DNA of 64,000 bases. It comes from an uncultured Caryophanales bacterium. Lineage in GTDB: Bacteria; Bacillota_I; Bacilli_A; RFN20; CAG-449. The DNA is taken from the NCBI GenBank assembly GCA_945873815.1, contig CAMCEE010000004.1, positions 62,001-126,000 on the forward strand. Direction: 5' to 3'. Below the pieces are notes generated by a model. The model did no database searches. It saw only the letters and a program-made list of their open reading frames with translations, and was not told where the DNA came from. Made by a program: the position numbers and the translations under genes. Each line of letters opens with the position of its first letter. Position 1 is the stretch's first letter. Positions 1 through 64,000 of this stretch are shown piece after piece.

Positions 1-857
1 GCTTGGAGATGACCTCCTCCACCAAACTTCACTGCGGTTGGTTGAACTGGAACTCCTCTACTTCTAAATTCTACTCTAACTTCTCCAGAGTCAGATTCGG
101 AGAAAAATACCCATATTGGAGAGCCTGGTATTCCTGAAACTGAATTAACTAGACTTGCGCAAGTATTAAAATCCAAATCGTGTTCATGAATTACTTCCTT
201 AGGAATTGGAAGATAAATAACTCCATTAGGTGATTTCTTATAGTTTGCGAAAATATATCCCTTAAAGCGCAAAATCTTTTCATCAACTTCATACATCATA
301 TCGTACAACGTTTTTATATCGATTCCAGTCTTCACTAATTCTCCAGCAAGAGAATATGCTTCTCCTCTAATCGGTTGATATAAAAATCTTCCAGAATCAG
401 TTATTAAACCTAGGAATAATGGTAATGCAGCTTCCTTTGTTAATTTTAGATTGAGAGAAACAGCCATTTCAGTAACGATTTCTGTTGTTGAAATCATATC
501 ATTATTGATTAATTCAATATCTCCAAAATGATCTTGTAGTTGATGATGATCCATTTTAATTATAGAAGATGCTAATTTGTATCTTTGATCTTCAATTCTT
601 GCAAGATTTGCAACATCGAGAATAACAGCCAAAGAAGATTCAATAATAGAATCGTCAACTTCATCCATTCTTCCAACAAAATCAAAATATTTAGGTAAAC
701 CACTTCCTAAAGCGTAAACTTCCTTATCAGGGAAATTCGCTTTAATGAGGTTTTTAAGTCCTAATATTGAGCCATAGCAATCTCCATCAGGAACAACATG
801 TCCAAAAATGGTAATTACATTTGCCTCCGATATTTTATTCCATATTTCTTTATACAT
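1..857 (-). CDS. nrnA: DHH/DHHA1 family phosphoesterase, NrnA-like (3' end outside window)
   Basis: Probable oligoribonuclease/pAp phosphatase that degrades very short RNAs left by other nucleases and hydrolyses pAp. I translated it directly because it runs off the left edge; about 285 codons are visible from an ATG at 857 preceded by GGAGGAAT. The N-terminal DHH domain shows GHVVPDGDCYGS (residues about 19-30), an ILDVAN aspartate motif and MDHHQ. The C-terminal DHHA1 domain is entered, with FGGGGH just before the window edge. NrnA enzymes are about 310-320 residues, so only a short tail is missing. It lies downstream of fba but is separated from it by a terminator-like hairpin. A GdpP-type phosphodiesterase is unlikely because there are no N-terminal membrane segments. 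Confidence 0.85.
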   Translation of the reverse strand, partial: MYKEIWNKISEANVITIFGHVVPDGDCYGSILGLKNLIKANFPDKEVYALGSGLPKYFDFVGRMDEVDDSIIESSLAVILDVANLARIEDQRYKLASSIIKMDHHQLQDHFGDIELINNDMISTTEIVTEMAVSLNLKLTKEAALPLFLGLITDSGRFLYQPIRGEAYSLAGELVKTGIDIKTLYDMMYEVDEKILRFKGYIFANYKKSPNGVIYLPIPKEVIHEHDLDFNTCASLVNSVSGIPGSPIWVFFSESDSGEVRVEFRSRGVPVQPTAVKFGGGGHLQ

Positions 858-879
858 AATATTCCTCCAATGTTAGAAA

Positions 880-903
880 CAAAAGAGTCCGAGTGGGACT
901 CTT
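880..903 (-). terminator. Intrinsic terminator after fba
   Basis: On the minus strand, AAGAGTCC pairs with GGACTCTT around a 5-base loop (883-903) and is followed by TTTTGTTTC. It lies 25 bases past the fba stop and ends about 23 bases before the nrnA start codon. Confidence 0.75.
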
Positions 904-927
904 AATAATTATCATATTAATGATAGA

Positions 928-1800
928 TTATTCGCCTGCTTTACCAATGCAACCGAACATTTCCATCTTAATCTTTACGATTTCTTTAATGCCTTCAACA
1001 CCAGGAGCTAATAATTTACGTGGATCGAAGCCCTTCTTTTCAAGATCTTTTCCTGCTTCAATATACTTTCTTGTTGCTTCAGCAAAATATAATTGGCATT
1101 CTGTATTAACATTAATTTTACATACACCTAGAGATATTGCTTTCTTAATCATATCTTCAGGAATGCCTGTTCCTCCATGTAAAACAAGTGGCATATCTCC
1201 ACATGCAGCTTTAATTGCATCTAATGCTTCGAAATCTAATCCTTGCCAGTTTGCTGGATATTGTCCATGAATGTTACCAATTCCTGCAGCAAGCATATCA
1301 ATTCCTAAATCAGAAATCATCTTACATTGTGTAGGATCTGCAACTTCTCCACGTCCAATAACGCCATCTTCTTCTCCACCAATTGATCCAACTTCAGCTT
1401 CAACAGTTGCGCCCAATGAATGAGCAATTTCAACAATCTCTTTTGTTTTTTCAATGTTTTCTTCGATTGAATAATGTGAACCGTCAAACATTACTGATGA
1501 GTAGCCTGCTTCAAGAGCCTTCTTAGCTCCTTCATAAGAACCATGGTCTAAGTGTAAAGCAACAGGAACTGTAATGTTCATTGATTTAATCATTGCTTTG
1601 ACCATACTTGCAACTACTTCATATCCTGTCATATACTTGTTAGCACCTTCAGATACTCCTAAAATTACTGGAGCATTTAGTTCTTGAGCAGTTGCTAAGA
1701 TTGCTTTTGTCCATTCAAGATTGTTAATGTTGAATGCACCTACAGCATAATGTCCCTCTCTTGCCTTTCTCATCATTTCTTTTGCATTTACTAATGGCAT
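928..1800 (-). CDS. fba: Class II fructose-bisphosphate aldolase
   Basis: Zinc-dependent aldolase that cleaves fructose 1,6-bisphosphate to glyceraldehyde 3-phosphate and dihydroxyacetone phosphate in cytosolic glycolysis. The 290 residues match the family length. Visible motifs are HLDHG (about 83-87, catalytic Asp and a zinc His), the VEAEVG glutamate, GNIHG (a zinc His) and VLHGGTG in the phosphate-binding region. The start follows TAGGAGGAAAAAGAT. In Bacillus subtilis fbaA lies downstream of rpoE with pyrG and spo0F between; here rpoE is directly upstream with a 43-base gap, so the two intervening genes are missing from this place. A tagatose-bisphosphate aldolase is the nearest alternative, but the context favours the glycolytic enzyme. 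Confidence 0.93.
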   Translation of the reverse strand: MPLVNAKEMMRKAREGHYAVGAFNINNLEWTKAILATAQELNAPVILGVSEGANKYMTGYEVVASMVKAMIKSMNITVPVALHLDHGSYEGAKKALEAGYSSVMFDGSHYSIEENIEKTKEIVEIAHSLGATVEAEVGSIGGEEDGVIGRGEVADPTQCKMISDLGIDMLAAGIGNIHGQYPANWQGLDFEALDAIKAACGDMPLVLHGGTGIPEDMIKKAISLGVCKINVNTECQLYFAEATRKYIEAGKDLEKKGFDPRKLLAPGVEGIKEIVKIKMEMFGCIGKAGE

Positions 1801-1843
1801 ATCTTTTTCCTCCTATATATACTCTTAGATAATAACCGCTAAA

Positions 1844-2206
1844 TTATTCTTCTTCGTAATCTGATTCAGTTTCGTTTGATTCTTCTTCATCCTCAAAATC
1901 TTCTTTTTCTTCTGGATCAAATTCTTCTTCTTGTTCATCATCATCATCCGTATAACAAACCTCTAAGAATGCTTCTGCATCTTTTGATGAATAACGTGAA
2001 CGTAATGCCCATGTATTTTCACCGACATTTAAGAATCTTCCATCTAACAAAATACTTGTATAAAATGGTCCAACTTTTGTTTTTGCATCATCTTCACTGA
2101 TTTCTTGGATTTCAACAACTTTTGCCCAAAGTGATGTGAAATCAACTGGTTCAGAGTTTGATGCAATGATATCGTATGCGACATCAACGTTTGATTTTTT
2201 TGACAT
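1844..2206 (-). CDS. rpoE: RNA polymerase delta subunit
   Basis: Accessory RNA polymerase subunit of Gram-positive bacteria that increases recycling and promoter selectivity. The N-terminal about 75 residues form the HARE-HTH type domain (VAYDIIAS near the start, WALRSRY at the end of the domain). The C-terminal 40 residues are almost entirely Asp, Glu and a few Ser, the typical disordered acidic tail. At 120 residues it is shorter than the about 170 of Bacillus, mainly through a shorter tail. The ATG follows GGAGGAAATTT. It sits 12 bases after argS, as in the conserved Bacilli order of a DUF1934 gene, argS and rpoE. Its presence is itself a strong marker for Bacilli. Confidence 0.93.
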   Translation of the reverse strand: MSKKSNVDVAYDIIASNSEPVDFTSLWAKVVEIQEISEDDAKTKVGPFYTSILLDGRFLNVGENTWALRSRYSSKDAEAFLEVCYTDDDDEQEEEFDPEEKEDFEDEEESNETESDYEEE

Positions 2207-2218
2207 AAATTTCCTCCA

Positions 2219-3850
2219 TTACATTTTTTCTGGTGCATTTACACCAATTGTGTCAAGTGCGTTTCTCATAACAATTTTACTTGCTTTACATAAAGCCAAA
2301 CGCGAAGCAGTTATTTCTGGTTCCTCTTCATCAATTACTCTACACATCGTATAGAACTCATGAATGGAAGTTGCAAGTTTTTGAATATAATTAGTAATCT
2401 TGTATGGTGCTCTTGCTTCTGAAGCAGAAACAATTTCCTTTGGAAAATCTGCAAGAATCTTAAGTAGTGTTAATTCCTTTTCTTCTTTTAAGTTCTTTCC
2501 AGTTAGATCTAGTTCATAATCTTTTCCTTTTTCAAGAACTGCACATAATCTTGCATGTGCATATTGCGCGTAATAAACAGGGTTTGATGAATCCATCTTA
2601 TGAGCTAAATCAAGGTCGAAATCAAGATGACCTGATGCTGCTCTTGATACGAAGAAGTATCTAACCGCATCGACGCTTGTGTCTTCGCATAATTCTTTCA
2701 TGCTTACTGCATTGCCAGTTCTTTTCGACATTTTAAATTCTTGTCCATCTTTGAATAAACGAACCATTTGAATTAATTCAACATTGAATGCATCTCCTGG
2801 ATATCCTAACATTTCAAGACTCGATCTCATTCTTTCGATATATCCATGGTGATCAGCACCAAGACAATCAATCAATGTTGTATAACCACGTTCGAATTTA
2901 TCCTTATGATATGCGATATCTGGTAATAGATATGTATAAGCACCATCAGACTTTATTATAACTCTATCTTTGTCATCTGTAAAATCTGTTGTTCTTAAAA
3001 AAGTTGCATCATCTTGAACGTAAATCCACTTTTTTAAATCTCTAAGAACTTCGTCAACTTTTCCAGCATCTCTAATTGCTAATTCACTTGAGAATATATC
3101 AAATTCAACGCGGAAGTCTTTTAAGTCTTTAATTATTTTATCAAGTTCAAGTTTGGTTCCCACTTTTTTGAAATAATTGAAATTCTCATCATTAAGTTCA
3201 AGTAGAGAATCACCCTTTTCTTCTTTAATCATTGCTGCAAGATTAATCAAATCTCCCCCATGATAACCATCTTCTGGGAATGGGAATTCCTTATCTCCAC
3301 ATACTTCGTGATATCTTGCTTGAAGAGATTTTGCTAAATTATTGATTTGATTACCTGCATCGTTTACATAATATTCACGCGTTACATCGTAACCTGCTTT
3401 TTTATATAATTTGCAAATAACATCACCGATTGCTGCTCCTCTTGCGTGTCCTAAATGAAGATCACCAGTTGGATTTGCACTAACGAATTCAACATTGATT
3501 TTTCCTTCATGCTTTTCTTTAGAATTACCATATTCTTCATCTTCATCGACAATTGTTTTAATAATTGCTTGTAATGAATCTTGCTTCATAAAGAAATTAA
3601 TAAATCCAGGACCTGCAATCTCAACTTTTTCAACAAGATTTGAATCGATATTCGATACGATTTCTTCTGCAATCGCACGAGGAGATTTATGAAGTGTACG
3701 AGCCATTTGCATTGCAACTGTGGAAGCATAATCCCCATGAGCTTTATCTTTTGATCTCTCGATGACAATGTTAGATAATTCTACAAATACACCCATTTTC
3801 TCTAGAGCATCTTTAATCACATTCTTAATCTTCATTTCAATGTCTAACAT
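2219..3850 (-). CDS. argS: Arginyl-tRNA synthetase
   Basis: Class I synthetase that charges tRNA-Arg. The 543 residues match the family. The N-terminal Add-1 tRNA-binding domain occupies about 1-110, the class I signature HLGH is at about 132-135 in NPTGDLHLGHARG, and FKMSKRTGN is the KMSKS-type loop. The C-terminal DALR anticodon-binding domain follows. The start is an ATG after GAAGGAGATAAAAAAGT. The upstream DUF1934 gene overlaps this gene by 7 bases, so translation is probably coupled. No unusual residue was noticed. Confidence 0.96.
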   Translation of the reverse strand: MLDIEMKIKNVIKDALEKMGVFVELSNIVIERSKDKAHGDYASTVAMQMARTLHKSPRAIAEEIVSNIDSNLVEKVEIAGPGFINFFMKQDSLQAIIKTIVDEDEEYGNSKEKHEGKINVEFVSANPTGDLHLGHARGAAIGDVICKLYKKAGYDVTREYYVNDAGNQINNLAKSLQARYHEVCGDKEFPFPEDGYHGGDLINLAAMIKEEKGDSLLELNDENFNYFKKVGTKLELDKIIKDLKDFRVEFDIFSSELAIRDAGKVDEVLRDLKKWIYVQDDATFLRTTDFTDDKDRVIIKSDGAYTYLLPDIAYHKDKFERGYTTLIDCLGADHHGYIERMRSSLEMLGYPGDAFNVELIQMVRLFKDGQEFKMSKRTGNAVSMKELCEDTSVDAVRYFFVSRAASGHLDFDLDLAHKMDSSNPVYYAQYAHARLCAVLEKGKDYELDLTGKNLKEEKELTLLKILADFPKEIVSASEARAPYKITNYIQKLATSIHEFYTMCRVIDEEEPEITASRLALCKASKIVMRNALDTIGVNAPEKM

Positions 3851-4278
3851 ACTTTTTTATCTCCTTCATATTCAATTCTTACCACATTTCTTGTTAATGG
3901 TTTACTATGTTCAATATCATTTTTTGCATACAAGTCATAATCGAATAAGATCACATTATTTTCAAATTGAACATCGAAAGTTCTCGTTTCCAATTCTAAT
4001 CTTGATGAATCAATATCGTATATGCACTCCTCATATGTATCAATCTTAATCCCCATTGACAAGTTGATATTCTCACTTTTCTCAATTACCTTAATGACTT
4101 CTTTACTAGCATCAACAGTAACTAATAACGTCCCAGATTCAGTATTATAAAACCTAAACATGTAATGTCCTAATTCTTCATCTATTGATACTACTTCACC
4201 ATTATAAACTACTTTACCTTCTTCTTTTGTATCGTAGTCTCTAATTGATAATTTAATTGTACATAATCGTGTTGTCAT
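3844..4278 (-). CDS. DUF1934 (YwiB-like) beta-barrel protein
   Basis: Function unknown. The 144-residue product resembles the DUF1934/YwiB family of small lipocalin-like beta-barrel proteins found next to argS in Bacilli. It consists of alternating beta-strand-like stretches (TIKLSIRDYDT, MFRFYNTESGTLLVTVDAS) and ends in a positively charged tail. I use the ATG at 4278 because GGTGGTGAG lies just upstream as a ribosome-binding site; a GTG at 4290 would add four residues and consume that site. It overlaps argS by 7 bases and is the first gene of the run DUF1934-argS-rpoE-fba. The family call rests on context and general pattern rather than a diagnostic catalytic motif. Confidence 0.75.
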   Translation of the reverse strand: MTTRLCTIKLSIRDYDTKEEGKVVYNGEVVSIDEELGHYMFRFYNTESGTLLVTVDASKEVIKVIEKSENINLSMGIKIDTYEECIYDIDSSRLELETRTFDVQFENNVILFDYDLYAKNDIEHSKPLTRNVVRIEYEGDKKVC

Positions 4279-4368
4279 TTTTCTCACCACCGAAATAATA
4301 TATTAAATATTATTTAATTACAATAAGGAAAGCATATTTTCTTCTTTTTCTGTTTAAAAAAGTTGAAT

Positions 4369-4393
4369 CCTTTCAAAAATAATATTGAAAGGG
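4369..4393 (+). promoter_or_regulatory. Inverted repeat covering the PBP ribosome-binding site
   Basis: CCTTTCAA (4369-4376) and TTGAAAGG (4385-4392) are perfect inverted repeats separated by 8 A/T bases, with one further T-G pair possible outside. The right arm contains the AAAGGG that is the only Shine-Dalgarno candidate for the ATG at 4403, so folding of the mRNA would hide it. It could instead be a DNA operator in the divergent promoter region between the DUF1934 gene and the PBP gene. Confidence 0.5.
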
Positions 4394-4402
4394 ATGACAT
4401 TA

Positions 4403-6265
4403 ATGAAATTTAAAAAAATATGTAAAGCGATTATCGTCTCCATTTTAATTGCAACATTGTCTCTTTTTTTTACATTACTAGTCATTCCTTCTCCAAATAT
4501 TAATCATCCAAATGTCATTACATATAAATCCATAAATAACGATTATATTGAAACGGAAATTGCCAATTCCAAATCACAGTATGTCAACTTAGAAGATATA
4601 TCTATCCCCCTAAGAAAGACTTTAATCTCCATTGAAGATCAACATTTCTATTCGCATAATGGATTAGATTACAATAGAATAATAAAAAGTCTATTCACTA
4701 ACCTCAAGCAAGGTAAGATTGTCGAAGGCGCATCAACATTAACTCAACAATTAACAAGAATTGCATTATTAAATAATGAAAAATCATTCACAAGGAAAAT
4801 AATGGAGATGATTCTATCTAAAAAAATGGAGGCAAAATACAATAAGGATGACATCCTTGAAATGTATTTTAACATTGCTTTTTTCGGACATAATATATAT
4901 GGGATATACAATGCTTGTTCATACTATTTTTCAAAACTCCCTAAGGACATAGATTACGCCGAAGCAAGCGTACTAGTTGGGATTATTAATTCTCCTAATA
5001 GATATGCTCCTGATATCAATTATTCCCTATGTATAGAAAAGCAAATGCAGATTCTTTCAATTTTAAAAAATCGAAATATCATCGATGAAGAAACATATCA
5101 AAAAGCACAAAAAAATGAATTAAATTTCACTTTTTCAAAAAATGATAATCATGATCATTCTTATTATTTTGACGCGATAAGAAAAGAATTATCTACTTTA
5201 GGATTAAATAAGAATTTGAATAAAGAAGGACTAATAATCACATCATATTACGATAATCTCATACAAACTTACGTTAATTCTATCATCAAAAAATACCAAC
5301 ATCATCTAAAAGAAGATGAAGATATTGCAGTAATAATAATGAAACCATATTCTAATAAAGTAATCGCACTTTCCGGTGGACTATCATATATAAATAGTTC
5401 ATTCAATCGCGCGATAGATAGCAAAAGGCAAATCGGATCAACTATCAAACCAATAATCTATTATCTTGCTCTAAATAAGGGTTTTACGTATAAAACAGAA
5501 TTCCTCTCTAAAGAAACAACATTCCATATATGTGATATTGGCGATTATTCTCCGAAGAATTCGAACAACAAATACGCAAATAGAAGAATCAATTTGATTG
5601 AAGCTATTGCAAACTCCGATAATATATACGCGATGAAATCTTCACTATACATCGGAAGTGAAAACATATATTCATATTTAGAAGAATATTCAATAACATC
5701 ATCGATTCATTCCCCTACAATCGCTTTAGGAACAATCGAAATGTCTCCTTTAGAACTATGTTCAATCTATAATACTTTTGCAAGTGAAGGAATGTATTAT
5801 GAGCCGAAATTCATTAATACTGTTCAAGATTTTAATAATAGAATACTATATAAAGACCCATTAAATGCAAAAAGAACAATGTTAAGATCAAAAGCAATCG
5901 AAATGAATTATTATCTAAAAAGTCCATTTGATAAAGCTTTTAAATCCTACACTTCTCCATCTTTATTATCCTATCAAACAAAAGCAACATTTTCCGCAAA
6001 AACTGGCACCACTGATTCTTCAACATGGGTATGTGGATTCAATAAAAAATACACCATTTGCGTCTATTTAGGTACAGATAATAATTCTCAATTATCAAAC
6101 GCAAAAATAGCTAAATCTATATTCCAAGATTTAGCTAATTCATTATGTCCTATTGAAATAGAATTCTATGATATCCCCACCAATTATGATACTTTTACCC
6201 TCATTAATAAAGATACCAATGTGACATCATTTTCTTATATCAAAGAAAGAAAATTATTTGCTTAA
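4403..6265 (+). CDS. Class A penicillin-binding protein (glycosyltransferase-transpeptidase)
   Basis: Bifunctional wall synthase that polymerises lipid II and cross-links stem peptides on the outer face of the membrane. From the N-terminus: one membrane anchor (about residues 8-28), a GT51 domain with EDQHFYSHNG and GASTLTQQLTR, then a transpeptidase domain with STIK (SxxK), SDN (SxN) and KTGTT. The ATG at 4403 gives 620 residues; a TTG at 4385 lies inside the upstream inverted repeat and an ATG at 4394 directly abuts AAAGGG. It lacks the C-terminal extension of the ponA homologue at 32489, so it is a second, shorter paralogue. It is a single plus-strand gene among minus-strand genes, and its end overlaps the end of gltX by 12 bases tail to tail. 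Confidence 0.92.
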   Translation: MKFKKICKAIIVSILIATLSLFFTLLVIPSPNINHPNVITYKSINNDYIETEIANSKSQYVNLEDISIPLRKTLISIEDQHFYSHNGLDYNRIIKSLFTNLKQGKIVEGASTLTQQLTRIALLNNEKSFTRKIMEMILSKKMEAKYNKDDILEMYFNIAFFGHNIYGIYNACSYYFSKLPKDIDYAEASVLVGIINSPNRYAPDINYSLCIEKQMQILSILKNRNIIDEETYQKAQKNELNFTFSKNDNHDHSYYFDAIRKELSTLGLNKNLNKEGLIITSYYDNLIQTYVNSIIKKYQHHLKEDEDIAVIIMKPYSNKVIALSGGLSYINSSFNRAIDSKRQIGSTIKPIIYYLALNKGFTYKTEFLSKETTFHICDIGDYSPKNSNNKYANRRINLIEAIANSDNIYAMKSSLYIGSENIYSYLEEYSITSSIHSPTIALGTIEMSPLELCSIYNTFASEGMYYEPKFINTVQDFNNRILYKDPLNAKRTMLRSKAIEMNYYLKSPFDKAFKSYTSPSLLSYQTKATFSAKTGTTDSSTWVCGFNKKYTICVYLGTDNNSQLSNAKIAKSIFQDLANSLCPIEIEFYDIPTNYDTFTLINKDTNVTSFSYIKERKLFA

Positions 6266-7702
6266 TCGAGCAATAACTTCTTCTTTTCCAAGTATTTTAA
6301 TAATATTAACTAGTTCAATTCCATGCGATACTCCAGTTAAAGCTAAGCGAACAGGCATATACAAAGCTTTACCCTTTACTCCGATTGCATTTTGAACATT
6401 CTTAAATACTTGCTTAATATTTTCCGGATTAACCTCTTTTAATTCATTCAATTCTTCAATGAGCGCCTTAAATACTTTTGGTGTTGTATCTAGTGCAAGC
6501 ATTGCTTTTTCTTCTTCTCCTTCAACCTCCGAAGGTGAAATGATATTAGTTAATGGAGCGATTATATCATTTCCACATCCAATTTCATCTTTATAGAGTA
6601 AAGCAATATCTAGTAAAGTTTTATCATCATATTTACTTAAATCTAGTGCTTTTCCCATAAATGGTTTAATAAATTCAAGATATCTTGCATCATCTAAGCG
6701 ACGAATATATTGCGCATTTGTCCAAGTCATTTTTTGTTGATCAAACATTGATGGTGAAGTTGATAATCTCTTAGGATCGAATTCCTCTTTTGCTTCATCC
6801 ATTGAGAATATCTCCTTATTTGAATCAGGAGTCCATCCTAGTAATAGAATGAAATTAACAATTGCTTCAGGTAGATATCCTAAATCACGGTATTGAGACA
6901 TGAATTGAAGGATATTATTATCTCTTTTAGATAATTTCTTACCATTTTGATTGACAATAATTGTCATATGTCCAAACTTTGGAGGCTCCCAATTGAACAT
7001 ACGATATATTGCAATTTGTTTTGGAGTATTGGATAAATGCTCCTCCCCTCGTAAAACATGAGTGATTTCCATAAGATGATCATCAATTACAACTGCAAAA
7101 TTGTATGTAGGAATACCATTAGATTTCATAATAACGAAATCTCCGCCTAAATCATCGCTAGAGAAAGTTACCTTTCCTCTTACTAAATCGTCAAACTCAA
7201 TTTTTTCATGGTCATGTAATTTTATTCTAATACATGGTTTTCTGCCTTCTTTTTTATATGCTTCAATTTGTTCTTTAGTCGCATTCAAACATTTTCTATC
7301 ATATTTATACGCTTTAACACCATTATTGAGTTGTTCTTCTTTTCTTATCTCAAGTTCTTCGTTAGTGCAATAACAATAATAAGCGTCTCCTCTTCTAACT
7401 AATTCTTCAGCGTATTGACGGTAAATATCCAGTCTTTCCATTTGACGATATGGAGCATATTTCTCATTAGGTTCATATGGTGATTCATCCGGATCAATTC
7501 CTAACCAACGTAAATCATCATATTGACTCTTTTCTCCACCTGGAACATTTCTTTCAATATCTGTATCCTCAATTCTAAAGATTATTTGCCCATTATATTT
7601 TTTTGCAAATAAATAATTAAATAATGCACTCCTAGCTCCACCAATATGTAAGAATCCCGTTGGTGAAGGAGCATATCTTACTCTAACTTTCTTTTCTTCC
7701 AT
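6254..7702 (-). CDS. gltX: Glutamyl-tRNA synthetase
   Basis: Class I synthetase that charges tRNA-Glu, and in many Bacilli also mischarges tRNA-Gln for later amidation. The 482 residues fit the family. The signature is in YAPSPTGFLHIGGARSA near the N-terminus, and GKKLSKRDN is the KMSKS-type loop. An all-helical anticodon-binding domain forms the last 170 residues. I place the start at 7702 (MEEKKVRV) because GGGAGGGACTAGAA precedes it; the 12-codon longer frame would overlap ispF. The order ispF-gltX matches Bacillus subtilis, and the 2-base gap suggests one operon. Confidence 0.95.
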   Translation of the reverse strand: MEEKKVRVRYAPSPTGFLHIGGARSALFNYLFAKKYNGQIIFRIEDTDIERNVPGGEKSQYDDLRWLGIDPDESPYEPNEKYAPYRQMERLDIYRQYAEELVRRGDAYYCYCTNEELEIRKEEQLNNGVKAYKYDRKCLNATKEQIEAYKKEGRKPCIRIKLHDHEKIEFDDLVRGKVTFSSDDLGGDFVIMKSNGIPTYNFAVVIDDHLMEITHVLRGEEHLSNTPKQIAIYRMFNWEPPKFGHMTIIVNQNGKKLSKRDNNILQFMSQYRDLGYLPEAIVNFILLLGWTPDSNKEIFSMDEAKEEFDPKRLSTSPSMFDQQKMTWTNAQYIRRLDDARYLEFIKPFMGKALDLSKYDDKTLLDIALLYKDEIGCGNDIIAPLTNIISPSEVEGEEEKAMLALDTTPKVFKALIEELNELKEVNPENIKQVFKNVQNAIGVKGKALYMPVRLALTGVSHGIELVNIIKILGKEEVIARLSK

Positions 7703-7704
7703 TT

Positions 7705-8184
7705 CTAGTCCCTCCCTAACAATACTGTTGAGAAGCATTCAATCGCTTCATTTTTTCCTATTTCACCGACTTTTTCATTTGTTTGTGCTTTAACCGAAAC
7801 ACGTGAAATATCAACATCCAACAAAATAGCAATATTCTTTCTCATATCATCGATATAGTCCTTTAATTTAGGTTTTTCTAATACTATCGATGCATCGATA
7901 TTCATAACGTGATAACCCTTATTCCTAACAATATTCATCACTTTCTTAACAATAATAGAAGAATCCATATTTAAAAATCTATCATCGTTATCAGGAAACA
8001 TCTTTCCTAAATCGCCTAATGCTAAAGCTCCCATTAAACTCTCAGCAAGCGCATGATATAAGCAATCTCCATCACTATGCGATACATTTCCTTTTTCGAA
8101 AGGAATCTTTATTCCGCCTAAAACAAATGGACGATTATTTTCTTCTAATCTATGAATATCTCTCGCGTGACCAATTCTAATCAT
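7705..8184 (-). CDS. ispF: 2-C-methyl-D-erythritol 2,4-cyclodiphosphate synthase
   Basis: Trimeric zinc enzyme of the MEP isoprenoid pathway, forming the cyclic diphosphate with loss of CMP. The 159 residues match the usual size. RIGHARDIHRL at the start carries the metal-binding DxH, SHSDGDCLYHALAES carries the family signature with the third zinc ligand, and GDLGKMFPD follows. The first residue of the usual GHGFDVH pattern is shifted to GHARDIH, a mild divergence that keeps the ligands. Dxr, another enzyme of this pathway, is at 47687, so the organism probably makes isoprenoids by this route. Confidence 0.94.
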   Translation of the reverse strand: MIRIGHARDIHRLEENNRPFVLGGIKIPFEKGNVSHSDGDCLYHALAESLMGALALGDLGKMFPDNDDRFLNMDSSIIVKKVMNIVRNKGYHVMNIDASIVLEKPKLKDYIDDMRKNIAILLDVDISRVSVKAQTNEKVGEIGKNEAIECFSTVLLGRD

Positions 8185-8191
8185 AATTCAC

Positions 8192-9295
8192 CTATACATT
8201 AAATCTAATGAGCATACAATCTCCATCTTGAACCTTATATGCCTTACCTTCAGTTCTAATTTTACCTGCTTCTTTAAGTGCTTTTTCAGATTTATAAACT
8301 TCCATATCATTATATGCATATACTTCCGCGCAGATAAATCCTCTTTGAAAATCGGTATGAATCGTGCCTGCACATTCTGGAGCTGTCATTCCATTTGTAA
8401 ATGTCCACGCGCGAACTTCATCTGCACCAACGGTAAAAAACGTTGATAAATTGAGTAGATCATAAGTCGTTTTAACTAAGCGATCTAGTCCAGTTGAAGA
8501 AACGCCTAATGATTCAAGATATTCCATCTTTTCTTCAAGTGGTAAACTCGATAATTCACATTCTGTATTTGCACAGATTGGAATGCATTGCGAGTTTTCT
8601 TTTTTTGCAATTTCACAAACTTGTAAATAGTATTTAGAATTATCTAAATCCGCATAGTCTTCTTCTGCAACATTCGCAACATACAAAACAGGTTTTGCAG
8701 TTAATAGATTATACGAAGAAAGAAGTTTTTTCTCTTCTTCAGTAAAATCTAGAGTTCTTGCAGATTGCTCATTATCTAAAACTGCTTTTATTCTAGATAG
8801 TAGATTATATTCTGCAACAGATTCTTTATCTTTTGAAGTTCTTGCCTTAGTTTCAACTTTTGCAAGTCTTTTCGTAACTATATCAAGATCTGACATTATT
8901 AATTCAAGATTGATAATATCGATATCTCTTTGAGGATCTACACCGTTTTCAACATGGATAATATCAGGATTTTCAAAGCATCTAACAACGTGACAAATCG
9001 CATCGCAGTTACGGATATTACCAAGGAATTGATTTCCTAATCCTTCTCCCTTACTTGCACCTTTTACTAGCCCTGCAATATCGGTGAATTCGCAAGTTGC
9101 TTTTACAATCCTTTTTGGATTAAAGATTTTAACTAGTTCATCAACTCTTGGATCGTTAACTTCTACCACGCCAGAATTTGGATTTATCGTTGCAAAAGGA
9201 TAATTTGCTGCTTCAACATTTGAATTAGTAATCGCATTGAATAATGTTGACTTTCCAACATTTGGAAGGCCGACGATACCTGCTTTAAGTGACAT
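8192..9295 (-). CDS. ychF: Redox-regulated ATPase/GTPase YchF (Obg family)
   Basis: Ribosome-associated P-loop NTPase of the Obg family, implicated in stress responses and translation. The 367 residues are full length. Walker A is GLPNVGKST at about residues 9-17, the G3 region is FTDIAGLVKGASKGEG, a helical coiled-coil insertion lies around 130-200, and a TGS domain fills the last 85 residues. The G4 motif NVAEED replaces the strict GTPase NKxD, as expected for the ATP-preferring YchF group. The start follows AGAAGGAGTATAG. In Bacilli a DUF951 gene often lies beside ychF; here the two ABC transporter genes separate them. Confidence 0.95.
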   Translation of the reverse strand: MSLKAGIVGLPNVGKSTLFNAITNSNVEAANYPFATINPNSGVVEVNDPRVDELVKIFNPKRIVKATCEFTDIAGLVKGASKGEGLGNQFLGNIRNCDAICHVVRCFENPDIIHVENGVDPQRDIDIINLELIMSDLDIVTKRLAKVETKARTSKDKESVAEYNLLSRIKAVLDNEQSARTLDFTEEEKKLLSSYNLLTAKPVLYVANVAEEDYADLDNSKYYLQVCEIAKKENSQCIPICANTECELSSLPLEEKMEYLESLGVSSTGLDRLVKTTYDLLNLSTFFTVGADEVRAWTFTNGMTAPECAGTIHTDFQRGFICAEVYAYNDMEVYKSEKALKEAGKIRTEGKAYKVQDGDCMLIRFNV

Positions 9296-9444
9296 ATTCT
9301 ATACTCCTTCTTTTATCTATCAAACAAAGATAAAAATAACTAAAGATTTTATAAATCTTTCGACAATAGCATATCACAATAAAATGCAAAATACACACTA
9401 ATAGGCAAAATAATTACTATTTGCATATATTTTTTTAAAAAAGT
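9296..9444 (-). other. Gap with AT-rich hairpins before ychF
   Basis: It contains AAAGATTT-ATA-AAATCTTT, a perfect 8-base inverted repeat with a 3-base loop (9341-9359), and TTTTATC/GATAAAA closer to the ychF start. The first may end transcription of the ABC operon, but its T-tract is weak and offset. No gene was seen. Confidence 0.35.
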
Positions 9445-12168
9445 CTATTTTTCTTGTAATTGCATTAGAGGATTTTCTTTAAAAACGTGATAAGTAGATG
9501 CTCTACTAGAAACAAATCCAATCACTAAACTTGTAATAAACATAATAAGAAATGGAATTCCAATTGCATTCGTTACTGAAATGGAAATTAGTAGTTCGGT
9601 TTTTTCTAATACCATACAAATAACAACAAGTGATATATATGAAAGAATAAGAGAATAAAAGGATAGAAAATATGAAAAGAGTTTATATAATCTTTTTATG
9701 CTCTTATCTTCATATCCATATAGTGAATAAATACCTATCTCCTTCCTTATCTCTGAAATGAACAAATTCGAAGATACTATAAGCATCAATAAAGTTGAAA
9801 GAAGGCAAAACGACGAGAAGAGAGACAATCCTCCAACAAGATAATTTTCCACTTCCTCAATATTCTTTGAATATTCTAAATAAGGTGCAGAAAAGATGAA
9901 TTTTTGATATTTTTCATTTAATTCAATTAGATCGTTTTCCAAGTCATTTCCACAATAATTTAAAACGCTTTTTTCAATTCCAGCACATTTTGTTTCAAAA
10001 TTGGTCGCAAGGAATGTCATAGGCCACAAGTTAGTTTGATATATTGCTATCTCCTTGTTTTCTACAATATGACTCACGTTTACTTTCACAATCTCAAATT
10101 CATTCCGATATCGCCCATTTGCATATTCAATATTCTTTAAATACATGATAAATAAAGGAGTTGAAGTGGAATTATTCGATACTCCAATCTTTTTTAATAA
10201 ACCAGTGCTTACACCTATAGAATTTACATTATTAAATCGAGTTGCATTATCAACATTAAAACGACAATAATTCGATTTAGTGGAATCAAGGAGACTTAAG
10301 GATAGAATGTTATCGTTCGTCATTGATAAAATAGTTGATTGATAAGCTCCTAAATTCTCTTCGCTATATGAATTAATATTGATAAATTCTTCTATTAGTT
10401 CATAATCCTGTGATATAAAAGTAGGATAAGTGAAGCCAGCCATCAAAACATCACCAATCGCATTATACCCTAAAGAAGAACAAGGGATAAAAGAATCTAG
10501 GTATGGAAATGCATCAACTAGATTATTACATTCACTTATTTTCATATAATTATTATGCGCATATTCAAAAGCCAATCCGTATCCATATTCCTTCTTAAAA
10601 CATTTAACTACAAAATCATTCAATGAATAATCTTCAAGCAAAACCTCCAAGAGATTTTGTCCATCCTTTTCATTAGTATATAAGTAATATTCTTTTTTTA
10701 AAGTCCAAGGGTAAAAACTATCTTCACTAAGAGCCAAGGATGATTCCAATTGCATTATTTCTTCATAAACATATTCACTCCAAAGCGAGTCGGTATGATA
10801 AAACGCTATATCATCGCTGATGGTATAGCCAACTAGATAAAAACTCGCTTCTAAATCATATTCCCATTCTTCATTTGTCGCAAACATCTTTACTTCGATA
10901 GGATTATCGATTAACGCCTTTAGAAGCGATGAATCATCAACGTATTCATATCCTAATTCAAGGCAAAGTCTACTAATCTCTCCATGAGGTAAAGATAAGA
11001 CAATTTCATCTTCTTGAAGTTTATCGTTAGAAAGATAAAACAAATCATTCTCCTCTTCTTGTATCGGTATAAAATCCTTTATAGCTCCAATTTTTAAACC
11101 TTGAATGTTCTTATATCTAGTATCAAAAACATATGAAAAATAATTTGCATCTTCAAACATCATATCAACATCACTTAAATAATTAACACCAAGATATTCC
11201 ATAGAGGAGTTGTATTTTTCCTTTATTCTCATAATATCTTTTTTCGAAATAGAAATATTCTCTTCAATCAAATATGATTCTTCTTTTTGTTCCATTACAA
11301 TTTGATTTTCTTTTACAACATTTCCTAAAGAAGACATGATTGAATCTTGTAAAGAAGAAGTTAAAATAAGACAAATCCCTAGACAAACAAAAGCGATAAG
11401 AGAGGAAAAAGTGGTAATCATAGTTCTAATTTTTTTACTAGATACTATCGTAAAAACGTGTTTAATCGCATATTGTAAAGGTAAAACATTTTCTTTTTTA
11501 TTTTCTTTCTTTTCCATTTTCTTTTTTTTAGCTTCGATTTTATCCATCGTTTTATTTTCTATCTTCCTCGATACACGCGCGTATTTTGAAATTATTTTCT
11601 CATCATGACTAACAAGAATGATTATCCTTCTTTTTGCTTCCTCTTTAAGCAAAGACATAATCACTTTCTTATTTGTTTCATCTAATCCTGAAGTGATTTC
11701 ATCACCAAGAATCACTGGAGTGTCTCTTAATATCCCCATCAACATATTCACTCTTTGCTTTTCTCCTCCTGAAAGAACTGATATCTTTTTATTACCATTC
11801 CTAAGATTAATTTTGCTTAATAGATTCTTACTTTCTTCCTTTGTAAGTTTTTTACCTAAGGCTACTTCAAGATTAGTAATCACGCTTTCATTCTCGATAA
11901 GTTTAGGCATTTGGAAAATATAGGTAATCTTTTCAAATCTCATTCTTTGTTTCTCTTCTTTACTCAGAAATGAAACATTTTCTTCATCAAAATAAAATTC
12001 CCCTTCATATCGATCTTCCATAAGAGAAAGGATATTCAATAAAGAACTCTTTCCAGAACCAGATTCTCCATATATGAAGTAAATGCCTGGCTCATTTATA
12101 TTCAATTCAATGTTTTTTAGAACCTCATTGTTCCCATACGATAAATTCAATCCACTAATTCTAATCAT
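9445..12168 (-). CDS. ABC exporter, fused ATPase and FtsX-like permease (long subunit)
   Basis: MacB/FtsX-type transporter half with the ATPase in front. Residues about 1-215 form the ABC domain: Walker A GESGSGKSS, signature LSGGEKQR, Walker B VILGDE and the switch histidine in ILVSHDEK. A Lys/Glu-rich linker leads to a first membrane segment (about 248-270). An extracytoplasmic region of roughly 500 residues follows, then three C-terminal membrane segments. At 907 residues it is much longer than its partner. Its ATG shares one base with the stop of the preceding ABC gene (TAATG), so they are made together and probably form a heterodimer. The substrate is unknown; peptide or lipid handling outside the membrane is plausible for this fold. 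Confidence 0.85.
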   Translation of the reverse strand: MIRISGLNLSYGNNEVLKNIELNINEPGIYFIYGESGSGKSSLLNILSLMEDRYEGEFYFDEENVSFLSKEEKQRMRFEKITYIFQMPKLIENESVITNLEVALGKKLTKEESKNLLSKINLRNGNKKISVLSGGEKQRVNMLMGILRDTPVILGDEITSGLDETNKKVIMSLLKEEAKRRIIILVSHDEKIISKYARVSRKIENKTMDKIEAKKKKMEKKENKKENVLPLQYAIKHVFTIVSSKKIRTMITTFSSLIAFVCLGICLILTSSLQDSIMSSLGNVVKENQIVMEQKEESYLIEENISISKKDIMRIKEKYNSSMEYLGVNYLSDVDMMFEDANYFSYVFDTRYKNIQGLKIGAIKDFIPIQEEENDLFYLSNDKLQEDEIVLSLPHGEISRLCLELGYEYVDDSSLLKALIDNPIEVKMFATNEEWEYDLEASFYLVGYTISDDIAFYHTDSLWSEYVYEEIMQLESSLALSEDSFYPWTLKKEYYLYTNEKDGQNLLEVLLEDYSLNDFVVKCFKKEYGYGLAFEYAHNNYMKISECNNLVDAFPYLDSFIPCSSLGYNAIGDVLMAGFTYPTFISQDYELIEEFININSYSEENLGAYQSTILSMTNDNILSLSLLDSTKSNYCRFNVDNATRFNNVNSIGVSTGLLKKIGVSNNSTSTPLFIMYLKNIEYANGRYRNEFEIVKVNVSHIVENKEIAIYQTNLWPMTFLATNFETKCAGIEKSVLNYCGNDLENDLIELNEKYQKFIFSAPYLEYSKNIEEVENYLVGGLSLFSSFCLLSTLLMLIVSSNLFISEIRKEIGIYSLYGYEDKSIKRLYKLFSYFLSFYSLILSYISLVVICMVLEKTELLISISVTNAIGIPFLIMFITSLVIGFVSSRASTYHVFKENPLMQLQEK

Positions 12169-14177
12169 TATTCTTCCCTCATAACTTCTCCAAGTTGCAT
12201 CTTATTAATACGATTAAACGATGATAAGGAGCTAATCAATGTGATTACGACTACTAATACCAATCCGATATATGCATTTCTAAGTGAAATCTTTGATGGA
12301 ATAGAAACTATTAACCCTTGTAACAATGTCTTATTGATTAGAATCGATCCTAAGGAATAAAAAGACAAAGAAAAGCAAAGACCTGCTATACCCACGAATA
12401 AGCTGCAAAACAAATAAACTAACATCAAGTCTTTTTTCATAATCCCAATGCATCTCATTATTCCAATGTCTACTTTATTGTCCGAAACAATAGAATCTAA
12501 TGATAGTGATAATAAAAGAATAGAAATGATAATCGTAATTGCAATAAAAATCGTGACCACTTCATACACTGCATCAAAAACATTGGAAAATGAAGAGATG
12601 ATTTCTAAAGAATCATTTTTCATTTCAAAATGATTGTTATCATAATTTGTTTTATTAACCGTTTCATAAATGGAAGGCACGGACTTAAGATCATCTATCT
12701 CCAGAAACAAAGAATATGAAATATATGGATCATTATCGTAAGTGTAAGAAGTCAATCGATCATATAACGAAAGATCATCGTTAAAATGTTTTGATAAATT
12801 AGGTAGTTTAATCTTCTTTGTAACGCTTTCTAAATAATCATACGGATAATATATTCTAGGCGTCTCAATTAAAGAGAATTCATCATATTCACCTACAATT
12901 TCAACTTTTACCTCCTTAATGAATGAATCGCTTATTATCTTACTATCCTTAGTTTTATAATCTATTGATGTGGATAAATCTAGAAAAAATGATTCTTGAT
13001 TAACGATTTCCATTGCCTTCTTATTTGCAATCATCTCAAAAAGAGAAGTAGGAATATCTCCGTTTAATCCTTTTTTTAAATATCTATGCATAGATATAGC
13101 GTATGGAACAAATTCAATCTTATCTATGTACTTTCTTTTGTCTTCACTTTTATACACTTTTGGATAACGAGGAATAAAAGGAGATAAATCATAACATAAT
13201 ACATTGTTTTCTAATACATCATTTATCAATTCTAATTCATTTACATTTGGCCTAACATTCTTTAATAGAGTAAAATTACTATTCTCTAATTTTGTTTCAT
13301 TAATCAGTGAAAGATTCATCAGATTATAATTTAAAACATTATTTATATTTGAGGATATTTCTGAATTAATACTAGAATATGTATTGAGAGAAAGAAGAAA
13401 AAAAGAGAGTGATAATCCTAAAGAAACGATTGAAAATAAAATCTTTCGGAATTGACTTTTCACAATTGAAAAGCACATTTTAAGCATATATTTCAATGAT
13501 AATGAATACTTCTTGTTTTCAATATTGTTACTACTTTTAGTTTCGTTTATTGATTCTTCTTTAACACATCCATTTTCAATTCTTAATATTACATCACTAT
13601 AAGAGGAAACATGTTCTTTATTATGCGTAACTACAATTACTAATTTTCTTAATGAAATCTCTTTTAATAAATCCATTATCGCTTTAGCATTTTCTTTATC
13701 TAATGATCCTGTTGGTTCATCGCATAATATTATTGATGAAGAAGAAACAAGAGATCTAGCAATTGCAATTCTTTGTTTTTCTCCTCCTGATAAGGTCTTT
13801 ACATCTTGTTTAAGTTTTCTATCGATATTTGCCTCTTTTGCACATTTTAATATCGCTTCATTTTTACCACTACGATTATTGATTCCAATATTATCAAAAG
13901 GTGAAAAAAATGATACTAAACTATAATTTTGAAATATATATGATGTCGCTTCATTTCTGAATCTATCAAAATTTTTAACTTTCTTATTTCGATAAAATAT
14001 CTCTCCTCTATCTAACTTAGTGATACCTAATATGCACTTTAAAAAAGTTGATTTTCCACACCCAGATTCTCCAGTAATCGAGACAAGTCCAGTATTAGGA
14101 AAACGTATCGATACATCGTTAATAACACACTGATCCTTAAATGATTTTGTAATCTTTCTCACTTCTAATAACGCCAT
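12168..14177 (-). CDS. ABC exporter, fused ATPase and FtsX-like permease (short subunit)
   Basis: Partner of the downstream 907-residue exporter subunit. The N-terminal ABC domain (about 1-210) carries Walker A GESGCGKST, signature LSGGEKQRIAIARS, Walker B IILCDEPTG and the switch histidine VVVTHNKEH. A membrane segment at about 243-265 leads to an outside domain of about 290 residues, then three membrane segments; SLDSIVSDNKVDIGIMRC marks the FtsX fold after the second. The ATG at 14177 follows seven T and a hairpin that contains its GGAG. It interrupts an otherwise housekeeping run between the DUF951 gene and ychF, suggesting acquisition or lineage-specific placement, although base use looks like the neighbours. 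Confidence 0.87.
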   Translation of the reverse strand: MALLEVRKITKSFKDQCVINDVSIRFPNTGLVSITGESGCGKSTFLKCILGITKLDRGEIFYRNKKVKNFDRFRNEATSYIFQNYSLVSFFSPFDNIGINNRSGKNEAILKCAKEANIDRKLKQDVKTLSGGEKQRIAIARSLVSSSSIILCDEPTGSLDKENAKAIMDLLKEISLRKLVIVVTHNKEHVSSYSDVILRIENGCVKEESINETKSSNNIENKKYSLSLKYMLKMCFSIVKSQFRKILFSIVSLGLSLSFFLLSLNTYSSINSEISSNINNVLNYNLMNLSLINETKLENSNFTLLKNVRPNVNELELINDVLENNVLCYDLSPFIPRYPKVYKSEDKRKYIDKIEFVPYAISMHRYLKKGLNGDIPTSLFEMIANKKAMEIVNQESFFLDLSTSIDYKTKDSKIISDSFIKEVKVEIVGEYDEFSLIETPRIYYPYDYLESVTKKIKLPNLSKHFNDDLSLYDRLTSYTYDNDPYISYSLFLEIDDLKSVPSIYETVNKTNYDNNHFEMKNDSLEIISSFSNVFDAVYEVVTIFIAITIIISILLLSLSLDSIVSDNKVDIGIMRCIGIMKKDLMLVYLFCSLFVGIAGLCFSLSFYSLGSILINKTLLQGLIVSIPSKISLRNAYIGLVLVVVITLISSLSSFNRINKMQLGEVMREE

Positions 14178-14207
14178 AAAAAAACTCCATATAATTTATA
14201 TACGGAG
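14178..14207 (-). promoter_or_regulatory. Hairpin-U7-AUG element before the ABC operon
   Basis: On the minus strand CTCCGTATA pairs with TATATGGAG (one G-U) around a 5-base loop, followed by seven T and then the ATG at 14177. It has the form of an intrinsic terminator for the DUF951 gene, whose stop is 13 bases before it. Its 3' arm also holds GGAG, the Shine-Dalgarno of the ABC gene. Confidence 0.6.
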
Positions 14208-14219
14208 AATTATTACATT

Positions 14220-14420
14220 TTACTGTTTTTTTATAATTTTTTTTGCTTTTTTATTAAAATCTTCTCTAGAAAGCATGATCACATTTCCACATCCTAGACA
14301 CTTAATCTTAATATCCGCGCCAAGACGAATAATCTCAAATTGTTTTGATTTACTTACACAAGGATGAGGTTTTCTCATTTCTACGATATCATTCAATTCA
14401 TAATCTTTATTTTCTACCAT
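14220..14420 (-). CDS. DUF951 family small protein
   Basis: Function unknown. The 66-residue product has the typical DUF951 layout: YELNDIVEMRKPHPC near the start, RLGADIKIKCLGCG in the middle and a Lys-rich end. Three conserved cysteines (KPHPC and CLGC) could bind zinc, and the fold is probably a small beta-barrel. I choose the ATG at 14420 because family members begin a few residues before the DIVEM motif; ATGs at 14432 and 14447 are possible, and none has a strong ribosome-binding site. It overlaps the end of folD by 14 bases, so re-initiation from folD is likely. The family is commonly a neighbour of ychF in Bacilli. Confidence 0.8.
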   Translation of the reverse strand: MVENKDYELNDIVEMRKPHPCVSKSKQFEIIRLGADIKIKCLGCGNVIMLSREDFNKKAKKIIKKQ

Positions 14421-15237
14421 TTCTTCTTTCATAAAGAGTTGTAACATTATCCATCAAGCATGCTGATGTTACACTCCCTACGCCTCCTGGAACTTTCGTA
14501 ATCTTACCTATATTATCTGATAATTTTACATCACCGACAATCTTATCCTCTAAATAATGTATACCTGCATCTAAAATAATGACTCCATCCTTGCATTTTT
14601 TTGCATCGATGAATTCTTGTTTTCCAATTGATGCAACAACAATATCCGCTTTTAGCAATAAATCATCTAGATTCTTTGTTTTAGAATGAGCAATTGTAAC
14701 TGTAGCATTCATATTAAGCAATAGCATTGCAACTGGTTTACCTACAGAAATCGATCGACCAATAACTAAAACATTCTTTCCTTCAACTTCAATATTATTA
14801 TCTTTAACCATTTCAATAATTGCTCTTGAAGTTGCAGGTGCAAGAGAATCTTTTTTCCCAACAAATAAATCACCTAAAGATAAGGGATTCATACAATCCA
14901 CATCCTTATAAGGTGAAATATGAGAAAATATTGATAATTCATTTGCTCCTTTAAATAATGGACGAGTTATCATACAAGCATCAATTGAATCGTCTTTATT
15001 GATTCTTTCAATCTCATCAATGTATTCTTCTTCACTTGACTTCATCGTTTTAACAACGACTTCTATTCCTAAAGAAGCTCCAACTTTAATTTGTGCGTTT
15101 ACATAACCAACGCTAGAAGAATCCTCTTCATTCATCAAAACCATCATCTTAGGTGAACGATTAAATGAAGATATTCTATTTTTAATATCTTCTTTAATTC
15201 TATCTGCGCTTGGTTTTCCTAATAATAATTCCATCAT
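14407..15237 (-). CDS. folD: FolD-like methylene-THF dehydrogenase with altered cyclohydrolase site
   Basis: Belongs to the bifunctional methylene-tetrahydrofolate dehydrogenase/methenyl-tetrahydrofolate cyclohydrolase family; 276 residues, nearly full length. The NADP-binding region keeps GRSISVGKP and the HSKT segment, and the C-terminal signature is PGGVGSVT instead of PGGVGPMT. The substrate and cyclohydrolase site is changed. The conserved Tyr-Val-x-x-Lys is YVNAQ, so the catalytic lysine is Gln. The usual VQLPLP is ITRPLF, so the glutamine is Thr. The PCTPxG segment is PATSRA. The KDVD aspartate remains. Human K56Q enzyme is known to keep dehydrogenase but lose cyclohydrolase activity, so this may be dehydrogenase only. 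It overlaps fhs by four bases (ATGA). Confidence 0.85.
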   Translation of the reverse strand: MMELLLGKPSADRIKEDIKNRISSFNRSPKMMVLMNEEDSSSVGYVNAQIKVGASLGIEVVVKTMKSSEEEYIDEIERINKDDSIDACMITRPLFKGANELSIFSHISPYKDVDCMNPLSLGDLFVGKKDSLAPATSRAIIEMVKDNNIEVEGKNVLVIGRSISVGKPVAMLLLNMNATVTIAHSKTKNLDDLLLKADIVVASIGKQEFIDAKKCKDGVIILDAGIHYLEDKIVGDVKLSDNIGKITKVPGGVGSVTSACLMDNVTTLYERRNGRK

Positions 15238-16850
15238 TCATCCTCCATCTTCACTGCAGCTGGAACCTTTGGAAGTCCAGGTAGAGTAAGAATTGATCCA
15301 GTTAAAGGAATAATAAACTTAGCTCCATTTGATAGATTGACTTCACGAATGTTAATAGTGAATCCACGTGGAGTATTTAAAAGTTTTGGATCATCGCTAA
15401 AGGATTGAGGAGTTTTAGCCATGCATATATAGTAGTCCTCACATCCTAACTCTACATACTTTTTTATATCTTCTTCTGCCTTTAAAGAATAAGTAACTTT
15501 ATCTGCGCGATAAATCTCTTTACAGATTTTTTCAATTTTTTCTTTAATTGTCATCTCTTTTCTAGAATATAAAGGATGATATGATGATTTATCATCATTT
15601 AACGCACCAATAACCATATCTGCAAGTTCAATACATCCTTCTCCACCCTTAGTAAATCCATCAACAAAACTTACTCTATACTCGTTTTCGATACACCACT
15701 TACGCAACGTTTCAATTTCTTCCTCGTTATCAGTTTCAAAATGATTAATCGCAACAACAACATCCATTCCGAATTTTTTAATATTTTCTAAATGTTGTTT
15801 CAAATTGCTTATACCAATATTTAATGCATTAAGGTTTAATTCTTCAATTCTTTCTAAATCTTGTCCACCATGCATTTTCAATGCTCTAATCGTTGCAACC
15901 ATAACAACTAAATTAGGTTTTAAACCACCTTCTTGACATTTGATATCTAAAAATTTTTCAGCACCTAAATCTGCACCAAAACCCGCTTCCGTTACGACTA
16001 CATCCGCTAATTTCAAAGCTAATTTCGTTTCTAATATAGAGTTACACCCATGCGCAATATTTGCAAATGGTCCACCATGTACAAGCACCGGATTATTTTC
16101 TAAGGTTTGAACAATGTTAGGATTCAATGCATCCTTCATAAGTTTCATTATTGCATTTGTGATCTTTAAATCTTTTACGTATACTGGTTTATTATCAAAT
16201 GTATAAGCAACGATGATTTCACCTAAGCGCATTTTAAAGTCTTCCTTTGAGGTAGCTAGGCACATAATAGCCATCATCTCACTTGCAACAGTGATTACAA
16301 AACCATCTTTTCTTTCGACCCCATTTACCTTACTTCCTTGAGCGATTGTTATCTCTCTTAAAGTACGATCGTTCATATCTAATGCTCTTTTCCATACTAC
16401 CTTAGAAGGATCGATATTTAATTCATTTCCTTGATAGATGACATTATCAATTACTGCAGAAATAAGATTAATAGATGAAGTCAAAGCGTGCATATCACCC
16501 GTAAAATGAAGATTGATATCTTCCTTTGGTTCAATAGAAACTCTTCCTCCACCAGTAGCTCCACCTTTAACTCCAAAAACAGGTCCTAAAGAAGGTTCAC
16601 GAAGACAAGCTACCGCATTTATATTTTTCTTTCTTAATCCTTCTAGTAAAGCGATGGACATAGTGGTTTTACCTTCTCCTGCTTTAGTTGGAGTAATCGC
16701 AGTGACAAGAACCAATTTCCCATTATCCCTACTTTTAATTTCATCCCATAAAGCGTAATCAATCTTTGCTTTATATTTTCCATAAGGTTCTACATATTTT
16801 TCATCAATGCTTAATTTTTTTGCAATATTATATATGTTTTCTAAAGCCAT
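15234..16850 (-). CDS. fhs: Formate-tetrahydrofolate ligase
   Basis: ATP-dependent enzyme that joins formate to tetrahydrofolate to give 10-formyl-THF for purine and fMet-tRNA synthesis. The 538 residues are close to the family's about 556. The P-loop region is TPTKAGEGKTT at about residues 52-62, and EPSLGPVFGVKGGATGGG follows as a diagnostic stretch. The C-terminal end LPGLPKVPAA is typical. The start has no strong upstream ribosome-binding site, only AT-rich sequence with AGGAAT. It runs into folD with an ATGA overlap, so the two folate enzymes are produced together. If FolD lacks cyclohydrolase, Fhs would be the main source of 10-formyl-THF. Confidence 0.95.
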   Translation of the reverse strand: MALENIYNIAKKLSIDEKYVEPYGKYKAKIDYALWDEIKSRDNGKLVLVTAITPTKAGEGKTTMSIALLEGLRKKNINAVACLREPSLGPVFGVKGGATGGGRVSIEPKEDINLHFTGDMHALTSSINLISAVIDNVIYQGNELNIDPSKVVWKRALDMNDRTLREITIAQGSKVNGVERKDGFVITVASEMMAIMCLATSKEDFKMRLGEIIVAYTFDNKPVYVKDLKITNAIMKLMKDALNPNIVQTLENNPVLVHGGPFANIAHGCNSILETKLALKLADVVVTEAGFGADLGAEKFLDIKCQEGGLKPNLVVMVATIRALKMHGGQDLERIEELNLNALNIGISNLKQHLENIKKFGMDVVVAINHFETDNEEEIETLRKWCIENEYRVSFVDGFTKGGEGCIELADMVIGALNDDKSSYHPLYSRKEMTIKEKIEKICKEIYRADKVTYSLKAEEDIKKYVELGCEDYYICMAKTPQSFSDDPKLLNTPRGFTINIREVNLSNGAKFIIPLTGSILTLPGLPKVPAAVKMEDE

Positions 16851-16853
16851 AAT

Positions 16854-17744
16854 CTATTCCTCCCCATTAAATAGTTTTATTATGTATTCATACGCCTCAT
16901 TAGATGAATTAAACCACGTCACATTCATCTGATGTTTAAAATATGTCATTTGTCTTTTTGCGTAATTCCGAGTATTCTTCTTTATCTTCTCCTTAATATT
17001 CTCAATTGAATCATGATTTTCAAGCCCCTCAATTATTTCTTTATAACCAATTGCTTGAAAAGAACGAAGATTGTGAGGATATTTTTCCATCAATTCTTTC
17101 ACTTCATCTAATAGACCCATTTCAAACATTAATTCAACTCTTTCATTGATGATTTGATTTAGTTCTTCTCTATCGCGAGTAAGACCTATAAATCTTACAT
17201 CGTAGATAGGTTCATGTTTTTGTTCTTCTATGATATCCGATTTTTTCTTTCCCGAAGTAAAGAATATTTGAAGTGCTCTTAATACTCTCTTTCGATTATT
17301 CATATGGATTTTCTTTGCTTCTTCTTCATCAACTTTTTTAAGTTCATTATGAAGTTCCTCGTTAGAATAATCATCGTATTTTGACATATCGTATTTAACT
17401 TCTTCTTTACGTAAATCAAAATCATAAAATCCTGCTTTTAAATACATTCCTGTCCCACCACAAACAATGATAGGGACTCCCTTTTTCTCTAATTCATCTA
17501 TCTTATTTCTAATAGAGCATTGATAGTCGAATGAAGAAAAATTATACGTTGGTTCCACATAATCAAAAAGATGGTGAGGAACGATTTGTCTTTCTTCTTT
17601 TGAAGGCTTTGCCGTTCCTATATCCATTTCCTTATAAATTTGAAAAGCGTCTCCATTCACGATTTCGCCTCCAACTTTTAAAGCTACATCGCATGCGAGT
17701 TTCGATTTTCCAATTCCTGTTGGACCAACAATACATACAATCAT
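16854..17744 (-). CDS. miaA: tRNA dimethylallyltransferase
   Basis: Adds a dimethylallyl group to N6 of A37 in tRNAs that read codons starting with U, the substrate for MiaB. The 296 residues are normal. GPTGIGKSK is the P-loop at about residues 7-15, NGDAFQIYKEMDIGTAKP carries the catalytic region, and FQAIGYKE lies in the C-terminal part. The ATG shares one base with the mutL stop (TAATG). The order mutS-mutL-miaA is conserved in Bacilli. Its isoprenoid donor presumably comes from the MEP pathway (ispF, dxr). Confidence 0.95.
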   Translation of the reverse strand: MIVCIVGPTGIGKSKLACDVALKVGGEIVNGDAFQIYKEMDIGTAKPSKEERQIVPHHLFDYVEPTYNFSSFDYQCSIRNKIDELEKKGVPIIVCGGTGMYLKAGFYDFDLRKEEVKYDMSKYDDYSNEELHNELKKVDEEEAKKIHMNNRKRVLRALQIFFTSGKKKSDIIEEQKHEPIYDVRFIGLTRDREELNQIINERVELMFEMGLLDEVKELMEKYPHNLRSFQAIGYKEIIEGLENHDSIENIKEKIKKNTRNYAKRQMTYFKHQMNVTWFNSSNEAYEYIIKLFNGEE

Positions 17745-19567
17745 TAAATTCCCGTCCTTTTAAACATCTTTTCAATATCGTATTTCGAAAAATGAATAAT
17801 TGTTGGTCTACCATGAGGACAAGTAGTTGGATTTTCACACATAAATAGATCGTTCAATAAATCATTCATCTCTACAAGCGATAATCTATCATTCGCTTTA
17901 ATACTAGCTTTACATGCCATAGTGGCAATTACATGTTTTCTAAGAATACTGATATCAATTTTATCCTTTAATAACACTTGTGTTATCAATTCTTCTAAAT
18001 ATACTCCTTCATCAATTTCCTTCATAAATGCAGGTAGTTTAAATACTCTTAACGCGTTCGCTCCAAATAATTCACATTCAATACCAATGGATTTCAATAA
18101 ATCAAATCTATTTTCTGTGAGTTTCATTATATCGCTCGGATTAAGATTTATCACATATGGAATCAATGGTTCAACTACATTGATATTCTTATTTAACTCA
18201 CGATCAAATTTCTCATAATTGATTCTTTCATTTGCTGCATGTTGATCAACGATATACATTCCGTTATCACCTTGGCAAATAATATATGTATTATGAATTT
18301 GACCAATCGGAATAAGATTAGGCTTTTGATATCTTTTCTCTTCTATTTTTTCTTCTATTGTTGTTTCCACATTTTTAGAAACTTCTTCATCAAAAGATGA
18401 AAAATCTAACGGAATTTCCTCCACTTTATTTTCACTTGTTGGACGAATAATTTCCGCCTCTTTTAGATCCATCGAATCATCTTCTAATAAAAGGGAAATA
18501 CTTTCCTTTTGAGAAGAAGAAATAGGAGAGTCATTTGTATTTACATTATCTATTTTTGAAAAGCTAGGCACGGAAGCAATTGGTTTTAATTGAATAAGAG
18601 ATGACTTAATCATCTTATTAATTCCATCACACATTCTATCTTCATTTGATAAACGAACCTCTTTCTTGCTCGGATGAACATTTACATCAACTAAAGAATG
18701 TTCAACGTTAATCTTTAAAACGACAAACGGATATTTAGTATTAAAAATAAAATCACCATACGCTTCAATTATTGCTTTTTGCGCTTTAGGTAAATATACA
18801 TTTCTTTCATTTAAAATGGTTATCATATAATATCTAGTTGATTTAGCAATCTCTGGTAATCCAATATATCCTTCAATTTGATAATCAAATTCCTCTATAT
18901 GAACTTTTTTCATCTTTCTTGCAACTTCATTAGAATATATACGAGCAATAACCTCTAAAAGATCACCTCTTCCCGTCGTTGAAAAAGATAATTTATCATC
19001 AATATAAAAGTCAAAAGCGATATCGCATCTTGATAAGGCAAGACGTTGCATTACTTCAAGTGAATTTGCATTTTCCGTCACATCCGTTTTTAAAAATTTT
19101 AATCTAACAGGAGTATTATAAAACAATTCCTCTATTATAAATGTCGTGCCTTTTCTTGCTGCACAATCTTCAACTGTCATATTATCGTTTTCGATTACAA
19201 CTTTTGTTCCAGATACACTACCATCACTTGTAATCATCGTTACTTTAGAAACAGATGAAATAGATGGCAAAGCTTCACCTCTAAATCCCATCGTTTTTAT
19301 CCTAAATAAATCGCGTTCCGATTTTAATTTACTAGATGCGTGTCTTTTAAAGGCAACAACTGCATCTTCCTTATCCATTCCACTTCCATCATCTTTAACG
19401 ATGATTTTCTTTCTTCCCGCCTCATATATTCTAACTTCAATATGTTTTGAACCAGCATCGATAGAATTTTCCACTAATTCTTTAATCACAGATGAAGGTC
19501 TTTCGATAACTTCACCAGCTGCAATCATATTTGCAAGATGAGAATCCATTACACTTATTTTTGCCAT
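17744..19567 (-). CDS. mutL: DNA mismatch repair protein MutL
   Basis: Dimeric GHKL ATPase that links MutS recognition of mismatches to strand incision. The 607 residues are full length. The N-terminal ATPase has ELVENSIDAGS, DDGSGMD and GFRGEALPSIS. A disordered acidic linker spans about 335-420. The C-terminal dimerisation domain contains VDQHAANERINYE, the DQHAx2Ex4E endonuclease motif, so this MutL should nick DNA as in organisms without MutH. It begins one base after mutS and overlaps miaA by one base. Confidence 0.96.
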   Translation of the reverse strand: MAKISVMDSHLANMIAAGEVIERPSSVIKELVENSIDAGSKHIEVRIYEAGRKKIIVKDDGSGMDKEDAVVAFKRHASSKLKSERDLFRIKTMGFRGEALPSISSVSKVTMITSDGSVSGTKVVIENDNMTVEDCAARKGTTFIIEELFYNTPVRLKFLKTDVTENANSLEVMQRLALSRCDIAFDFYIDDKLSFSTTGRGDLLEVIARIYSNEVARKMKKVHIEEFDYQIEGYIGLPEIAKSTRYYMITILNERNVYLPKAQKAIIEAYGDFIFNTKYPFVVLKINVEHSLVDVNVHPSKKEVRLSNEDRMCDGINKMIKSSLIQLKPIASVPSFSKIDNVNTNDSPISSSQKESISLLLEDDSMDLKEAEIIRPTSENKVEEIPLDFSSFDEEVSKNVETTIEEKIEEKRYQKPNLIPIGQIHNTYIICQGDNGMYIVDQHAANERINYEKFDRELNKNINVVEPLIPYVINLNPSDIMKLTENRFDLLKSIGIECELFGANALRVFKLPAFMKEIDEGVYLEELITQVLLKDKIDISILRKHVIATMACKASIKANDRLSLVEMNDLLNDLFMCENPTTCPHGRPTIIHFSKYDIEKMFKRTGI

Positions 19568-19568
19568 A

Positions 19569-22097
19569 TTATTTTACCCCCATCTTACGTTTTAATTCAT
19601 AAAGATAATTCAATGCTTCAAGAGGAGACATCGATAAAGGATCCATTTTTTTCAATTCCTCAATAAGTGCCTCGTTTTTATCCTCTTTCTTTTCAATCAC
19701 ATTATCATTAATCGTAACTTTCTCCTTAGTAAGATCAACTAAAATCTCATTTGCACGCTTAAGCAATTCATCAGGAAGATGAGCTAATCTTGCAACATTG
19801 ATACCATATGATTTTCCCATAGCCCCTTCTTCTACTTTATAAAGTAAAGTGATTTCTTCATCATTTTCCTTTACCGCAACATGAATGTTTTTCACCATAG
19901 GAAGAATACCAGTAATCGAAGTTATCTCATGATAATGAGTGGAAAAAAGAGTTTTTGCTCTTATATTTGTTGCTATATATTCTAAAATCGCTTCTGCAAG
20001 AGCCATTCCATCAAATGTTGCAGTACCTCTACCGATTTCATCAAAAATCAATAATGAAGAACTAGTTGCATGACGTAAAGCATAATTCGTCTCTGACATC
20101 TCCACCATAAAAGTAGATTGACCAGAAACTAAATCATCGCTAGCCCCAATACGAGTAAAAATTTGATCAAAAACCATCAAATTCGCTGATTCTGCAGGTA
20201 CAAATGAACCAAGTTGAGCCATAATCACAATAAGAGCAAATTGACGCATATACGTTGATTTTCCACCCATATTTGGACCTGTAATAATCAAGATATCCGT
20301 ATCTTTATCTAGCAAGATATCATTAGGAACATATGTTGCATTTGGCGTTACTTTTTCAATTACAGGATGTCTACCTTTAATGATTTCTACTTTTCTATTT
20401 TCATTGAAGGTTGGTTTTACGTAATGTTCATTAACGCTAACTTCTGCAAAAGAAATTAAAACATCAATATAAGAAACTAAGCTTGCAAGAGTTTGCAATT
20501 TTTCTGTATAAGTTGCAATATGCTTTCTCAACGATTGAAACATTTCATATTCAAGAGCATTACGACGATCATCCGCAGATAAAATCATTTGTTCTTTTTC
20601 TTTTAATTCTTGCGTAATAAATCTTTCTGAATTAATCGTCGTTTGTTTTCTTTCATATCCCCACGAAGGGTCTATTTTATCAAGATTTGATTTAGTGATT
20701 TCAATATAATAACCAAATATTTTATTATATCCCACCTTAAGAGTAGGAATATTTGTCTTTTCTCTTTCTTGTGCTTCAAGAGAAGAAACCCATTCCTTCC
20801 CTCCTTTACTCATCGAAATGATCTCATCTAGAGTATCATTATAGCCCATTTTGAAAATGCCACCTTCTTTTACAGTGATAGGAGCATCTTCAGAAATCGC
20901 TCTTTCTAATAAATCCGCGACTTCCTTGAAGTCGTATTCAATTCCAGGAAGCGAATTAATCTTATTATTATTCAATGCTTTCAAATCTTCTAAAAGTTTA
21001 GGAACAATCATCAATGAGTTTTTCAATTGCAAAAAATCTCTACCATTCGCAGATCCAAAATTGATTTTAGAAACTAATCTTTCAATATCATATATATCTT
21101 TTAAGTCTCTAATTAGATCATCTCTTAACAAGAAATTATCTATAAGTGATTCAACTATTCCTTGACGAGCAATAATCTCCTCTAAATCCGTTAATGGCTT
21201 AACAATCCACTTCTTTAATAATCTCGATCCCATATTTGTTTGAGTGTGATCTAAAAGCCAAAATAAAGATCCATATGTTTCATCGCTTCTAATAGTTCTA
21301 ACTAATTCAAGATTAGTTCTTGAAAAAGAATCGATTTGCATTGCAGTATTTGCTCTTAAGACTTTGCATTCTTGCATATAATCAAGACTATTCTTTTGAG
21401 TATCTTTCAAATAATTATATAATCTAACAACATTTTTTCTTTGTTCTAAATCAAAAACGTTAGATAAAACATATTCGTGTTCTATTTCCGGATTATTATC
21501 ATTCTCATATGAGACTAATACGTTCTTTCTATTTCTCAATGTCATTAAATCCTTCGCATTAAATTGCGTAGAAACAACGATTTCTTTAATTGATAGATTA
21601 TCAATTTCACTCATGACACTTTCAAGGTCTTTTTCTAAATTTTCAACATAGATTTCACCAGTAGAAACATCCGCGTATGAAAATACGTAATAATTAGAAG
21701 TAACATCTAAACATCCAATATAGTTATTATCTTTCGATTTCATATCAATAACTGCACCAGGAGTTATTATTTGTATTACATCTCTTTCAACAATTCCTTT
21801 AGCAAGGCTAGGATCTTCAAGTTGTTCAACAATTCCAACTTTGAATCCTTTTTTAATAAGTTTATCGATATACGAAGAAACTGCATGATGAGGAACTCCA
21901 CACATTGGAACTCTTTCTTCCACTCCTGCAGATTTACCAGTCAATACTAATTGTAACGCTTTAGAAGCCACAACTGCGTCCTCAAAGAACATCTCATAAA
22001 AATCTCCCACACGATAAAGGATGATTGTATCAGGATTTTTTTCCTTAACTTGTAAATATTGCTTTATCATTGGTGAATACTCTTTTTGTTTTGCCAT
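19569..22097 (-). CDS. mutS: DNA mismatch recognition protein MutS
   Basis: Mismatch-binding ATPase that starts DNA mismatch repair. Domain order: N-terminal mismatch-binding domain with GDFYEMFFEDA, connector, long clamp helices and a C-terminal ATPase with Walker A TGPNMGGKS, Walker B LLIFDEIGRGT and FSTHYHE. I place the start at 22097 (MAKQKEY, 842 residues), since GGCAGTGAG precedes it while the upstream in-frame ATG has no ribosome-binding site. It lies between cotE and mutL, exactly as in Bacillus subtilis. It is probably cotranscribed with mutL and miaA. Confidence 0.96.
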   Translation of the reverse strand: MAKQKEYSPMIKQYLQVKEKNPDTIILYRVGDFYEMFFEDAVVASKALQLVLTGKSAGVEERVPMCGVPHHAVSSYIDKLIKKGFKVGIVEQLEDPSLAKGIVERDVIQIITPGAVIDMKSKDNNYIGCLDVTSNYYVFSYADVSTGEIYVENLEKDLESVMSEIDNLSIKEIVVSTQFNAKDLMTLRNRKNVLVSYENDNNPEIEHEYVLSNVFDLEQRKNVVRLYNYLKDTQKNSLDYMQECKVLRANTAMQIDSFSRTNLELVRTIRSDETYGSLFWLLDHTQTNMGSRLLKKWIVKPLTDLEEIIARQGIVESLIDNFLLRDDLIRDLKDIYDIERLVSKINFGSANGRDFLQLKNSLMIVPKLLEDLKALNNNKINSLPGIEYDFKEVADLLERAISEDAPITVKEGGIFKMGYNDTLDEIISMSKGGKEWVSSLEAQEREKTNIPTLKVGYNKIFGYYIEITKSNLDKIDPSWGYERKQTTINSERFITQELKEKEQMILSADDRRNALEYEMFQSLRKHIATYTEKLQTLASLVSYIDVLISFAEVSVNEHYVKPTFNENRKVEIIKGRHPVIEKVTPNATYVPNDILLDKDTDILIITGPNMGGKSTYMRQFALIVIMAQLGSFVPAESANLMVFDQIFTRIGASDDLVSGQSTFMVEMSETNYALRHATSSSLLIFDEIGRGTATFDGMALAEAILEYIATNIRAKTLFSTHYHEITSITGILPMVKNIHVAVKENDEEITLLYKVEEGAMGKSYGINVARLAHLPDELLKRANEILVDLTKEKVTINDNVIEKKEDKNEALIEELKKMDPLSMSPLEALNYLYELKRKMGVK

Positions 22098-22167
22098 AAA
22101 ATTCTCACTGCCTTCGTATTTCATTATATCAAAAAAAAGTATTATGGGTAGAGATAATTATAAATAA

Positions 22168-22686
22168 TTATTCTTTGGATTTATCTACCAAATAATTCGG
22201 ATTTACATTCATAATAATCTCATCTTCTAACGATAATTCTTCCCTATAATTCGTACACTCCACATTAATGAGAGCTTCTTTAAATTCATTGATTATAAAT
22301 GAACTTTCAATTCTTAATTCAATAGTCTTATCTTCCTTCAATTCCATCGATAAACAATATGGATATTTTTCAACAAGAACCTTATATGAAATATCATTAT
22401 CAAACGCTAATTCTTCCTTACAAATCATTTTTACTTTTTCATCAAAGCTAATAATTTCATTATACACATTTGTCTTTTGATCATTATTGCATGCATACCA
22501 AAGTTGAATTTCATAGGATCCAAAAATATATACATCATCTCCTCTTTTTTCCACCTTATAATCAAGATTAATGATCCAACAACCTAAAACCTTACTAATA
22601 TCATTTGAAACAAATATTTTCTTATCAAGAATTGAATGAATCTTTCCTCTTGACGATAAAGTTTTTGCAATTATCTCTTTATTCAT
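22168..22686 (-). CDS. cotE: CotE-like outer spore coat morphogenetic protein
   Basis: Probable homologue of CotE, which in Bacillus subtilis assembles the outer coat around the forespore. The 172-residue product aligns by eye with CotE: EIIAKTLSSRG near the N-terminus against EIITKAVVAKG, then LGCWIINLDYKVEK against LGGWIINHKYDAEK, then a YEIQLWY stretch. It ends in NVNPNYLVD, matching the NPEFLVG end of CotE. The acidic C-terminal stretch is shorter here. Position between ricA and mutS is the same as in Bacillus. The start at 22686 follows seven T and a hairpin holding its GGAGGAGG. CotE is a Bacilli coat protein, so it indicates sporulation or its remnant. Confidence rests on similarity plus perfect synteny. 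Confidence 0.87.
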   Translation of the reverse strand: MNKEIIAKTLSSRGKIHSILDKKIFVSNDISKVLGCWIINLDYKVEKRGDDVYIFGSYEIQLWYACNNDQKTNVYNEIISFDEKVKMICKEELAFDNDISYKVLVEKYPYCLSMELKEDKTIELRIESSFIINEFKEALINVECTNYREELSLEDEIIMNVNPNYLVDKSKE

Positions 22687-22721
22687 AAAAAAAGCCTCCT
22701 CCATAAATATATGAAGAAAGC
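22687..22721 (-). promoter_or_regulatory. Hairpin-U7-AUG element before cotE
   Basis: On the minus strand GCTTTCTTCATA (22710-22721) pairs along 12 positions, with G-U pairs, with TATGGAGGAGGC (22694-22705) around a 4-base loop. Seven T follow, then the cotE ATG. The hairpin begins 6 bases after the ricA stop. The 3' arm is the cotE Shine-Dalgarno. Confidence 0.6.
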
Positions 22722-22727
22722 ATAAAA

Positions 22728-23039
22728 TTATTTAAGTTTATCTTTTAGCTCGTTTAATAAATAATCAACTTCATCTTTTAAAACATAATAATTCACAATT
22801 AGAGGATGATTATCATATTCCATTTTCAATTCATTATACTTATCTTTATTTGATTCATATAGATTAGTTCCTAAAGATAAAGCCATTTCCTTTTGCGATT
22901 TTTTTAATCTTTCTCTAAGAGAAATAATCTCATCATCTTCCTCTATTTGCTTTTTTAATAATAGAAATTGCTTAATTGATGGTTCTTTTAAAAACTCATC
23001 GATGAAGGAATCAATCTTATTCTTTAATTCACTATCCAT
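22728..23039 (-). CDS. ricA: YlbF/YmcA family protein, RicA
   Basis: Small helical protein of the YlbF/YmcA family. In Bacillus subtilis YmcA (RicA), YlbF and YaaT form a complex that directs RNase Y cleavage of specific mRNAs and affects sporulation, biofilm and competence. The 103 residues are almost all helix, with charged heptad-like stretches (LKNKIDSFIDEFLKE, LRERLKKSQKEMA). I choose the ATG at 23039 after GGGTGAAG; a GTG at 23051 is possible. It overlaps miaB by 8 bases. Gene order miaB-ricA-cotE matches Bacillus, which supports RicA over its paralogue YlbF. RNase Y is encoded only a few genes upstream. Confidence 0.86.
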   Translation of the reverse strand: MDSELKNKIDSFIDEFLKEPSIKQFLLLKKQIEEDDEIISLRERLKKSQKEMALSLGTNLYESNKDKYNELKMEYDNHPLIVNYYVLKDEVDYLLNELKDKLK

Positions 23040-24477
23040 CAACTTCTTCACCCTTTAAATAATAAGTAGTTGCGTCGATTATTTTTACGTTAACAATCTT
23101 ACCAATATGGTCAGGATTTCCCGTAAAATTAACAAGTTTATTAGTATCTGTATACCCCGATAAAATATTAGAATCTTTTTTAGATAATCCATCAACTAAA
23201 ACAGATACGGTTTTACCGATATATGCATCTGATTTTGCTTTAAAATCAATTGCAAGTGTATCAACTAAACGTTTAAATCTTTCTTTTTTTACGCTCATTG
23301 GAGTTAAGTCTTCAATTCTAGATGCAGGAGTTCCAATTCGAGGCGAATAAATGAAAGTAAAGGCGAAATCGTAATGAACGTATTTAACTACATCAAGAGT
23401 TTTTTCAAAATCTTCATCGCTTTCATTTGGGAATCCAACAATTATATCAGTCGTAATAGCAACATTAGGTACGATTTCTCTTAATCTATCAACGAGTGCA
23501 CAATATTCTTCACTAGAATATCGTCTACCCATCTTTTTTAAAATATCACTGCTACCAGATTGAAGTGGCAAATGGATTGCAGGCATGATGTTCTTATTAT
23601 TTGCGATTGCCTTAAACATTTCCTCGGTAAAATCCCATGGGTGAGAAGTTGTAAATCTTAATCTTGGTACCCCAAGTTTTGCAACGCTATCAAGAAGATC
23701 TGCAAAAGTAGATCCATCATCTAAGTCCTTCGCATATGCATTAACGTTTTGTCCAACAAGAGTGATTTCTTGATATCCTTGTTTTACTAGTTCTTCACAT
23801 TCCTTCATGATATCTTCTTTTTTTCTTGAACGTTGTTTTCCTCTTGTATATGGGACGATACAATACGTACAGAATTTATCACATCCATACATGATGTTAA
23901 CAAAAGCTTTATATTTATCTTCTCTATGACAAGGGAGATTTTCAATTACTTCCCCTTCTTTTGAATATACTTCAATTAATCTTTGATTTTTTTCCAAAGA
24001 TTCATTAATAAGAGTCGGTAAACGATTAATATTATGGGTTCCGAAAATAATATCGACTTGACGATATGTTTCCTTTAATATTTTGACGATATGTGGTTCT
24101 TGTGTCATACATCCACATACTGCAATTATTGAATTCGGATTCTTATTTTTTAATGCTTTTAATGAGCCGATCTCACCAAAAACTTTATCTTCCGCATTTT
24201 CTCTAATTGCACATGTATTAAGTATCACTACGTCCGCGTCAAAAGGATCATCAACTGGTGCAAATCCAATCTCAATTAAAATTCCTTCTATAGTTTGACT
24301 ATCTAAAACATTTGCTTGACATCCATAAGTTCTAATAAAATATTTTCTTCCTTTTGCATGTTCTCTTAATGAAGAAGGGATGATTAGATTTTCTCTAACG
24401 AATTCAATCTTTTCTCTTTTTCTTTGTGCTGCTTGTCTTAAATCTGGACTTGCTTTAATTACTGTTTTCTTACCCAT
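23032..24477 (-). CDS. miaB: tRNA-2-methylthio-N6-dimethylallyladenosine synthase
   Basis: Radical SAM methylthiotransferase that converts i6A37 to ms2i6A37 after MiaA has acted. The 481 residues are full length. The N-terminal UPF0004 domain has cysteines in TYGCQANV, NTCAIRENAED and CGCMTQE for the auxiliary cluster. The radical SAM CxxxCxxC is CDKFCTYC at about residues 195-202. A C-terminal TRAM domain (VNFTGNPDHIGKIVNVKI) ends the protein. The start follows AGTAGG and six T. With MiaA in the same window, the complete modification is expected. Confidence 0.96.
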   Translation of the reverse strand: MGKKTVIKASPDLRQAAQRKREKIEFVRENLIIPSSLREHAKGRKYFIRTYGCQANVLDSQTIEGILIEIGFAPVDDPFDADVVILNTCAIRENAEDKVFGEIGSLKALKNKNPNSIIAVCGCMTQEPHIVKILKETYRQVDIIFGTHNINRLPTLINESLEKNQRLIEVYSKEGEVIENLPCHREDKYKAFVNIMYGCDKFCTYCIVPYTRGKQRSRKKEDIMKECEELVKQGYQEITLVGQNVNAYAKDLDDGSTFADLLDSVAKLGVPRLRFTTSHPWDFTEEMFKAIANNKNIMPAIHLPLQSGSSDILKKMGRRYSSEEYCALVDRLREIVPNVAITTDIIVGFPNESDEDFEKTLDVVKYVHYDFAFTFIYSPRIGTPASRIEDLTPMSVKKERFKRLVDTLAIDFKAKSDAYIGKTVSVLVDGLSKKDSNILSGYTDTNKLVNFTGNPDHIGKIVNVKIIDATTYYLKGEEVDG

Positions 24478-24491
24478 AAAAAACCTACTTT

Positions 24492-24755
24492 CTATTTACG
24501 TTCTATCTTTAATTTCATTGCAGTTTTTTCTTTTCCGTCAATAATAATCTCTTTAAAACTAGGAATAATCGTAAAATCAATACCTGATGGAATAAGGAAG
24601 CCTCTTGCGATTGCAAGTGCCTTTATCGATTGATTTAATGCTCCTGCTCCTACAGTTGCAACCTCCAATGAATTTTGCTCTCTAAGAATGTTACTTATTG
24701 CACCTGCAACACGAGATACATTCGATGAAGATGCTACTTTAATTTGTTGTATCAT
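24492..24755 (-). CDS. spoVS: Stage V sporulation protein S
   Basis: Small Alba-like nucleic-acid-binding protein that in Bacillus subtilis influences septation and coat assembly during sporulation. The 87-residue product closely matches SpoVS: KVASSSNVSRVAGAI, then VGAGALNQSIKALAIARGF in the middle and IPSGIDFTIIPSF later. I choose the ATG at 24755 after AAAGGAGAAAAAAACT; the longer frame would add an unrelated hydrophobic stretch. It lies between ymdB and miaB as in Bacillus. SpoVS also occurs in some non-sporulating bacteria, so alone it does not prove sporulation. Confidence 0.94.
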   Translation of the reverse strand: MIQQIKVASSSNVSRVAGAISNILREQNSLEVATVGAGALNQSIKALAIARGFLIPSGIDFTIIPSFKEIIIDGKEKTAMKLKIERK

Positions 24756-24798
24756 AGTTTTTTTCTCCTTTATCAAACTTATGATAAAAAAAACAAAA

Positions 24799-25590
24799 TT
24801 AGTATTCACCTTCTTCTAATACCATATAAATTGGTCTAATATTTATACACTCATATGTCTTATCATCAAAAGATAATAAGCATGCAGAAAATAATCCACT
24901 TCCATCTTCTTTGATTTCAAATACGGTCGGAGTTCCAGTCCATGTTCTTGTTACAACATCTTCTTTTTTTACTCCTAATATACTATCATATGGACCACAC
25001 ATACCAACATCAGATATATAAGCAGTTCCATTGCTTAGTATTCGATAATCGCGAGTTTGAACATGAGTATGAGTTCCAAGTACAGCAGAAACTCTTCCAT
25101 CAAAACCGCATGCTAGGGCATATTTCTCTCCTGTTGCTTCCGCGTGAAAATCTACAATATGAATATCTGAATCATCATTTTCAATAATATCGTTCAAAGC
25201 ATCAAACGGATTATCCACATCAAGTGACATATATACTCTACCAAGCAAATTCGTTACTCTTATTTTCACTCCATTACAATCATATACATTAGTTCCTACG
25301 CCTGGGATAGATTTATGTAAATTTTGTGGTCTCAATATATTTTCGTACGTATCTAAATAATTAAATATCTCTTTTTTGGCCGCATAATGATTACCAAGAG
25401 TGATAACATCAATACCTGAATCCAACAATTCATTGAAATGTGCCTCAGTTAATCCTTTTCCATGAGTTGCATTCTCTCCATTTGCAATAATAAAATCAAT
25501 CGCATTTTCGCTTGTGATTTTCTCAATCATACTATAAACGATATCTCTTCCTATTTTTCCTACTATATCACCTATGAATAATACGTTCAT
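24799..25590 (-). CDS. ymdB: YmdB family calcineurin-like phosphodiesterase
   Basis: Metallophosphoesterase that in Bacillus hydrolyses cyclic mononucleotides and affects motile versus biofilm cell fate. The 263 residues match the family (264 in Bacillus subtilis). Metal-binding motifs appear in order: FIGDIVG at the N-terminus, ANGENATHGKG, LGNHY, DFHAEATGEK and GTHTHVQTRD. The GNH motif is followed by YAAKKEI instead of the commoner TWDKKEI, a small divergence away from the ligand. The start has GGAGGTGG. It follows rny after a hairpin, keeping the rny-ymdB-spoVS order of Bacillus. Confidence 0.93.
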   Translation of the reverse strand: MNVLFIGDIVGKIGRDIVYSMIEKITSENAIDFIIANGENATHGKGLTEAHFNELLDSGIDVITLGNHYAAKKEIFNYLDTYENILRPQNLHKSIPGVGTNVYDCNGVKIRVTNLLGRVYMSLDVDNPFDALNDIIENDDSDIHIVDFHAEATGEKYALACGFDGRVSAVLGTHTHVQTRDYRILSNGTAYISDVGMCGPYDSILGVKKEDVVTRTWTGTPTVFEIKEDGSGLFSACLLSFDDKTYECINIRPIYMVLEEGEY

Positions 25591-25613
25591 AAATCCACCT
25601 CCTTAATAGTGTT

Positions 25614-25638
25614 AAAGAGACCTATTTGAGGTCTCTTT
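25614..25638 (-). terminator. Strong hairpin between rny and ymdB without a U-tract
   Basis: AAAGAGACCT and AGGTCTCTTT form a perfect 10-base stem with a 5-base loop, 9 bases after the rny stop. Only TTTAACAC follows on the minus strand, so termination may be partial. It may instead protect the rny 3' end or be a processing site within an rny-ymdB transcript. Confidence 0.6.
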
Positions 25639-25647
25639 CTAAATATA

Positions 25648-27261
25648 CTATTTTGCAGTTTCAGTTGCTCTAACTTCACGAATAACAGAAACTTTGATTT
25701 GACCAGGATATGTCATTTCATTTTCAATCTTATCTTTGATATCACGAGCCAATTTATAAGCTTGCATATCATTGATCTTTTCAGGAACTACCATAACTCT
25801 AACTTCACGTCCTGATTGCATTGCAAAGGATGATTGAACACCTTCAAATGATTTACATACTTCCTCAAGTTTTTCAATTCTTTGAATATAATTCTCTAAC
25901 GTTTCACTACGAGCACCAGGTCTAGCAGCAGAAAGAGTATCTGCAGCTGCGACAAGATGAGAAATAATATTATTTGCTTCTACATCACCATGGTGAGATT
26001 CAATAGAATTAATAACAACATCAGGTTCGCCATATTTCTTAGCTAATTTTACACCGATTTCAACGTGTGAACCTTCCATTTCAAAATCAGTTGCTTTACC
26101 AATATCGTGTAATAGACCTGCACGTTTTGCCAAATTTTGATCTAATCCTAATTCTGAAGCCATAATGCCAGTCAAATATGCAACTTGCAATGAATGGTCT
26201 AATACATTTTGTCCGAATGATGTTCTATATTTTAACCTACCGACGTAATCTAATAAATCTTTATTAATTCTTGGTAATCCTAACTTAAATGCTGCATTAA
26301 TACCTGCTTCATGAACAGTCTTTTGAACATCTTGTTTTGCTTTTTCAACAACTTCTTCAATTCTTCCAGGTTGAATACGTCCATCTTTTATCAAATATTC
26401 AAGTGCAAGTCTTGCTGTTTCTCTTCTAATAGGATCGAAACAAGATACAGTTATTACTTCTGGAGTGTCATCAATAATAATATCGACACCAGTTAATTGT
26501 TCAATTGTTCTAATATTTCTTCCTTCTCTTCCGATGATTCTTCCCTTCATTTCATCAGAAGGTAATGCAACTGCAGAAATAGTCTTTTCCGAAATAACTT
26601 CTTGAGAGTACTTATCAATTGCAAGACCGATAATATTTCTTGCTTTATCTTCTGCAATTTCTTTTGCTTCATCTTCTTGTTGTTTAATAAAAGAAGCCAT
26701 CTCTAATTTTGTCTTTTCTTCAACACGTTTGAAAATTTCCGCTTTTGCTTGTTCACAGCTCATATTTGCAATCTTTTCTAAGATGTGATCGATGGAATCC
26801 ATTTTCTCTTGAACTTCTTTTTCTTTCTTTTCAATGCCATCAATACGAGCTTGTAATGAATCTGCTTTATTTTCAATTTGTTTTTCTCTTTCAATAAGCG
26901 CAGTATCACGACGATCGATATTTTGTTCTCTTTGATTTACCTTGTTCTCACGAGCAGCAAGTTCTGATTTTCTATCTCTTATCTCTTGTTCTGCTTCATG
27001 TTTGAATTGTTGAGCATTTGCTCTTCCTTCTTGTTCTGCTTTTCTGATAATTGAATCAACTTTTGCTTCTGCATCATCAATTATTTTCTTAGCTTTAATC
27101 TCTGCTTCAGAAACTAATTTCTTCGCTTTATTTGTTGCATTTTCTTCCTCATTGGATGCTTTTATTTTCAATAGTAAATAAGTAATGACTGCAGCAATAG
27201 CTGAACCACCTAAAAATAATCCAATGCAAAGAGCAACTAGTCCTCCTACTGGGATTGTCAT
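25648..27261 (-). CDS. rny: Ribonuclease Y
   Basis: Membrane-anchored endoribonuclease that starts mRNA decay in Firmicutes. The 537 residues show all domains: one membrane segment (about 7-30), a long charged coiled coil (about 40-200), a KH domain with [15 protein letters not shown] and an HD domain with LLHDIGKA. The start follows AAAGGAGATCAATACT. A leader of about 150 bases with several hairpins precedes it. Downstream are ymdB and, after spoVS and miaB, ricA, whose product is a known specificity factor for RNase Y in Bacillus subtilis. Confidence 0.97.
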
Positions 27262-27429
27262 AGTATTGATCTCCTTTTTTATTATTAAGGCAATTTTTTA
27301 AAATCTCGTTTGCCTGAGTAACGAGAATAGTAAAGCATAAATTAATTTAATATAAGTATCAGTAATCTGATATAAGTTTAATTATTAGCTTCAACTTATA
27401 CTTCCGTATAAGCTAAAATAATTATAACA
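27262..27429 (-). promoter_or_regulatory. rny promoter and structured 5' leader
   Basis: An extended -10 element (TG, one base, TATAAT; 27421-27429) would start transcription close to a hairpin at 27387-27414: CTTATAC/GTATAAG with a 4-base loop, reinforced by flanking AGCT repeats. A second hairpin is TATCAG/CTGATA (27357-27372). A third is TCTCGTT/AACGAGA (27304-27326) followed by TTTT. An alternative pairing, AGGCAA (27310-27315) with TTGCCT (27288-27293), would compete with the third stem. Bases 27430-27547 hold only AT-rich sequence, with an imperfect hairpin around 27481-27504. Confidence 0.55.
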
Positions 27430-27543
27430 AAAAAATCAAGAATTAGATACCTATTTTTTATTTTTCCCATTTGAATGTATTTTTTCGCTACATAAATAGC
27501 AAAAACATATACTTTTTTTTAGTAAAACTAATGATTATCTTAA

Positions 27544-27581
27544 TAAAAAAATGACCGTTTTTCCAACTATACAGTCATTTT
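27544..27581 (-). terminator. Intrinsic terminator after recA
   Basis: AAAATGACTGT pairs with ACGGTCATTTT (one G-U) around a 12-base loop, with TTTATT after it on the minus strand. It begins 8 bases after the recA stop. Confidence 0.75.
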
Positions 27582-27588
27582 CTTAAAA

Positions 27589-28575
27589 CTATTTACACAA
27601 TTGTTCAACTAATGAATTATAAACATCCTCATGAGATTTTAAGAATTCTTTTGCAGCATCTTTACCTTGTCCAACTCGTTCACCAAGAATTTCAAACCAA
27701 GATCCTAATTTCTTAGCTAAGCCATTTTCTAATGCAAGGTCCAAAACTTCTCCAACCTTAGAAAATCCTTCACCATATATCAAATCAACTTTACATGATT
27801 TAAATGGTGGAGCAACTTTATTTTTAACAACTTTAACATTAACTTGATTACCAATAATTGAATCGCCATTTTTAAGAGCTTCACCTTTTCTAATATCTAC
27901 TCTAATAGATGCATAGAATTTTAAAGCACGCCCACCAGTAGTTACTTCAGGATTACCATAGATTACTCCAACTTTTTCTCTTAATTGATTAATGAAAATA
28001 ATCGTACAATTTGATTTATTAAGGACACCTGCAAGTTTTCTCATTGCTTTTGACATTAATCTAGCATGAGCTCCAACATTTGAATCAGTCATTTCTCCGT
28101 CTAATTCTGATTGAGGAACTAGTGCTGCGACTGAGTCAACAACAATGATATCTATTGCGCCTGATTTTGCAAGCATTTCAGCAATCTCAAGAGCTTGTTC
28201 ACCATGATCTGGTTGAGAGAGAATTAATTCATCAGTATCAACTCCTAATTTTTGTGCATACGATGGATCAATTGCATGTTCAGCATCGATAAATGCTGCT
28301 CTTCCGCCTGCTTTTTGACATTCAGCAATTGCACTTAATGCCAATGTAGTTTTACCTGAAGATTCAGGTCCATAGATTTCAATAATTCTTCCTTTTGGAT
28401 ATCCACCAATTCCTAATGCATTATCAATTAATAAAGATCCAGAATGAATGATGTCATATGACAAATCAGGTTTATCGCCTAATTTCATAACCGAACCCTT
28501 TCCAAACATCTTTTCGATATCTTTAAGAGTTTCTTCTAATTTAACATTCTTATCTTGATTTGTTTCCTTTGCCAT
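27589..28575 (-). CDS. recA: Recombinase RecA
   Basis: DNA strand-exchange ATPase for homologous recombination and the SOS response. The 328 residues are slightly short of the usual 345-350, mainly from a reduced C-terminal acidic tail (ends VEQLCK). Walker A is GPESSGKT at about residues 68-75, IDAEHAIDP and [16 protein letters not shown] are the other signatures. The start follows TAGGAGGCTTATAT. No LexA-type box was recognised in the short gap to cinA, and the gene is probably cotranscribed with pgsA and cinA. Confidence 0.97.
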
Positions 28576-28621
28576 ATATAAGCCTCCTATATTACTTATT
28601 CGATAATAAAATCGTTTTTTC

Positions 28622-29083
28622 TTATAAAATTTTCATTTTTATCAATTCAAATGCTTTTTCAATGCATTTATGTCGTATTTCTTCTCTATTTCCATCAAAG
28701 TTGAATTCATAAGTCTCGACGGAATCTTTGTAACATATTCCAATATATACTCTACCAACAGGTTTTCCTTCCATAACATCTGGTCCAGCATTACCCGTAA
28801 AAGAAAGAGCCATATCTACATCTAGTATCTCTTTAGCATTTTGACACATTTTCTCTGCAATTTCATGAGAAATAACGCCATATTTATCAATCGTTTCTCT
28901 ATCAATTTTTAAAACATTTTCTTTTATTAATGTTGAATAAGAAACAATACTTCCTTTAAATATCTTACTAACTCCAGGTATTGAAGTAATCGTACTTGAA
29001 AAAAGTCCACCAGTTAACGATTCAGCAGAACCAATTCTTATATTCTTTTCAATTAGTTTCGATACTATTTCTTCCTTATCCAT
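28622..29083 (-). CDS. cinA: CinA C-terminal domain protein (nicotinamide-nucleotide amidase)
   Basis: Stand-alone CinA C-terminal domain, the PncC-type amidase that converts nicotinamide mononucleotide to nicotinate mononucleotide. The 153 residues match a single domain: [15 protein letters not shown] near the N-terminus, [15 protein letters not shown], and SFTGNAGPD with the usual family pattern. Bacillus CinA has an extra N-terminal molybdopterin-binding-like domain that is absent here, as in many short homologues. It lies between pgsA and recA as in Bacillus, where the full-length gene is competence-induced. It starts one base after pgsA. Confidence 0.9.
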
Positions 29084-29084
29084 A

Positions 29085-29678
29085 TTAATCCTTAAACACT
29101 TTCAAATTCTTAGTAAAATATAATAATCCCGAGATAAATGATACGCCTGCAGCTATCCAACAAATAATTGCAGTAATAGGATATGGAATGCCATTTATTA
29201 AACTGAATGGCCAATCATTTAGTAAAACCAATGTTAGTGCAACCATTTGAGTTACAGTTTTGACTTTTCCCCACATATTTGCCGCTAAAACAGTTCCTTT
29301 AGTTGCTGCAACTTGTCTTAATGCATCAACTAATAAATCCCTTGAAATCATAATCACTACTACAAGTGCAGGGACAAGTGAAGGAAGTTTAATCGCACAT
29401 ACGATAAAAAGTGAATCGACTAATAGTTTATCGGCGATTGGATCCATGAATTTTCCATATGTTGTAACTAAATTAAGTTTTCTTGCTAAATATCCATCTA
29501 AAAAGTCACTAAACGAAGCAACGAGGAAAACAATACATGAAATCAAATATATAACATTAACATTTCCAAAAACGATAGGAAGATTGATTCCACATGCTTC
29601 CCATGGAAATAAAAGTAAAAAATTAACGATTACAACACAAACCATTCTAAATGTTGTTATTTTATTTGGAAGATTCAT
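29085..29678 (-). CDS. pgsA: CDP-diacylglycerol-glycerol-3-phosphate 3-phosphatidyltransferase
   Basis: Membrane enzyme that makes phosphatidylglycerol phosphate from CDP-diacylglycerol and glycerol 3-phosphate. The 197 residues are normal. The CDP-alcohol phosphotransferase motif DGx2ARx8Gx3Dx3D is visible as DGYLARKLNLVTTYGKFMDPIAD. Five to six membrane helices cover most of the rest. The start follows AAGGAGAATTGAAAA. CdsA at 48852 supplies its substrate. RNase P RNA lies directly upstream. Confidence 0.95.
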   Translation of the reverse strand: MNLPNKITTFRMVCVVIVNFLLLFPWEACGINLPIVFGNVNVIYLISCIVFLVASFSDFLDGYLARKLNLVTTYGKFMDPIADKLLVDSLFIVCAIKLPSLVPALVVVIMISRDLLVDALRQVAATKGTVLAANMWGKVKTVTQMVALTLVLLNDWPFSLINGIPYPITAIICWIAAGVSFISGLLYFTKNLKVFKD

Positions 29679-29702
29679 TTTTCAATTCTCCTTAATAAGT
29701 GA

Positions 29703-30048
29703 GTATTTGACCCTGTAAGCCATGTTTTGTCATTTAAGATAATTATTTATCTATACCGAAGTATGCTAGAGTTAGATTCGTTTCTCCACTCCAACTTCCC
29801 CTACCAAATTTGGGTTTCTCGCTTATGGGGTTTACCGCGTTCCACTTTACCCTTTCAGGCAAACTACGTCACTGTGGCACTTTCAAGGAATAGACCATAT
29901 CTTTCGACTTAGGTTTCTTCCTGCCATTAGATGCTCCCATCTACCTAAAGTTATTTTTTCCTTTAGCATAAACACTACTATCATCACAGATAGTGCGAGC
30001 ATGGACTTTCCTCTAATAGAAATCTATCAGCAATTATCCAGGTCAAAG
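29703..30048 (-). ncRNA. rnpB: RNase P RNA, B type
   Basis: Catalytic RNA that matures tRNA 5' ends. The minus-strand sequence has the universal core: GAGGAAAGTCCATGCTCGC near the 5' side, GAAAGTGCCACAGTGACG, GTGGAACGCGGTAAACCCC, GCGAGAAACCCAAATTTGG and ACAAAACATGGCTTACAG near the 3' side. The ends pair as helix P1 (TTTGACC with GGTCAAA). It follows the Bacillus subtilis molecule almost block by block, supporting type B. It lies right after gpsB, as in Bacillus. The exact ends are estimated to within a few bases. Confidence 0.95.
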
Positions 30049-30052
30049 TAAA

Positions 30053-30415
30053 TTATTTAATATTTGAAGGATCAATCCCAGCTTTAAACAAAGCTTGTTC
30101 AAGAAGTGATATTCTCTTTAGTAAATCAATATTTGATAAACTAGCACTTTCATTATTAGAAATATTTGATAACTTATCACTTAATACTGCATTTTGAATC
30201 TCGATTTGATCCATACGGCTCTTATAAAGTTTTACTGTTTTTTCAAGTTCATCCACTTTATGTTCTAATTCCTTAACGTATTCTTCAAAATGCGAATAAT
30301 CATCAACAATAATATCTAAATATTTATCCACTTCAAGAGCATCATATCCAGGTTTTTTTGCTGGAAATTCTTTATCGAGAATCATTTGGGCATTTAGTTT
30401 TGTTTGAACTTTCAT
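30053..30415 (-). CDS. gpsB: Cell division regulator GpsB (DivIVA family)
   Basis: Cytosolic coiled-coil adaptor that in Bacilli brings class A PBPs to the division site and along the side wall. The 120-residue protein has the DivIVA-type membrane-binding N-terminus (LDKEFPAKKPGYDALEVDKYLD), a coiled coil from about 45 to 80 and a short C-terminal helical domain (LLKRISLLEQALF). The ATG at 30415 is preceded by AAGGAGAATGAT; a much longer open frame upstream is not supported. The stop is just before RNase P RNA, the same gpsB-rnpB neighbourhood as Bacillus. Its likely partners are the two class A PBPs in this window. Confidence 0.92.
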   Translation of the reverse strand: MKVQTKLNAQMILDKEFPAKKPGYDALEVDKYLDIIVDDYSHFEEYVKELEHKVDELEKTVKLYKSRMDQIEIQNAVLSDKLSNISNNESASLSNIDLLKRISLLEQALFKAGIDPSNIK

Positions 30416-30482
30416 ATCATTCTCCTTCAAGCCAAATATATTATAATATATTACCTTATCTATTTCAAAGGAAAATAAAGCA

Positions 30483-30529
30483 CAAAAAAAGAGAATAATG
30501 TTATGTGAATTAACACCACCATCATTCTC
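30483..30529 (-). terminator. Intrinsic terminator after the cysteine-rich gene
   Basis: GAGAATGATG pairs with CATTATTCTC (one G-U) around a 19-base loop that may hold further pairs; seven to eight T follow (30483-30490). Confidence 0.8.
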
Positions 30530-30540
30530 ATTAACTAGTT

Positions 30541-31011
30541 CTAGTTCGTTGTATTTCCGCAGCAGCAAGGACAAACTTGTAAGACGTTTACGTTTGATAA
30601 GACACAAATCGGTCTTTTTGTAAAGCATTGGCAGCAACAGAACTTAACTTTTGCTTTATGTCTAATATATCTTTGATTTTGCATTACTGTAACAACATAA
30701 GTAACAGTTACGGTTTCTCCTGGATTGATATCTCCAAGAGGTACATAATCTAGAGTATCACCAGTATATGTCATCCCATTGATTGTGATAGTACCTTGCA
30801 TTAATGCAAGTGCATTATCGATTGGAAGAACTAAACAAGCATTACTCATTACATCTACCGCATTATTTGTAATAGTTACAGTGTATGTGACTTCTTGGCA
30901 TACTCTTGCAACTGTATTAGATGCAGTCAAATTAACATTTACTCCACAATCTTGAGATGAGTTAAGACATGTCATTTGATTTTGGCATCCGCAGGTTGAG
31001 TTATTATTCAT
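30541..31011 (-). CDS. Cysteine-rich DUF11-like protein, possible spore-surface protein
   Basis: No function is known. The 156-residue product has a single beta-rich domain of DUF11 type (TYTVTITNNAVDVMSNACL, then GDINPGETVTVTYVVTV). Both ends are rich in cysteine: CGCQNQMTC and C about 11 residues later at the start, then FCCCQCFTKRPIC and CPCCC near the end, 15 or more cysteines in all. There is no signal peptide, so it is made in the cytosol. Such disulfide-prone proteins without export signals are common in spore coats. A weak sigma-K-like arrangement (AC, 16 bases, CATATAAATA; 31049-31076) lies upstream, which I treat as suggestive only. The start follows AGAGGTGAAAATAA. It has its own strong terminator. 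Confidence 0.7.
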   Translation of the reverse strand: MNNNSTCGCQNQMTCLNSSQDCGVNVNLTASNTVARVCQEVTYTVTITNNAVDVMSNACLVLPIDNALALMQGTITINGMTYTGDTLDYVPLGDINPGETVTVTYVVTVMQNQRYIRHKAKVKFCCCQCFTKRPICVLSNVNVLQVCPCCCGNTTN

Positions 31012-31131
31012 TTATTTTCACCTCTTTTAAGCAAATTAATTGCTCACTTATTTATATGAATAAAAGTATTCAATGTTTATCATTTATTTTTTAATCAAAA
31101 TAACTTATACTTAAATAGGCTAGGAGATAAA

Positions 31132-31863
31132 ATGAAAGCATTAAAAAAACTATTAAAGAACCATAAAAATATCATATTTCTCGATTTAGAAGGAACGCAA
31201 TTTTCTCATGAAATCATTGCAATTGGAGCGATCAAATGCCAAATCGATGAAAAAGGAATGATCATAGAAAAAAATAAATGTGAAACGATTAGATTATTTG
31301 TCAAATCGCTAGGTCAAATTGGAAAAGTAGTACAAAACATGACTCACATCGATGAAGAAATTTTAAAAAATGAAGGAATTTCATTAGAAGAAGCATTTGA
31401 TAAATTCAACAATTTCATCAACCTTCCATTAGATGAATGTTCTTTTATCGTGTTTGGTTCTAATGATTGTAAAATGATTCTTGATTCAATCACATATAGT
31501 AAACCTAATAATGAAGAAATTGGATTCTCAATAGTAAAAAACTCCATTGATTTCTTAATGTTCATCTCTCAATATGTTAAAGATGATAATGGTAATAACT
31601 ATTCTCTTGTTAACTACTTAAAAGTATTTGGAGTCGAGCCATATGGCATCAGTCACGATCCATTAAATGATTCGATTGACTTAATGAATCTTTACGATGC
31701 AGTAAATACAAAAAAAGATATTTTATTGAAAGAATATTTAAAAGTTCTTCAAAAGCAAAGGATTTTCCCTCAACCAGTAAAAGATGCAATAAACAGATTA
31801 TGTTCTGGAGATAATCTAACGAGTGATGACTTCATTTCCGATTGCAAGAGTTATTTAGAATAA
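31132..31863 (+). CDS. DEDDh-type 3'-5' exonuclease domain protein
   Basis: Probable RNA or DNA 3'-5' exonuclease of the DnaQ-like superfamily. FLDLEGTQ at about residues 16-23 gives the DxE motif I, FGSNDCKMI around 108-116 gives motif II, and HDPLNDSIDL around 182-191 gives the HxxxxD motif III. The 243 residues have a C-terminal extension of about 45 residues of unknown role. The general architecture resembles KapD-like and ERI-1-like exonucleases. The start follows TAGGAGATAAA. It is the first gene of a plus-strand run with recU and ponA, with recU beginning 42 bases after its stop; Bacillus lacks such a gene in this place. Confidence 0.8.
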   Translation: MKALKKLLKNHKNIIFLDLEGTQFSHEIIAIGAIKCQIDEKGMIIEKNKCETIRLFVKSLGQIGKVVQNMTHIDEEILKNEGISLEEAFDKFNNFINLPLDECSFIVFGSNDCKMILDSITYSKPNNEEIGFSIVKNSIDFLMFISQYVKDDNGNNYSLVNYLKVFGVEPYGISHDPLNDSIDLMNLYDAVNTKKDILLKEYLKVLQKQRIFPQPVKDAINRLCSGDNLTSDDFISDCKSYLE

Positions 31864-31864
31864 T

Positions 31865-31905
31865 AAAGGAGAAAGTGTACAAAATAGTATTGTACCTTGT
31901 TGATT
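31865..31905 (+). promoter_or_regulatory. Distant Shine-Dalgarno and bridging hairpin before recU
   Basis: AAAGGAG (31865-31871) is 34 bases before the recU ATG, too far for normal use. Between them GTACAA (31877-31882) and TTGTAC (31890-31895) form a 6-base stem. Folding removes 19 bases and brings the site to about 15 bases from the ATG, or about 6 from an in-frame TTG at 31897. Confidence 0.45.
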
Positions 31906-32505
31906 ATGATAAACTATCCAAACAAGAAACAAGTAAACATTAATTCAAATATTAAATCGAAAAAAGCACCACAAAATAATGTAAGTGCCGCGAATCGAGG
32001 AATGGATTTTGAGCATGCAGTAACCCAATCTTGCGCCTATTATGATGATCAGAAAATCGCAATACTTACTAAAAGGCCTACTCCAATCAAGATACTAAAA
32101 ACCGATTATAAAAAAGGTCGTATTACAGATGCGGTGTTTGAAAAGCAATCCAATACCGATTACAATGGGGTATATAAAGGTCGATATGTAGATTTCGAAT
32201 GCAAGGAAACTCGTTCAATGACTTCACTTTCTTTTAATAATATTCCCCCTCATCAAATAAGGCATCTTAAAAAAGTAATCTATCATGGAGGTATTGCATT
32301 CTTCTTAATATATTTCAGATTATTGAATGAAGTATATTTAGTCGATGCAAGCATAATCATAGAAGATTATGAAAAAGGAGAGAAAAAATCTATTTCGCTA
32401 CAAGATGTAAAAGCAAAAGGATATTTAGTCAAACAAGGATACATTCCAAAGCTAGAGTTCATTAGCATTATTGACGAGGTATTCTTTAATGAAAAAAATA
32501 AATAA
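31906..32505 (+). CDS. recU: Holliday junction resolvase RecU
   Basis: Magnesium-dependent endonuclease that resolves four-way DNA junctions in recombination, repair and chromosome segregation. The 199 residues align with Bacillus RecU: MINYPNKK at the start corresponds to MIRYPNGK, then ANRGMDFE, KRPTPIKI, STDYNG-like NTDYNGVYKGRYVDFECKET with the catalytic ExK, and HHQ-like PHQIRHLK. The ATG at 31906 is chosen from this alignment; TTG codons at 31897 and 31900 are alternatives. Its end overlaps ponA by 17 bases, reproducing the recU-ponA operon of Bacillus. Confidence 0.95.
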   Translation: MINYPNKKQVNINSNIKSKKAPQNNVSAANRGMDFEHAVTQSCAYYDDQKIAILTKRPTPIKILKTDYKKGRITDAVFEKQSNTDYNGVYKGRYVDFECKETRSMTSLSFNNIPPHQIRHLKKVIYHGGIAFFLIYFRLLNEVYLVDASIIIEDYEKGEKKSISLQDVKAKGYLVKQGYIPKLEFISIIDEVFFNEKNK

Positions 32506-34804
32506 AATCATCAACACAATTATAATATCAATTTCTACAATAACGTTTCTGGCCACTATCATAGGCGGAGCGTTTTTTTATTTCGTTATTTCTGGAGCAA
32601 AAACAAAAGAGATAGAAGAAATCAAATATCCAAAATACACTATGATTTATGATTCTTCTTCCAATTTAATCGAAGAAATATCATCTTCTAAAATGGATTA
32701 TGTTAAATATAAAGATATCCCTTATCTATTAATAGAAGCGTTATTATCAATTGAAGATCAAGAATTCTTTTATCATAAGGGAATCAACGAAAAAAGAATA
32801 TTGACTTCACTAGTAAGTAACATATTTAATGAAAGCATTCAAGGAGCCTCAACAATAACTCAACAAATCGTGAAAAACACGATGCTAAGTTCAGAAAAAA
32901 CTTATGTCAGAAAAATTAAGGAAATATATTTATCTTATCTTTTAGAACAAAAACTAACAAAAGAAGAAATACTTGAATTATATTTTAATCACGTATATTT
33001 TGAAAAGTCATATCCAGGAATTGTATATGCGTCAAGAAGATTCTTTAATAAAGAACTAGATGAACTAAATCTATCTGAAATCGCTTTATTAGTCGGGAGT
33101 GTGAAATCACCTTCTCTATATTGTCCTCTAACTCATCCTGAAAACGCCTTTGAAAGAAGAAACATCGTTCTAAAAGAAATGATGAGAAATAAAGTAATCA
33201 CGGAAAAGCAATACGAAATAGTTTCAAAAATCCCCATTAAAGAATTAATAAACATTAAAGAACCAACGATAAGTTATAAATACCAAGCATATCTTGATGT
33301 AGTCTATCAAGAAGCTAATAAAATACTGAATGTAGATATTTTTTCTACTCCGTTAAAAATAGAAACATACTTAGATACCTCTTTACAAACATACTTAGAT
33401 TCAATTGAAGAAAATGATAATCCATATTTTGATGAATCAGTTCAAATTGCAACTGCTGTAATAAAAAATGAAGACTGTTCCATTCAAGGAATAATAGGAG
33501 GAAGAAAATATAAAGGGAAGAAAATGTACAATCGGGCATCATCTTTAAAAGCATCTCCCGCATCTTCCATTAAACCTATTTTTACTTATGCCTTAGGAGT
33601 TGAAAAACTCAATATGAATCAATTATCAACCTTTCTAGATGAAGAAACATTCTATCCAAATACGAATATCATCGTAAATAATGCTGATAAAACATATCGA
33701 GGACATTTATCATTAGTAGAATGTCTAGGTTATTCAAGAAATACTACAACAATATCACTTCTTGATAGATTAATAAAAAATTTCTCAAAAGAATACATAA
33801 TAGATTACCTTAAAGATATCGGCATCTTTGATAATGGTTCATTTACCTATTCATACGCTCTAGGAGGATTTACGTATGGTACAAATCCTATCGCGATGGG
33901 AGGAGCTTATTGTATGCTTGCTAATGGAGGAAATTACCTCTCTCCTTCAACAATAAAAAGAATCACATCATTAGACACCAATGAAATATTGTATGAAAGA
34001 AATATGGTAGGAAAAAGAATAATTTCTTCTAAAACAGCATCGATAATCACCGATTCATTAATAAGGGTAATAAATGGGAACTATTATGGAATAAAAGAAG
34101 CTAAACCCGAACAAATCGAGATTGCTGGAAAAACAGGAACTAATGCATACGATAAGGAAACGATTAAGAAATATTCATTACCTTCTAACGTTGACAAGGA
34201 TATCTGGTTTTGTGGATATTCTAGTGATTATACTATTGCTGCATGGGCTGGGTTTGATACAATTGATAAAACGAAAAAAACATACTTTTTTTATCAAGAT
34301 AAAAGAAAGAAAATTCCAAAATACTTATTCAAAAACATCATGAATTTTGTTGCAAATAAGAATAAAAAAATCAAAATAGATCCTTCCTTAAAAAAAATAT
34401 ACATAGTTAAACATCTAGATAAAATGTATTATCCTAACGAATATATTCCTTCTTCATATATCGATTACATATATGTGGATGGAAATGAAGAAATTAACGA
34501 ATTACCCCCTCTAAATCTTAATTCAATTGAGAAATGTAAAACATTAATATTAGAAAATGAAATCATGATATCACTAGATCACCAATTAATAAACGATGAT
34601 ATATACGTTCGAATATATGGTCAAAAATGCTATTTATATAAAATATATTACAAAAACAAACAAGAAGAAAAAACGACATTTTCTTCCTTTATATCGATCG
34701 ATACAAGTATAGAAATGCCGTATAAAATTGAAGTAAGAGAAGTTTTTTCAAACAATACATCTTTACAAAGTTTTCCTTTGGAAATCAATCTTTTCTCTTC
34801 TTAA
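32489..34804 (+). CDS. ponA: Class A penicillin-binding protein 1 (PonA)
   Basis: Main bifunctional wall synthase. The 771 residues from the ATG at 32489 (GAGGT eleven bases upstream) comprise a membrane anchor (about 8-30), a GT51 domain with EDQEFFYHKG and GASTITQQIVKN, then a transpeptidase domain with SSIK, SRN in place of the usual SxN and KTGTN. A C-terminal region of roughly 150 residues after the transpeptidase is beta-rich with many Tyr and Lys. It is cotranscribed with recU, as in Bacillus. Its 3' end overlaps the 3' end of nth by 20 bases. GpsB, encoded nearby, is the expected partner. Confidence 0.94.
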   Translation: MKKINKIINTIIISISTITFLATIIGGAFFYFVISGAKTKEIEEIKYPKYTMIYDSSSNLIEEISSSKMDYVKYKDIPYLLIEALLSIEDQEFFYHKGINEKRILTSLVSNIFNESIQGASTITQQIVKNTMLSSEKTYVRKIKEIYLSYLLEQKLTKEEILELYFNHVYFEKSYPGIVYASRRFFNKELDELNLSEIALLVGSVKSPSLYCPLTHPENAFERRNIVLKEMMRNKVITEKQYEIVSKIPIKELINIKEPTISYKYQAYLDVVYQEANKILNVDIFSTPLKIETYLDTSLQTYLDSIEENDNPYFDESVQIATAVIKNEDCSIQGIIGGRKYKGKKMYNRASSLKASPASSIKPIFTYALGVEKLNMNQLSTFLDEETFYPNTNIIVNNADKTYRGHLSLVECLGYSRNTTTISLLDRLIKNFSKEYIIDYLKDIGIFDNGSFTYSYALGGFTYGTNPIAMGGAYCMLANGGNYLSPSTIKRITSLDTNEILYERNMVGKRIISSKTASIITDSLIRVINGNYYGIKEAKPEQIEIAGKTGTNAYDKETIKKYSLPSNVDKDIWFCGYSSDYTIAAWAGFDTIDKTKKTYFFYQDKRKKIPKYLFKNIMNFVANKNKKIKIDPSLKKIYIVKHLDKMYYPNEYIPSSYIDYIYVDGNEEINELPPLNLNSIEKCKTLILENEIMISLDHQLINDDIYVRIYGQKCYLYKIYYKNKQEEKTTFSSFISIDTSIEMPYKIEVREVFSNNTSLQSFPLEINLFSS

Positions 34805-35426
34805 AGTATTTACATAAATCCTTAAGTTTACATTCACTACATAAAGGATTTTGGCTTTTGCAATACCTTCTTCCAAAGTGAATAAACTGATGATGTAAAT
34901 GAGGTAAATCGTTTTTATTAAAGTACTTATATATTTTTTGTTCCACTTCTAATACATTATCATTTTCTTTTGCAATACCAAGTCGTTTTGATACTCTTTC
35001 AACATGCGTATCTACTGCCATTACAGGTTTAGAATATAACTCAAGCAAACATACATTTGCTGTTTTTCTTCCTACTCCTGGTAGAGACATCAATTCTTCG
35101 CGCGTAAAAGGAACTTCTCCATTAAAACGTTCTAATAAATTTCTAGAAATAGATATAACGTTCTTTGCTTTTGAAGAAGCTAACCCAATCGATTTGATAA
35201 TCTCTTTAACATCATCTTCTGATGCATTGCTTAAATCATATAGCGAAGGATATTTATTAAATAACACCTTCGTTACATTGTTGACGCTTTTATCAGTCGT
35301 TTGAGCAGAAAGCATCACAGAAATAACTAATTCATACGGCTTTCTATAAATTAATTCACATTTTGCATCATATAGTATTTCATTAAAATAATCATTGATT
35401 ATTATTGCTTTTTCTTTATTATTCAT
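34785..35426 (-). CDS. nth: Endonuclease III
   Basis: Bifunctional DNA glycosylase and AP lyase for oxidised pyrimidines. The 213 residues match the family. The helix-hairpin-helix LPGVGRKTANV carries the catalytic Lys, and VDTHVERVSKRLG carries the catalytic Asp. The iron-sulfur cluster motif Cx6Cx2Cx5C is intact near the C-terminus (CKSQNPLCSECKLKDLC). I use the ATG at 35426, which overlaps dnaD by 8 bases; no strong ribosome-binding site precedes it. DnaD-Nth order is as in Bacillus. Confidence 0.95.
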   Translation of the reverse strand: MNNKEKAIIINDYFNEILYDAKCELIYRKPYELVISVMLSAQTTDKSVNNVTKVLFNKYPSLYDLSNASEDDVKEIIKSIGLASSKAKNVISISRNLLERFNGEVPFTREELMSLPGVGRKTANVCLLELYSKPVMAVDTHVERVSKRLGIAKENDNVLEVEQKIYKYFNKNDLPHLHHQFIHFGRRYCKSQNPLCSECKLKDLCKYFKKRKD

Positions 35427-36078
35427 CGGTCCATTTCGTATTAACAATATCTATTGCTGTTTCAATTTCTTGACGATATTTATCATTAATCGCAGAATAT
35501 CCTTCTTTTTTAACATCAGTAGAGGTCATCCTTTTGATAATGATTTTATCGATTTGTCTAAGTGTGACGTTTTTACTTTTTGATTTGCATTCATGGAGAG
35601 ATTCAATAATTGTTTCTTCTTTTATTCCAGTTCCAATCCATTCTCTAATTTTTTCAAGTTCAATTGGAGTTAATGATCGACCAATCTCTCTTTGAAATGT
35701 ACTAAAAATATTCGTTACTGCATCGTGCTTTTGCTTGTTTTCTTCAAGTGTTGAAGCAGTTATCAATTCCTTAACAAATGTTTCTCCTAGTCTTTTATAT
35801 AAAGGTTTAATCGATGTTAATAAGGATGTGGAATTTTCTCCAGTTGTAAATTCCAAATATCCTCTATTCATCAAACTAACTAGCATCTTATCGATATCTT
35901 TAACATCAAGATTCATCTTTAATGCGAGAATCTCTGCAGTAATCAGCGTCGGTTCTTCTTTTAAAATATTATCAACCACAAGTAAAATCGCTAAGTCATT
36001 TTCACTTAACCCTAATGATTTATAAGTATCGACTAATAAATAACGATAATCTATTTGATTGATTTTAAAATTTTCCAT
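35419..36078 (-). CDS. dnaD: DNA replication initiation protein DnaD
   Basis: Primosomal protein that with DnaB and DnaI loads the replicative helicase at oriC and stalled forks in Bacilli. The 219 residues show an N-terminal winged-helix part (DNILKEEPTLITAEILALKM) and a C-terminal DnaD domain (FSTFQREIGRSLTPIELEKIREWIG) with the YxxxIxxxW-like end (YRQEIETAIDIVNTKW). The start has GAGG. It follows the CCA/M19 fusion gene by 28 bases and overlaps nth. Presence of DnaD is another Bacilli marker. Confidence 0.92.
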   Translation of the reverse strand: MENFKINQIDYRYLLVDTYKSLGLSENDLAILLVVDNILKEEPTLITAEILALKMNLDVKDIDKMLVSLMNRGYLEFTTGENSTSLLTSIKPLYKRLGETFVKELITASTLEENKQKHDAVTNIFSTFQREIGRSLTPIELEKIREWIGTGIKEETIIESLHECKSKSKNVTLRQIDKIIIKRMTSTDVKKEGYSAINDKYRQEIETAIDIVNTKWTDE

Positions 36079-36106
36079 ACTAACCTCACGTGAACATAAT
36101 TATATA

Positions 36107-37765
36107 CTATTTACATACTCTTTTTAAGAGTCTCAAGAAATTCTTATAAAATATTTTCTCAATATCTTCTTTTAAAAACCCTTCATTATATAATGCTTCT
36201 TCAAGTAAATACATTTTACTTGCATCTTCTAATCCATTAGGTGTAGGTATTCCATCAAAATCAGTACCAAGTGCAATTATACCAGTTCCTGCAATTGATT
36301 TAATGTGCTTAATATGTTTCACGATATTTTCAATTTCCTTATCTTGATTTTCTAATGAAACAAAATCAGGACAAAAATTAATTCCAATTAATCCATGTCT
36401 TTCCTTGATTTTTAAAATCATATCATCAGTGAGGTTTCTTGAAACAGAACAAATGCTTCTTGCATTCGAATGCGAAGCAACAAGAGGAACGCTAGAATGT
36501 TCAATTACATCGTAGAAACCCTTATCAGATAGATGTGAAACGTCAATAATCATTCCTAATTGATTCATTTTCTTGACAACTTCTATTCCAAAAGGAGTTA
36601 ATCCATGTTTTTCATCCACGATTGATAAATCTCTTTTTGTTTTTGATTTACCGTATTCTAGATTTGGGTAACCAATCTCATTTGCATAATTCCAAGTTAA
36701 GGTCATCATCCTTACCCCTCTTTTATAAAAATGAGTAAGGTTATCTAACTTACCTTCCAATACTCCACCTTCTTCAATAGTTAATAAGGCAGCGATTTTG
36801 TGTTTTGAATATGCTTCCATCACTTCACGATAGTGTTTAACTGGAACAATAACATGTTTATTTAACATCATTTGCCTTTCGAATTCATCAATATATTCAT
36901 TTGCTCTTTCAAATGGTCTTCCTTGGCTGAGATTAACAAATACTGCAAAACATTGAAGCATATAATGTGACTTTGCCATTTTCTTAATATCAATGTGTAA
37001 ATCCTCATTATCATATATTCCATCATTCCTGACGCTTCTTCTTGTAATCGTATCACAATGCATATCGATAATAGGAATTCGATTGAATCCATAATCGATA
37101 GGAATATATGAATCTATTCCATAATCTTTTAAAAGTTCAATCGCTCTTAGATTGCTATAATCAATCATTTTCTTTATTTCATTTAGGCATTTTGCATAAT
37201 TCAATCTTTTCAATAAATACGCGTTTTCTCTAATAGAATTAATAAGGGATCTTTCAATTTTAAAGCCGAGAATCAAGCTGAAACGTAAAGCTCTTAATAT
37301 TCTTAATGGATCTTCTTTTATTCTTACATATGGATCTCCAATCATTCTAATCATTCCAGAACGAATATCATCCATTCCACGATAAAAATCAATGATTTCT
37401 CCTTTTTTATCTATATAAATAGAGTTTATTGTAAAATCTCTTCTTGGGGCGTCCTCAATTGGTTTTGAAACAAAGGAAATAGATGTTGGGTGGCGGAAAT
37501 CAAAATATTCACTCTCTTTTCTAAGGGTAGTTATATCAATTTTCTTCCCTTCAAAAAGAATGGTAGCTGAACCCATTTCTTTATATATTGTTTGAACATC
37601 AACAAAAGATTCAAACTCTTCGATCTTTGCATTTGTTACAAAATCATAATCAAAAAGAGGCTTACCTAAAATCATATCTCTTGATGTTCCGCCTACAATA
37701 TATAAATCAAATCCACGATTAGAAAACTCTTTTTCTAATTTTGTATAAATATCTATTAAACGCAT
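36107..37765 (-). CDS. Fusion of CCA-adding enzyme head/neck with M19 dipeptidase
   Basis: A single 552-residue frame joins two unrelated enzymes. Residues 1-220 match class II tRNA nucleotidyltransferases: VGGTSRD (24-30), the catalytic DYD (39-41), PRRDFTINS (107-115) and EDPLRILRALRF (151-162), then the neck. The body and tail domains that grip tRNA, about 180 residues in Bacillus Cca, are missing. Residues 229-552 form a complete membrane-dipeptidase (M19) barrel with HxD at 236-238, EE at 331-332, VSH at 409-411, ASH at 430-432 and GTDFDG at 500-505. M19 enzymes cleave dipeptides, often with a D-residue, using two zinc ions. It leads an operon with dnaD and nth. There is no signal peptide or membrane helix. 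What the two parts do together is unknown. Confidence 0.88.
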   Translation of the reverse strand: MRLIDIYTKLEKEFSNRGFDLYIVGGTSRDMILGKPLFDYDFVTNAKIEEFESFVDVQTIYKEMGSATILFEGKKIDITTLRKESEYFDFRHPTSISFVSKPIEDAPRRDFTINSIYIDKKGEIIDFYRGMDDIRSGMIRMIGDPYVRIKEDPLRILRALRFSLILGFKIERSLINSIRENAYLLKRLNYAKCLNEIKKMIDYSNLRAIELLKDYGIDSYIPIDYGFNRIPIIDMHCDTITRRSVRNDGIYDNEDLHIDIKKMAKSHYMLQCFAVFVNLSQGRPFERANEYIDEFERQMMLNKHVIVPVKHYREVMEAYSKHKIAALLTIEEGGVLEGKLDNLTHFYKRGVRMMTLTWNYANEIGYPNLEYGKSKTKRDLSIVDEKHGLTPFGIEVVKKMNQLGMIIDVSHLSDKGFYDVIEHSSVPLVASHSNARSICSVSRNLTDDMILKIKERHGLIGINFCPDFVSLENQDKEIENIVKHIKHIKSIAGTGIIALGTDFDGIPTPNGLEDASKMYLLEEALYNEGFLKEDIEKIFYKNFLRLLKRVCK

Positions 37766-37843
37766 CTAATTCTCCCTCATTTACACATTATAAAACCATA
37801 ATAAATAATAGAAAATAATTTTTAATATTTTTCAATATTTTTA

Positions 37844-37872
37844 TTGACATAAATTATGTGGAAGTATATATT
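37844..37872 (+). promoter_or_regulatory. Promoter of tRNA-Val
   Basis: TTGACA (37844-37849), a 17-base spacer and TATATT (37867-37872), close to the sigma-A consensus. Transcription would start a few bases before the tRNA. Confidence 0.8.
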
Positions 37873-37883
37873 TAAATAGCGTT

Positions 37884-37959
37884 GGGTATTTAGCTCAGCT
37901 GGGAGAGCATCTGTTTGACGTACAGAAGGTCGGCGGTTCGATCCCGTCAGTACCCACCA
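37884..37959 (+). tRNA. tRNA-Val (GAC)
   Basis: A complete cloverleaf of 76 bases: acceptor GGGTATT/AGTACCC (one G-U), D arm GCTC/GAGC, anticodon stem TCTGT/ACAGA with loop TTGACGT giving anticodon GAC, and T arm GGCGG/CCGTC with TTCGATC. The discriminator is A and CCA is encoded in the gene, so CCA addition is needed only for repair of this tRNA. It is transcribed away from the CCA/M19 fusion gene. Confidence 0.96.
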
Positions 37960-38034
37960 TTATCGATAATTAATGGGGTGTTGTAGCCCTTTTATTATCG
38001 TCAAAATTCTTTTCCCGATTCATTTTTTTTGTAA

Positions 38035-38065
38035 GTTACTAGTTCTACTAGTGGCTTTTTTTTTT
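38035..38065 (+). terminator. Intrinsic terminator of the tRNA-Val transcript
   Basis: GTTACTAGT pairs with ACTAGTGGC (two G-U) around TCT, followed by ten T. It overlaps the surE stop codon on the other strand. An additional inverted repeat CGATAAT/ATTATCG (37964-38000) lies in the tRNA trailer. Confidence 0.85.
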
Positions 38066-38756
38066 ACAATAATTCTTTACAAAATGTATTCATTCTTAAA
38101 GGAGTAATCGAAATAAACCCATGATGAACAGCGTAAACATCACTTTTTTCATTTGCTCCTTCATCCACATTATATCGTTTATAGGAATAAGTAGAATTCA
38201 CTTCATCAACTTTAAATTCATATTTGATATATGATGGATGTAACTCTGTAATCTTAATTCCTTCAACTACTTCACCAAGTGGAAAATTTACATTGAGCAT
38301 ATAGTCACTTGATAATAAATTATTATTAAAAATATAATTAAGTACCATAGATAAATTATTCTTTACTATTTCAAAATTAAATTGACATGATAAAGCAATC
38401 GCAGGAATTCTTTGAAATAAAGCCTCAAAGCATGCTCCTGCGGTTCCTGAATACATCGTATCATTAGATAAATTAAACCCATTATTGCATCCGGAAACGA
38501 CAAGATCAAACTTAACACCAAGTGCGTTTAATCCAAACATTGTACACGAAGTAGGTACCCCATCCACCATATAATGATGATCATCAACTTTAATGTAATC
38601 ATATGATGACTTCAAAATAATAGAACATCCTTTTCCACTTTGATGTTCCTTAGGTGCAACAACATATACTTCTCCAAACTCTTTTAAAATCTCTTCAACT
38701 AATACAATTCCTGGAGCATTATATCCATCATCATTAACCAATAATATTTTTCTCAT
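38064..38756 (-). CDS. surE: 5'-nucleotidase SurE
   Basis: Metal-dependent phosphatase that removes phosphate from nucleoside monophosphates, linked to stationary-phase survival. The 230 residues are typical. ILLVNDDG at the N-terminus carries the metal-binding aspartates, VVAPKEHQSGKG follows, and VVSGCNNG and YSGTAGACFEA are the remaining signatures. The ATG at 38756 follows AAGGATTATTAGA and starts one base after cdaA ends, so the two are probably cotranscribed. SurE is rare in classical Bacillus species, a lineage difference. Confidence 0.93.
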   Translation of the reverse strand: MRKILLVNDDGYNAPGIVLVEEILKEFGEVYVVAPKEHQSGKGCSIILKSSYDYIKVDDHHYMVDGVPTSCTMFGLNALGVKFDLVVSGCNNGFNLSNDTMYSGTAGACFEALFQRIPAIALSCQFNFEIVKNNLSMVLNYIFNNNLLSSDYMLNVNFPLGEVVEGIKITELHPSYIKYEFKVDEVNSTYSYKRYNVDEGANEKSDVYAVHHGFISITPLRMNTFCKELL

Positions 38757-38757
38757 T

Positions 38758-39525
38758 CTAATAATCCTTATCATTCATTAAGTCAATTAAATCATCTAAG
38801 AAAGTATTATATGTAGTACTTTCTAGTCTTGCTTTGTATGCTAAAGAGATTCTTCCTGTTTCTTCTGAAACAACAACTGTAACTGAATCAGAAATCTCAG
38901 AAATACCTACTGCTGCTCTATGACGAGAACCATATTTTCCAGTCAAAGCTCTTGTAGTAGGAGTATAATAAACCGAAGCTGCTAAAATATTGTTACCTCT
39001 TATTACTACTGCTCCATCATGAAGTCTAGTTCCTGGATAGAAAATCGTTGTAAGTAATTCAGCGCTAACAGGAGCATTAACAAGTGTTCCGTTCTTAATC
39101 ACATTATCTAATGATTGAGTTTTCTCAAATGTGATAATCGCTCCAGTTTTTGTTTTTGAAAAACTCTTTACTGCTTCTGCAACCATCTTATACATATCTT
39201 GCGTAGATGTGTTTTGCATTTTTTCTTTTTTAGATTTCAATGTTGCATTTCTTAAAATCAAATAGCGATATTCACCTTGATTAACGACAAAGAAAAGCAT
39301 TGACCCAACAATAAGGATTAATAAAGAAACGTAAAGAAGCATTTTTAACTCAAATATATATGCTAATGTAAACGTAATAGATAAAGCAGCATAGAAACAA
39401 TAGACAAAAATTCTATTAATTTTTCTGCATATTAAAACTATTCCTACGATAATAAGAATAAGAGAAATAATTATATCAATAACTACACTAGGTGTAGAAA
39501 AATCAACCATCAATAATCTAACCAT
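38758..39525 (-). CDS. cdaA: Membrane diadenylate cyclase CdaA
   Basis: Makes cyclic di-AMP from two ATP, the essential second messenger of wall and potassium homeostasis. The 255 residues have three N-terminal membrane helices (about 10-95) and a DAC domain with the catalytic DGA (LHDGAVVI) and RHR (GSRHRAA) motifs. The start follows ATGGAGTTG. In most Firmicutes cdaA is followed by cdaR and glmM; here surE follows directly and neither is present. Cyclic di-AMP would be removed by a GdpP-type enzyme that I do not see in this window. Confidence 0.95.
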   Translation of the reverse strand: MVRLLMVDFSTPSVVIDIIISLILIIVGIVLICRKINRIFVYCFYAALSITFTLAYIFELKMLLYVSLLILIVGSMLFFVVNQGEYRYLILRNATLKSKKEKMQNTSTQDMYKMVAEAVKSFSKTKTGAIITFEKTQSLDNVIKNGTLVNAPVSAELLTTIFYPGTRLHDGAVVIRGNNILAASVYYTPTTRALTGKYGSRHRAAVGISEISDSVTVVVSEETGRISLAYKARLESTTYNTFLDDLIDLMNDKDY

Positions 39526-39544
39526 AAAACAACTCCATGTTTTT

Positions 39545-39584
39545 ATACTCTTAGAGTATCACATAAAATCACTTTTTAAAAGTG
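39545..39584 (-). other. Two small hairpins before cdaA
   Basis: ATACTC/GAGTAT with loop TTA (39545-39559) and CACTTT/AAAGTG (39570-39584) lie between rdgB and cdaA on the minus strand. One may end an upstream transcript, since short T runs follow, but neither is strong. Confidence 0.35.
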
Positions 39585-39610
39585 ACACAAATAAAAAAAT
39601 ACATTTACTT

Positions 39611-40195
39611 TTATAATTTACTAAAAAAATTGATTAATTCAGCTGAAGCTCTTCCTCTATGTGAAATTTTATTTTTCTTTTCTTCATCCATTTCCCCGAA
39701 TGTTAATTCTTCTCCACTAGGTAAAAATATAGGATCATATCCAAAGCCATTCCCTTTGCTTTTAGGAGAAACAATTTTCCCATCCACTCTTCCTTGAAGT
39801 TTATATTCTTCTCCATCAATAATAATACTCATTGCACAAATAAAGTACGCACTTTTATCTTCTTTATCTTTTAGCATTTCTAATATCGCAAGGTGTTTTT
39901 CTTCATAAGGATGACCTTCCATAAATCTAGCAGAATAAATACCAGGAAAACCATCTAACGCATTAATGCATAGTCCCGAATCATCTGCAAGAACGATTTT
40001 ATTTGTAAATCTTTTAACAGCACGAGCTTTAATCATCGAATTCTCGGCAAAATCCTTACCATTTTCTTCAACATCTAAAACGATATTTTCATCTTTTAAT
40101 GATGAAACTTTAATTCCAAGCGGTTCTAAAATATCTCTATATTCCTTTACTTTATGTTCATTTCCTGAGGCAATAACTACTTCTATTTTTTCCAT
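39611..40195 (-). CDS. rdgB: dITP/XTP pyrophosphatase (RdgB/HAM1)
   Basis: Hydrolyses non-canonical purine nucleoside triphosphates to monophosphates so that they are not built into DNA or RNA. The 194 residues are typical. SGNEHKVKEY at the N-terminus, ADDSGLCINAL with the catalytic Asp and YSARF follow the family pattern, and SHRGRA lies near the end. The start follows TAGGAGATTTT, which directly abuts the terminator hairpin of mgtC. Its neighbours do not indicate a shared pathway. Confidence 0.95.
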   Translation of the reverse strand: MEKIEVVIASGNEHKVKEYRDILEPLGIKVSSLKDENIVLDVEENGKDFAENSMIKARAVKRFTNKIVLADDSGLCINALDGFPGIYSARFMEGHPYEEKHLAILEMLKDKEDKSAYFICAMSIIIDGEEYKLQGRVDGKIVSPKSKGNGFGYDPIFLPSGEELTFGEMDEEKKNKISHRGRASAELINFFSKL

Positions 40196-40205
40196 AAAAT
40201 CTCCT

Positions 40206-40231
40206 AAAAAAAATCCAGAAAACTGGATTTT
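40206..40231 (-). terminator. Intrinsic terminator after mgtC
   Basis: AAAATCCAG and CTGGATTTT form a perfect 9-base stem with loop TTTT, then four more T on the minus strand, 5 bases after the mgtC stop. The rdgB Shine-Dalgarno begins right after the T-tract. Confidence 0.8.
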
Positions 40232-40236
40232 AAAAA

Positions 40237-40974
40237 CTAAATTTCTTCAACGTATTCAACATAATCTAATTCAGAAACCATTTTAACAAAATCTGCATGT
40301 GTTTTGTAAATACATCCTTTTTTGCGTGAGACAACGATTGTATAAACAGATAATCCTGAATTTGAATATGCAGGATTATGTTCTACTGAAACTACTTTAA
40401 ATTGAGAATCACGAACACAATTTACAAATGTCTTGAGGCTAGATCTTGAATCAAATTCGACATGAATTTCAATAATTCCTTTTTTATTAGTATATGCTCT
40501 TTCAAGTTTTGGTAAAAACAATAATGCAAGAAGAATAACAACATACATTATTAATGATGCAGTATAAAATCCGCATCCAATACAGATACCAAGGCATGCA
40601 ACAGCCCATAGACCTGCTGCAGTTGTTAAACCTTTAATTTGATTTCTTGAAGTAACAATAATCGTACCAGCTCCTAAAAAACCAACACCTTGAACAACAC
40701 CTAATCCTAAACGTGCTGCATCGGTATTTGCTCCCATATTCGAAATAAACTGATTAGCCATCGTAACCGCTGAAGCTCCTATACAAACAAGAAGATAAGT
40801 TCTTAATCCTGCTGCATGCTTTTTTGCTGCTCTTTCTAATCCAATTGTACCTGCAAAAATAAAAGGTAATAACAATCTAACAATAACAGACCAAATTGTA
40901 ATATTTGTTAATGCGTTTGCAAAACCCTCTCCACATATTTTCAATATTGGATCGACAATATCAACTAAAACCAT
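40237..40974 (-). CDS. MgtC/SapB family membrane protein
   Basis: Member of the MgtC/SapB family, inner-membrane proteins linked to magnesium limitation, intracellular survival and F-type ATP synthase control in pathogens. The 245 residues have about five membrane helices, with the conserved GTIGLERAAKKHAAGLRT in the first third. A C-terminal ACT-like soluble domain spans about 155-245. The start at 40974 follows AAGGAGGCAATCTTT. Function in this organism is not evident from context. I give no gene symbol because the family contains several functionally distinct branches. Confidence 0.88.
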   Translation of the reverse strand: MVLVDIVDPILKICGEGFANALTNITIWSVIVRLLLPFIFAGTIGLERAAKKHAAGLRTYLLVCIGASAVTMANQFISNMGANTDAARLGLGVVQGVGFLGAGTIIVTSRNQIKGLTTAAGLWAVACLGICIGCGFYTASLIMYVVILLALLFLPKLERAYTNKKGIIEIHVEFDSRSSLKTFVNCVRDSQFKVVSVEHNPAYSNSGLSVYTIVVSRKKGCIYKTHADFVKMVSELDYVEYVEEI

Positions 40975-41159
40975 AAAGATTGCCTCCTTACACAAAATAT
41001 ATTAATTAATTAATATATAACAATGTACATTCATTATAATACAAATTAGTTTTTTTTCAATACTCTATTTTTTTCTTGAATTATCTCTATTGTTTTTTGA
41101 AGAAAGATATTGTTATTATTCTAAGCTCCCTCATAATATATGCTCATCTCATTTTATAA

Positions 41160-41206
41160 AAAATATAAAAGAGGATGAAAAACTTAATTTTAGTTTTTCC
41201 ATCCTC
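41160..41206 (-). terminator. Intrinsic terminator after cvpA
   Basis: A long stem: GAGGAT/ATCCTC and GAAAAACT/AGTTTTTC with one bulged base, then TTTTATATTT on the minus strand. The AT-rich remainder of the gap (40975-41159) shows nothing else clear. Confidence 0.85.
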
Positions 41207-41226
41207 CTAGGGGGTATTAATATTTT

Positions 41227-41985
41227 TTACTTCATCAAGTTTGAAATGATAATGCTTGTTAAGTTATTTTGATACATCCATTTTGAGATAGTCATAACGC
41301 TATCATCATTTAAATACATTGTATTACTAATCCATTGGCTGATTCCCCATTCAGGACGAGCGATAATAAATGATGCACCGAATAGGATTGCATCTAATAA
41401 AATGTAACAGATTGCTGCTCCTAAAACAAATCCTAATAATTTATCAAATCCACCAATAACAGGTGCATTATGTATAACTTTTGCAAAATGTTTAAGAATT
41501 ACGCATGCGATTGATCCTAAGATGACGATAATAACGAATGCGATTGCAGTTGTTGTATATGAAGCAAATCCTTTTGCTACAAAGTGTGCTACAGTTCCTT
41601 CTCCATCAATCATTGGTAATACCATATTTATAAGTGGTTGATGGAATATTGAAGGAATATTCAACAATTTAACTCCTTCAGGAACTAAAACTTCTTTATT
41701 TGATTCATTTACTATTTGTGAGAATACGTCGTGGTTCATATTTAATAAACCTGATTCATACGAATTTGCAATACTATTACCAATACCTAAGTTGTAAATA
41801 AATCCACCTAATACTCTACATAATAGAATTGCTGCAGCTAGAACCGCGAAGATTTTTAAAAAACCAACCAATGTTCTCAAGAATCCTTTATGAGCCCCTG
41901 CTATCACTGATATTAATAAAATAACAATGAATACAATACTAAATATATCAAAATATAAACTCCCTATATTGAAAAATGCGTTCAT
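41227..41985 (-). CDS. CvpA family membrane protein
   Basis: CvpA/colicin V production-like integral membrane protein. The 252 residues carry four membrane segments, with an N-terminal GAHKGFLRTLVGFLK loop that is the recognisable CvpA feature, and an extracytoplasmic loop of about 75 residues in the middle. The family is widespread; in Bacilli members (YshB) lie near mutS2, but the molecular role is not settled. The start follows AGGAGGTTATATTTCTT. It ends with a strong terminator, and polC lies upstream after an 80-base gap. Confidence 0.8.
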   Translation of the reverse strand: MNAFFNIGSLYFDIFSIVFIVILLISVIAGAHKGFLRTLVGFLKIFAVLAAAILLCRVLGGFIYNLGIGNSIANSYESGLLNMNHDVFSQIVNESNKEVLVPEGVKLLNIPSIFHQPLINMVLPMIDGEGTVAHFVAKGFASYTTTAIAFVIIVILGSIACVILKHFAKVIHNAPVIGGFDKLLGFVLGAAICYILLDAILFGASFIIARPEWGISQWISNTMYLNDDSVMTISKWMYQNNLTSIIISNLMK

Positions 41986-42065
41986 AAGAAATATAACCTC
42001 CTTCTTACAATATGATTATAGTATTATAAGAATGATACATTCAAGCAACAGGTAGTTGCATTTAT

Positions 42066-45000
42066 CTACCAATCAAATAAAGACATTTGGTTGCTTTCAG
42101 GTAATCCATCTAACGCACCCAATTCTTTTAATCTATCAATATTTTGTTGATTAAGTTTTGTTCTTTTTACTAAATCTTCAATCGAAATAAACTCTCTTTC
42201 ATTTCGCGCTTCAACTACTGATTCACCTGCTGCTTCACCAAGATTATCGATTGTCACAAATGGAGGAATAATCATCTTCTTTTCATGATTAACAATAAAT
42301 TTACTTGCCAAACTTATATTGATATCAACAATTCCAATTTTATATCCTCTTTCAGCCATTTCTAAAGCAATGTTGAGTGTCTTTTCAATTTCTTCTTCTT
42401 TAGGAGATATTGCACCATTTTCTCTCAATGATTTGATTTCGTTTAGTCTTGCAATGATTGTTTTTTCTCCACCAGCCATTGCCTTTATATCATATTGTTT
42501 CGATCTAGTAGTGAAGAATACTGCATAGTATTCCAAAGGATAATATAATTTATACCATGCTACACGTAAAGCCATCATAACATACGCAACAGCATGAGCC
42601 TTAGGAAATAAGTATTTAATTTTATTACATGATTCAATATACCATTCTGGAACCTTATGTTCTCTCAAAAGATTTTCATCTTCAGTAGTTAATCTTTTTC
42701 CCTTACGAACTCTTTCCATAATGGCGAACGATGTGCTTGGTTCAACTCCATATGTTTGTAAGCCAACCATAATATCATCACGACATCCAATAACTTCCTT
42801 AATCGTACAAGTGCCATTTGCAATTAAATCTTGAGCGTTTCCATTCCATACATCAGTACCATGAGATAGTCCAGAGATAATCAATAATTCCGCAAAGGAT
42901 TTAGGGCGAGTATCTACAAGCATTTTTCTTACAAAAGGGGTACCAAATTCAGGAAGACCAAGAGCCCCTGTTTCTTCATTTAAATAATTTGCATGACATT
43001 TCAACGCCTTACGTGAGCTAAATAATGAAATGACATCTACATCAGTAGAAGGAACATCCTTTGCAGCAATTCCTGTCATATCTCCTAAATACTTAAGTGC
43101 GGTAGGATCAACGTGACCTAATAAATCAAGTTTTAGAACATTATCATGAATCTTATGGAAGTCGAAATGAGTAGTTTTCCAAGTTGCGTTCACATCATCT
43201 GCAGGATATTGGATAGGAGTAAAATCAAATACGCTCATATCTTCTGGAATAACAATGATTCCACCAGGGTGTTGACCTGTTGTTCTTTTAACATCCATAC
43301 AACCGAGTGACAAACGAGTTATCTCAGCATCTCGAATAGAACGTGGATCTAGACCTTGATTTTCATAATACCCTAACGCGTATCCATATGCCGTTTTTTC
43401 TGCAACAGTTTCAATTGTTCCAGCACGATATACGTTTGCTTCTCCAAGTAAAACTTTTGTTAAATTATGTGCGCTACCTTGTGATTCACCAGAGAAATTC
43501 AAGTCAATATCAGGAACTTTCTCCGCTTTAAATCCTAAGAAAGTCGCAAAAGGAATGTTTTGACCATCTCTAATCATCTCTTCTCCACAATGAGGACATT
43601 TCATTGGTGGAAGATCAAATCCTGAACGATAAGTAATCGTATCAACATCCCAATCTGAATATTTACATTTTGGGCAGCGATAATGAGGTGGCAAAGCATT
43701 AACTTCAGTAATATCTGCCATAGTTGCAACTAAAGAAGAACCAACGCTACCTCTAGATCCAACCATGAATCCCATATCATTGATTTTCCTAACAATTTCA
43801 GAAGCAATATAATATTGAACAGTATATCCGTATTTTAAAATACCACCAAGTTCCGCATCTAAGCGATCTTTAACAATTGCTGGTAAAGGATCTCCATACA
43901 TTTTTTTAGCATTTGACCAAACTAAATCAACTAGTTTTTCATCACATTTATCAATATGTGGTGGATAAAGCCTGTCTTTAACTGGGAAAACTTCCTCAAA
44001 CATATCGGCAATCATATTTGAATTCTTCACAACGATTTCTTTTGCTTTTTCTTTTCCTAAAAAATCAAACGCTCTTAGCATTTCGCTTGTAGAACGGAAA
44101 TGTTGATTAGGATTTTCATAATCATATCCATTCTTCTTTGCCATTTTTTCACGAGAATGAGGATTAAGCGGGTGTCTTGTCTTACCTACTGCCTTCGCAG
44201 CAATATATACGTCCCTAAAAATTTTATCTTCTGGAGACAAATAATGACAATCTCCAGTCGCAACACAGATCTTACCTAATTTATCAGCTGCATCTACGAT
44301 ATCTTTAATAATTTGCTTTACTTTATCTTCATTTTCCAATTGTCCAGAATTAACTAGGAACGAATAATTCTCTGGTGGTTGTACTTCGATAAAATCATAA
44401 TATTCCATCTTTTTTAAAAGAATCTTCTCTCCTTTTGTTTGTGCCGCTTCAAAAACTTCACCATTAAAACAAGAAGAACCAATTAATAAATTTTTACGAT
44501 ATTCTGAAAGAACTCTTCTTGGAATCCGAGGAGAAGAAGCCAAATAATCAGTACATGATAGAGATACTAATTGGAATAAATCCTTCAATCCTTGCGCGTT
44601 CTTAGCGAAAACTGTCGCATGCGTAGGGCGAAGATTCTTAATAAGATTATCTCCTGTAAGATTTGCTAATTCATAATGCTTTAAATGTATATTTTCTTTA
44701 GTTAATTGATCACGCATTGCAAGCCAAGCATCAGTAAGAACTTGAGCATCATAGTCCGCACGGTGCGCTGCGTGAGCCTTATTAGAATTAATCTCCAATT
44801 CATCATCCTCTTGATAATCAACTCCATATATACGACAAATAGCACCTAATCTATGCGATTTATTATCTGGAAATAAGTACCAAGATAAAGACAATGTATC
44901 AATGACTGGATTTTTGATTTCTTCATATCCATTATTAAGGAATGCTTCATTTAAGAACCCGATATCAAAAGAAGCGTTATGAGTAACTAGAATTGTATCT

Positions 45001-46418
45001 TCTTCACCAATGAATTCTCTAATGATCTCTAATGCTTCTTTAATTTTTGGTTTTCCTTGAAGCATCGAATCACTAATATGTGTCAATTCTTTAGTAACGC
45101 GTGATAATGGTCTTTCTGGATCGATTAATAAATCCATTGTATCGCAAACCATACCATCTTTAAATTTTACTGCCCCGAATTCAATAATACGGTCGTATTT
45201 TGATGAGAGACCAGTCGTTTCAAAGTCAAAGATAACATATGAAGCTTTATTTAATTCAATATCATGAGGGTTGTAAATATAATTAAGTGTTTCTTCAACT
45301 ATATTCATCTCACATCCATAAAGAGCTTTAACACCAGTTTTTTTAGATGCCTCTTGAACATCAGGGAAAGCTTGAACGTTGAAATGGTCAGTTATTCCCA
45401 TCGCCTTATTTCCCCATTTTTTTGCTTGTTCAAAATATTGGATAGGAGTTGCAAGTCCATCCATTGCCGACATTTTAGTATGTGCGTGTAATTCTACTCT
45501 TTTTTCTTCCGCATCGTCTTCTCTTTCAACATAGAAAGGTTCTTCTAGTTTTTGAATCAAATCTGCGCGAATGAAGATATCCTTTGAGAAAGCATTCTTT
45601 TCAACTACTCCTCTAATCTTTAAATGAGTTCCAATTTTTTCATACGTTTCTAGTATTTCAGGTGCAAAATTTCTTCTATTTGCAAAGATAGTTACGGTAA
45701 TGGAATCCGTATGATCATACACAAAAAGTGTTGTAATTCTTTTACCTTTTCTTGTAGTTCTGACGTCAGATTTAAAAACGATTCCATTAATTTCTACTCC
45801 AAAATCATTTTCGCTAATATCGCATAATCTAACTGGAACATAATTAGCTGTAACACGTTTTCTATATGGTGAATCTTCATTTGAAGTAATAGCATTTACT
45901 CTTTCTTTATAATTACTAGAAACTGAAATCAATTTTTCATTCATCGCTTGTTGTTTGTTAACCAAATCATCAGAATGAATAATCTCCGTTTTAATGTCAA
46001 ATATAATATCTAATTCATCTAATAGATCTTCCCATATTTCTAATACAGGCTTAAAAATATCAAAATGGACTTTACCATAAAAATAAAACACAACTGAATC
46101 TTTTTCAGCACGATATGAAGGAAAAGGAATATTTGATTCCGTATTTGCCTTAAATTCCTCATTCAAAAGATTTAAAACATCGCGTGAAGTGATTAATGTT
46201 TTATATTTAAATTTAACAATCGATTTAAATTGAGCATTGTTGATTGCATCCAATAATCTTCTTGCATCTTGATATGAAAAGCATTTCGTAGGAAAAATTG
46301 TCATATCACAAATATCGTTAATCTTATCATATGAATTAACTTTATAATCACACATTTCATAAGGAGCGATATCTTCAATTCCAATCTTCTTTAAAAATCT
46401 ACCAAATAATACATCCAT
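42066..46418 (-). CDS. polC: DNA polymerase III alpha subunit, PolC type
   Basis: Replicative polymerase of low-GC Gram-positive bacteria. The 1450 residues contain, in order: an N-terminal region, an OB domain (around 215-300), a PHP domain begun by HAHTKMSAMDG (about 312-322) and split by the inserted proofreading exonuclease (FDFETTGLSSKYDRIIEFGAVK, HRADYDAQV). The polymerase then has a Cys4 zinc module (CPKC and CPHC) and PDIDLNFSG with catalytic aspartates. A helix-hairpin-helix region ends the protein (LNQQNIDRLKELGALDGLP). The start is ATG 46418. It closes the conserved run cdsA-dxr-rseP-polC; proS, which sits before polC in Bacillus, is absent. Confidence 0.97.
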   Translation of the reverse strand: MDVLFGRFLKKIGIEDIAPYEMCDYKVNSYDKINDICDMTIFPTKCFSYQDARRLLDAINNAQFKSIVKFKYKTLITSRDVLNLLNEEFKANTESNIPFPSYRAEKDSVVFYFYGKVHFDIFKPVLEIWEDLLDELDIIFDIKTEIIHSDDLVNKQQAMNEKLISVSSNYKERVNAITSNEDSPYRKRVTANYVPVRLCDISENDFGVEINGIVFKSDVRTTRKGKRITTLFVYDHTDSITVTIFANRRNFAPEILETYEKIGTHLKIRGVVEKNAFSKDIFIRADLIQKLEEPFYVEREDDAEEKRVELHAHTKMSAMDGLATPIQYFEQAKKWGNKAMGITDHFNVQAFPDVQEASKKTGVKALYGCEMNIVEETLNYIYNPHDIELNKASYVIFDFETTGLSSKYDRIIEFGAVKFKDGMVCDTMDLLIDPERPLSRVTKELTHISDSMLQGKPKIKEALEIIREFIGEEDTILVTHNASFDIGFLNEAFLNNGYEEIKNPVIDTLSLSWYLFPDNKSHRLGAICRIYGVDYQEDDELEINSNKAHAAHRADYDAQVLTDAWLAMRDQLTKENIHLKHYELANLTGDNLIKNLRPTHATVFAKNAQGLKDLFQLVSLSCTDYLASSPRIPRRVLSEYRKNLLIGSSCFNGEVFEAAQTKGEKILLKKMEYYDFIEVQPPENYSFLVNSGQLENEDKVKQIIKDIVDAADKLGKICVATGDCHYLSPEDKIFRDVYIAAKAVGKTRHPLNPHSREKMAKKNGYDYENPNQHFRSTSEMLRAFDFLGKEKAKEIVVKNSNMIADMFEEVFPVKDRLYPPHIDKCDEKLVDLVWSNAKKMYGDPLPAIVKDRLDAELGGILKYGYTVQYYIASEIVRKINDMGFMVGSRGSVGSSLVATMADITEVNALPPHYRCPKCKYSDWDVDTITYRSGFDLPPMKCPHCGEEMIRDGQNIPFATFLGFKAEKVPDIDLNFSGESQGSAHNLTKVLLGEANVYRAGTIETVAEKTAYGYALGYYENQGLDPRSIRDAEITRLSLGCMDVKRTTGQHPGGIIVIPEDMSVFDFTPIQYPADDVNATWKTTHFDFHKIHDNVLKLDLLGHVDPTALKYLGDMTGIAAKDVPSTDVDVISLFSSRKALKCHANYLNEETGALGLPEFGTPFVRKMLVDTRPKSFAELLIISGLSHGTDVWNGNAQDLIANGTCTIKEVIGCRDDIMVGLQTYGVEPSTSFAIMERVRKGKRLTTEDENLLREHKVPEWYIESCNKIKYLFPKAHAVAYVMMALRVAWYKLYYPLEYYAVFFTTRSKQYDIKAMAGGEKTIIARLNEIKSLRENGAISPKEEEIEKTLNIALEMAERGYKIGIVDINISLASKFIVNHEKKMIIPPFVTIDNLGEAAGESVVEARNEREFISIEDLVKRTKLNQQNIDRLKELGALDGLPESNQMSLFDW

Positions 46419-46427
46419 AACTACCTA

Positions 46428-47696
46428 CTAAAATATCAACTTAAAGATATCTTTAAAAGTGATTGCAATCATAAGTCCGAAAAGTAATATCATACCTATA
46501 GTTGACATAATTGCCTTAACTTTAGGATTAATCTCTTTACGTGTAATTCCTTCTACGATAACAACTAAGAAATGCCATCCATCTAATCCTGGGAAAGGCA
46601 ATAGATTAATAACCGCAAGGTTAATACTAATTAATCCCCAGAACAATAAGAATTGACCAAAGCCTTGGCTTGAAAATAGCATTTGTTGTTGAACAATTGC
46701 AATTGGTCCACCCATTTGATTAAATCCATCTTTTGTAAATATTTGACCTAATGCTTTATATATCGCTATACTATATTCTCCAAATGTTGAGAATGAATGA
46801 TTCATTACTTCTCCAAAAGTTCTTCCTCTTCCATGAGATGAAATGCCAACTAATTGCCAAGAGTACCCTATTTCGCCTGTCTCAGTATTTTTCGATGAAG
46901 CATAAGGGCTTCTAACAACCTCTTTAGTTTGTCCATCTACTGTATAGAAAACATAAGTTTTTGTTGCACTATCATCTTTTGGATAATAATTATTCCCTTC
47001 TTCTAAAAGGAAAGCTGCTGCTCCACCTGGAGTAGATAAATCCTTAGTTCCTGCAGTAATAGTATAAACATGATTCAAATCATCGCCTGTTACGATTACT
47101 TCTTGTTCATTCACTATTTTTGCAATATTTCCATTATACTTAATCTCAATCTTTGAAATATCCGTATTAGAATCAATGACAACTCCATCACTACCATCTA
47201 ATAGAGGTGAAGTATATTTATATTCATTTCCATCAATATCCTTAAATTCAATCTTTTCTGTTACGCTAAATGAAGTTTTTGTATAATCAACTACAGGAAT
47301 TGTAGAATATGCAGTAATCAATAATATTAATCCAAGAACTGCATTTAGTACTACACCAGCTACCATAATAATAGCTCTCTTCCATTTTGCAACGCCAGTA
47401 AGGAAACGTTCTTTTGGAAGTTTTGATAGTTCTTCCATATCCTCCATTCCTTCTCCAGCCATCGAAACAAATCCACCTAATGGAACACATCTAATAGAAA
47501 ATTTCGTTTCTCTAGGTTGTCCGTTTTTCTTTACTCCTTTTGGTTGAATTTGAACGATTTTTGGTCCAAATCCAATAGAATATTCATCACAATAAACATT
47601 AAACAATTTTGCCATTGATAAATGTCCTGCTTCATGAATACTTACAAGCACTGTAAGTGCTAATAAAAAGTAAATAATATTTAAAACTATTTGCAT
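46428..47696 (-). CDS. rseP: Site-2 membrane metalloprotease RseP/RasP
   Basis: Intramembrane zinc protease that cuts anti-sigma factors and leftover signal peptides. The 422 residues have HEAGH in the first membrane helix (about 21-25), a PDZ-type region interrupted by an extracytoplasmic stretch (about 120-300), and the NLLPFPGLDG motif that supplies the third zinc ligand. The last helices follow. It overlaps dxr by 10 bases. It belongs to the conserved cdsA-dxr-rseP-polC order. LepB, also in this window, makes signal-peptide remnants that such proteases clear. Confidence 0.94.
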   Translation of the reverse strand: MQIVLNIIYFLLALTVLVSIHEAGHLSMAKLFNVYCDEYSIGFGPKIVQIQPKGVKKNGQPRETKFSIRCVPLGGFVSMAGEGMEDMEELSKLPKERFLTGVAKWKRAIIMVAGVVLNAVLGLILLITAYSTIPVVDYTKTSFSVTEKIEFKDIDGNEYKYTSPLLDGSDGVVIDSNTDISKIEIKYNGNIAKIVNEQEVIVTGDDLNHVYTITAGTKDLSTPGGAAAFLLEEGNNYYPKDDSATKTYVFYTVDGQTKEVVRSPYASSKNTETGEIGYSWQLVGISSHGRGRTFGEVMNHSFSTFGEYSIAIYKALGQIFTKDGFNQMGGPIAIVQQQMLFSSQGFGQFLLFWGLISINLAVINLLPFPGLDGWHFLVVIVEGITRKEINPKVKAIMSTIGMILLFGLMIAITFKDIFKLIF

Positions 47697-48850
47697 ACTT
47701 TTCTCCTTTCAATTTCTTTTCTTGTTAATATTCTTGTTAACTTATCACATTCAACTATATCATCAATAGTTGGTTCATCAACAATATCAATTGTTTTCAT
47801 CATTAAAGAGATAATCTCTTCAATTTCTAGGAATTTAATTTCCCCATTAATGAAAGCATATACTGCTTCTTCATTACTAGCGTTTAGAATGGTAGGTAAT
47901 GTTCCCCCTCTTTTAATTGCTTCAAGAGCATATCCAACACAAGGATATCTATTCTTATCATATTTTCTAAAATGAAGGCTACCTAGCGTTTCTAAATCTA
48001 ATGATTTAACTTCCAGTTCTTTACGTTTTCCTTCATATAATGCATGAGCGATAGGAATTCTCATATCTTGTGGTCCTAAATCTGCTAAAAAGGAATGATC
48101 TACAAATTCCACAAGAGAATGAATAACTGATTCATCATGTAATAAGACTTTTATTTGATCGATATCAAAATCAAAGAGATACATAGCTTCAATAATTTCA
48201 AATCCTTTATTCATCATCGTTGCCGAGTCGATTGTAATCTTACTTCCCATCGACCAAGATGGATGATTGAGTGCCTGTTCAACAGTCACATCTTTCAATT
48301 CTTCTCTAGATAAATCTCTAAATGATCCTCCAGAAGCAGTTATAACTAATGATTTAACTTCATCTCTATTCTTATTCTCTAAGCATTTTGCAAGCGCAAC
48401 ATGTTCACTATCTATCGGAAATAATCTTGCATTATGTATTTTTAATAAATCTTTAATAATCTTTCCACCTACTACTAAAGATTCTTTATTTGCAAGAGCC
48501 AAATCTATATCGTGACTAAGAGTAAATGCTGATGGAATAAATCCACTAAAACCGACTAAAGCGTTTACTACTAGAGTTGGATTAGAGTGTTCAATTAATT
48601 CTAATAAACCCTTATCTCCAAAGAAGAATGTTACATTTTGATATTTCTCCTTTAATTCTAGATAATCCTTTTCTTCTTTCACACAAGCATATTTTACTGA
48701 AATGTGAGTTGAAAGAATTCTCTCTAATTTATCTATTTGTCTTGCACAAGAAACAGCAATTAAAGAGAAATCATTTTTATTCTTATCAATTATATCGATA
48801 GTTTGCTCACCTATCGAACCGGTTGATCCTAACAAACAAATCTTCTTCAT
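47687..48850 (-). CDS. dxr: 1-deoxy-D-xylulose-5-phosphate reductoisomerase
   Basis: Committed step of the MEP isoprenoid pathway, making methylerythritol phosphate with NADPH. The 387 residues from ATG 48850 show the NADPH-binding LLGSTGSIG at the N-terminus, ALANKESLVVGG, the metal-binding PIDSEH and SGGSFRD, then NHPSWSMGSKITIDSATM. No ribosome-binding site precedes this ATG, which lies one base after the cdsA stop (TAATATG). Translation probably restarts after cdsA; a TTG at 48877 would overlap cdsA by 26 bases. Confidence 0.96.
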   Translation of the reverse strand: MKKICLLGSTGSIGEQTIDIIDKNKNDFSLIAVSCARQIDKLERILSTHISVKYACVKEEKDYLELKEKYQNVTFFFGDKGLLELIEHSNPTLVVNALVGFSGFIPSAFTLSHDIDLALANKESLVVGGKIIKDLLKIHNARLFPIDSEHVALAKCLENKNRDEVKSLVITASGGSFRDLSREELKDVTVEQALNHPSWSMGSKITIDSATMMNKGFEIIEAMYLFDFDIDQIKVLLHDESVIHSLVEFVDHSFLADLGPQDMRIPIAHALYEGKRKELEVKSLDLETLGSLHFRKYDKNRYPCVGYALEAIKRGGTLPTILNASNEEAVYAFINGEIKFLEIEEIISLMMKTIDIVDEPTIDDIVECDKLTRILTRKEIERRKVCK

Positions 48851-48851
48851 A

Positions 48852-49853
48852 TTATTTAATAAATGGGAAATGAGCAATTGTTAAAATGAAAATTGTTAGA
48901 ACAATTGCGCTGATTAACATCGAATCTATACGGTCTAAAATTCCACCATGACCTGGTAAAACATTTGAAAAATCTTTGATACTATAATATCTTTTAATCG
49001 CAGAAAAGATAAAATCTCCAATAACGGAAGCAATTGGCATAATCAATGAAGCTAATAAAATCCAATACCAATGTTCAAAATCTAAAATACCTTTTAATAA
49101 TGGAATATTAAAATAACTAATCAATATACCAAACGTGAAACTGCAAACAAAGGAAACAATAATTCCACCAACAAAACCTTCCCACGTTTTGTTTGGTGAA
49201 ATACGTGGGTTGATTTTATTCCTTCCAAATAAAATACCAAATCCATATGCTCCAATATCAGACATACAAGTGCCAATAATGAAATATAGAAAAAGCATAC
49301 AAGATAATAAATAATCTCCTCCATATTTATAAGGAGCAATATCAGCAATTCCAGAAATTGGAACGAACCTTAAGAAATAGAAAGATTGAATTCCTAATGA
49401 TAACAAAATTGACATCGTTAAATAATAACAAACATCAGGAACGTTAAATTTCTCTGTAAGCATAGAAGCAAAAAATAAAATAATAATAGTAAACGAAATA
49501 CCTAATGTTGAAATGCCTATATCATTAACCATCAAATGATTGTATTCATCAATAATTGAACCACCAGTTGATAATTGTGTTTTAATCATTGTCCAATACA
49601 TGAAGGAAATCGTCATCACAAAAGTGAAAATATCAATCCATAAACGATGTTTTTGATGATGCAAAACATGAATAAATTCATAAGAGGCAATACAAGCTAC
49701 AACAAAAATAAGTGCAGCAAAAAACCAATTTCCAAAAACCATTGCAGGAACACATATAGCTGCAAGAACTAATCCAGTAATAACACGAGTTCGAAATGAA
49801 GCTTTGGTTTTTTCTGATATCTCATTAACCTGTATTCCATTATGATTTTTCAT
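48852..49853 (-). CDS. cdsA: Phosphatidate cytidylyltransferase
   Basis: Makes CDP-diacylglycerol from phosphatidic acid and CTP, the precursor for PgsA. The 333 residues have about eight membrane helices, and the CDS signature is clear near the C-terminus (GDFIFSAIKRYYSIKD, then PGHGGILDRIDS). The start at 49853 follows GTAGGAGGGCAATT. The usual upstream neighbour uppS is missing; instead frr ends with a strong terminator and cdsA begins a new transcript. Confidence 0.95.
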   Translation of the reverse strand: MKNHNGIQVNEISEKTKASFRTRVITGLVLAAICVPAMVFGNWFFAALIFVVACIASYEFIHVLHHQKHRLWIDIFTFVMTISFMYWTMIKTQLSTGGSIIDEYNHLMVNDIGISTLGISFTIIILFFASMLTEKFNVPDVCYYLTMSILLSLGIQSFYFLRFVPISGIADIAPYKYGGDYLLSCMLFLYFIIGTCMSDIGAYGFGILFGRNKINPRISPNKTWEGFVGGIIVSFVCSFTFGILISYFNIPLLKGILDFEHWYWILLASLIMPIASVIGDFIFSAIKRYYSIKDFSNVLPGHGGILDRIDSMLISAIVLTIFILTIAHFPFIK

Positions 49854-49961
49854 AATTGCCCTCCTACAATAAGTATGCACTGTATATAGAATATAATACC
49901 TCAACTAAGACAATAACTCAAAGAATATCAATGCAAAATAAATATAAAATATTTAAATCAT

Positions 49962-50005
49962 AAAAAAACCAATATATTGGGACAAATCTAGTCTCATATA
50001 TTGGT
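49962..50005 (-). terminator. Intrinsic terminator after frr
   Basis: ACCAATATAT and ATATATTGGT form a perfect 10-base stem, with further pairing inside the loop (GAC/GTC), then seven T on the minus strand. Confidence 0.88.
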
Positions 50006-50011
50006 CATTGG

Positions 50012-50554
50012 CTAAATCGTTAATAATTCTTTTTCCTTAGCTAAATATTCATCATCGATTTTCTTGCAGAAATCATCTGTTAATTTTTGAACATCTGCTT
50101 GAAGTTTTTTCTCCATATCTTCTGGATATTCAGCTTCTTTAATCATATCGATGCAATCACGACGTGCATTTCTAATTGCGACTTTTCCTTCTTCGCAATA
50201 TTTTTTTGCAACCTTAACAATTTCTCTTCTTCTTTCTTCTGTTAGTGGTGGAATATTAATTCTAATAACATTTCCATCATTTAATGGAGTAACTCCTAAG
50301 TTTGCTTCATTAATACCTCCGATAATAGCTTTAATATCATTCTTATCATAAGGTTTAACAAGTAATTGACGTGCTTCAGGAACACTTACTGATGCGATTG
50401 ATATTAACGAGATTTTATCGCCATAGTAATCAACCATAACTGAATCTAACATTCTTGCACTAGCTCTTCCTGTTCTTAAAGTACTAAGGTTGTTAACTAA
50501 TGCATTAAGACTTTGTTGCATTGATTCTTTTGCTAATTCTAATTCTTCTTCCAT
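50012..50554 (-). CDS. frr: Ribosome recycling factor
   Basis: With EF-G, splits ribosomes after termination. The 180 residues are close to the usual 185. LRTGRASARMLD with the conserved arginines, VDYYGDKISL, and the ERRREIVKVAKKYCEEGKVAIRNARRD helix match the family. The start follows CAGGGAGAATAAA, and the gene begins one base after pyrH. It is the last gene of its transcript, closed by a strong terminator. Confidence 0.97.
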   Translation of the reverse strand: MEEELELAKESMQQSLNALVNNLSTLRTGRASARMLDSVMVDYYGDKISLISIASVSVPEARQLLVKPYDKNDIKAIIGGINEANLGVTPLNDGNVIRINIPPLTEERRREIVKVAKKYCEEGKVAIRNARRDCIDMIKEAEYPEDMEKKLQADVQKLTDDFCKKIDDEYLAKEKELLTI

Positions 50555-50555
50555 T

Positions 50556-51281
50556 TTATTCTCCCTGTTTCATTGTTGTTCCAACTTCTTCTCCATCGAG
50601 GATTTTAATGAAATTGGATGTTTCAGACATATTGAACACTCTTACTTCAATAGGTGTATCCATACATAATGATACTGCTGTTTGGTCCATAACTTTCAAA
50701 TTCTTTTCAATCATCTCTTTAAAAGTTAATGAACTAATGAATTGAGCATTTGGATTAGTTTTTGGATCATCTGTATAAACGCCATCTACACCATTCTTTG
50801 CCATCAATATTGCGTCGCATTGAATATCTGTTGCACGAAGTGCTGCCGCCGTATCGGTTGTGAAATATGGTTCACCAATACCTCCACCAAATATGACTAC
50901 TCTTCCTTTTTCAAGGTGACGAATTGCTCTTCTTCTAATGTATGGTTCAGCAACTTTTTTCGAATCGATTGCACTCATAACACGGCTTTCAATTCCAATT
51001 TGTTCTAATGAAGATTGAACAGCAAGTGCATTGATAATCGTTCCTAACATTCCCATATAATCAGCTTGTGATCTTTGAACACCTATCGATTGAGCTAAAC
51101 GACCTCTCCAAATGTTGCCTCCACCAACAACGATTGCAATTTCAACGCCACGATCGTGAATTTGTTTAATTGTTTCTGCAACAAACTTCAAATTGTTTGC
51201 TTCAAATATTTCTCCAGTGTCCTTGTTTGCAAGTGCCTCACCAGATAATTTAATTAAGACTCTCTTGTATTTATTTTCCAT
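50556..51281 (-). CDS. pyrH: UMP kinase
   Basis: Phosphorylates UMP to UDP and is the hexameric bacterial type of the amino-acid kinase fold. The 241 residues show KLSGEALA, VVGGGNIWRG and the GADGVYTDDPK-like NGVDGVYTDDPKTNP nucleotide-binding segment. The start is preceded by AAGGGGAAATTCTAA. A terminator-like hairpin stands between tsf and pyrH, so this gene may depend on read-through or its own promoter. Confidence 0.96.
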   Translation of the reverse strand: MENKYKRVLIKLSGEALANKDTGEIFEANNLKFVAETIKQIHDRGVEIAIVVGGGNIWRGRLAQSIGVQRSQADYMGMLGTIINALAVQSSLEQIGIESRVMSAIDSKKVAEPYIRRRAIRHLEKGRVVIFGGGIGEPYFTTDTAAALRATDIQCDAILMAKNGVDGVYTDDPKTNPNAQFISSLTFKEMIEKNLKVMDQTAVSLCMDTPIEVRVFNMSETSNFIKILDGEEVGTTMKQGE

Positions 51282-51304
51282 TTAGAATTTCCCCTTATAT
51301 TTTG

Positions 51305-51331
51305 AGAAAAAAGCGCTCGAAAAGAGCGCTT
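51305..51331 (-). terminator. Intrinsic terminator after tsf
   Basis: AAGCGCTC and GAGCGCTT form a perfect 8-base stem around 5 bases, then TTTTCTC on the minus strand. The GC-rich core contrasts with the AT-rich surroundings. Confidence 0.82.
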
Positions 51332-51337
51332 CTATTA

Positions 51338-52204
51338 TTATGCCATTTGTTTAGCAACTTCTTCAGCAAAGTTTTCTTCTCTTTTTTGAATTCCTTCACC
51401 AACTTGGTAACGGACAAATTTTACTAATTTAGCCTTTTCATTAGCAATTGCTTGTTCTACTTTTAATTCAGGATTTAATAAGTAGTCTTGAGCAAATAAT
51501 ACTGATTCAGCGAAGTATTTATTAACTTTACCTTCAATAATTTTTTCAAGAGCTTGAGCTGGCTTATCTTTGAGTTTTTCATCATTTTTAGCAGCTTCCA
51601 TTTGAACTTTCTTTTCATTTGCAATTGCATCTGCAGGAATATCGTTTTTAGTAATGTATAATGGGTTGTTTGCAGCAATATGCATTGCAACACCTCTAGC
51701 AATATCAGCGTTTCCGCCATCAAATAATGCAAGAACAGAAATCTTTCCACCCATATGCATATATGAGCCGAATACTTGGCTATCATTCTTTTCAACGATT
51801 TCGAATCTTCTGAAATCTAATTTTTCACCAATCTTAACTGTTGCATCTGTAAAGATTTGTTGTGTTAATTCTTTTGCACAGTTAATGCAAGCAGGTTTCT
51901 TTTCTAAAATAACATTTGCAATTGTTTTAACAAGTTCAATGAATGCATCACTTTTTGCAACGAAATCTGTTTCTGAATTGATTTCAAGAATGACTGCAGC
52001 ATTATCTTTAACTACGACAGAAGTTAAACCTTCTGCAGCAATTCTAGATGCTTTTTTTGCAACTTTTGCAATACCTTTTTCTCTTAACCATTCACATGCT
52101 TTTTCAACATCTTCATTACATGCAACTAATGCTGTTTTGCAGTCCATCATGCCTGCACCTGTACGTTCTCTTAATACTTTAATTAATTCAATTAAGTTAG
52201 CCAT
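51338..52204 (-). CDS. tsf: Elongation factor Ts
   Basis: Guanine nucleotide exchange factor for EF-Tu. The 288 residues match the family. LRERTGAGMMDCKTAL at about residues 10-25 is the family signature, and the KL-rich dimerisation region and the C-terminal module (FVRYQVGEGIQKREENFAEEV) are intact. The start follows AAAGGGAGAATACTCAAG. It sits 19 bases after rpsB, the universal rpsB-tsf operon. Confidence 0.97.
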   Translation of the reverse strand: MANLIELIKVLRERTGAGMMDCKTALVACNEDVEKACEWLREKGIAKVAKKASRIAAEGLTSVVVKDNAAVILEINSETDFVAKSDAFIELVKTIANVILEKKPACINCAKELTQQIFTDATVKIGEKLDFRRFEIVEKNDSQVFGSYMHMGGKISVLALFDGGNADIARGVAMHIAANNPLYITKNDIPADAIANEKKVQMEAAKNDEKLKDKPAQALEKIIEGKVNKYFAESVLFAQDYLLNPELKVEQAIANEKAKLVKFVRYQVGEGIQKREENFAEEVAKQMA

Positions 52205-52223
52205 CTTGAGTATTCTCCCTTTT

Positions 52224-53294
52224 TTATTCTGCTTTTGGTTCTTCAGCTTTAACAGCTTTCTTAGTTACTTTTTTTGCTGGTTTTACTTCTTCAGTTGCTG
52301 GAGCTTCTTCTTTTACTTCTTCAACTGCTTCTGCAGGTTTTTCTGCTTTTGGAGCCTTTGGAACAAATTTCTTAACTACTTTTTTAGTTCCACCTTTTTT
52401 AGCGCTCTTTGAATCTTCGATTTTCTTTGCTTTGATCAATCTTAATTCTTCAGCTTTATCGAAGCTATTTAAACCTGCTTCCATGCTGATTTCTTCATCT
52501 GCTGTAACGTTGAATGCGACCATTGATTGTCCGCCTTTTGCTTCAACAACTGCATCTGCTAAGATACCAACGATTAATTGAATAGCTTTTTCAGCATCAT
52601 CATTTGATGGAATACCATATGTTACTTCATCTGGATCAGCATTTGTATCTAATAATGCGAATACTGGAATGTTTAATTTTTTAGCTTCTGTAACTGCGTT
52701 GTGTTCGAATTTTGGATCAACAACGATAATTGCATTAGGAATTCTTCTCATTTCCTTGATACCTTCAAGGTTAGAAAGTAATTTTTCTTTTTCTTTTCTT
52801 AATAGAGAAACTTCTTTCTTTGGAAGAACATCGAATGAACCATCAGTTTCCATTGTTTCTAAGTTCTTTAAGTATTTAATTCTCTTTTGAATTGTTTTGA
52901 AGTTTGTTAATGTTCCACCTAACCAACGGTTTGTTACAAAGAATGAGCCTGAACGTAATGCTTCTTCTTTAACGATTTCTTTACTTGCTGGTTTTGTACC
53001 GACAAATAATACTTTACCGCCTTCTGCAACGATTTTCTTTAAAGCAATATATGCTTTTTGAACACTAACAACTGTCTTTGTTAAGTCAATTAAGTGGATA
53101 CCATTTTTTGAGCCGAAAATAAATTTGCCCATTTTTGGATTCCATCTTCTTGTTTGATGTCCGAAATGACATCCTGCGTCTAATAATCTTTTTGTTGATA
53201 CAACTGGTTCGTTGTCATCATGCATAACAGCTGTCATAACATCTGCTAATACTTCTGGTTCGTTTTCTACGACCTCGTTTAATTCTTCACTCAT
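52224..53294 (-). CDS. rpsB: Ribosomal protein S2 with terminal extensions
   Basis: Small-subunit protein that binds the head/body hinge and needs S1-type partners in some bacteria. The core runs from about residue 33 (STKRLLDAGCHFGHQTRRWNPKM) to about 260, with VGTKPASKEIVKEEA, NRWLGGTLTN and ALLDTNADPDEV-type signatures. Unlike the usual 240-250 residues it has 356: an acidic N-terminal extension of about 32 residues and a C-terminal tail of about 80 residues of Lys, Ala, Glu, Pro and Val. The start follows ATAGGAGGTTCACTAG, with a second AAAGGAGGAT a few bases further upstream. A structured leader precedes it. Confidence 0.95.
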   Translation of the reverse strand: MSEELNEVVENEPEVLADVMTAVMHDDNEPVVSTKRLLDAGCHFGHQTRRWNPKMGKFIFGSKNGIHLIDLTKTVVSVQKAYIALKKIVAEGGKVLFVGTKPASKEIVKEEALRSGSFFVTNRWLGGTLTNFKTIQKRIKYLKNLETMETDGSFDVLPKKEVSLLRKEKEKLLSNLEGIKEMRRIPNAIIVVDPKFEHNAVTEAKKLNIPVFALLDTNADPDEVTYGIPSNDDAEKAIQLIVGILADAVVEAKGGQSMVAFNVTADEEISMEAGLNSFDKAEELRLIKAKKIEDSKSAKKGGTKKVVKKFVPKAPKAEKPAEAVEEVKEEAPATEEVKPAKKVTKKAVKAEEPKAE

Positions 53295-53453
53295 CTAGTG
53301 AACCTCCTATTTGTTCTATCCTCCTTTGCTTCGAACATCTACCCTAATTTTTCTTGCCCCTTGGCTAAATTAGACTCGGCGATGAATCCACAAAGTGTGT
53401 TGTCTCTATATTTAGAGCCAATTTATATTAACACGATAAAAGCCCAATAACAA
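53295..53453 (-). promoter_or_regulatory. rpsB promoter and structured leader
   Basis: Minus-strand promoter: TTGTTA (53448-53453), 17 bases, TAATAT (53425-53430) with a TG extension. The predicted start is near 53418, and the leader opens with TTGGCT, which pairs with AGCCAA (53361-53366), extended by AAAT/ATTT across a 2-base bulge. Inside are AGAC/GTCT and a small CAC/GTG hairpin. Two strong Shine-Dalgarno sequences follow (53301-53310 and 53319-53328), the second with no start codon beside it. The arrangement fits autoregulation by S2, but no known leader family was recognised. Confidence 0.6.
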
Positions 53454-53463
53454 GCCTAAGTTT

Positions 53464-53488
53464 AAAAAATTATATTATTTTATAATAT
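53464..53488 (-). terminator. Intrinsic terminator after xerC
   Basis: ATATTAT and ATAATAT pair around AAA, followed by AATTTTTT on the minus strand, 10 bases after the xerC stop. The stem is only A-T pairs. Confidence 0.55.
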
Positions 53489-53497
53489 CTTCCTATT

Positions 53498-54406
53498 TTA
53501 TTTCTTGATTGTTCGTGGAAATGCCTTCTTATATTCCTCAAGCATATCTTCTTTTGACACATGAGTATAGATTTGCGTTGTTTGTAAAGACTCATGTCCT
53601 AATAGTTCTTGAATCGTTCTTAAATCTGCCCCTTTATTTAATAGATGCGTGGCAAAACTATGCCTTAATGTGTGAGGATGTAACGATAAATTCAATCCTG
53701 TTTTTCGATCAATCGATTTCAATATATATTCTATCCCACGCGATGTAATTCTATTACCATATTTATTTATAAATAAATAGTTAGTCGGTTTTTCGATCTT
53801 GTTTTTAGTAATACAATCCACTCTATTTCCTTCTATGTATTCCTTTAATGCTTCTTGACATCTAATAGTAAAAGGAACTATTCTCTCTTTATTTCCTTTA
53901 CCTAAAATACGTGCATACCTTTGCTTAACATTTATGTTTTGTAAAGTTAAAGATACTAGTTCACTAACACGAAGTCCAGAAGCATAGAACAATTCTAAAA
54001 TTGCTTGATCCCTTTTTGCAAAATAATCTTTTCTATTAGAATTTTTACTAAGAAGTTCCTCCACTTCTTTTTCATATAAGATAGTTGGAAGATTCTTATC
54101 CGCTTTTGGAGAAGTAATAAGGGTAAAAGGATTTGATTCCACATATTGATTCTTCAACAACCAATCATAAAATTTTCTAAGTGCAACAAGTCTTCTTTGA
54201 TTAGAACTCTTTTTTTTATTATTCTCTACCTCATGCCTTAAAAAATTACGAATTAAAGTTTGATCCACGTTAGTTATTGTATAACCTTCTTGAACCATAA
54301 ATTCAAAAAACATCGAAATATCTCTTCCATACGCATCCAACGTATGAATAGAATACTTTCTTTGATTTTCTAGATAATCTAAATAAAGTCTCAATTCTTC
54401 ATTCAT
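53498..54406 (-). CDS. xerC: Tyrosine recombinase XerC/CodV
   Basis: Site-specific recombinase that resolves chromosome dimers at dif with XerD. The 302 residues have an N-terminal core-binding SAM-like domain (LDYLENQRKYSIHTLDAYGRD) and a catalytic domain with Arg in ASGLRVSEL, the HxxR in HTLRHSFATHLL, the second His in LGHESL and the nucleophile Tyr in TQIYTH. The ATG overlaps the trmFO stop by four bases (ATGA). Order topA-trmFO-xerC matches Bacillus, where clpQ, clpY and codY follow; these are not present here. Confidence 0.93.
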   Translation of the reverse strand: MNEELRLYLDYLENQRKYSIHTLDAYGRDISMFFEFMVQEGYTITNVDQTLIRNFLRHEVENNKKKSSNQRRLVALRKFYDWLLKNQYVESNPFTLITSPKADKNLPTILYEKEVEELLSKNSNRKDYFAKRDQAILELFYASGLRVSELVSLTLQNINVKQRYARILGKGNKERIVPFTIRCQEALKEYIEGNRVDCITKNKIEKPTNYLFINKYGNRITSRGIEYILKSIDRKTGLNLSLHPHTLRHSFATHLLNKGADLRTIQELLGHESLQTTQIYTHVSKEDMLEEYKKAFPRTIKK

Positions 54407-55674
54407 ACGTTTTCCTTAATCCATTCATCAAGTGAATCAAGCGAGCGTTTTGCCATCTCTTCACGATCCTTTAACATATTAAGCATAATGCCAAAATTAG
54501 CGTTCATCGGTGCAAAATTCTTAGTTGATGCACTGCATATATAATTAATAAGCGAACCCATAATCGTAGTTTCTGGAACAGGAACGAATTTCTTTCCTTC
54601 AAGTTTTTGTCTTAAATATACTGCGCATAATAGGCCAGTCATCGCGGATTCCACATATCCCTCTACTCCAGAAAGTTGTCCAACGATATAAACGTTTTCT
54701 TTATTTCTTAAGGAAAAATCTTTATTCAAATATTTTGGTGCGCAAATAAAAGTATTACGATGCATTAAGCCATATCTTACAAATTTAGCATTCTCCAATC
54801 CAGGAATTAATGAAAATACTCTTTTTTGTTCTTGATATGTAAGGTTAGTTTGAAATCCAACCATATTGTATAAAGAAGCAGAAACATTATCTTGTCGAAG
54901 TTGAATTACAGCATAGAATTTTTGTCCATTATAATCCAATCCTTTTGGTTTCATTGGTCCAAAACGAAGTGTTTTTTCTCCACGTCTAGCCATAACTTCA
55001 ATCGGCATGCACCCCTCAAAAACCTTATCAAATTCATGAATTGAAGCGATTTGAGCATTAATCAACTCATTATAAAAGACATCGTATTGTTCTTTTGTGA
55101 AAGGGCAATTTATATACGAATCATCGCCTTGATCATAACGTGATTTTTTAAATGCGATGTTCATATTAATGCTGTCAGCTTCAATTAATGGTGCAGCTGC
55201 ATCATAAAAATATAAATTATCCTCTCCAATAAGAGAAGATATACATTTAGACAATCCATCGCTAGTTAATGGTCCAGTTGCAATAATATTTATTCCTTCT
55301 TTAAGATTCGTTACCTCTTCTTCAATAATTGTAATATTAGGATGATTCTTAATCTTTGCTGTGATGTATCTAGAAAACAAATCTCGATCAACGCTCAATG
55401 CATTTCCTGCAGGGACTTCGCTTTCTTTACTAGCTTCCATCATGATGGAATTAAATTTCTCCATCTCATATTTTAATAATCCACACGCATTGTCAATTTT
55501 TTTACTTTTCAAAGAATTAGAACAAACTAATTCTGCATAATCATTCGAATGATGTGCTGGAGATTTCTTTATTGGTTTTTGTTCGTATAAAAAAACTTTA
55601 TACCCGGCATTTGCTAAATATAAACTCGCCTCTACACCTGCTAAACCCGCACCAATAACATTAATTTTTTCCAT
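54403..55674 (-). CDS. trmFO: tRNA (uracil-54) methyltransferase TrmFO
   Basis: Folate- and FAD-dependent enzyme that forms ribothymidine at position 54 of tRNA. The 423 residues are typical. The FAD-binding GAGLAGVEA is at about residues 7-15, NDYAELVCSNSLK follows, and GYVESAMTGLLCA near the C-terminus is diagnostic. It uses methylene-THF, tying it to the folate genes folD and fhs. The start is the first ATG of the frame, and a gap of about 100 bases with the topA terminator precedes it. Confidence 0.95.
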   Translation of the reverse strand: MEKINVIGAGLAGVEASLYLANAGYKVFLYEQKPIKKSPAHHSNDYAELVCSNSLKSKKIDNACGLLKYEMEKFNSIMMEASKESEVPAGNALSVDRDLFSRYITAKIKNHPNITIIEEEVTNLKEGINIIATGPLTSDGLSKCISSLIGEDNLYFYDAAAPLIEADSINMNIAFKKSRYDQGDDSYINCPFTKEQYDVFYNELINAQIASIHEFDKVFEGCMPIEVMARRGEKTLRFGPMKPKGLDYNGQKFYAVIQLRQDNVSASLYNMVGFQTNLTYQEQKRVFSLIPGLENAKFVRYGLMHRNTFICAPKYLNKDFSLRNKENVYIVGQLSGVEGYVESAMTGLLCAVYLRQKLEGKKFVPVPETTIMGSLINYICSASTKNFAPMNANFGIMLNMLKDREEMAKRSLDSLDEWIKENV

Positions 55675-55739
55675 AACATCCTACCTTTTTCTTCAAAATA
55701 ATAATACCAACAGAAAACCTCTTTTTCAACTCTCACTCA

Positions 55740-55773
55740 TAAAGAAAATAGAACCCAAATCAATGAGTTCTAT
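55740..55773 (-). terminator. Intrinsic terminator after topA
   Basis: ATAGAACTC pairs with GGGTTCTAT (one G-U) around 8 bases, then TTTTCTTT on the minus strand, shortly after the topA stop. Confidence 0.75.
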
Positions 55774-55780
55774 ATATGTA

Positions 55781-57883
55781 TTATTTTTCCATTTTTTCTT
55801 TTGGATTAAGAGATTCAATGAAACGGCATTTTGGGAATCCCGAACAAGCATAGAAATCTCCATGTCCTCTCTTACCTTTTTTGATTAACAAAGGTTTGCC
55901 ACATTTAGGGCATAAACGATCTGATACTTCATCTTCCTTTTTCTCTTCATTGCCCAATATATAACGACATGAAGGATACCCAGAACAAGCGTAGAAATCA
56001 CCTTTTTTAGATGTTCTTTTAACAAGCGGCTTACCGCATTTAGGACACAATTGATCCTCTAATATTTCCACTTCTTTCTTTTCTTTTGGCTTCACGTAAT
56101 TGCATTCTGGATAATTACTACAAGCAACAAATTCACCATATTTGGATTTCTTAATAACTAAAGGTGCTCCACAAGTTGGACACATTTCCCCCGTTTGAAC
56201 AGGAGCTTTTTTCTCCATTCCTTTAACTGCTGCTTCATAATATTTTTCAAATTCATTATAGAAAGAATTAAGTAACCCTAATCTCGAATCATTTCCTTCA
56301 ACAATATTATCTAGATTTTGTTCCATTCTTGCAGTATAAGTTACATCCATAAAAGGCTTAAAGAATTCATTGAGCTTATCAACCGTTTCGATTCCTTGTT
56401 CAGTAGGAATTATTGTTCCTTTCTCCGATACTATATATTTACGTTCATATAAAATAGCGATAGTCGAAGCATATGTAGATGGTCTTCCAATCCCCAATTC
56501 CTCCATAGATTTAACTATTTTAGCTTCAGTGAATCTTGATGGGCCTTGTGTAAAATGTTGTTCTTTTCTAAGCGAACTAATAGTTAATTTATCACCTTTT
56601 TTAAATGATTGTGATAATGATTTACTTTCTTCTTCCACTTCGTATATTTTACTAAATCCATCAAAGAGAGCTCTTACTCCATCTGTTTTAAAAATATACC
56701 CATTAGTTGAAACAAATTTCACAATTGTGACTTCATCGAGTTTTGGAGCCATCAAAGAAGCAATTGCTCTTTTGTAGATAAGACTATACAACTTATATTG
56801 ATCATCGGTAAGATATTGCTTTATCTTCTTAGGTTCTAAATCTAATGATGTAGGTCTTATCGCTTCATGTGCATCTTGAATTAATCCCTTTGACTTCTTT
56901 GTATCGGTCGAGCCTAGATATTCCTCACCATAATTCTTAAGAATAAACTCTCTTGCATTATCAATGAATTCAGGAGACAAACGAACAGAATCGGTTCTCA
57001 TATAGGTAATTAAACCTCTTGTTTCATTTCCGATATCGATACCTTCATAAAGTTTTTGTGCAACTGAAGCAGTTTTCTTTGTTGAGAATTTATATCTAAC
57101 ATTCGCTTCTTGTTGTAAAGTCGAAGTAGTAAATGCTGGCTTTGCTTCCGTTCTTCTATTTCTAATTGTAACTTCGTATACTTCAAAATCCTTTGAGATA
57201 TCATTTAGAATTTTATCAGCTTCTTCACTTGTTTTAATTTGATCAATTTTCACAAAATTTAAAGAATCTAATGTTGCTTTAACATCATCTTTAAATATTC
57301 CATGAATTGTATAATATTCACGAGGAACAAATGCTTGTATTTCCTTTTCACGATCTGTGATTAACTTTAATGTAACAGATTGAACTCTACCCGCAGAAAG
57401 AGATCCTATTCTTCTTTTTAGTAAAGATGACATTTGAAATCCCATAATACGATCGATGATTCTTCTTGTTTCTTGGGATTGAACTAAAGACATATCTATT
57501 AATCTTGGATTTTGTAATGCTTTTTGAACTGCAGGTTTAGTAATCTCATGGAACTCTAATCTTTTTGTTTTATCTATTGGAAGTTTTAATACTTCTGCTA
57601 AATGCCACGAAATTGCTTCTCCTTCTCTATCAGGGTCGGTTGCTAAAATCACTTCATCAGCTTTTTTTGCATTCTTAACTAATTCTTTAATAACATTCTC
57701 TTTACCTTTAGAATTGACGTAAGTAGGTTTGAATTCATGTTCAATATCAACACCTAGTCCACCCTTTCCAGTAATCGATAAATCACGGATATGACCTAAT
57801 GAAGCTAAAACAACATATTCATCGCCTAAATATTTTTGAATTGTATGACATTTTGTTGGTGATTCAACAATAACTAATTTCAT
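55781..57883 (-). CDS. topA: DNA topoisomerase I
   Basis: Type IA enzyme that relaxes negative supercoils. The 700 residues from ATG 57883 (TAGGAGGAAGACCTGAG) start with the Toprim domain: KLVIVESPTK, then the DPDREGEA metal-binding motif. The catalytic tyrosine lies in LITYMRTDSVRLS. Three C-terminal Cys4 zinc ribbons (CPTCG/CSNYPEC, CPKCG/CSGYPSC and CPKCG/CSGFPKC) end the protein. The upstream dprA and downstream trmFO keep the Bacillus order dprA-topA-trmFO. Confidence 0.97.
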   Translation of the reverse strand: MKLVIVESPTKCHTIQKYLGDEYVVLASLGHIRDLSITGKGGLGVDIEHEFKPTYVNSKGKENVIKELVKNAKKADEVILATDPDREGEAISWHLAEVLKLPIDKTKRLEFHEITKPAVQKALQNPRLIDMSLVQSQETRRIIDRIMGFQMSSLLKRRIGSLSAGRVQSVTLKLITDREKEIQAFVPREYYTIHGIFKDDVKATLDSLNFVKIDQIKTSEEADKILNDISKDFEVYEVTIRNRRTEAKPAFTTSTLQQEANVRYKFSTKKTASVAQKLYEGIDIGNETRGLITYMRTDSVRLSPEFIDNAREFILKNYGEEYLGSTDTKKSKGLIQDAHEAIRPTSLDLEPKKIKQYLTDDQYKLYSLIYKRAIASLMAPKLDEVTIVKFVSTNGYIFKTDGVRALFDGFSKIYEVEEESKSLSQSFKKGDKLTISSLRKEQHFTQGPSRFTEAKIVKSMEELGIGRPSTYASTIAILYERKYIVSEKGTIIPTEQGIETVDKLNEFFKPFMDVTYTARMEQNLDNIVEGNDSRLGLLNSFYNEFEKYYEAAVKGMEKKAPVQTGEMCPTCGAPLVIKKSKYGEFVACSNYPECNYVKPKEKKEVEILEDQLCPKCGKPLVKRTSKKGDFYACSGYPSCRYILGNEEKKEDEVSDRLCPKCGKPLLIKKGKRGHGDFYACSGFPKCRFIESLNPKEKMEK

Positions 57884-58003
57884 CTCAGGTCTTCCTCCTA
57901 GCCTTCTTATTATGATTGCCAAGAAGGGCAAAAGTCAAACATATTTGAACACTTTTTTTCACGTTTTCCCCCTTATTATTAATATAGATAATAATAAGAT
58001 TTT

Positions 58004-58771
58004 TTACCTGAATTCCTCAATAATATCAATGGGTTCAATAATTAGCTTTGCACCATCTTGAATAAGTTTATTTGCAATACTATCCTCAAATATCGAACAA
58101 GGAAATACGAAAACATCCTTATCTTGCGCTAAAGCAAATCTTATAGAAATCAATGTTCCACTATGATCTTTCACATCGGGAGCAAATACAAATCTACTGA
58201 TGCCGGTAATAATTCTATTCCTTTGAGAAAAATTCTTATTGCTTACATTCTCCTTATATGGATACTCGGATAAGATTAGACCATATTTTTTTATATCTTC
58301 ATATAATTCATAGTTTTCCTTTGGATAACAATAATCTATTCCTGTTCCTAATACTGCTATAGTAGGAATATTATTTTCAAGTGCTATCTTATGTGCAATA
58401 GTATCAATACCCCTTGCAAGACCAGACACAAAAACTACTTCATTTCCATTTACTCTTGAAAGAACAGATTGAGTAGCCTTAATTCCATATTGACTCGGCT
58501 CTCTAGAACCAACTACCGCCATTGTGTTCATGTAATTAATATATTCATATTTACCATAATAATAGAGAACAAACGGAGGTCTATTGATATTTTTCAATGA
58601 CTTAGGATATTCCTCATCAACAATTGTTACATACGAAGCTTCATTCTTCTCTTTAAGCAATCTAAACTCCTCTTCATCAATAGGGACAAATGATTTAATA
58701 GCTTCATATATATCTTCCCAAACACCTTTATATTTCAAACTAAAATACAACATTACTTCTCTTACTTGCAT
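58004..58771 (-). CDS. dprA: DNA processing protein DprA (Smf)
   Basis: Protects incoming single-stranded DNA and loads RecA in natural transformation. The 255 residues contain the Rossmann-like domain with VGSREPSQYG, SGLARGIDTIAH, LGTGIDYCYP and QRNRIITGIS. There is no C-terminal winged helix, and the N-terminal SAM-like part is short, so it is one of the compact forms. The ATG at 58771 follows seven T and a hairpin with its GGAG. The order rnhB-dprA-topA matches Bacillus. Whether other competence genes exist cannot be told here; cinA and recA are in the same window. Confidence 0.92.
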   Translation of the reverse strand: MQVREVMLYFSLKYKGVWEDIYEAIKSFVPIDEEEFRLLKEKNEASYVTIVDEEYPKSLKNINRPPFVLYYYGKYEYINYMNTMAVVGSREPSQYGIKATQSVLSRVNGNEVVFVSGLARGIDTIAHKIALENNIPTIAVLGTGIDYCYPKENYELYEDIKKYGLILSEYPYKENVSNKNFSQRNRIITGISRFVFAPDVKDHSGTLISIRFALAQDKDVFVFPCSIFEDSIANKLIQDGAKLIIEPIDIIEEFR

Positions 58772-58803
58772 AAAAAAACTCCTCTAAATATATATTCGAG
58801 GAA
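58772..58803 (-). promoter_or_regulatory. Hairpin-U7-AUG element before dprA
   Basis: On the minus strand TTCCTC (58798-58803) pairs with GAGGAG (58779-58784), one pair being G-U, with two more A-T pairs after a mismatch and an AT-rich loop. Seven T follow and then the dprA ATG. The element begins 13 bases after the rnhB stop and the 3' arm is the dprA Shine-Dalgarno. Confidence 0.5.
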
Positions 58804-58816
58804 TCTATAGTTTTTT

Positions 58817-59440
58817 CTAAAATAAAGTTATTTTTTCTATACTTGCTTCTTTAACTGGTCGATAAGAATATCGATATAATCCCTTAATTGGCCCATAAAT
58901 TTTAAGCAATTCGAGATGCTCTTTTGTTGGATACCCTTTATGCTTATGAAATTGATATTGAGGATATTTCTTATCCAATTCATCCATAATTCTATCTCTT
59001 GTAACTTTTGCTAAAATTGATGCAGCTGCGACAGACATCGCCTTTGCATCTCCTTTTACAATTGGTTCAATTGGAAGAGTTGGAAATTCCTTTAAAGGCA
59101 TACAATCAGTAATTATGTAATCAGGTTGAACAGATAGCCCTTTTATTGCTTCCGTCATTCCTTTTCTACTCGCCTCATAGATGTTTATTCTATCTATTTC
59201 TTCAGGCGAAATCTCCACAATACAATAACTAATCGCTGATTTTATTATTTCATCATATAAGGCATTTCTTTTCTTTTCTGTTAGTTTTTTTGAGTCATTA
59301 ATCAAATCATTGCGATACCCTTTTGGCAAAATGCAAGCAGCGCAAACAACTGGACCACAAAGCGGGCCTCTCCCTGCTTCATCACATCCAACGATTAAAT
59401 TGTATCCTTTTTCAAATATCGATAATTCATAATCTAACAT
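58817..59440 (-). CDS. rnhB: Ribonuclease HII
   Basis: Removes ribonucleotides from DNA and RNA primers from RNA-DNA hybrids. The 207 residues show GCDEAGRGPLCGPV at about residues 19-32 with the catalytic Asp-Glu pair, a SKKLTEKKR segment and KGDAKAMSVAAASILAKVTRD with the remaining acidic residues. The start overlaps rbgA by 7 bases. Order rbgA-rnhB is as in Bacillus, where the genes are cotranscribed. Confidence 0.96.
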   Translation of the reverse strand: MLDYELSIFEKGYNLIVGCDEAGRGPLCGPVVCAACILPKGYRNDLINDSKKLTEKKRNALYDEIIKSAISYCIVEISPEEIDRINIYEASRKGMTEAIKGLSVQPDYIITDCMPLKEFPTLPIEPIVKGDAKAMSVAAASILAKVTRDRIMDELDKKYPQYQFHKHKGYPTKEHLELLKIYGPIKGLYRYSYRPVKEASIEKITLF

Positions 59441-60288
59441 ATTTCATCTAATACCACTTTAACGATAAGACCCTCTTTAAATTCCTTTAATAAGAGAATT
59501 TCAGCTCGATCTATATCTAGTTTACCTTCACCTAATAATAACCCTCTTCTTCTTGCAATACCTTCAAAAACTTCTTCTTTGTTTTCTATTATTTCATCGG
59601 ATAAATCATATTTATTTTTCAAAGCTTCACGATGATTTTTTATTAGATAATTCAAAAGTTTTGAAGCCAAATCACTTGAAGAAAGATTTTCAAGTTTCAT
59701 CGCACCAATAAGTGCCAATTTCAAAGCCTCAGTACTATTTTCATACGAAGGAGGTAGAATACCAGGAGTATCTAATAATTCAAAAGACGAAGTACGAATC
59801 CATTGTTGTGCTCTAGTATGACCTGGAGTATTTGCAATACTTGCAGAACTTCTCTTTGATAAACGATTGATAAGAGTAGATTTTCCAACGTTTGGAATAC
59901 CGATAATCATCAATCTTAAAGGTTGAGGTTTCATTCCCTTTTTAAGGTATTTTTGTTTTCTTTCTTCTCCAGCAACATCAATTGCTTTAAGAATTAAATT
60001 GATATCATTTTTGTTATTTAGATCACAAACAACAGGATAATATCCTTCCTCTTTATATTTATCTTCCCACATAGATACAATATTAGGATCAGATAAATCT
60101 TTTTTAGACATAACTAGAATTCTCTTTTTTCCTTTAGTGATTTGTTCTAAATATCTATTTTTACTACTACGAGGAACTCTCGAATCAATGACTTCGATAA
60201 TCACATCAATTAGTTTAATCTTTTCTTCAATTTCCCTCATCGCCTTCTTCATATGGCCTGGAAACCAGTGTATACCTTTTTGTTGCAT
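59434..60288 (-). CDS. rbgA: Ribosome biogenesis GTPase RbgA (YlqF)
   Basis: Circularly permuted GTPase that acts late in 50S assembly. The 284 residues begin with WFPGHMKKAMREI, the diagnostic motif at the N-terminus. The G4 motif (VMSKKDL, NKxD type) precedes G1 (GIPNVGKST) and G3 (DTPGI), the permuted order that defines the family. The ATG at 60288 follows TAGGAGGGAAAACA. It starts 11 bases beyond the end of lepB and overlaps rnhB, matching the Bacillus order. Confidence 0.96.
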   Translation of the reverse strand: MQQKGIHWFPGHMKKAMREIEEKIKLIDVIIEVIDSRVPRSSKNRYLEQITKGKKRILVMSKKDLSDPNIVSMWEDKYKEEGYYPVVCDLNNKNDINLILKAIDVAGEERKQKYLKKGMKPQPLRLMIIGIPNVGKSTLINRLSKRSSASIANTPGHTRAQQWIRTSSFELLDTPGILPPSYENSTEALKLALIGAMKLENLSSSDLASKLLNYLIKNHREALKNKYDLSDEIIENKEEVFEGIARRRGLLLGEGKLDIDRAEILLLKEFKEGLIVKVVLDEIC

Positions 60289-60299
60289 TGTTTTCCCTC

Positions 60300-60866
60300 C
60301 TAAAAGAAAATCCAAGGAATATATCTAAAATCTGTAAAGTCACTACATTCATTTTCACATTTACCTTGTCCATATATAACTCTAACTTTACCGATAAACT
60401 GATCATAGGAAACAGGACCATAATATCTAGAATCATAACTATTCATACGATTATCTCCCATCACGTAATATTCATTTTCTTTTAATTCAACAGTCATATT
60501 CGAATATATACCGTGATTAGTAATCTCCGTTTTATTTTCATCAGATAAATATAATTCCTCTAAGACTTCTCCATTTATATAAACGGTGTTATTCCTTAAT
60601 TTTATAGTTTCGTTAGGAAGGCCAATGATTCTTTTAACTATAGACTTATTATCTTTTCTAAAAGTGATGATGTCTCCTCGATTTATTTCCTTAACTAATT
60701 CAATCTTTCTTTCATATCCTACTTGTCCATCATACAATGTATTCATCATTGAATCTCCAGAAATAACAATAGGATTAAAACATATTTTTGTATAGCCCCA
60801 TAATCCGATGATTACTATAGAAATTGATACAATAACTATCCAAATGATTTTTAAGATTTTTTTCAT
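60300..60866 (-). CDS. lepB: Signal peptidase I
   Basis: Membrane protease that removes signal peptides from exported proteins. The 188 residues have one N-terminal membrane anchor (about 4-26), the catalytic serine in SGDSMMNTL, the catalytic lysine in SIVKRIIGLP and the conserved GDNRMNSYDSR. The start follows GAGGTGTAAGA. It begins the run lepB-rbgA-rnhB and has an unusual palindrome upstream. Confidence 0.94.
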   Translation of the reverse strand: MKKILKIIWIVIVSISIVIIGLWGYTKICFNPIVISGDSMMNTLYDGQVGYERKIELVKEINRGDIITFRKDNKSIVKRIIGLPNETIKLRNNTVYINGEVLEELYLSDENKTEITNHGIYSNMTVELKENEYYVMGDNRMNSYDSRYYGPVSYDQFIGKVRVIYGQGKCENECSDFTDFRYIPWIFF

Positions 60867-60883
60867 TCTTACACCTCATAAAA

Positions 60884-60985
60884 ATTATACATAATTCATA
60901 ACGAATAATAAATAAAATTACGATTCATAGATATATAATATCTAGAATGATTCTATTATGAAGCGATTCTACTAGTTATTCTATC
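60884..60985 (-). promoter_or_regulatory. lepB upstream region with palindrome and repeats
   Basis: TAGATAT/ATATCTA with 3-base centre, extended by ATTC/GAAT after one unpaired base (60923-60948), lies just upstream of a possible -10 TATAAT (60884-60889). Further upstream GATTCTA is repeated at 60949 and 60965 with TATTCTA at 60977. This looks like an operator, but the sequence is very AT-rich. Nothing else was seen in 60986-61076. Confidence 0.4.
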
Positions 60986-61076
60986 AGCATTTTATAATTA
61001 AAAGTTAATAAAAATTTTGTCCTTAATTACTCTAAGTGAAATAATAAAAAAAATATAATTAAATAGCATAAAAATC

Positions 61077-61103
61077 AAAAAAAAGGTAGGTCGATGACCT
61101 ACC
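61077..61103 (-). terminator. Intrinsic terminator after rplS
   Basis: GGTAGGTC and GACCTACC form a perfect 8-base stem with a 3-base loop, followed by eight T on the minus strand. Confidence 0.93.
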
Positions 61104-61136
61104 CGTGATTTCTTAACAATTAAGCTTTCAGTCCGA

Positions 61137-61484
61137 TTACAAAACTTCTTTAAGACGTGCAGCTTTACCTTTTCTACTTCTGAGGAAGTAAATCTTATGT
61201 CTTCTAACTTTACCATGTTTAATGACTTCGATAGAAGCAATAGATGGGGAGTTTACAGGGAATGTTCTTTCAACACCAACACCTGATGACATTTTTCTAA
61301 TGATAAATGTTTCGCTAACTCCTGAGCCGCGACGTGCAATAACGACACCTTGGAATGCTTGGATTCTTGATTTGCCGTTTTCTGTAATTCTAACGTTTAC
61401 TTTAATTGTATCACCAGTAACAAAATTAGGTAAATCTGTTCTAATTTGTGACTTTGTGATTAAATCAACTAATCCGTTATTCAT
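61137..61484 (-). CDS. rplS: Ribosomal protein L19
   Basis: Large-subunit protein at the 30S-50S interface. The 115 residues match L19: [32 protein letters not shown] near the middle and [22 protein letters not shown] at the end. The ATG at 61484 follows GAAAGGAGAACGTGTT, and the much longer frame upstream is not used. It has its own promoter, leader and terminator. In Bacillus it follows trmD in the same direction, but here the rpsP-trmD block points the other way. Confidence 0.97.
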
Positions 61485-61596
61485 AACACGTTCTCCTTTC
61501 AAGATAATTATTGAATTCATATGATTACATAGAGGAATTCTCAACATACATCGCCGTATGCTTTGATATAATAACAAACGAAACTAACGTTTTCAA
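61485..61596 (-). promoter_or_regulatory. rplS: rplS promoter and probable L19 leader
   Basis: TTGAAA (61591-61596), 17 bases and TATTAT (61568-61573) form a good minus-strand promoter. The predicted leader of about 75 bases has CATAC/GTATG (61545-61560) and a second stem based on GAATTC repeats (61511-61544). L19 leaders that control rplS are known in Firmicutes. The match to that family is by position and general shape only. Confidence 0.6.
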
Positions 61597-61676
61597 GAAA
61601 AAACAATCTTTTAATCAAAAAAAGTGATTCTATTCCAATAAAAATAACATTTTTTAAAACTGTTAAGCAAAAGTAC

Positions 61677-61705
61677 TTGACACATCAATATACATCTTTT
61701 ATCAT
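61677..61705 (+). promoter_or_regulatory. Promoter of the rpsP operon
   Basis: TTGACA (61677-61682), a 17-base spacer and TATCAT (61700-61705), followed by AAGGAGGAC before the rpsP start. It is back to back with the rplS promoter. Confidence 0.8.
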
Positions 61706-61735
61706 AAAAAAGGTCTAACAAGGAGGACAAAAATT

Positions 61736-62029
61736 ATGTCAGTTAAAATTAGATTAACAAGAACAGGTCGTCATAACGATCCATCTTACAGAATTGTTGT
61801 TGCAGATTCTCGTTCTGCACGTGATGCACGTATCATCGAACAAGTTGGTTTCTTTGATCCAAAAGCACAAGGAAATACTCCAACATTAACTATTGAAAGA
61901 GAAAAAATCTTAAGCTGGTTAGAAAAAGGTGCAAAACCATCTGATACAGTTAAAGCAATCCTTTCAAAAGAAGGAATCATCAAAGAATTCACAGACAAAA
62001 AAGTAGCTGCTAAAAAGAACTCAAAATAG
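61736..62029 (+). CDS. rpsP: Ribosomal protein S16
   Basis: Small-subunit assembly protein. The 97 residues match S16 (VKIRLTRTGRHNDPSYRIVVADSR at the start, then FFDPKAQG). The ribosome-binding site is CAAGGAGGAC. It is the first gene of rpsP-khpA-rimM-trmD, which is on the plus strand while flanking ffh and rplS are on the minus strand. Confidence 0.97.
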   Translation: MSVKIRLTRTGRHNDPSYRIVVADSRSARDARIIEQVGFFDPKAQGNTPTLTIEREKILSWLEKGAKPSDTVKAILSKEGIIKEFTDKKVAAKKNSK

Positions 62030-62039
62030 GTGATAAATT

Positions 62040-62312
62040 ATGGACTACATAAACGCTATTCATAAGTTTATCGATCCAATCGTCAGCGCACCAGAAAGCC
62101 TTACAATTGAAGAATTACCAAACGAAAACTCAAAAGATCGTACATTCTTAATTAAGTGTAGTGCAGATGATGCAGGCAGATTAATTGGAAAACACGGTTC
62201 TACTGCAGATGCTTTACGCGAAGTCTTATCAGTCGCAGGTAAAACTAATAACGAAAGAATCCACATTAAGTTTACTTCCATTGATAATGATGAAGTGAAA
62301 GTTGAAGAGTAG
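62040..62312 (+). CDS. khpA: KH domain RNA-binding protein KhpA
   Basis: Small RNA-binding protein (YlqC) that with KhpB affects cell division and small-RNA action in Firmicutes. The 90 residues form one KH domain with GKHGST as the GxxG loop (about residues 56-61). It starts 10 bases after rpsP, with GGTGATAAATT upstream, and keeps its usual place between rpsP and rimM. Confidence 0.92.
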   Translation: MDYINAIHKFIDPIVSAPESLTIEELPNENSKDRTFLIKCSADDAGRLIGKHGSTADALREVLSVAGKTNNERIHIKFTSIDNDEVKVEE

Positions 62313-62345
62313 TTCAATAATCAACAAATAAATAAGATAAATAAG

Positions 62346-62376
62346 AAGATGTGGTAATACTGCATCTTTTTATTTT
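62346..62376 (+). terminator. Weak terminator between khpA and rimM
   Basis: AAGATG and CATCTT pair around 11 bases and are followed by TTTATTTT. TACTGCAT occurs both in the loop region and right at the rimM start. Read-through may continue into rimM, or a TATAAT nearby may start a new transcript. Confidence 0.55.
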
Positions 62377-62399
62377 ATAATTACTTTGAGGTACTGCAT

Positions 62400-62912
62400 A
62401 TGACTTTATTAAATTTAGGAACAATATTAAAACCAAAAGGATTAGATGGCACAGTGAAAGTATATTCTACTACTGATTTTGCTGATATAAGATACAAAAT
62501 AGGAAACAAATTATTCTTACATAATGAAAAAAATGGAACACTAATCGAAGTCACAGTAAAAAAATGTTATACGAGTCAACAATTCGATTACGTAACTTTC
62601 GAAGAATATCCTTCATTAGAGTCTATTGAGCCTTTCATCCAATGGAAAATCGTTATCGATAAAGATAATGCTCCTATTGAAGAGGGATTATATTACTTCT
62701 GCGATATGATAGGATGCAAAATTATCGATGAAAAACTCGGTGATATAGGAACATGCGTTTCAATCGATGAATTTGTCGGAAAACGTTCTCTAAGGATTAA
62801 ATTGAAGAATAATAAAGAAATCCTTGTTCCTTACATAGATGTATTCGTAAAAAATATTGATATAGATAATAAAACAATCAATGTTAAATTGATTGATGGG
62901 ATGGTAGAATAA
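62400..62912 (+). CDS. rimM: Ribosome maturation factor RimM
   Basis: Binds S19 during 30S head assembly. The 170 residues have the N-terminal beta-barrel (LNLGTILKPKGLDGTVKVY) and a C-terminal PRC-barrel (YYFCDMIGCKIIDE, then EILVPYIDVFVKNIDIDNKTI). The start has TTTGAGGTACTGCAT. Its stop shares a base with the trmD ATG (TAATG), so the two are coupled. Confidence 0.94.
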   Translation: MTLLNLGTILKPKGLDGTVKVYSTTDFADIRYKIGNKLFLHNEKNGTLIEVTVKKCYTSQQFDYVTFEEYPSLESIEPFIQWKIVIDKDNAPIEEGLYYFCDMIGCKIIDEKLGDIGTCVSIDEFVGKRSLRIKLKNNKEILVPYIDVFVKNIDIDNKTINVKLIDGMVE

Positions 62913-63685
62913 TGAAAATTACTATTTTAACTCTCTTCCCTGAAATGTTTGAATCATACCTTTCAAACTCAATAATTAAACGTGCGATAAGCAAAAATCT
63001 CGTCGAATTTGAATTAGTTAACATTCGCGATTTTACGCTCGATAAAAATCATCGAGTAGATAATTACCCTACCGGTGGAGGAGCTGGTTTAATCATGCAA
63101 TGTCAACCAATTCTCGATTCATTAAAATCGGTAAGAAAAGAGAATTCTAAAGTTCTATTAACATCACCTAGAGGAAAGACTTTCAATCAACAAAAAGCAA
63201 TCGATTTGTCTAAGGAAGAGCACTTAATATTCATATGTGGTCATTATGAAGGAATCGATGAAAGAGTCAACAAGCACGTCGACGAATTAATATCACTTGG
63301 TGATTTCATTTTAACAGGTGGAGAAGTTGCAGCAATGACAATATCAGATGCAATTGTACGTCTTATTGATGGAGTTATTAGTACTGAGTCTACTAGTGAA
63401 GAATCTTTCAATAATGGATTATTAGAGTATCCGCAATATACTTTTCCCTACGATTATGAAGGAGAAGTAATTCCAGATATTCTCTTTTCAGGGAATCACG
63501 AAGCTATTGCAAAATGGAGATTAAAAGAATCATTAAAACTAACAAAAAAGCATCGTCCAGACTTATTTGAAAAATATGAATTCAGTAAAAAAGAATTAAA
63601 ATTGCTAAATGAAATTGAAAATAATGAAACTCCAAAATGGGAAACTGAAGCAATAGAAAAAGGACATAAATTCATTAAGAAATAA
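62912..63685 (+). CDS. trmD: tRNA (guanine-37-N1)-methyltransferase
   Basis: SPOUT-fold enzyme that methylates G37 to prevent frameshifting. The 257 residues show ITILTLFPEMFES, YPTGGGAGLIMQ, ICGHYEGIDERV and LGDFILTGGEVAAM, the SAM-binding trefoil knot. It is the last gene of its operon; the gap to ffh (63686-63880) is AT-rich with the ffh terminator near its right side and no further gene seen. Confidence 0.96.
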   Translation: MKITILTLFPEMFESYLSNSIIKRAISKNLVEFELVNIRDFTLDKNHRVDNYPTGGGAGLIMQCQPILDSLKSVRKENSKVLLTSPRGKTFNQQKAIDLSKEEHLIFICGHYEGIDERVNKHVDELISLGDFILTGGEVAAMTISDAIVRLIDGVISTESTSEESFNNGLLEYPQYTFPYDYEGEVIPDILFSGNHEAIAKWRLKESLKLTKKHRPDLFEKYEFSKKELKLLNEIENNETPKWETEAIEKGHKFIKK

Positions 63686-63802
63686 TAAAAAATTTATGAA
63701 TCATTCGTAATAATCATAATATTATAAAGTAATAGTAATAAAATAACTTCTAACTAATTTTTGATGAGCGTTGTTAATAAACTGATTAAGACTATATTTC
63801 AT

Positions 63803-63842
63803 AAATAAAAATAAGCAATTCTCATCTGCATGACAATTGCTT
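63803..63842 (-). terminator. Intrinsic terminator after ffh
   Basis: AAGCAATT (63835-63842) pairs with AATTGCTT (63813-63820), with a further CAT/ATG pair inside, followed on the minus strand by ATTTTTATTT. Confidence 0.8.
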
Positions 63843-63880
63843 CAAATCTCTATTTCATTATGAATAACTTTTCTTTAACA

Positions 63881-64000
63881 TTATCTCATGCCTGGAAATC
63901 TTCCATTAGGCATTCTATTTTTCATTTGCTTCATCATCTTTTGCATTTGTTCGTATTGATCAAGGACACGATTAACATCGTACGAAGTCATACCACATCC
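63881..64000 (-). CDS. ffh: Signal recognition particle protein Ffh (C-terminal end only)
   Basis: The last 39 residues and stop of Ffh, running in from the right edge. The stretch SYDVNRVLDQYEQMQKMMKQM is the methionine-rich C-terminal part of the M domain that binds SRP RNA and signal peptides. It ends in PNGRFPGMR. The G domain lies outside the window. Ffh upstream of rpsP is the Bacillus order, here with the rpsP operon turned round. Confidence 0.9.
   Translation of the reverse strand, partial: GCGMTSYDVNRVLDQYEQMQKMMKQMKNRMPNGRFPGMR

Follow-up and report, generated by a model that had tools for sequence, protein, structure and literature searches.

How can a single gene encode the catalytic front half of a CCA-adding enzyme and a complete M19 dipeptidase, and what can such a nucleotidyltransferase (NTase) do when the domains that hold tRNA are missing? 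These questions are raised by one locus in the window, the 64,000-nucleotide stretch of DNA analysed here. The literature searched contained no account of an NTase-M19 fusion or of CCA enzymes lacking body and tail. The reading preferred here, with a probability of about two in three, is that the protein is a repair-only and probably A76-restoring NTase without tRNA-anchoring domains, joined to an M19 dipeptidase that is otherwise ordinary. What is mostly surprising is the absence of the tRNA-holding half, rather than the joining of M19.

Architecture and inheritance of the fusion gene

The gene is one open reading frame of 552 residues with an ATG start and no internal stops, as the initial annotation had described. 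The features of the locus are as follows.

36107..37765, minus strand: whole fusion gene (mini tRNA nucleotidyltransferase plus M19 dipeptidase), 552 residues
37100..37765, minus strand: class II NTase head and neck, residues 1–222, equal in extent to the order's stand-alone mini NTases
37676..37696, minus strand: start of motif A, VGGTSRD, residues 24–30 (invariant-column alignment)
37472..37522, minus strand: flexible loop region, residues 82–98, RKESEYFDFRHPTSISF, intact; deleted in CC-adding enzymes (PMC7014341)
37301..37315, minus strand: motif D, EDPLR, residues 151–155, amino-acid template (sequence and alignment)
37076..37099, minus strand: junction, residues 223–230, the few residues from the end of the mini NTase to the first M19 strand
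36110..37075, minus strand: complete M19 dipeptidase domain, residues 231–552 (Pfam and fold match)
37052..37060, minus strand: M19 ligands H236 and D238 (HCD; alignment)
36773..36775, minus strand: M19 bridging ligand E331 (alignment)
36533..36535, minus strand: M19 ligand H411 (alignment)
36470..36472, minus strand: M19 ligand H432 (alignment)
36251..36268, minus strand: M19 motif GTDFDG, residues 500–505 (alignment)
35419..36078, minus strand: dnaD, downstream neighbour of the mini NTase, conserved across the order
34785..35447, minus strand: nth (endonuclease III), conserved downstream neighbour
37884..37959, plus strand: tRNA-Val(gac) with encoded CCA, one of the 41 tRNA genes of the genome

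Pfam matches cover the NTase head (PolyA_pol, PF01743; residues 21–140, E 6.7e-30), weakly the RNA-binding neck (residues 167–217, 2e-4), and Peptidase_M19 (residues 229–548, 8.5e-93); body and tail domains are absent from the protein by the same search. The head carries the class II motifs GGxxRD, DxD, RRDFTxN and EDxxR, and the neck is seen as helices at residues 145–214 of the predicted model, where it matches the head-and-neck fold of CCA enzymes. The top NCBIfam match is CCA tRNA nucleotidyltransferase (3e-54), with residues 13–222 aligned to model positions 15–226 of 396; its score lies under the cut-off because the remainder of the model, the body and tail part, is absent. The profile of the bacterial poly(A) polymerase PcnB scores lower than the CCA model and far below its own cut-off (8e-36; 123.7 bits, cut-off 305.65). 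The second half contains the HxD, E, H and H ligands and the DFDG motif in a TIM-like barrel.

The AlphaFold2 model, for which the input was 13 fusion sequences, has a mean pLDDT of 92 and a pTM of 0.86. The best PDB folds found by Foldseek are the M19 dipeptidase Lmo2462 and the head and neck of Bacillus and Planococcus CCA enzymes, and none of the PDB entries among the matches listed spans both halves. Likewise, in a sequence search of solved structures, the second half was nearest to Listeria Lmo2462 and the first half to the CCA enzyme of Bacillus stearothermophilus. The class II CCA enzymes of B. stearothermophilus (1miv) and Planococcus halocryophilus (6ibp/6qy6) share head, neck, motifs A–D, the loop and the EDxxR template with the fusion protein, at about 32–36% identity and an rmsd of 1.6–2.4 over about 217–220 columns (1.6 over 220 for 1miv); however, they continue into a tRNA-anchoring body and tail, whereas the fusion protein continues from the neck into M19. 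With the M19 dipeptidases Lmo2462 (3lu2, 3neh) and Streptomyces Sco3058, the fusion protein shares every metal ligand and the complete barrel. Lmo2462 is the best fold match (31% identity, TM-score 0.90 by target), and its structure includes a phosphonate dipeptide mimic (PDB entry title). Known M19 dipeptidases are not joined to an NTase, whereas M19 here has no start of its own; separate translation from an internal start was ruled out, as no conserved in-frame start was found just ahead of the M19 motif.

The initial annotation had proposed a search for the same two-domain architecture elsewhere. The uninterrupted fusion was found in 15 of the 18 genomes of the family, distributed over three genera (all eight genomes of the window's genus, and four and three genomes of the two others), and was placed on trees; the other fusion proteins are 38–54% identical to that of the window. 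Of 564 relatives in public named genomes, the best 80 included four loci that match nearly the whole fusion protein. The genome that contains the window is a draft assembly (1.80 Mb, 39 contigs, 96.5% complete), which might favour an artefact of assembly or frameshift uniting adjacent genes, but the same unbroken fusion occurs in 15 genomes of three genera and such an artefact at the junction is therefore excluded. The fusion is real and inherited. The remaining genus of the family, g2 (three genomes, loci L072–L074), has an NTase of 325–328 residues with an unrelated C-terminus and no M19 attached. About 110 additional C-terminal residues in these g2 proteins gave no Pfam match.

The NTase motifs and M19 ligands named in the initial annotation are all present and are invariant in 13 aligned fusions: D39, D41, R108-R109-D110, N114 and E151-D152-P153-L154-R155 in the NTase half, and H236, D238, E331, H411, H432 and G500-x-D502-F503-D504-G505 in the M19 half. 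The loop residues R82, E84, Y87, D89 and R91-H92-P93 are likewise invariant. In close pairs, dN/dS is about 0.1–0.2 for the NTase and M19 halves alike, and both halves are under purifying selection.

Mini nucleotidyltransferases across the order

Elsewhere in the order, the NTase is usually a separate protein of 200–260 residues that ends at the point where M19 starts in the fusion. An order-wide survey covered 279 genomes, 265 of which gave an NTase match. Among the matches listed, proteins of 200–260 residues are the majority, and about 17 genomes have NTases of 385–511 residues other than the fusion; those of the longer proteins that were examined contain body and tail sequence. Mini and full-length NTases are nearly mutually exclusive among the surveyed genomes. 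A search of the 18 family genomes for body and tail domains found none, including as a separate gene in the window's genome.

In a tree of the NTase part, the short, fused and 328-residue forms make up one clade (support 100/99, stem 0.61), and the full-length enzymes fall outside it, grouped with the CCA enzymes of Bacillus and Planococcus. A 362-residue protein (L067) on a long branch falls inside the short and fused clade. The single clade indicates one early loss of body and tail, with M19 joining later; on this sequence evidence, the form lacking body and tail is order-wide and long predates the M19 fusion, a family-level event. The initial view that M19 had replaced body and tail was thus only partly right: both are absent here, but the loss is the older event, and across the order mini NTases normally stand alone with no M19.

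The common gene order is HU, NTase, dnaD and nth; recU and the gene of a penicillin-binding protein lie close by. The dnaD neighbourhood of the NTase is ancestral across the order, in agreement with the earlier remark that Bacillus keeps cca near dnaD.

The origin of the M19 half is less simple. In the M19 tree, two of the fusion genera join M19 proteins of Erysipelotrichaceae and the third joins those from another family of the order, which hints at two separate fusions as a possible history. A single M19 clade for all fusions is nevertheless compatible with the data (AU p 0.40 and 0.19), and the junction is nearly equal in length across all fusion genera.

tRNA genes and the probable role of the NTase half

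The fusion gene contains the sole PF01743 match in the window's genome. No second cca and no split body/tail gene was found in this 96.5%-complete assembly; this is what the initial annotation had suspected and had suggested searching for. All 41 tRNA genes of the genome encode CCA, therefore de novo CCA synthesis is unnecessary there, and the earlier suggestion of a repair enzyme kept beside CCA-encoding tRNA genes fits well.

CCA is encoded in the tRNA genes of every mini-only genome checked, with counts of 17/17, 14/14 and 16/16 (plus one gene truncated by a contig end) in three others. When T-arm patterns were counted in 46 genomes and the control was subtracted, CCA stood at 94% in 28 genomes with short or fused NTases versus 70% in 16 genomes with full-length NTases. 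The low count in mini-only genome G058 is accounted for by CCA-less pattern matches that are not tRNAs. The lowest values belong to G052, G067 and G041, all with full-length NTases, and to G065. CCA is missing from 13 of the 17 tRNA genes of G041, and follows just one of 31 T-arm pattern matches in G052 and one of 28 in G067; G028, also with a full-length NTase, is mixed. The genomes found to have CCA-less tRNA genes thus have either a full-length NTase or, in G065, a CC-type enzyme and a mini NTase.

In G065, all complete tRNA genes read lack CCA, and two NTases are present, one full-length and one mini. The full-length protein (405 residues, adjoining coaD; contig C74, L268 4198–5415) has a deleted flexible loop (VTCFRGLDKDRLEEDLKLRDF), and the mini NTase has an intact A-adding loop; the G065 assembly is 69% complete, and contig C74 is a putative part of it. 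The same pairing of a loop-deleted full-length enzyme (contig C32, L269 907–2211) and a mini NTase is found in G059. G065 and G059 therefore likely have a split CC/A system with an A-adding partner that lacks body and tail, a pairing in which A76 would come from the mini enzyme. CC-type pairing is not universal, since the partner of the mini NTase in G060 and G066 is a full-length enzyme with the loop. The mini NTase of G066 (L297 1489–2181), which shares its genome with that full-length CCA enzyme, has eroded motifs (VGSSLRD, RRDYTCD). The loop-deleted full-length second NTases of G074 and G077 were left out, as these assemblies are large and possibly contaminated. Second, weak PF01743 matches in genus g23 are sub-cut-off, several of them in frames of 1700–2400 residues, and are not such NTases. 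The second NTase of G197 (L242 1429–3183) is unlike the others of the order, with 584 residues and a long C-terminal extension.

The switch to ATP requires the flexible loop (RxExxYxDxRHP); without it A is no longer added, and its deletion is the hallmark of CC-adding enzymes in bacteria (PMC7014341). The loop is intact in the NTase half of the fusion, which rules out a CC-adding identity. Intact loop and EDxxR are also shared with the bacterial A-adding enzymes of Bacillus halodurans (BhaA) and Aquifex (AaL, 1vfg), and a further likeness is that in G065 a mini NTase coexists with a CC-type enzyme whose loop is deleted. The fusion has both loop and EDPLR; a CC-adding partner was seen in relatives (G065, G059) but not in the window's genome. 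However, known A-adding enzymes keep body and tail, and reject tRNAs without CC through this C-terminal part (PMC7014341), while the mini NTases have neither domain; A-only specificity is uncertain for this reason.

The NTase half (residues 1–222) belongs to an order-wide minimal class II family in which the catalytic head and the neck that selects the nucleotide were kept and body and tail were lost. It would mend worn tRNA 3′ ends instead of building CCA de novo. Work on tRNA 3′-end repair is argued by the exclusion between mini and full-length enzymes, the erosion of the G066 motifs and the encoded CCA. Repair would mostly consist of replacing the terminal A76, a preference we infer because the loop for the change from CTP to ATP is intact and a relative's mini NTase coexists with a loop-deleted CC-type enzyme.

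A real, though lesser, possibility is that the mini NTase adds the whole CCA with no preference for A, as a shortened all-purpose CCA repair enzyme. It is the sole NTase in most genomes, and loop-containing full-length CCA enzymes replace it in the lineages of G041, G042, G043, G052 and G067 and again in G156, G158, G159, G162 and G262, as expected if the two did equal jobs. On the other hand, the CCA-less G065 also has the loop-deleted CC-type enzyme, implying that the mini enzyme is not used for CC there, and none of the mini-only genomes checked turned out to have tRNA genes that lack CCA.

In published descriptions, class II CCA enzymes grip tRNA by body and tail, the domains that bind its acceptor and T helices (PMC3925840). 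In this group of gut and rumen bacteria, apparently no more than the catalytic front half of the tRNA-end enzyme has been kept. If many species do rely on head and neck, genomes whose tRNA genes encode CCA would have no need of body and tail, and the mini NTase would be a natural minimal enzyme for gauging how much CCA specificity resides within the catalytic core. The order offers natural contrasts for such a comparison, with genomes that have mini NTases only, full-length NTases only, or mini plus CC-type enzymes.

The M19 half and its relation to the NTase

A search of the window's genome with the M19 half of the fusion gave no match other than itself at an E-value of 1e-3. Every M19 ligand is kept in 14 of the 15 fusions. 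The exception is the G010 fusion (L018 1489–2994), in which HCD has become NCN and both histidines and the DFDG motif are gone; its NTase motifs are intact, and its predicted M19 barrel is retained (pLDDT 88). Dipeptidase activity therefore does not explain in all members why the fusion has been conserved. As judged from these ligands, dipeptidase chemistry appears to be usually retained, yet not required by the NTase.

In the preferred reading, the M19 half (residues 231–552) was tethered after the tail had been lost and probably cleaves small dipeptides, for example L-D dipeptides from wall turnover. The tether may simply co-express both activities or supply the mini enzyme with a bulky partner domain, so that M19 may be a bystander, presumably with no coupling between the halves.

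A mainly structural or RNA-holding role of the barrel, in place of the lost body and tail and with dipeptidase chemistry secondary, is doubtful. The barrel fold kept without ligands in G010 and the confident placement of both domains in the model (pTM 0.86) are consistent with such a role, but most mini enzymes of the order do without any partner domain, and all ligands are kept in the 14 other fusions.

The loss of the tRNA-anchoring domains could also mean that the mini NTase no longer acts on tRNA but extends other RNAs instead, perhaps as a poly(A) polymerase, and head and neck do resemble those of bacterial poly(A) polymerases, as the PcnB match indicates. This is unlikely, given that the top profile is the CCA enzyme and that the exclusion with full-length CCA enzymes, the decay in G066 and the link to CCA-encoding tRNA genes all point to tRNA.

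A coupling of the two halves at the tRNA 3′ end, with M19 removing an aminoacyl or dipeptidyl group (perhaps with a D-residue) and the NTase repairing the end, is quite improbable, and so is the combined scheme of an order-wide tail-less A76-restoring NTase that in one family became coupled to an M19 acting at that same end. The persistence of the fusion in 15 of 18 genomes would suit it, as would two fusions, possible from the position of one genus apart in the M19 tree. A precedent for extra domains exists in the long A-adding NTases (NF041569, 880 positions; a weak match), which likewise carry large additions, at the N-terminus, but keep body and tail. The added domains of the NF041569 family, which include a DHH hydrolase domain, differ from M19 and sit on the opposite end. 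Against coupling, ordinary dipeptidases have the same M19 ligands and fold, G010 has lost the ligands, a single fusion origin is compatible with the tree (AU p 0.19–0.40), and g2 of the same family has the NTase without M19.

A DEDDh exonuclease (PF00929, RNase_T family, 2.7e-6) adjoins recU near the mini NTase across the order. It lies at 31132–31863 on the plus strand of the window, and at L057 3047–3826, L058 362–1162 and L060 5192–5926 in relatives. RNase T of Escherichia coli trims tRNA CCA ends; by analogy, the exonuclease near recU could be a trimming partner of the repair NTase.
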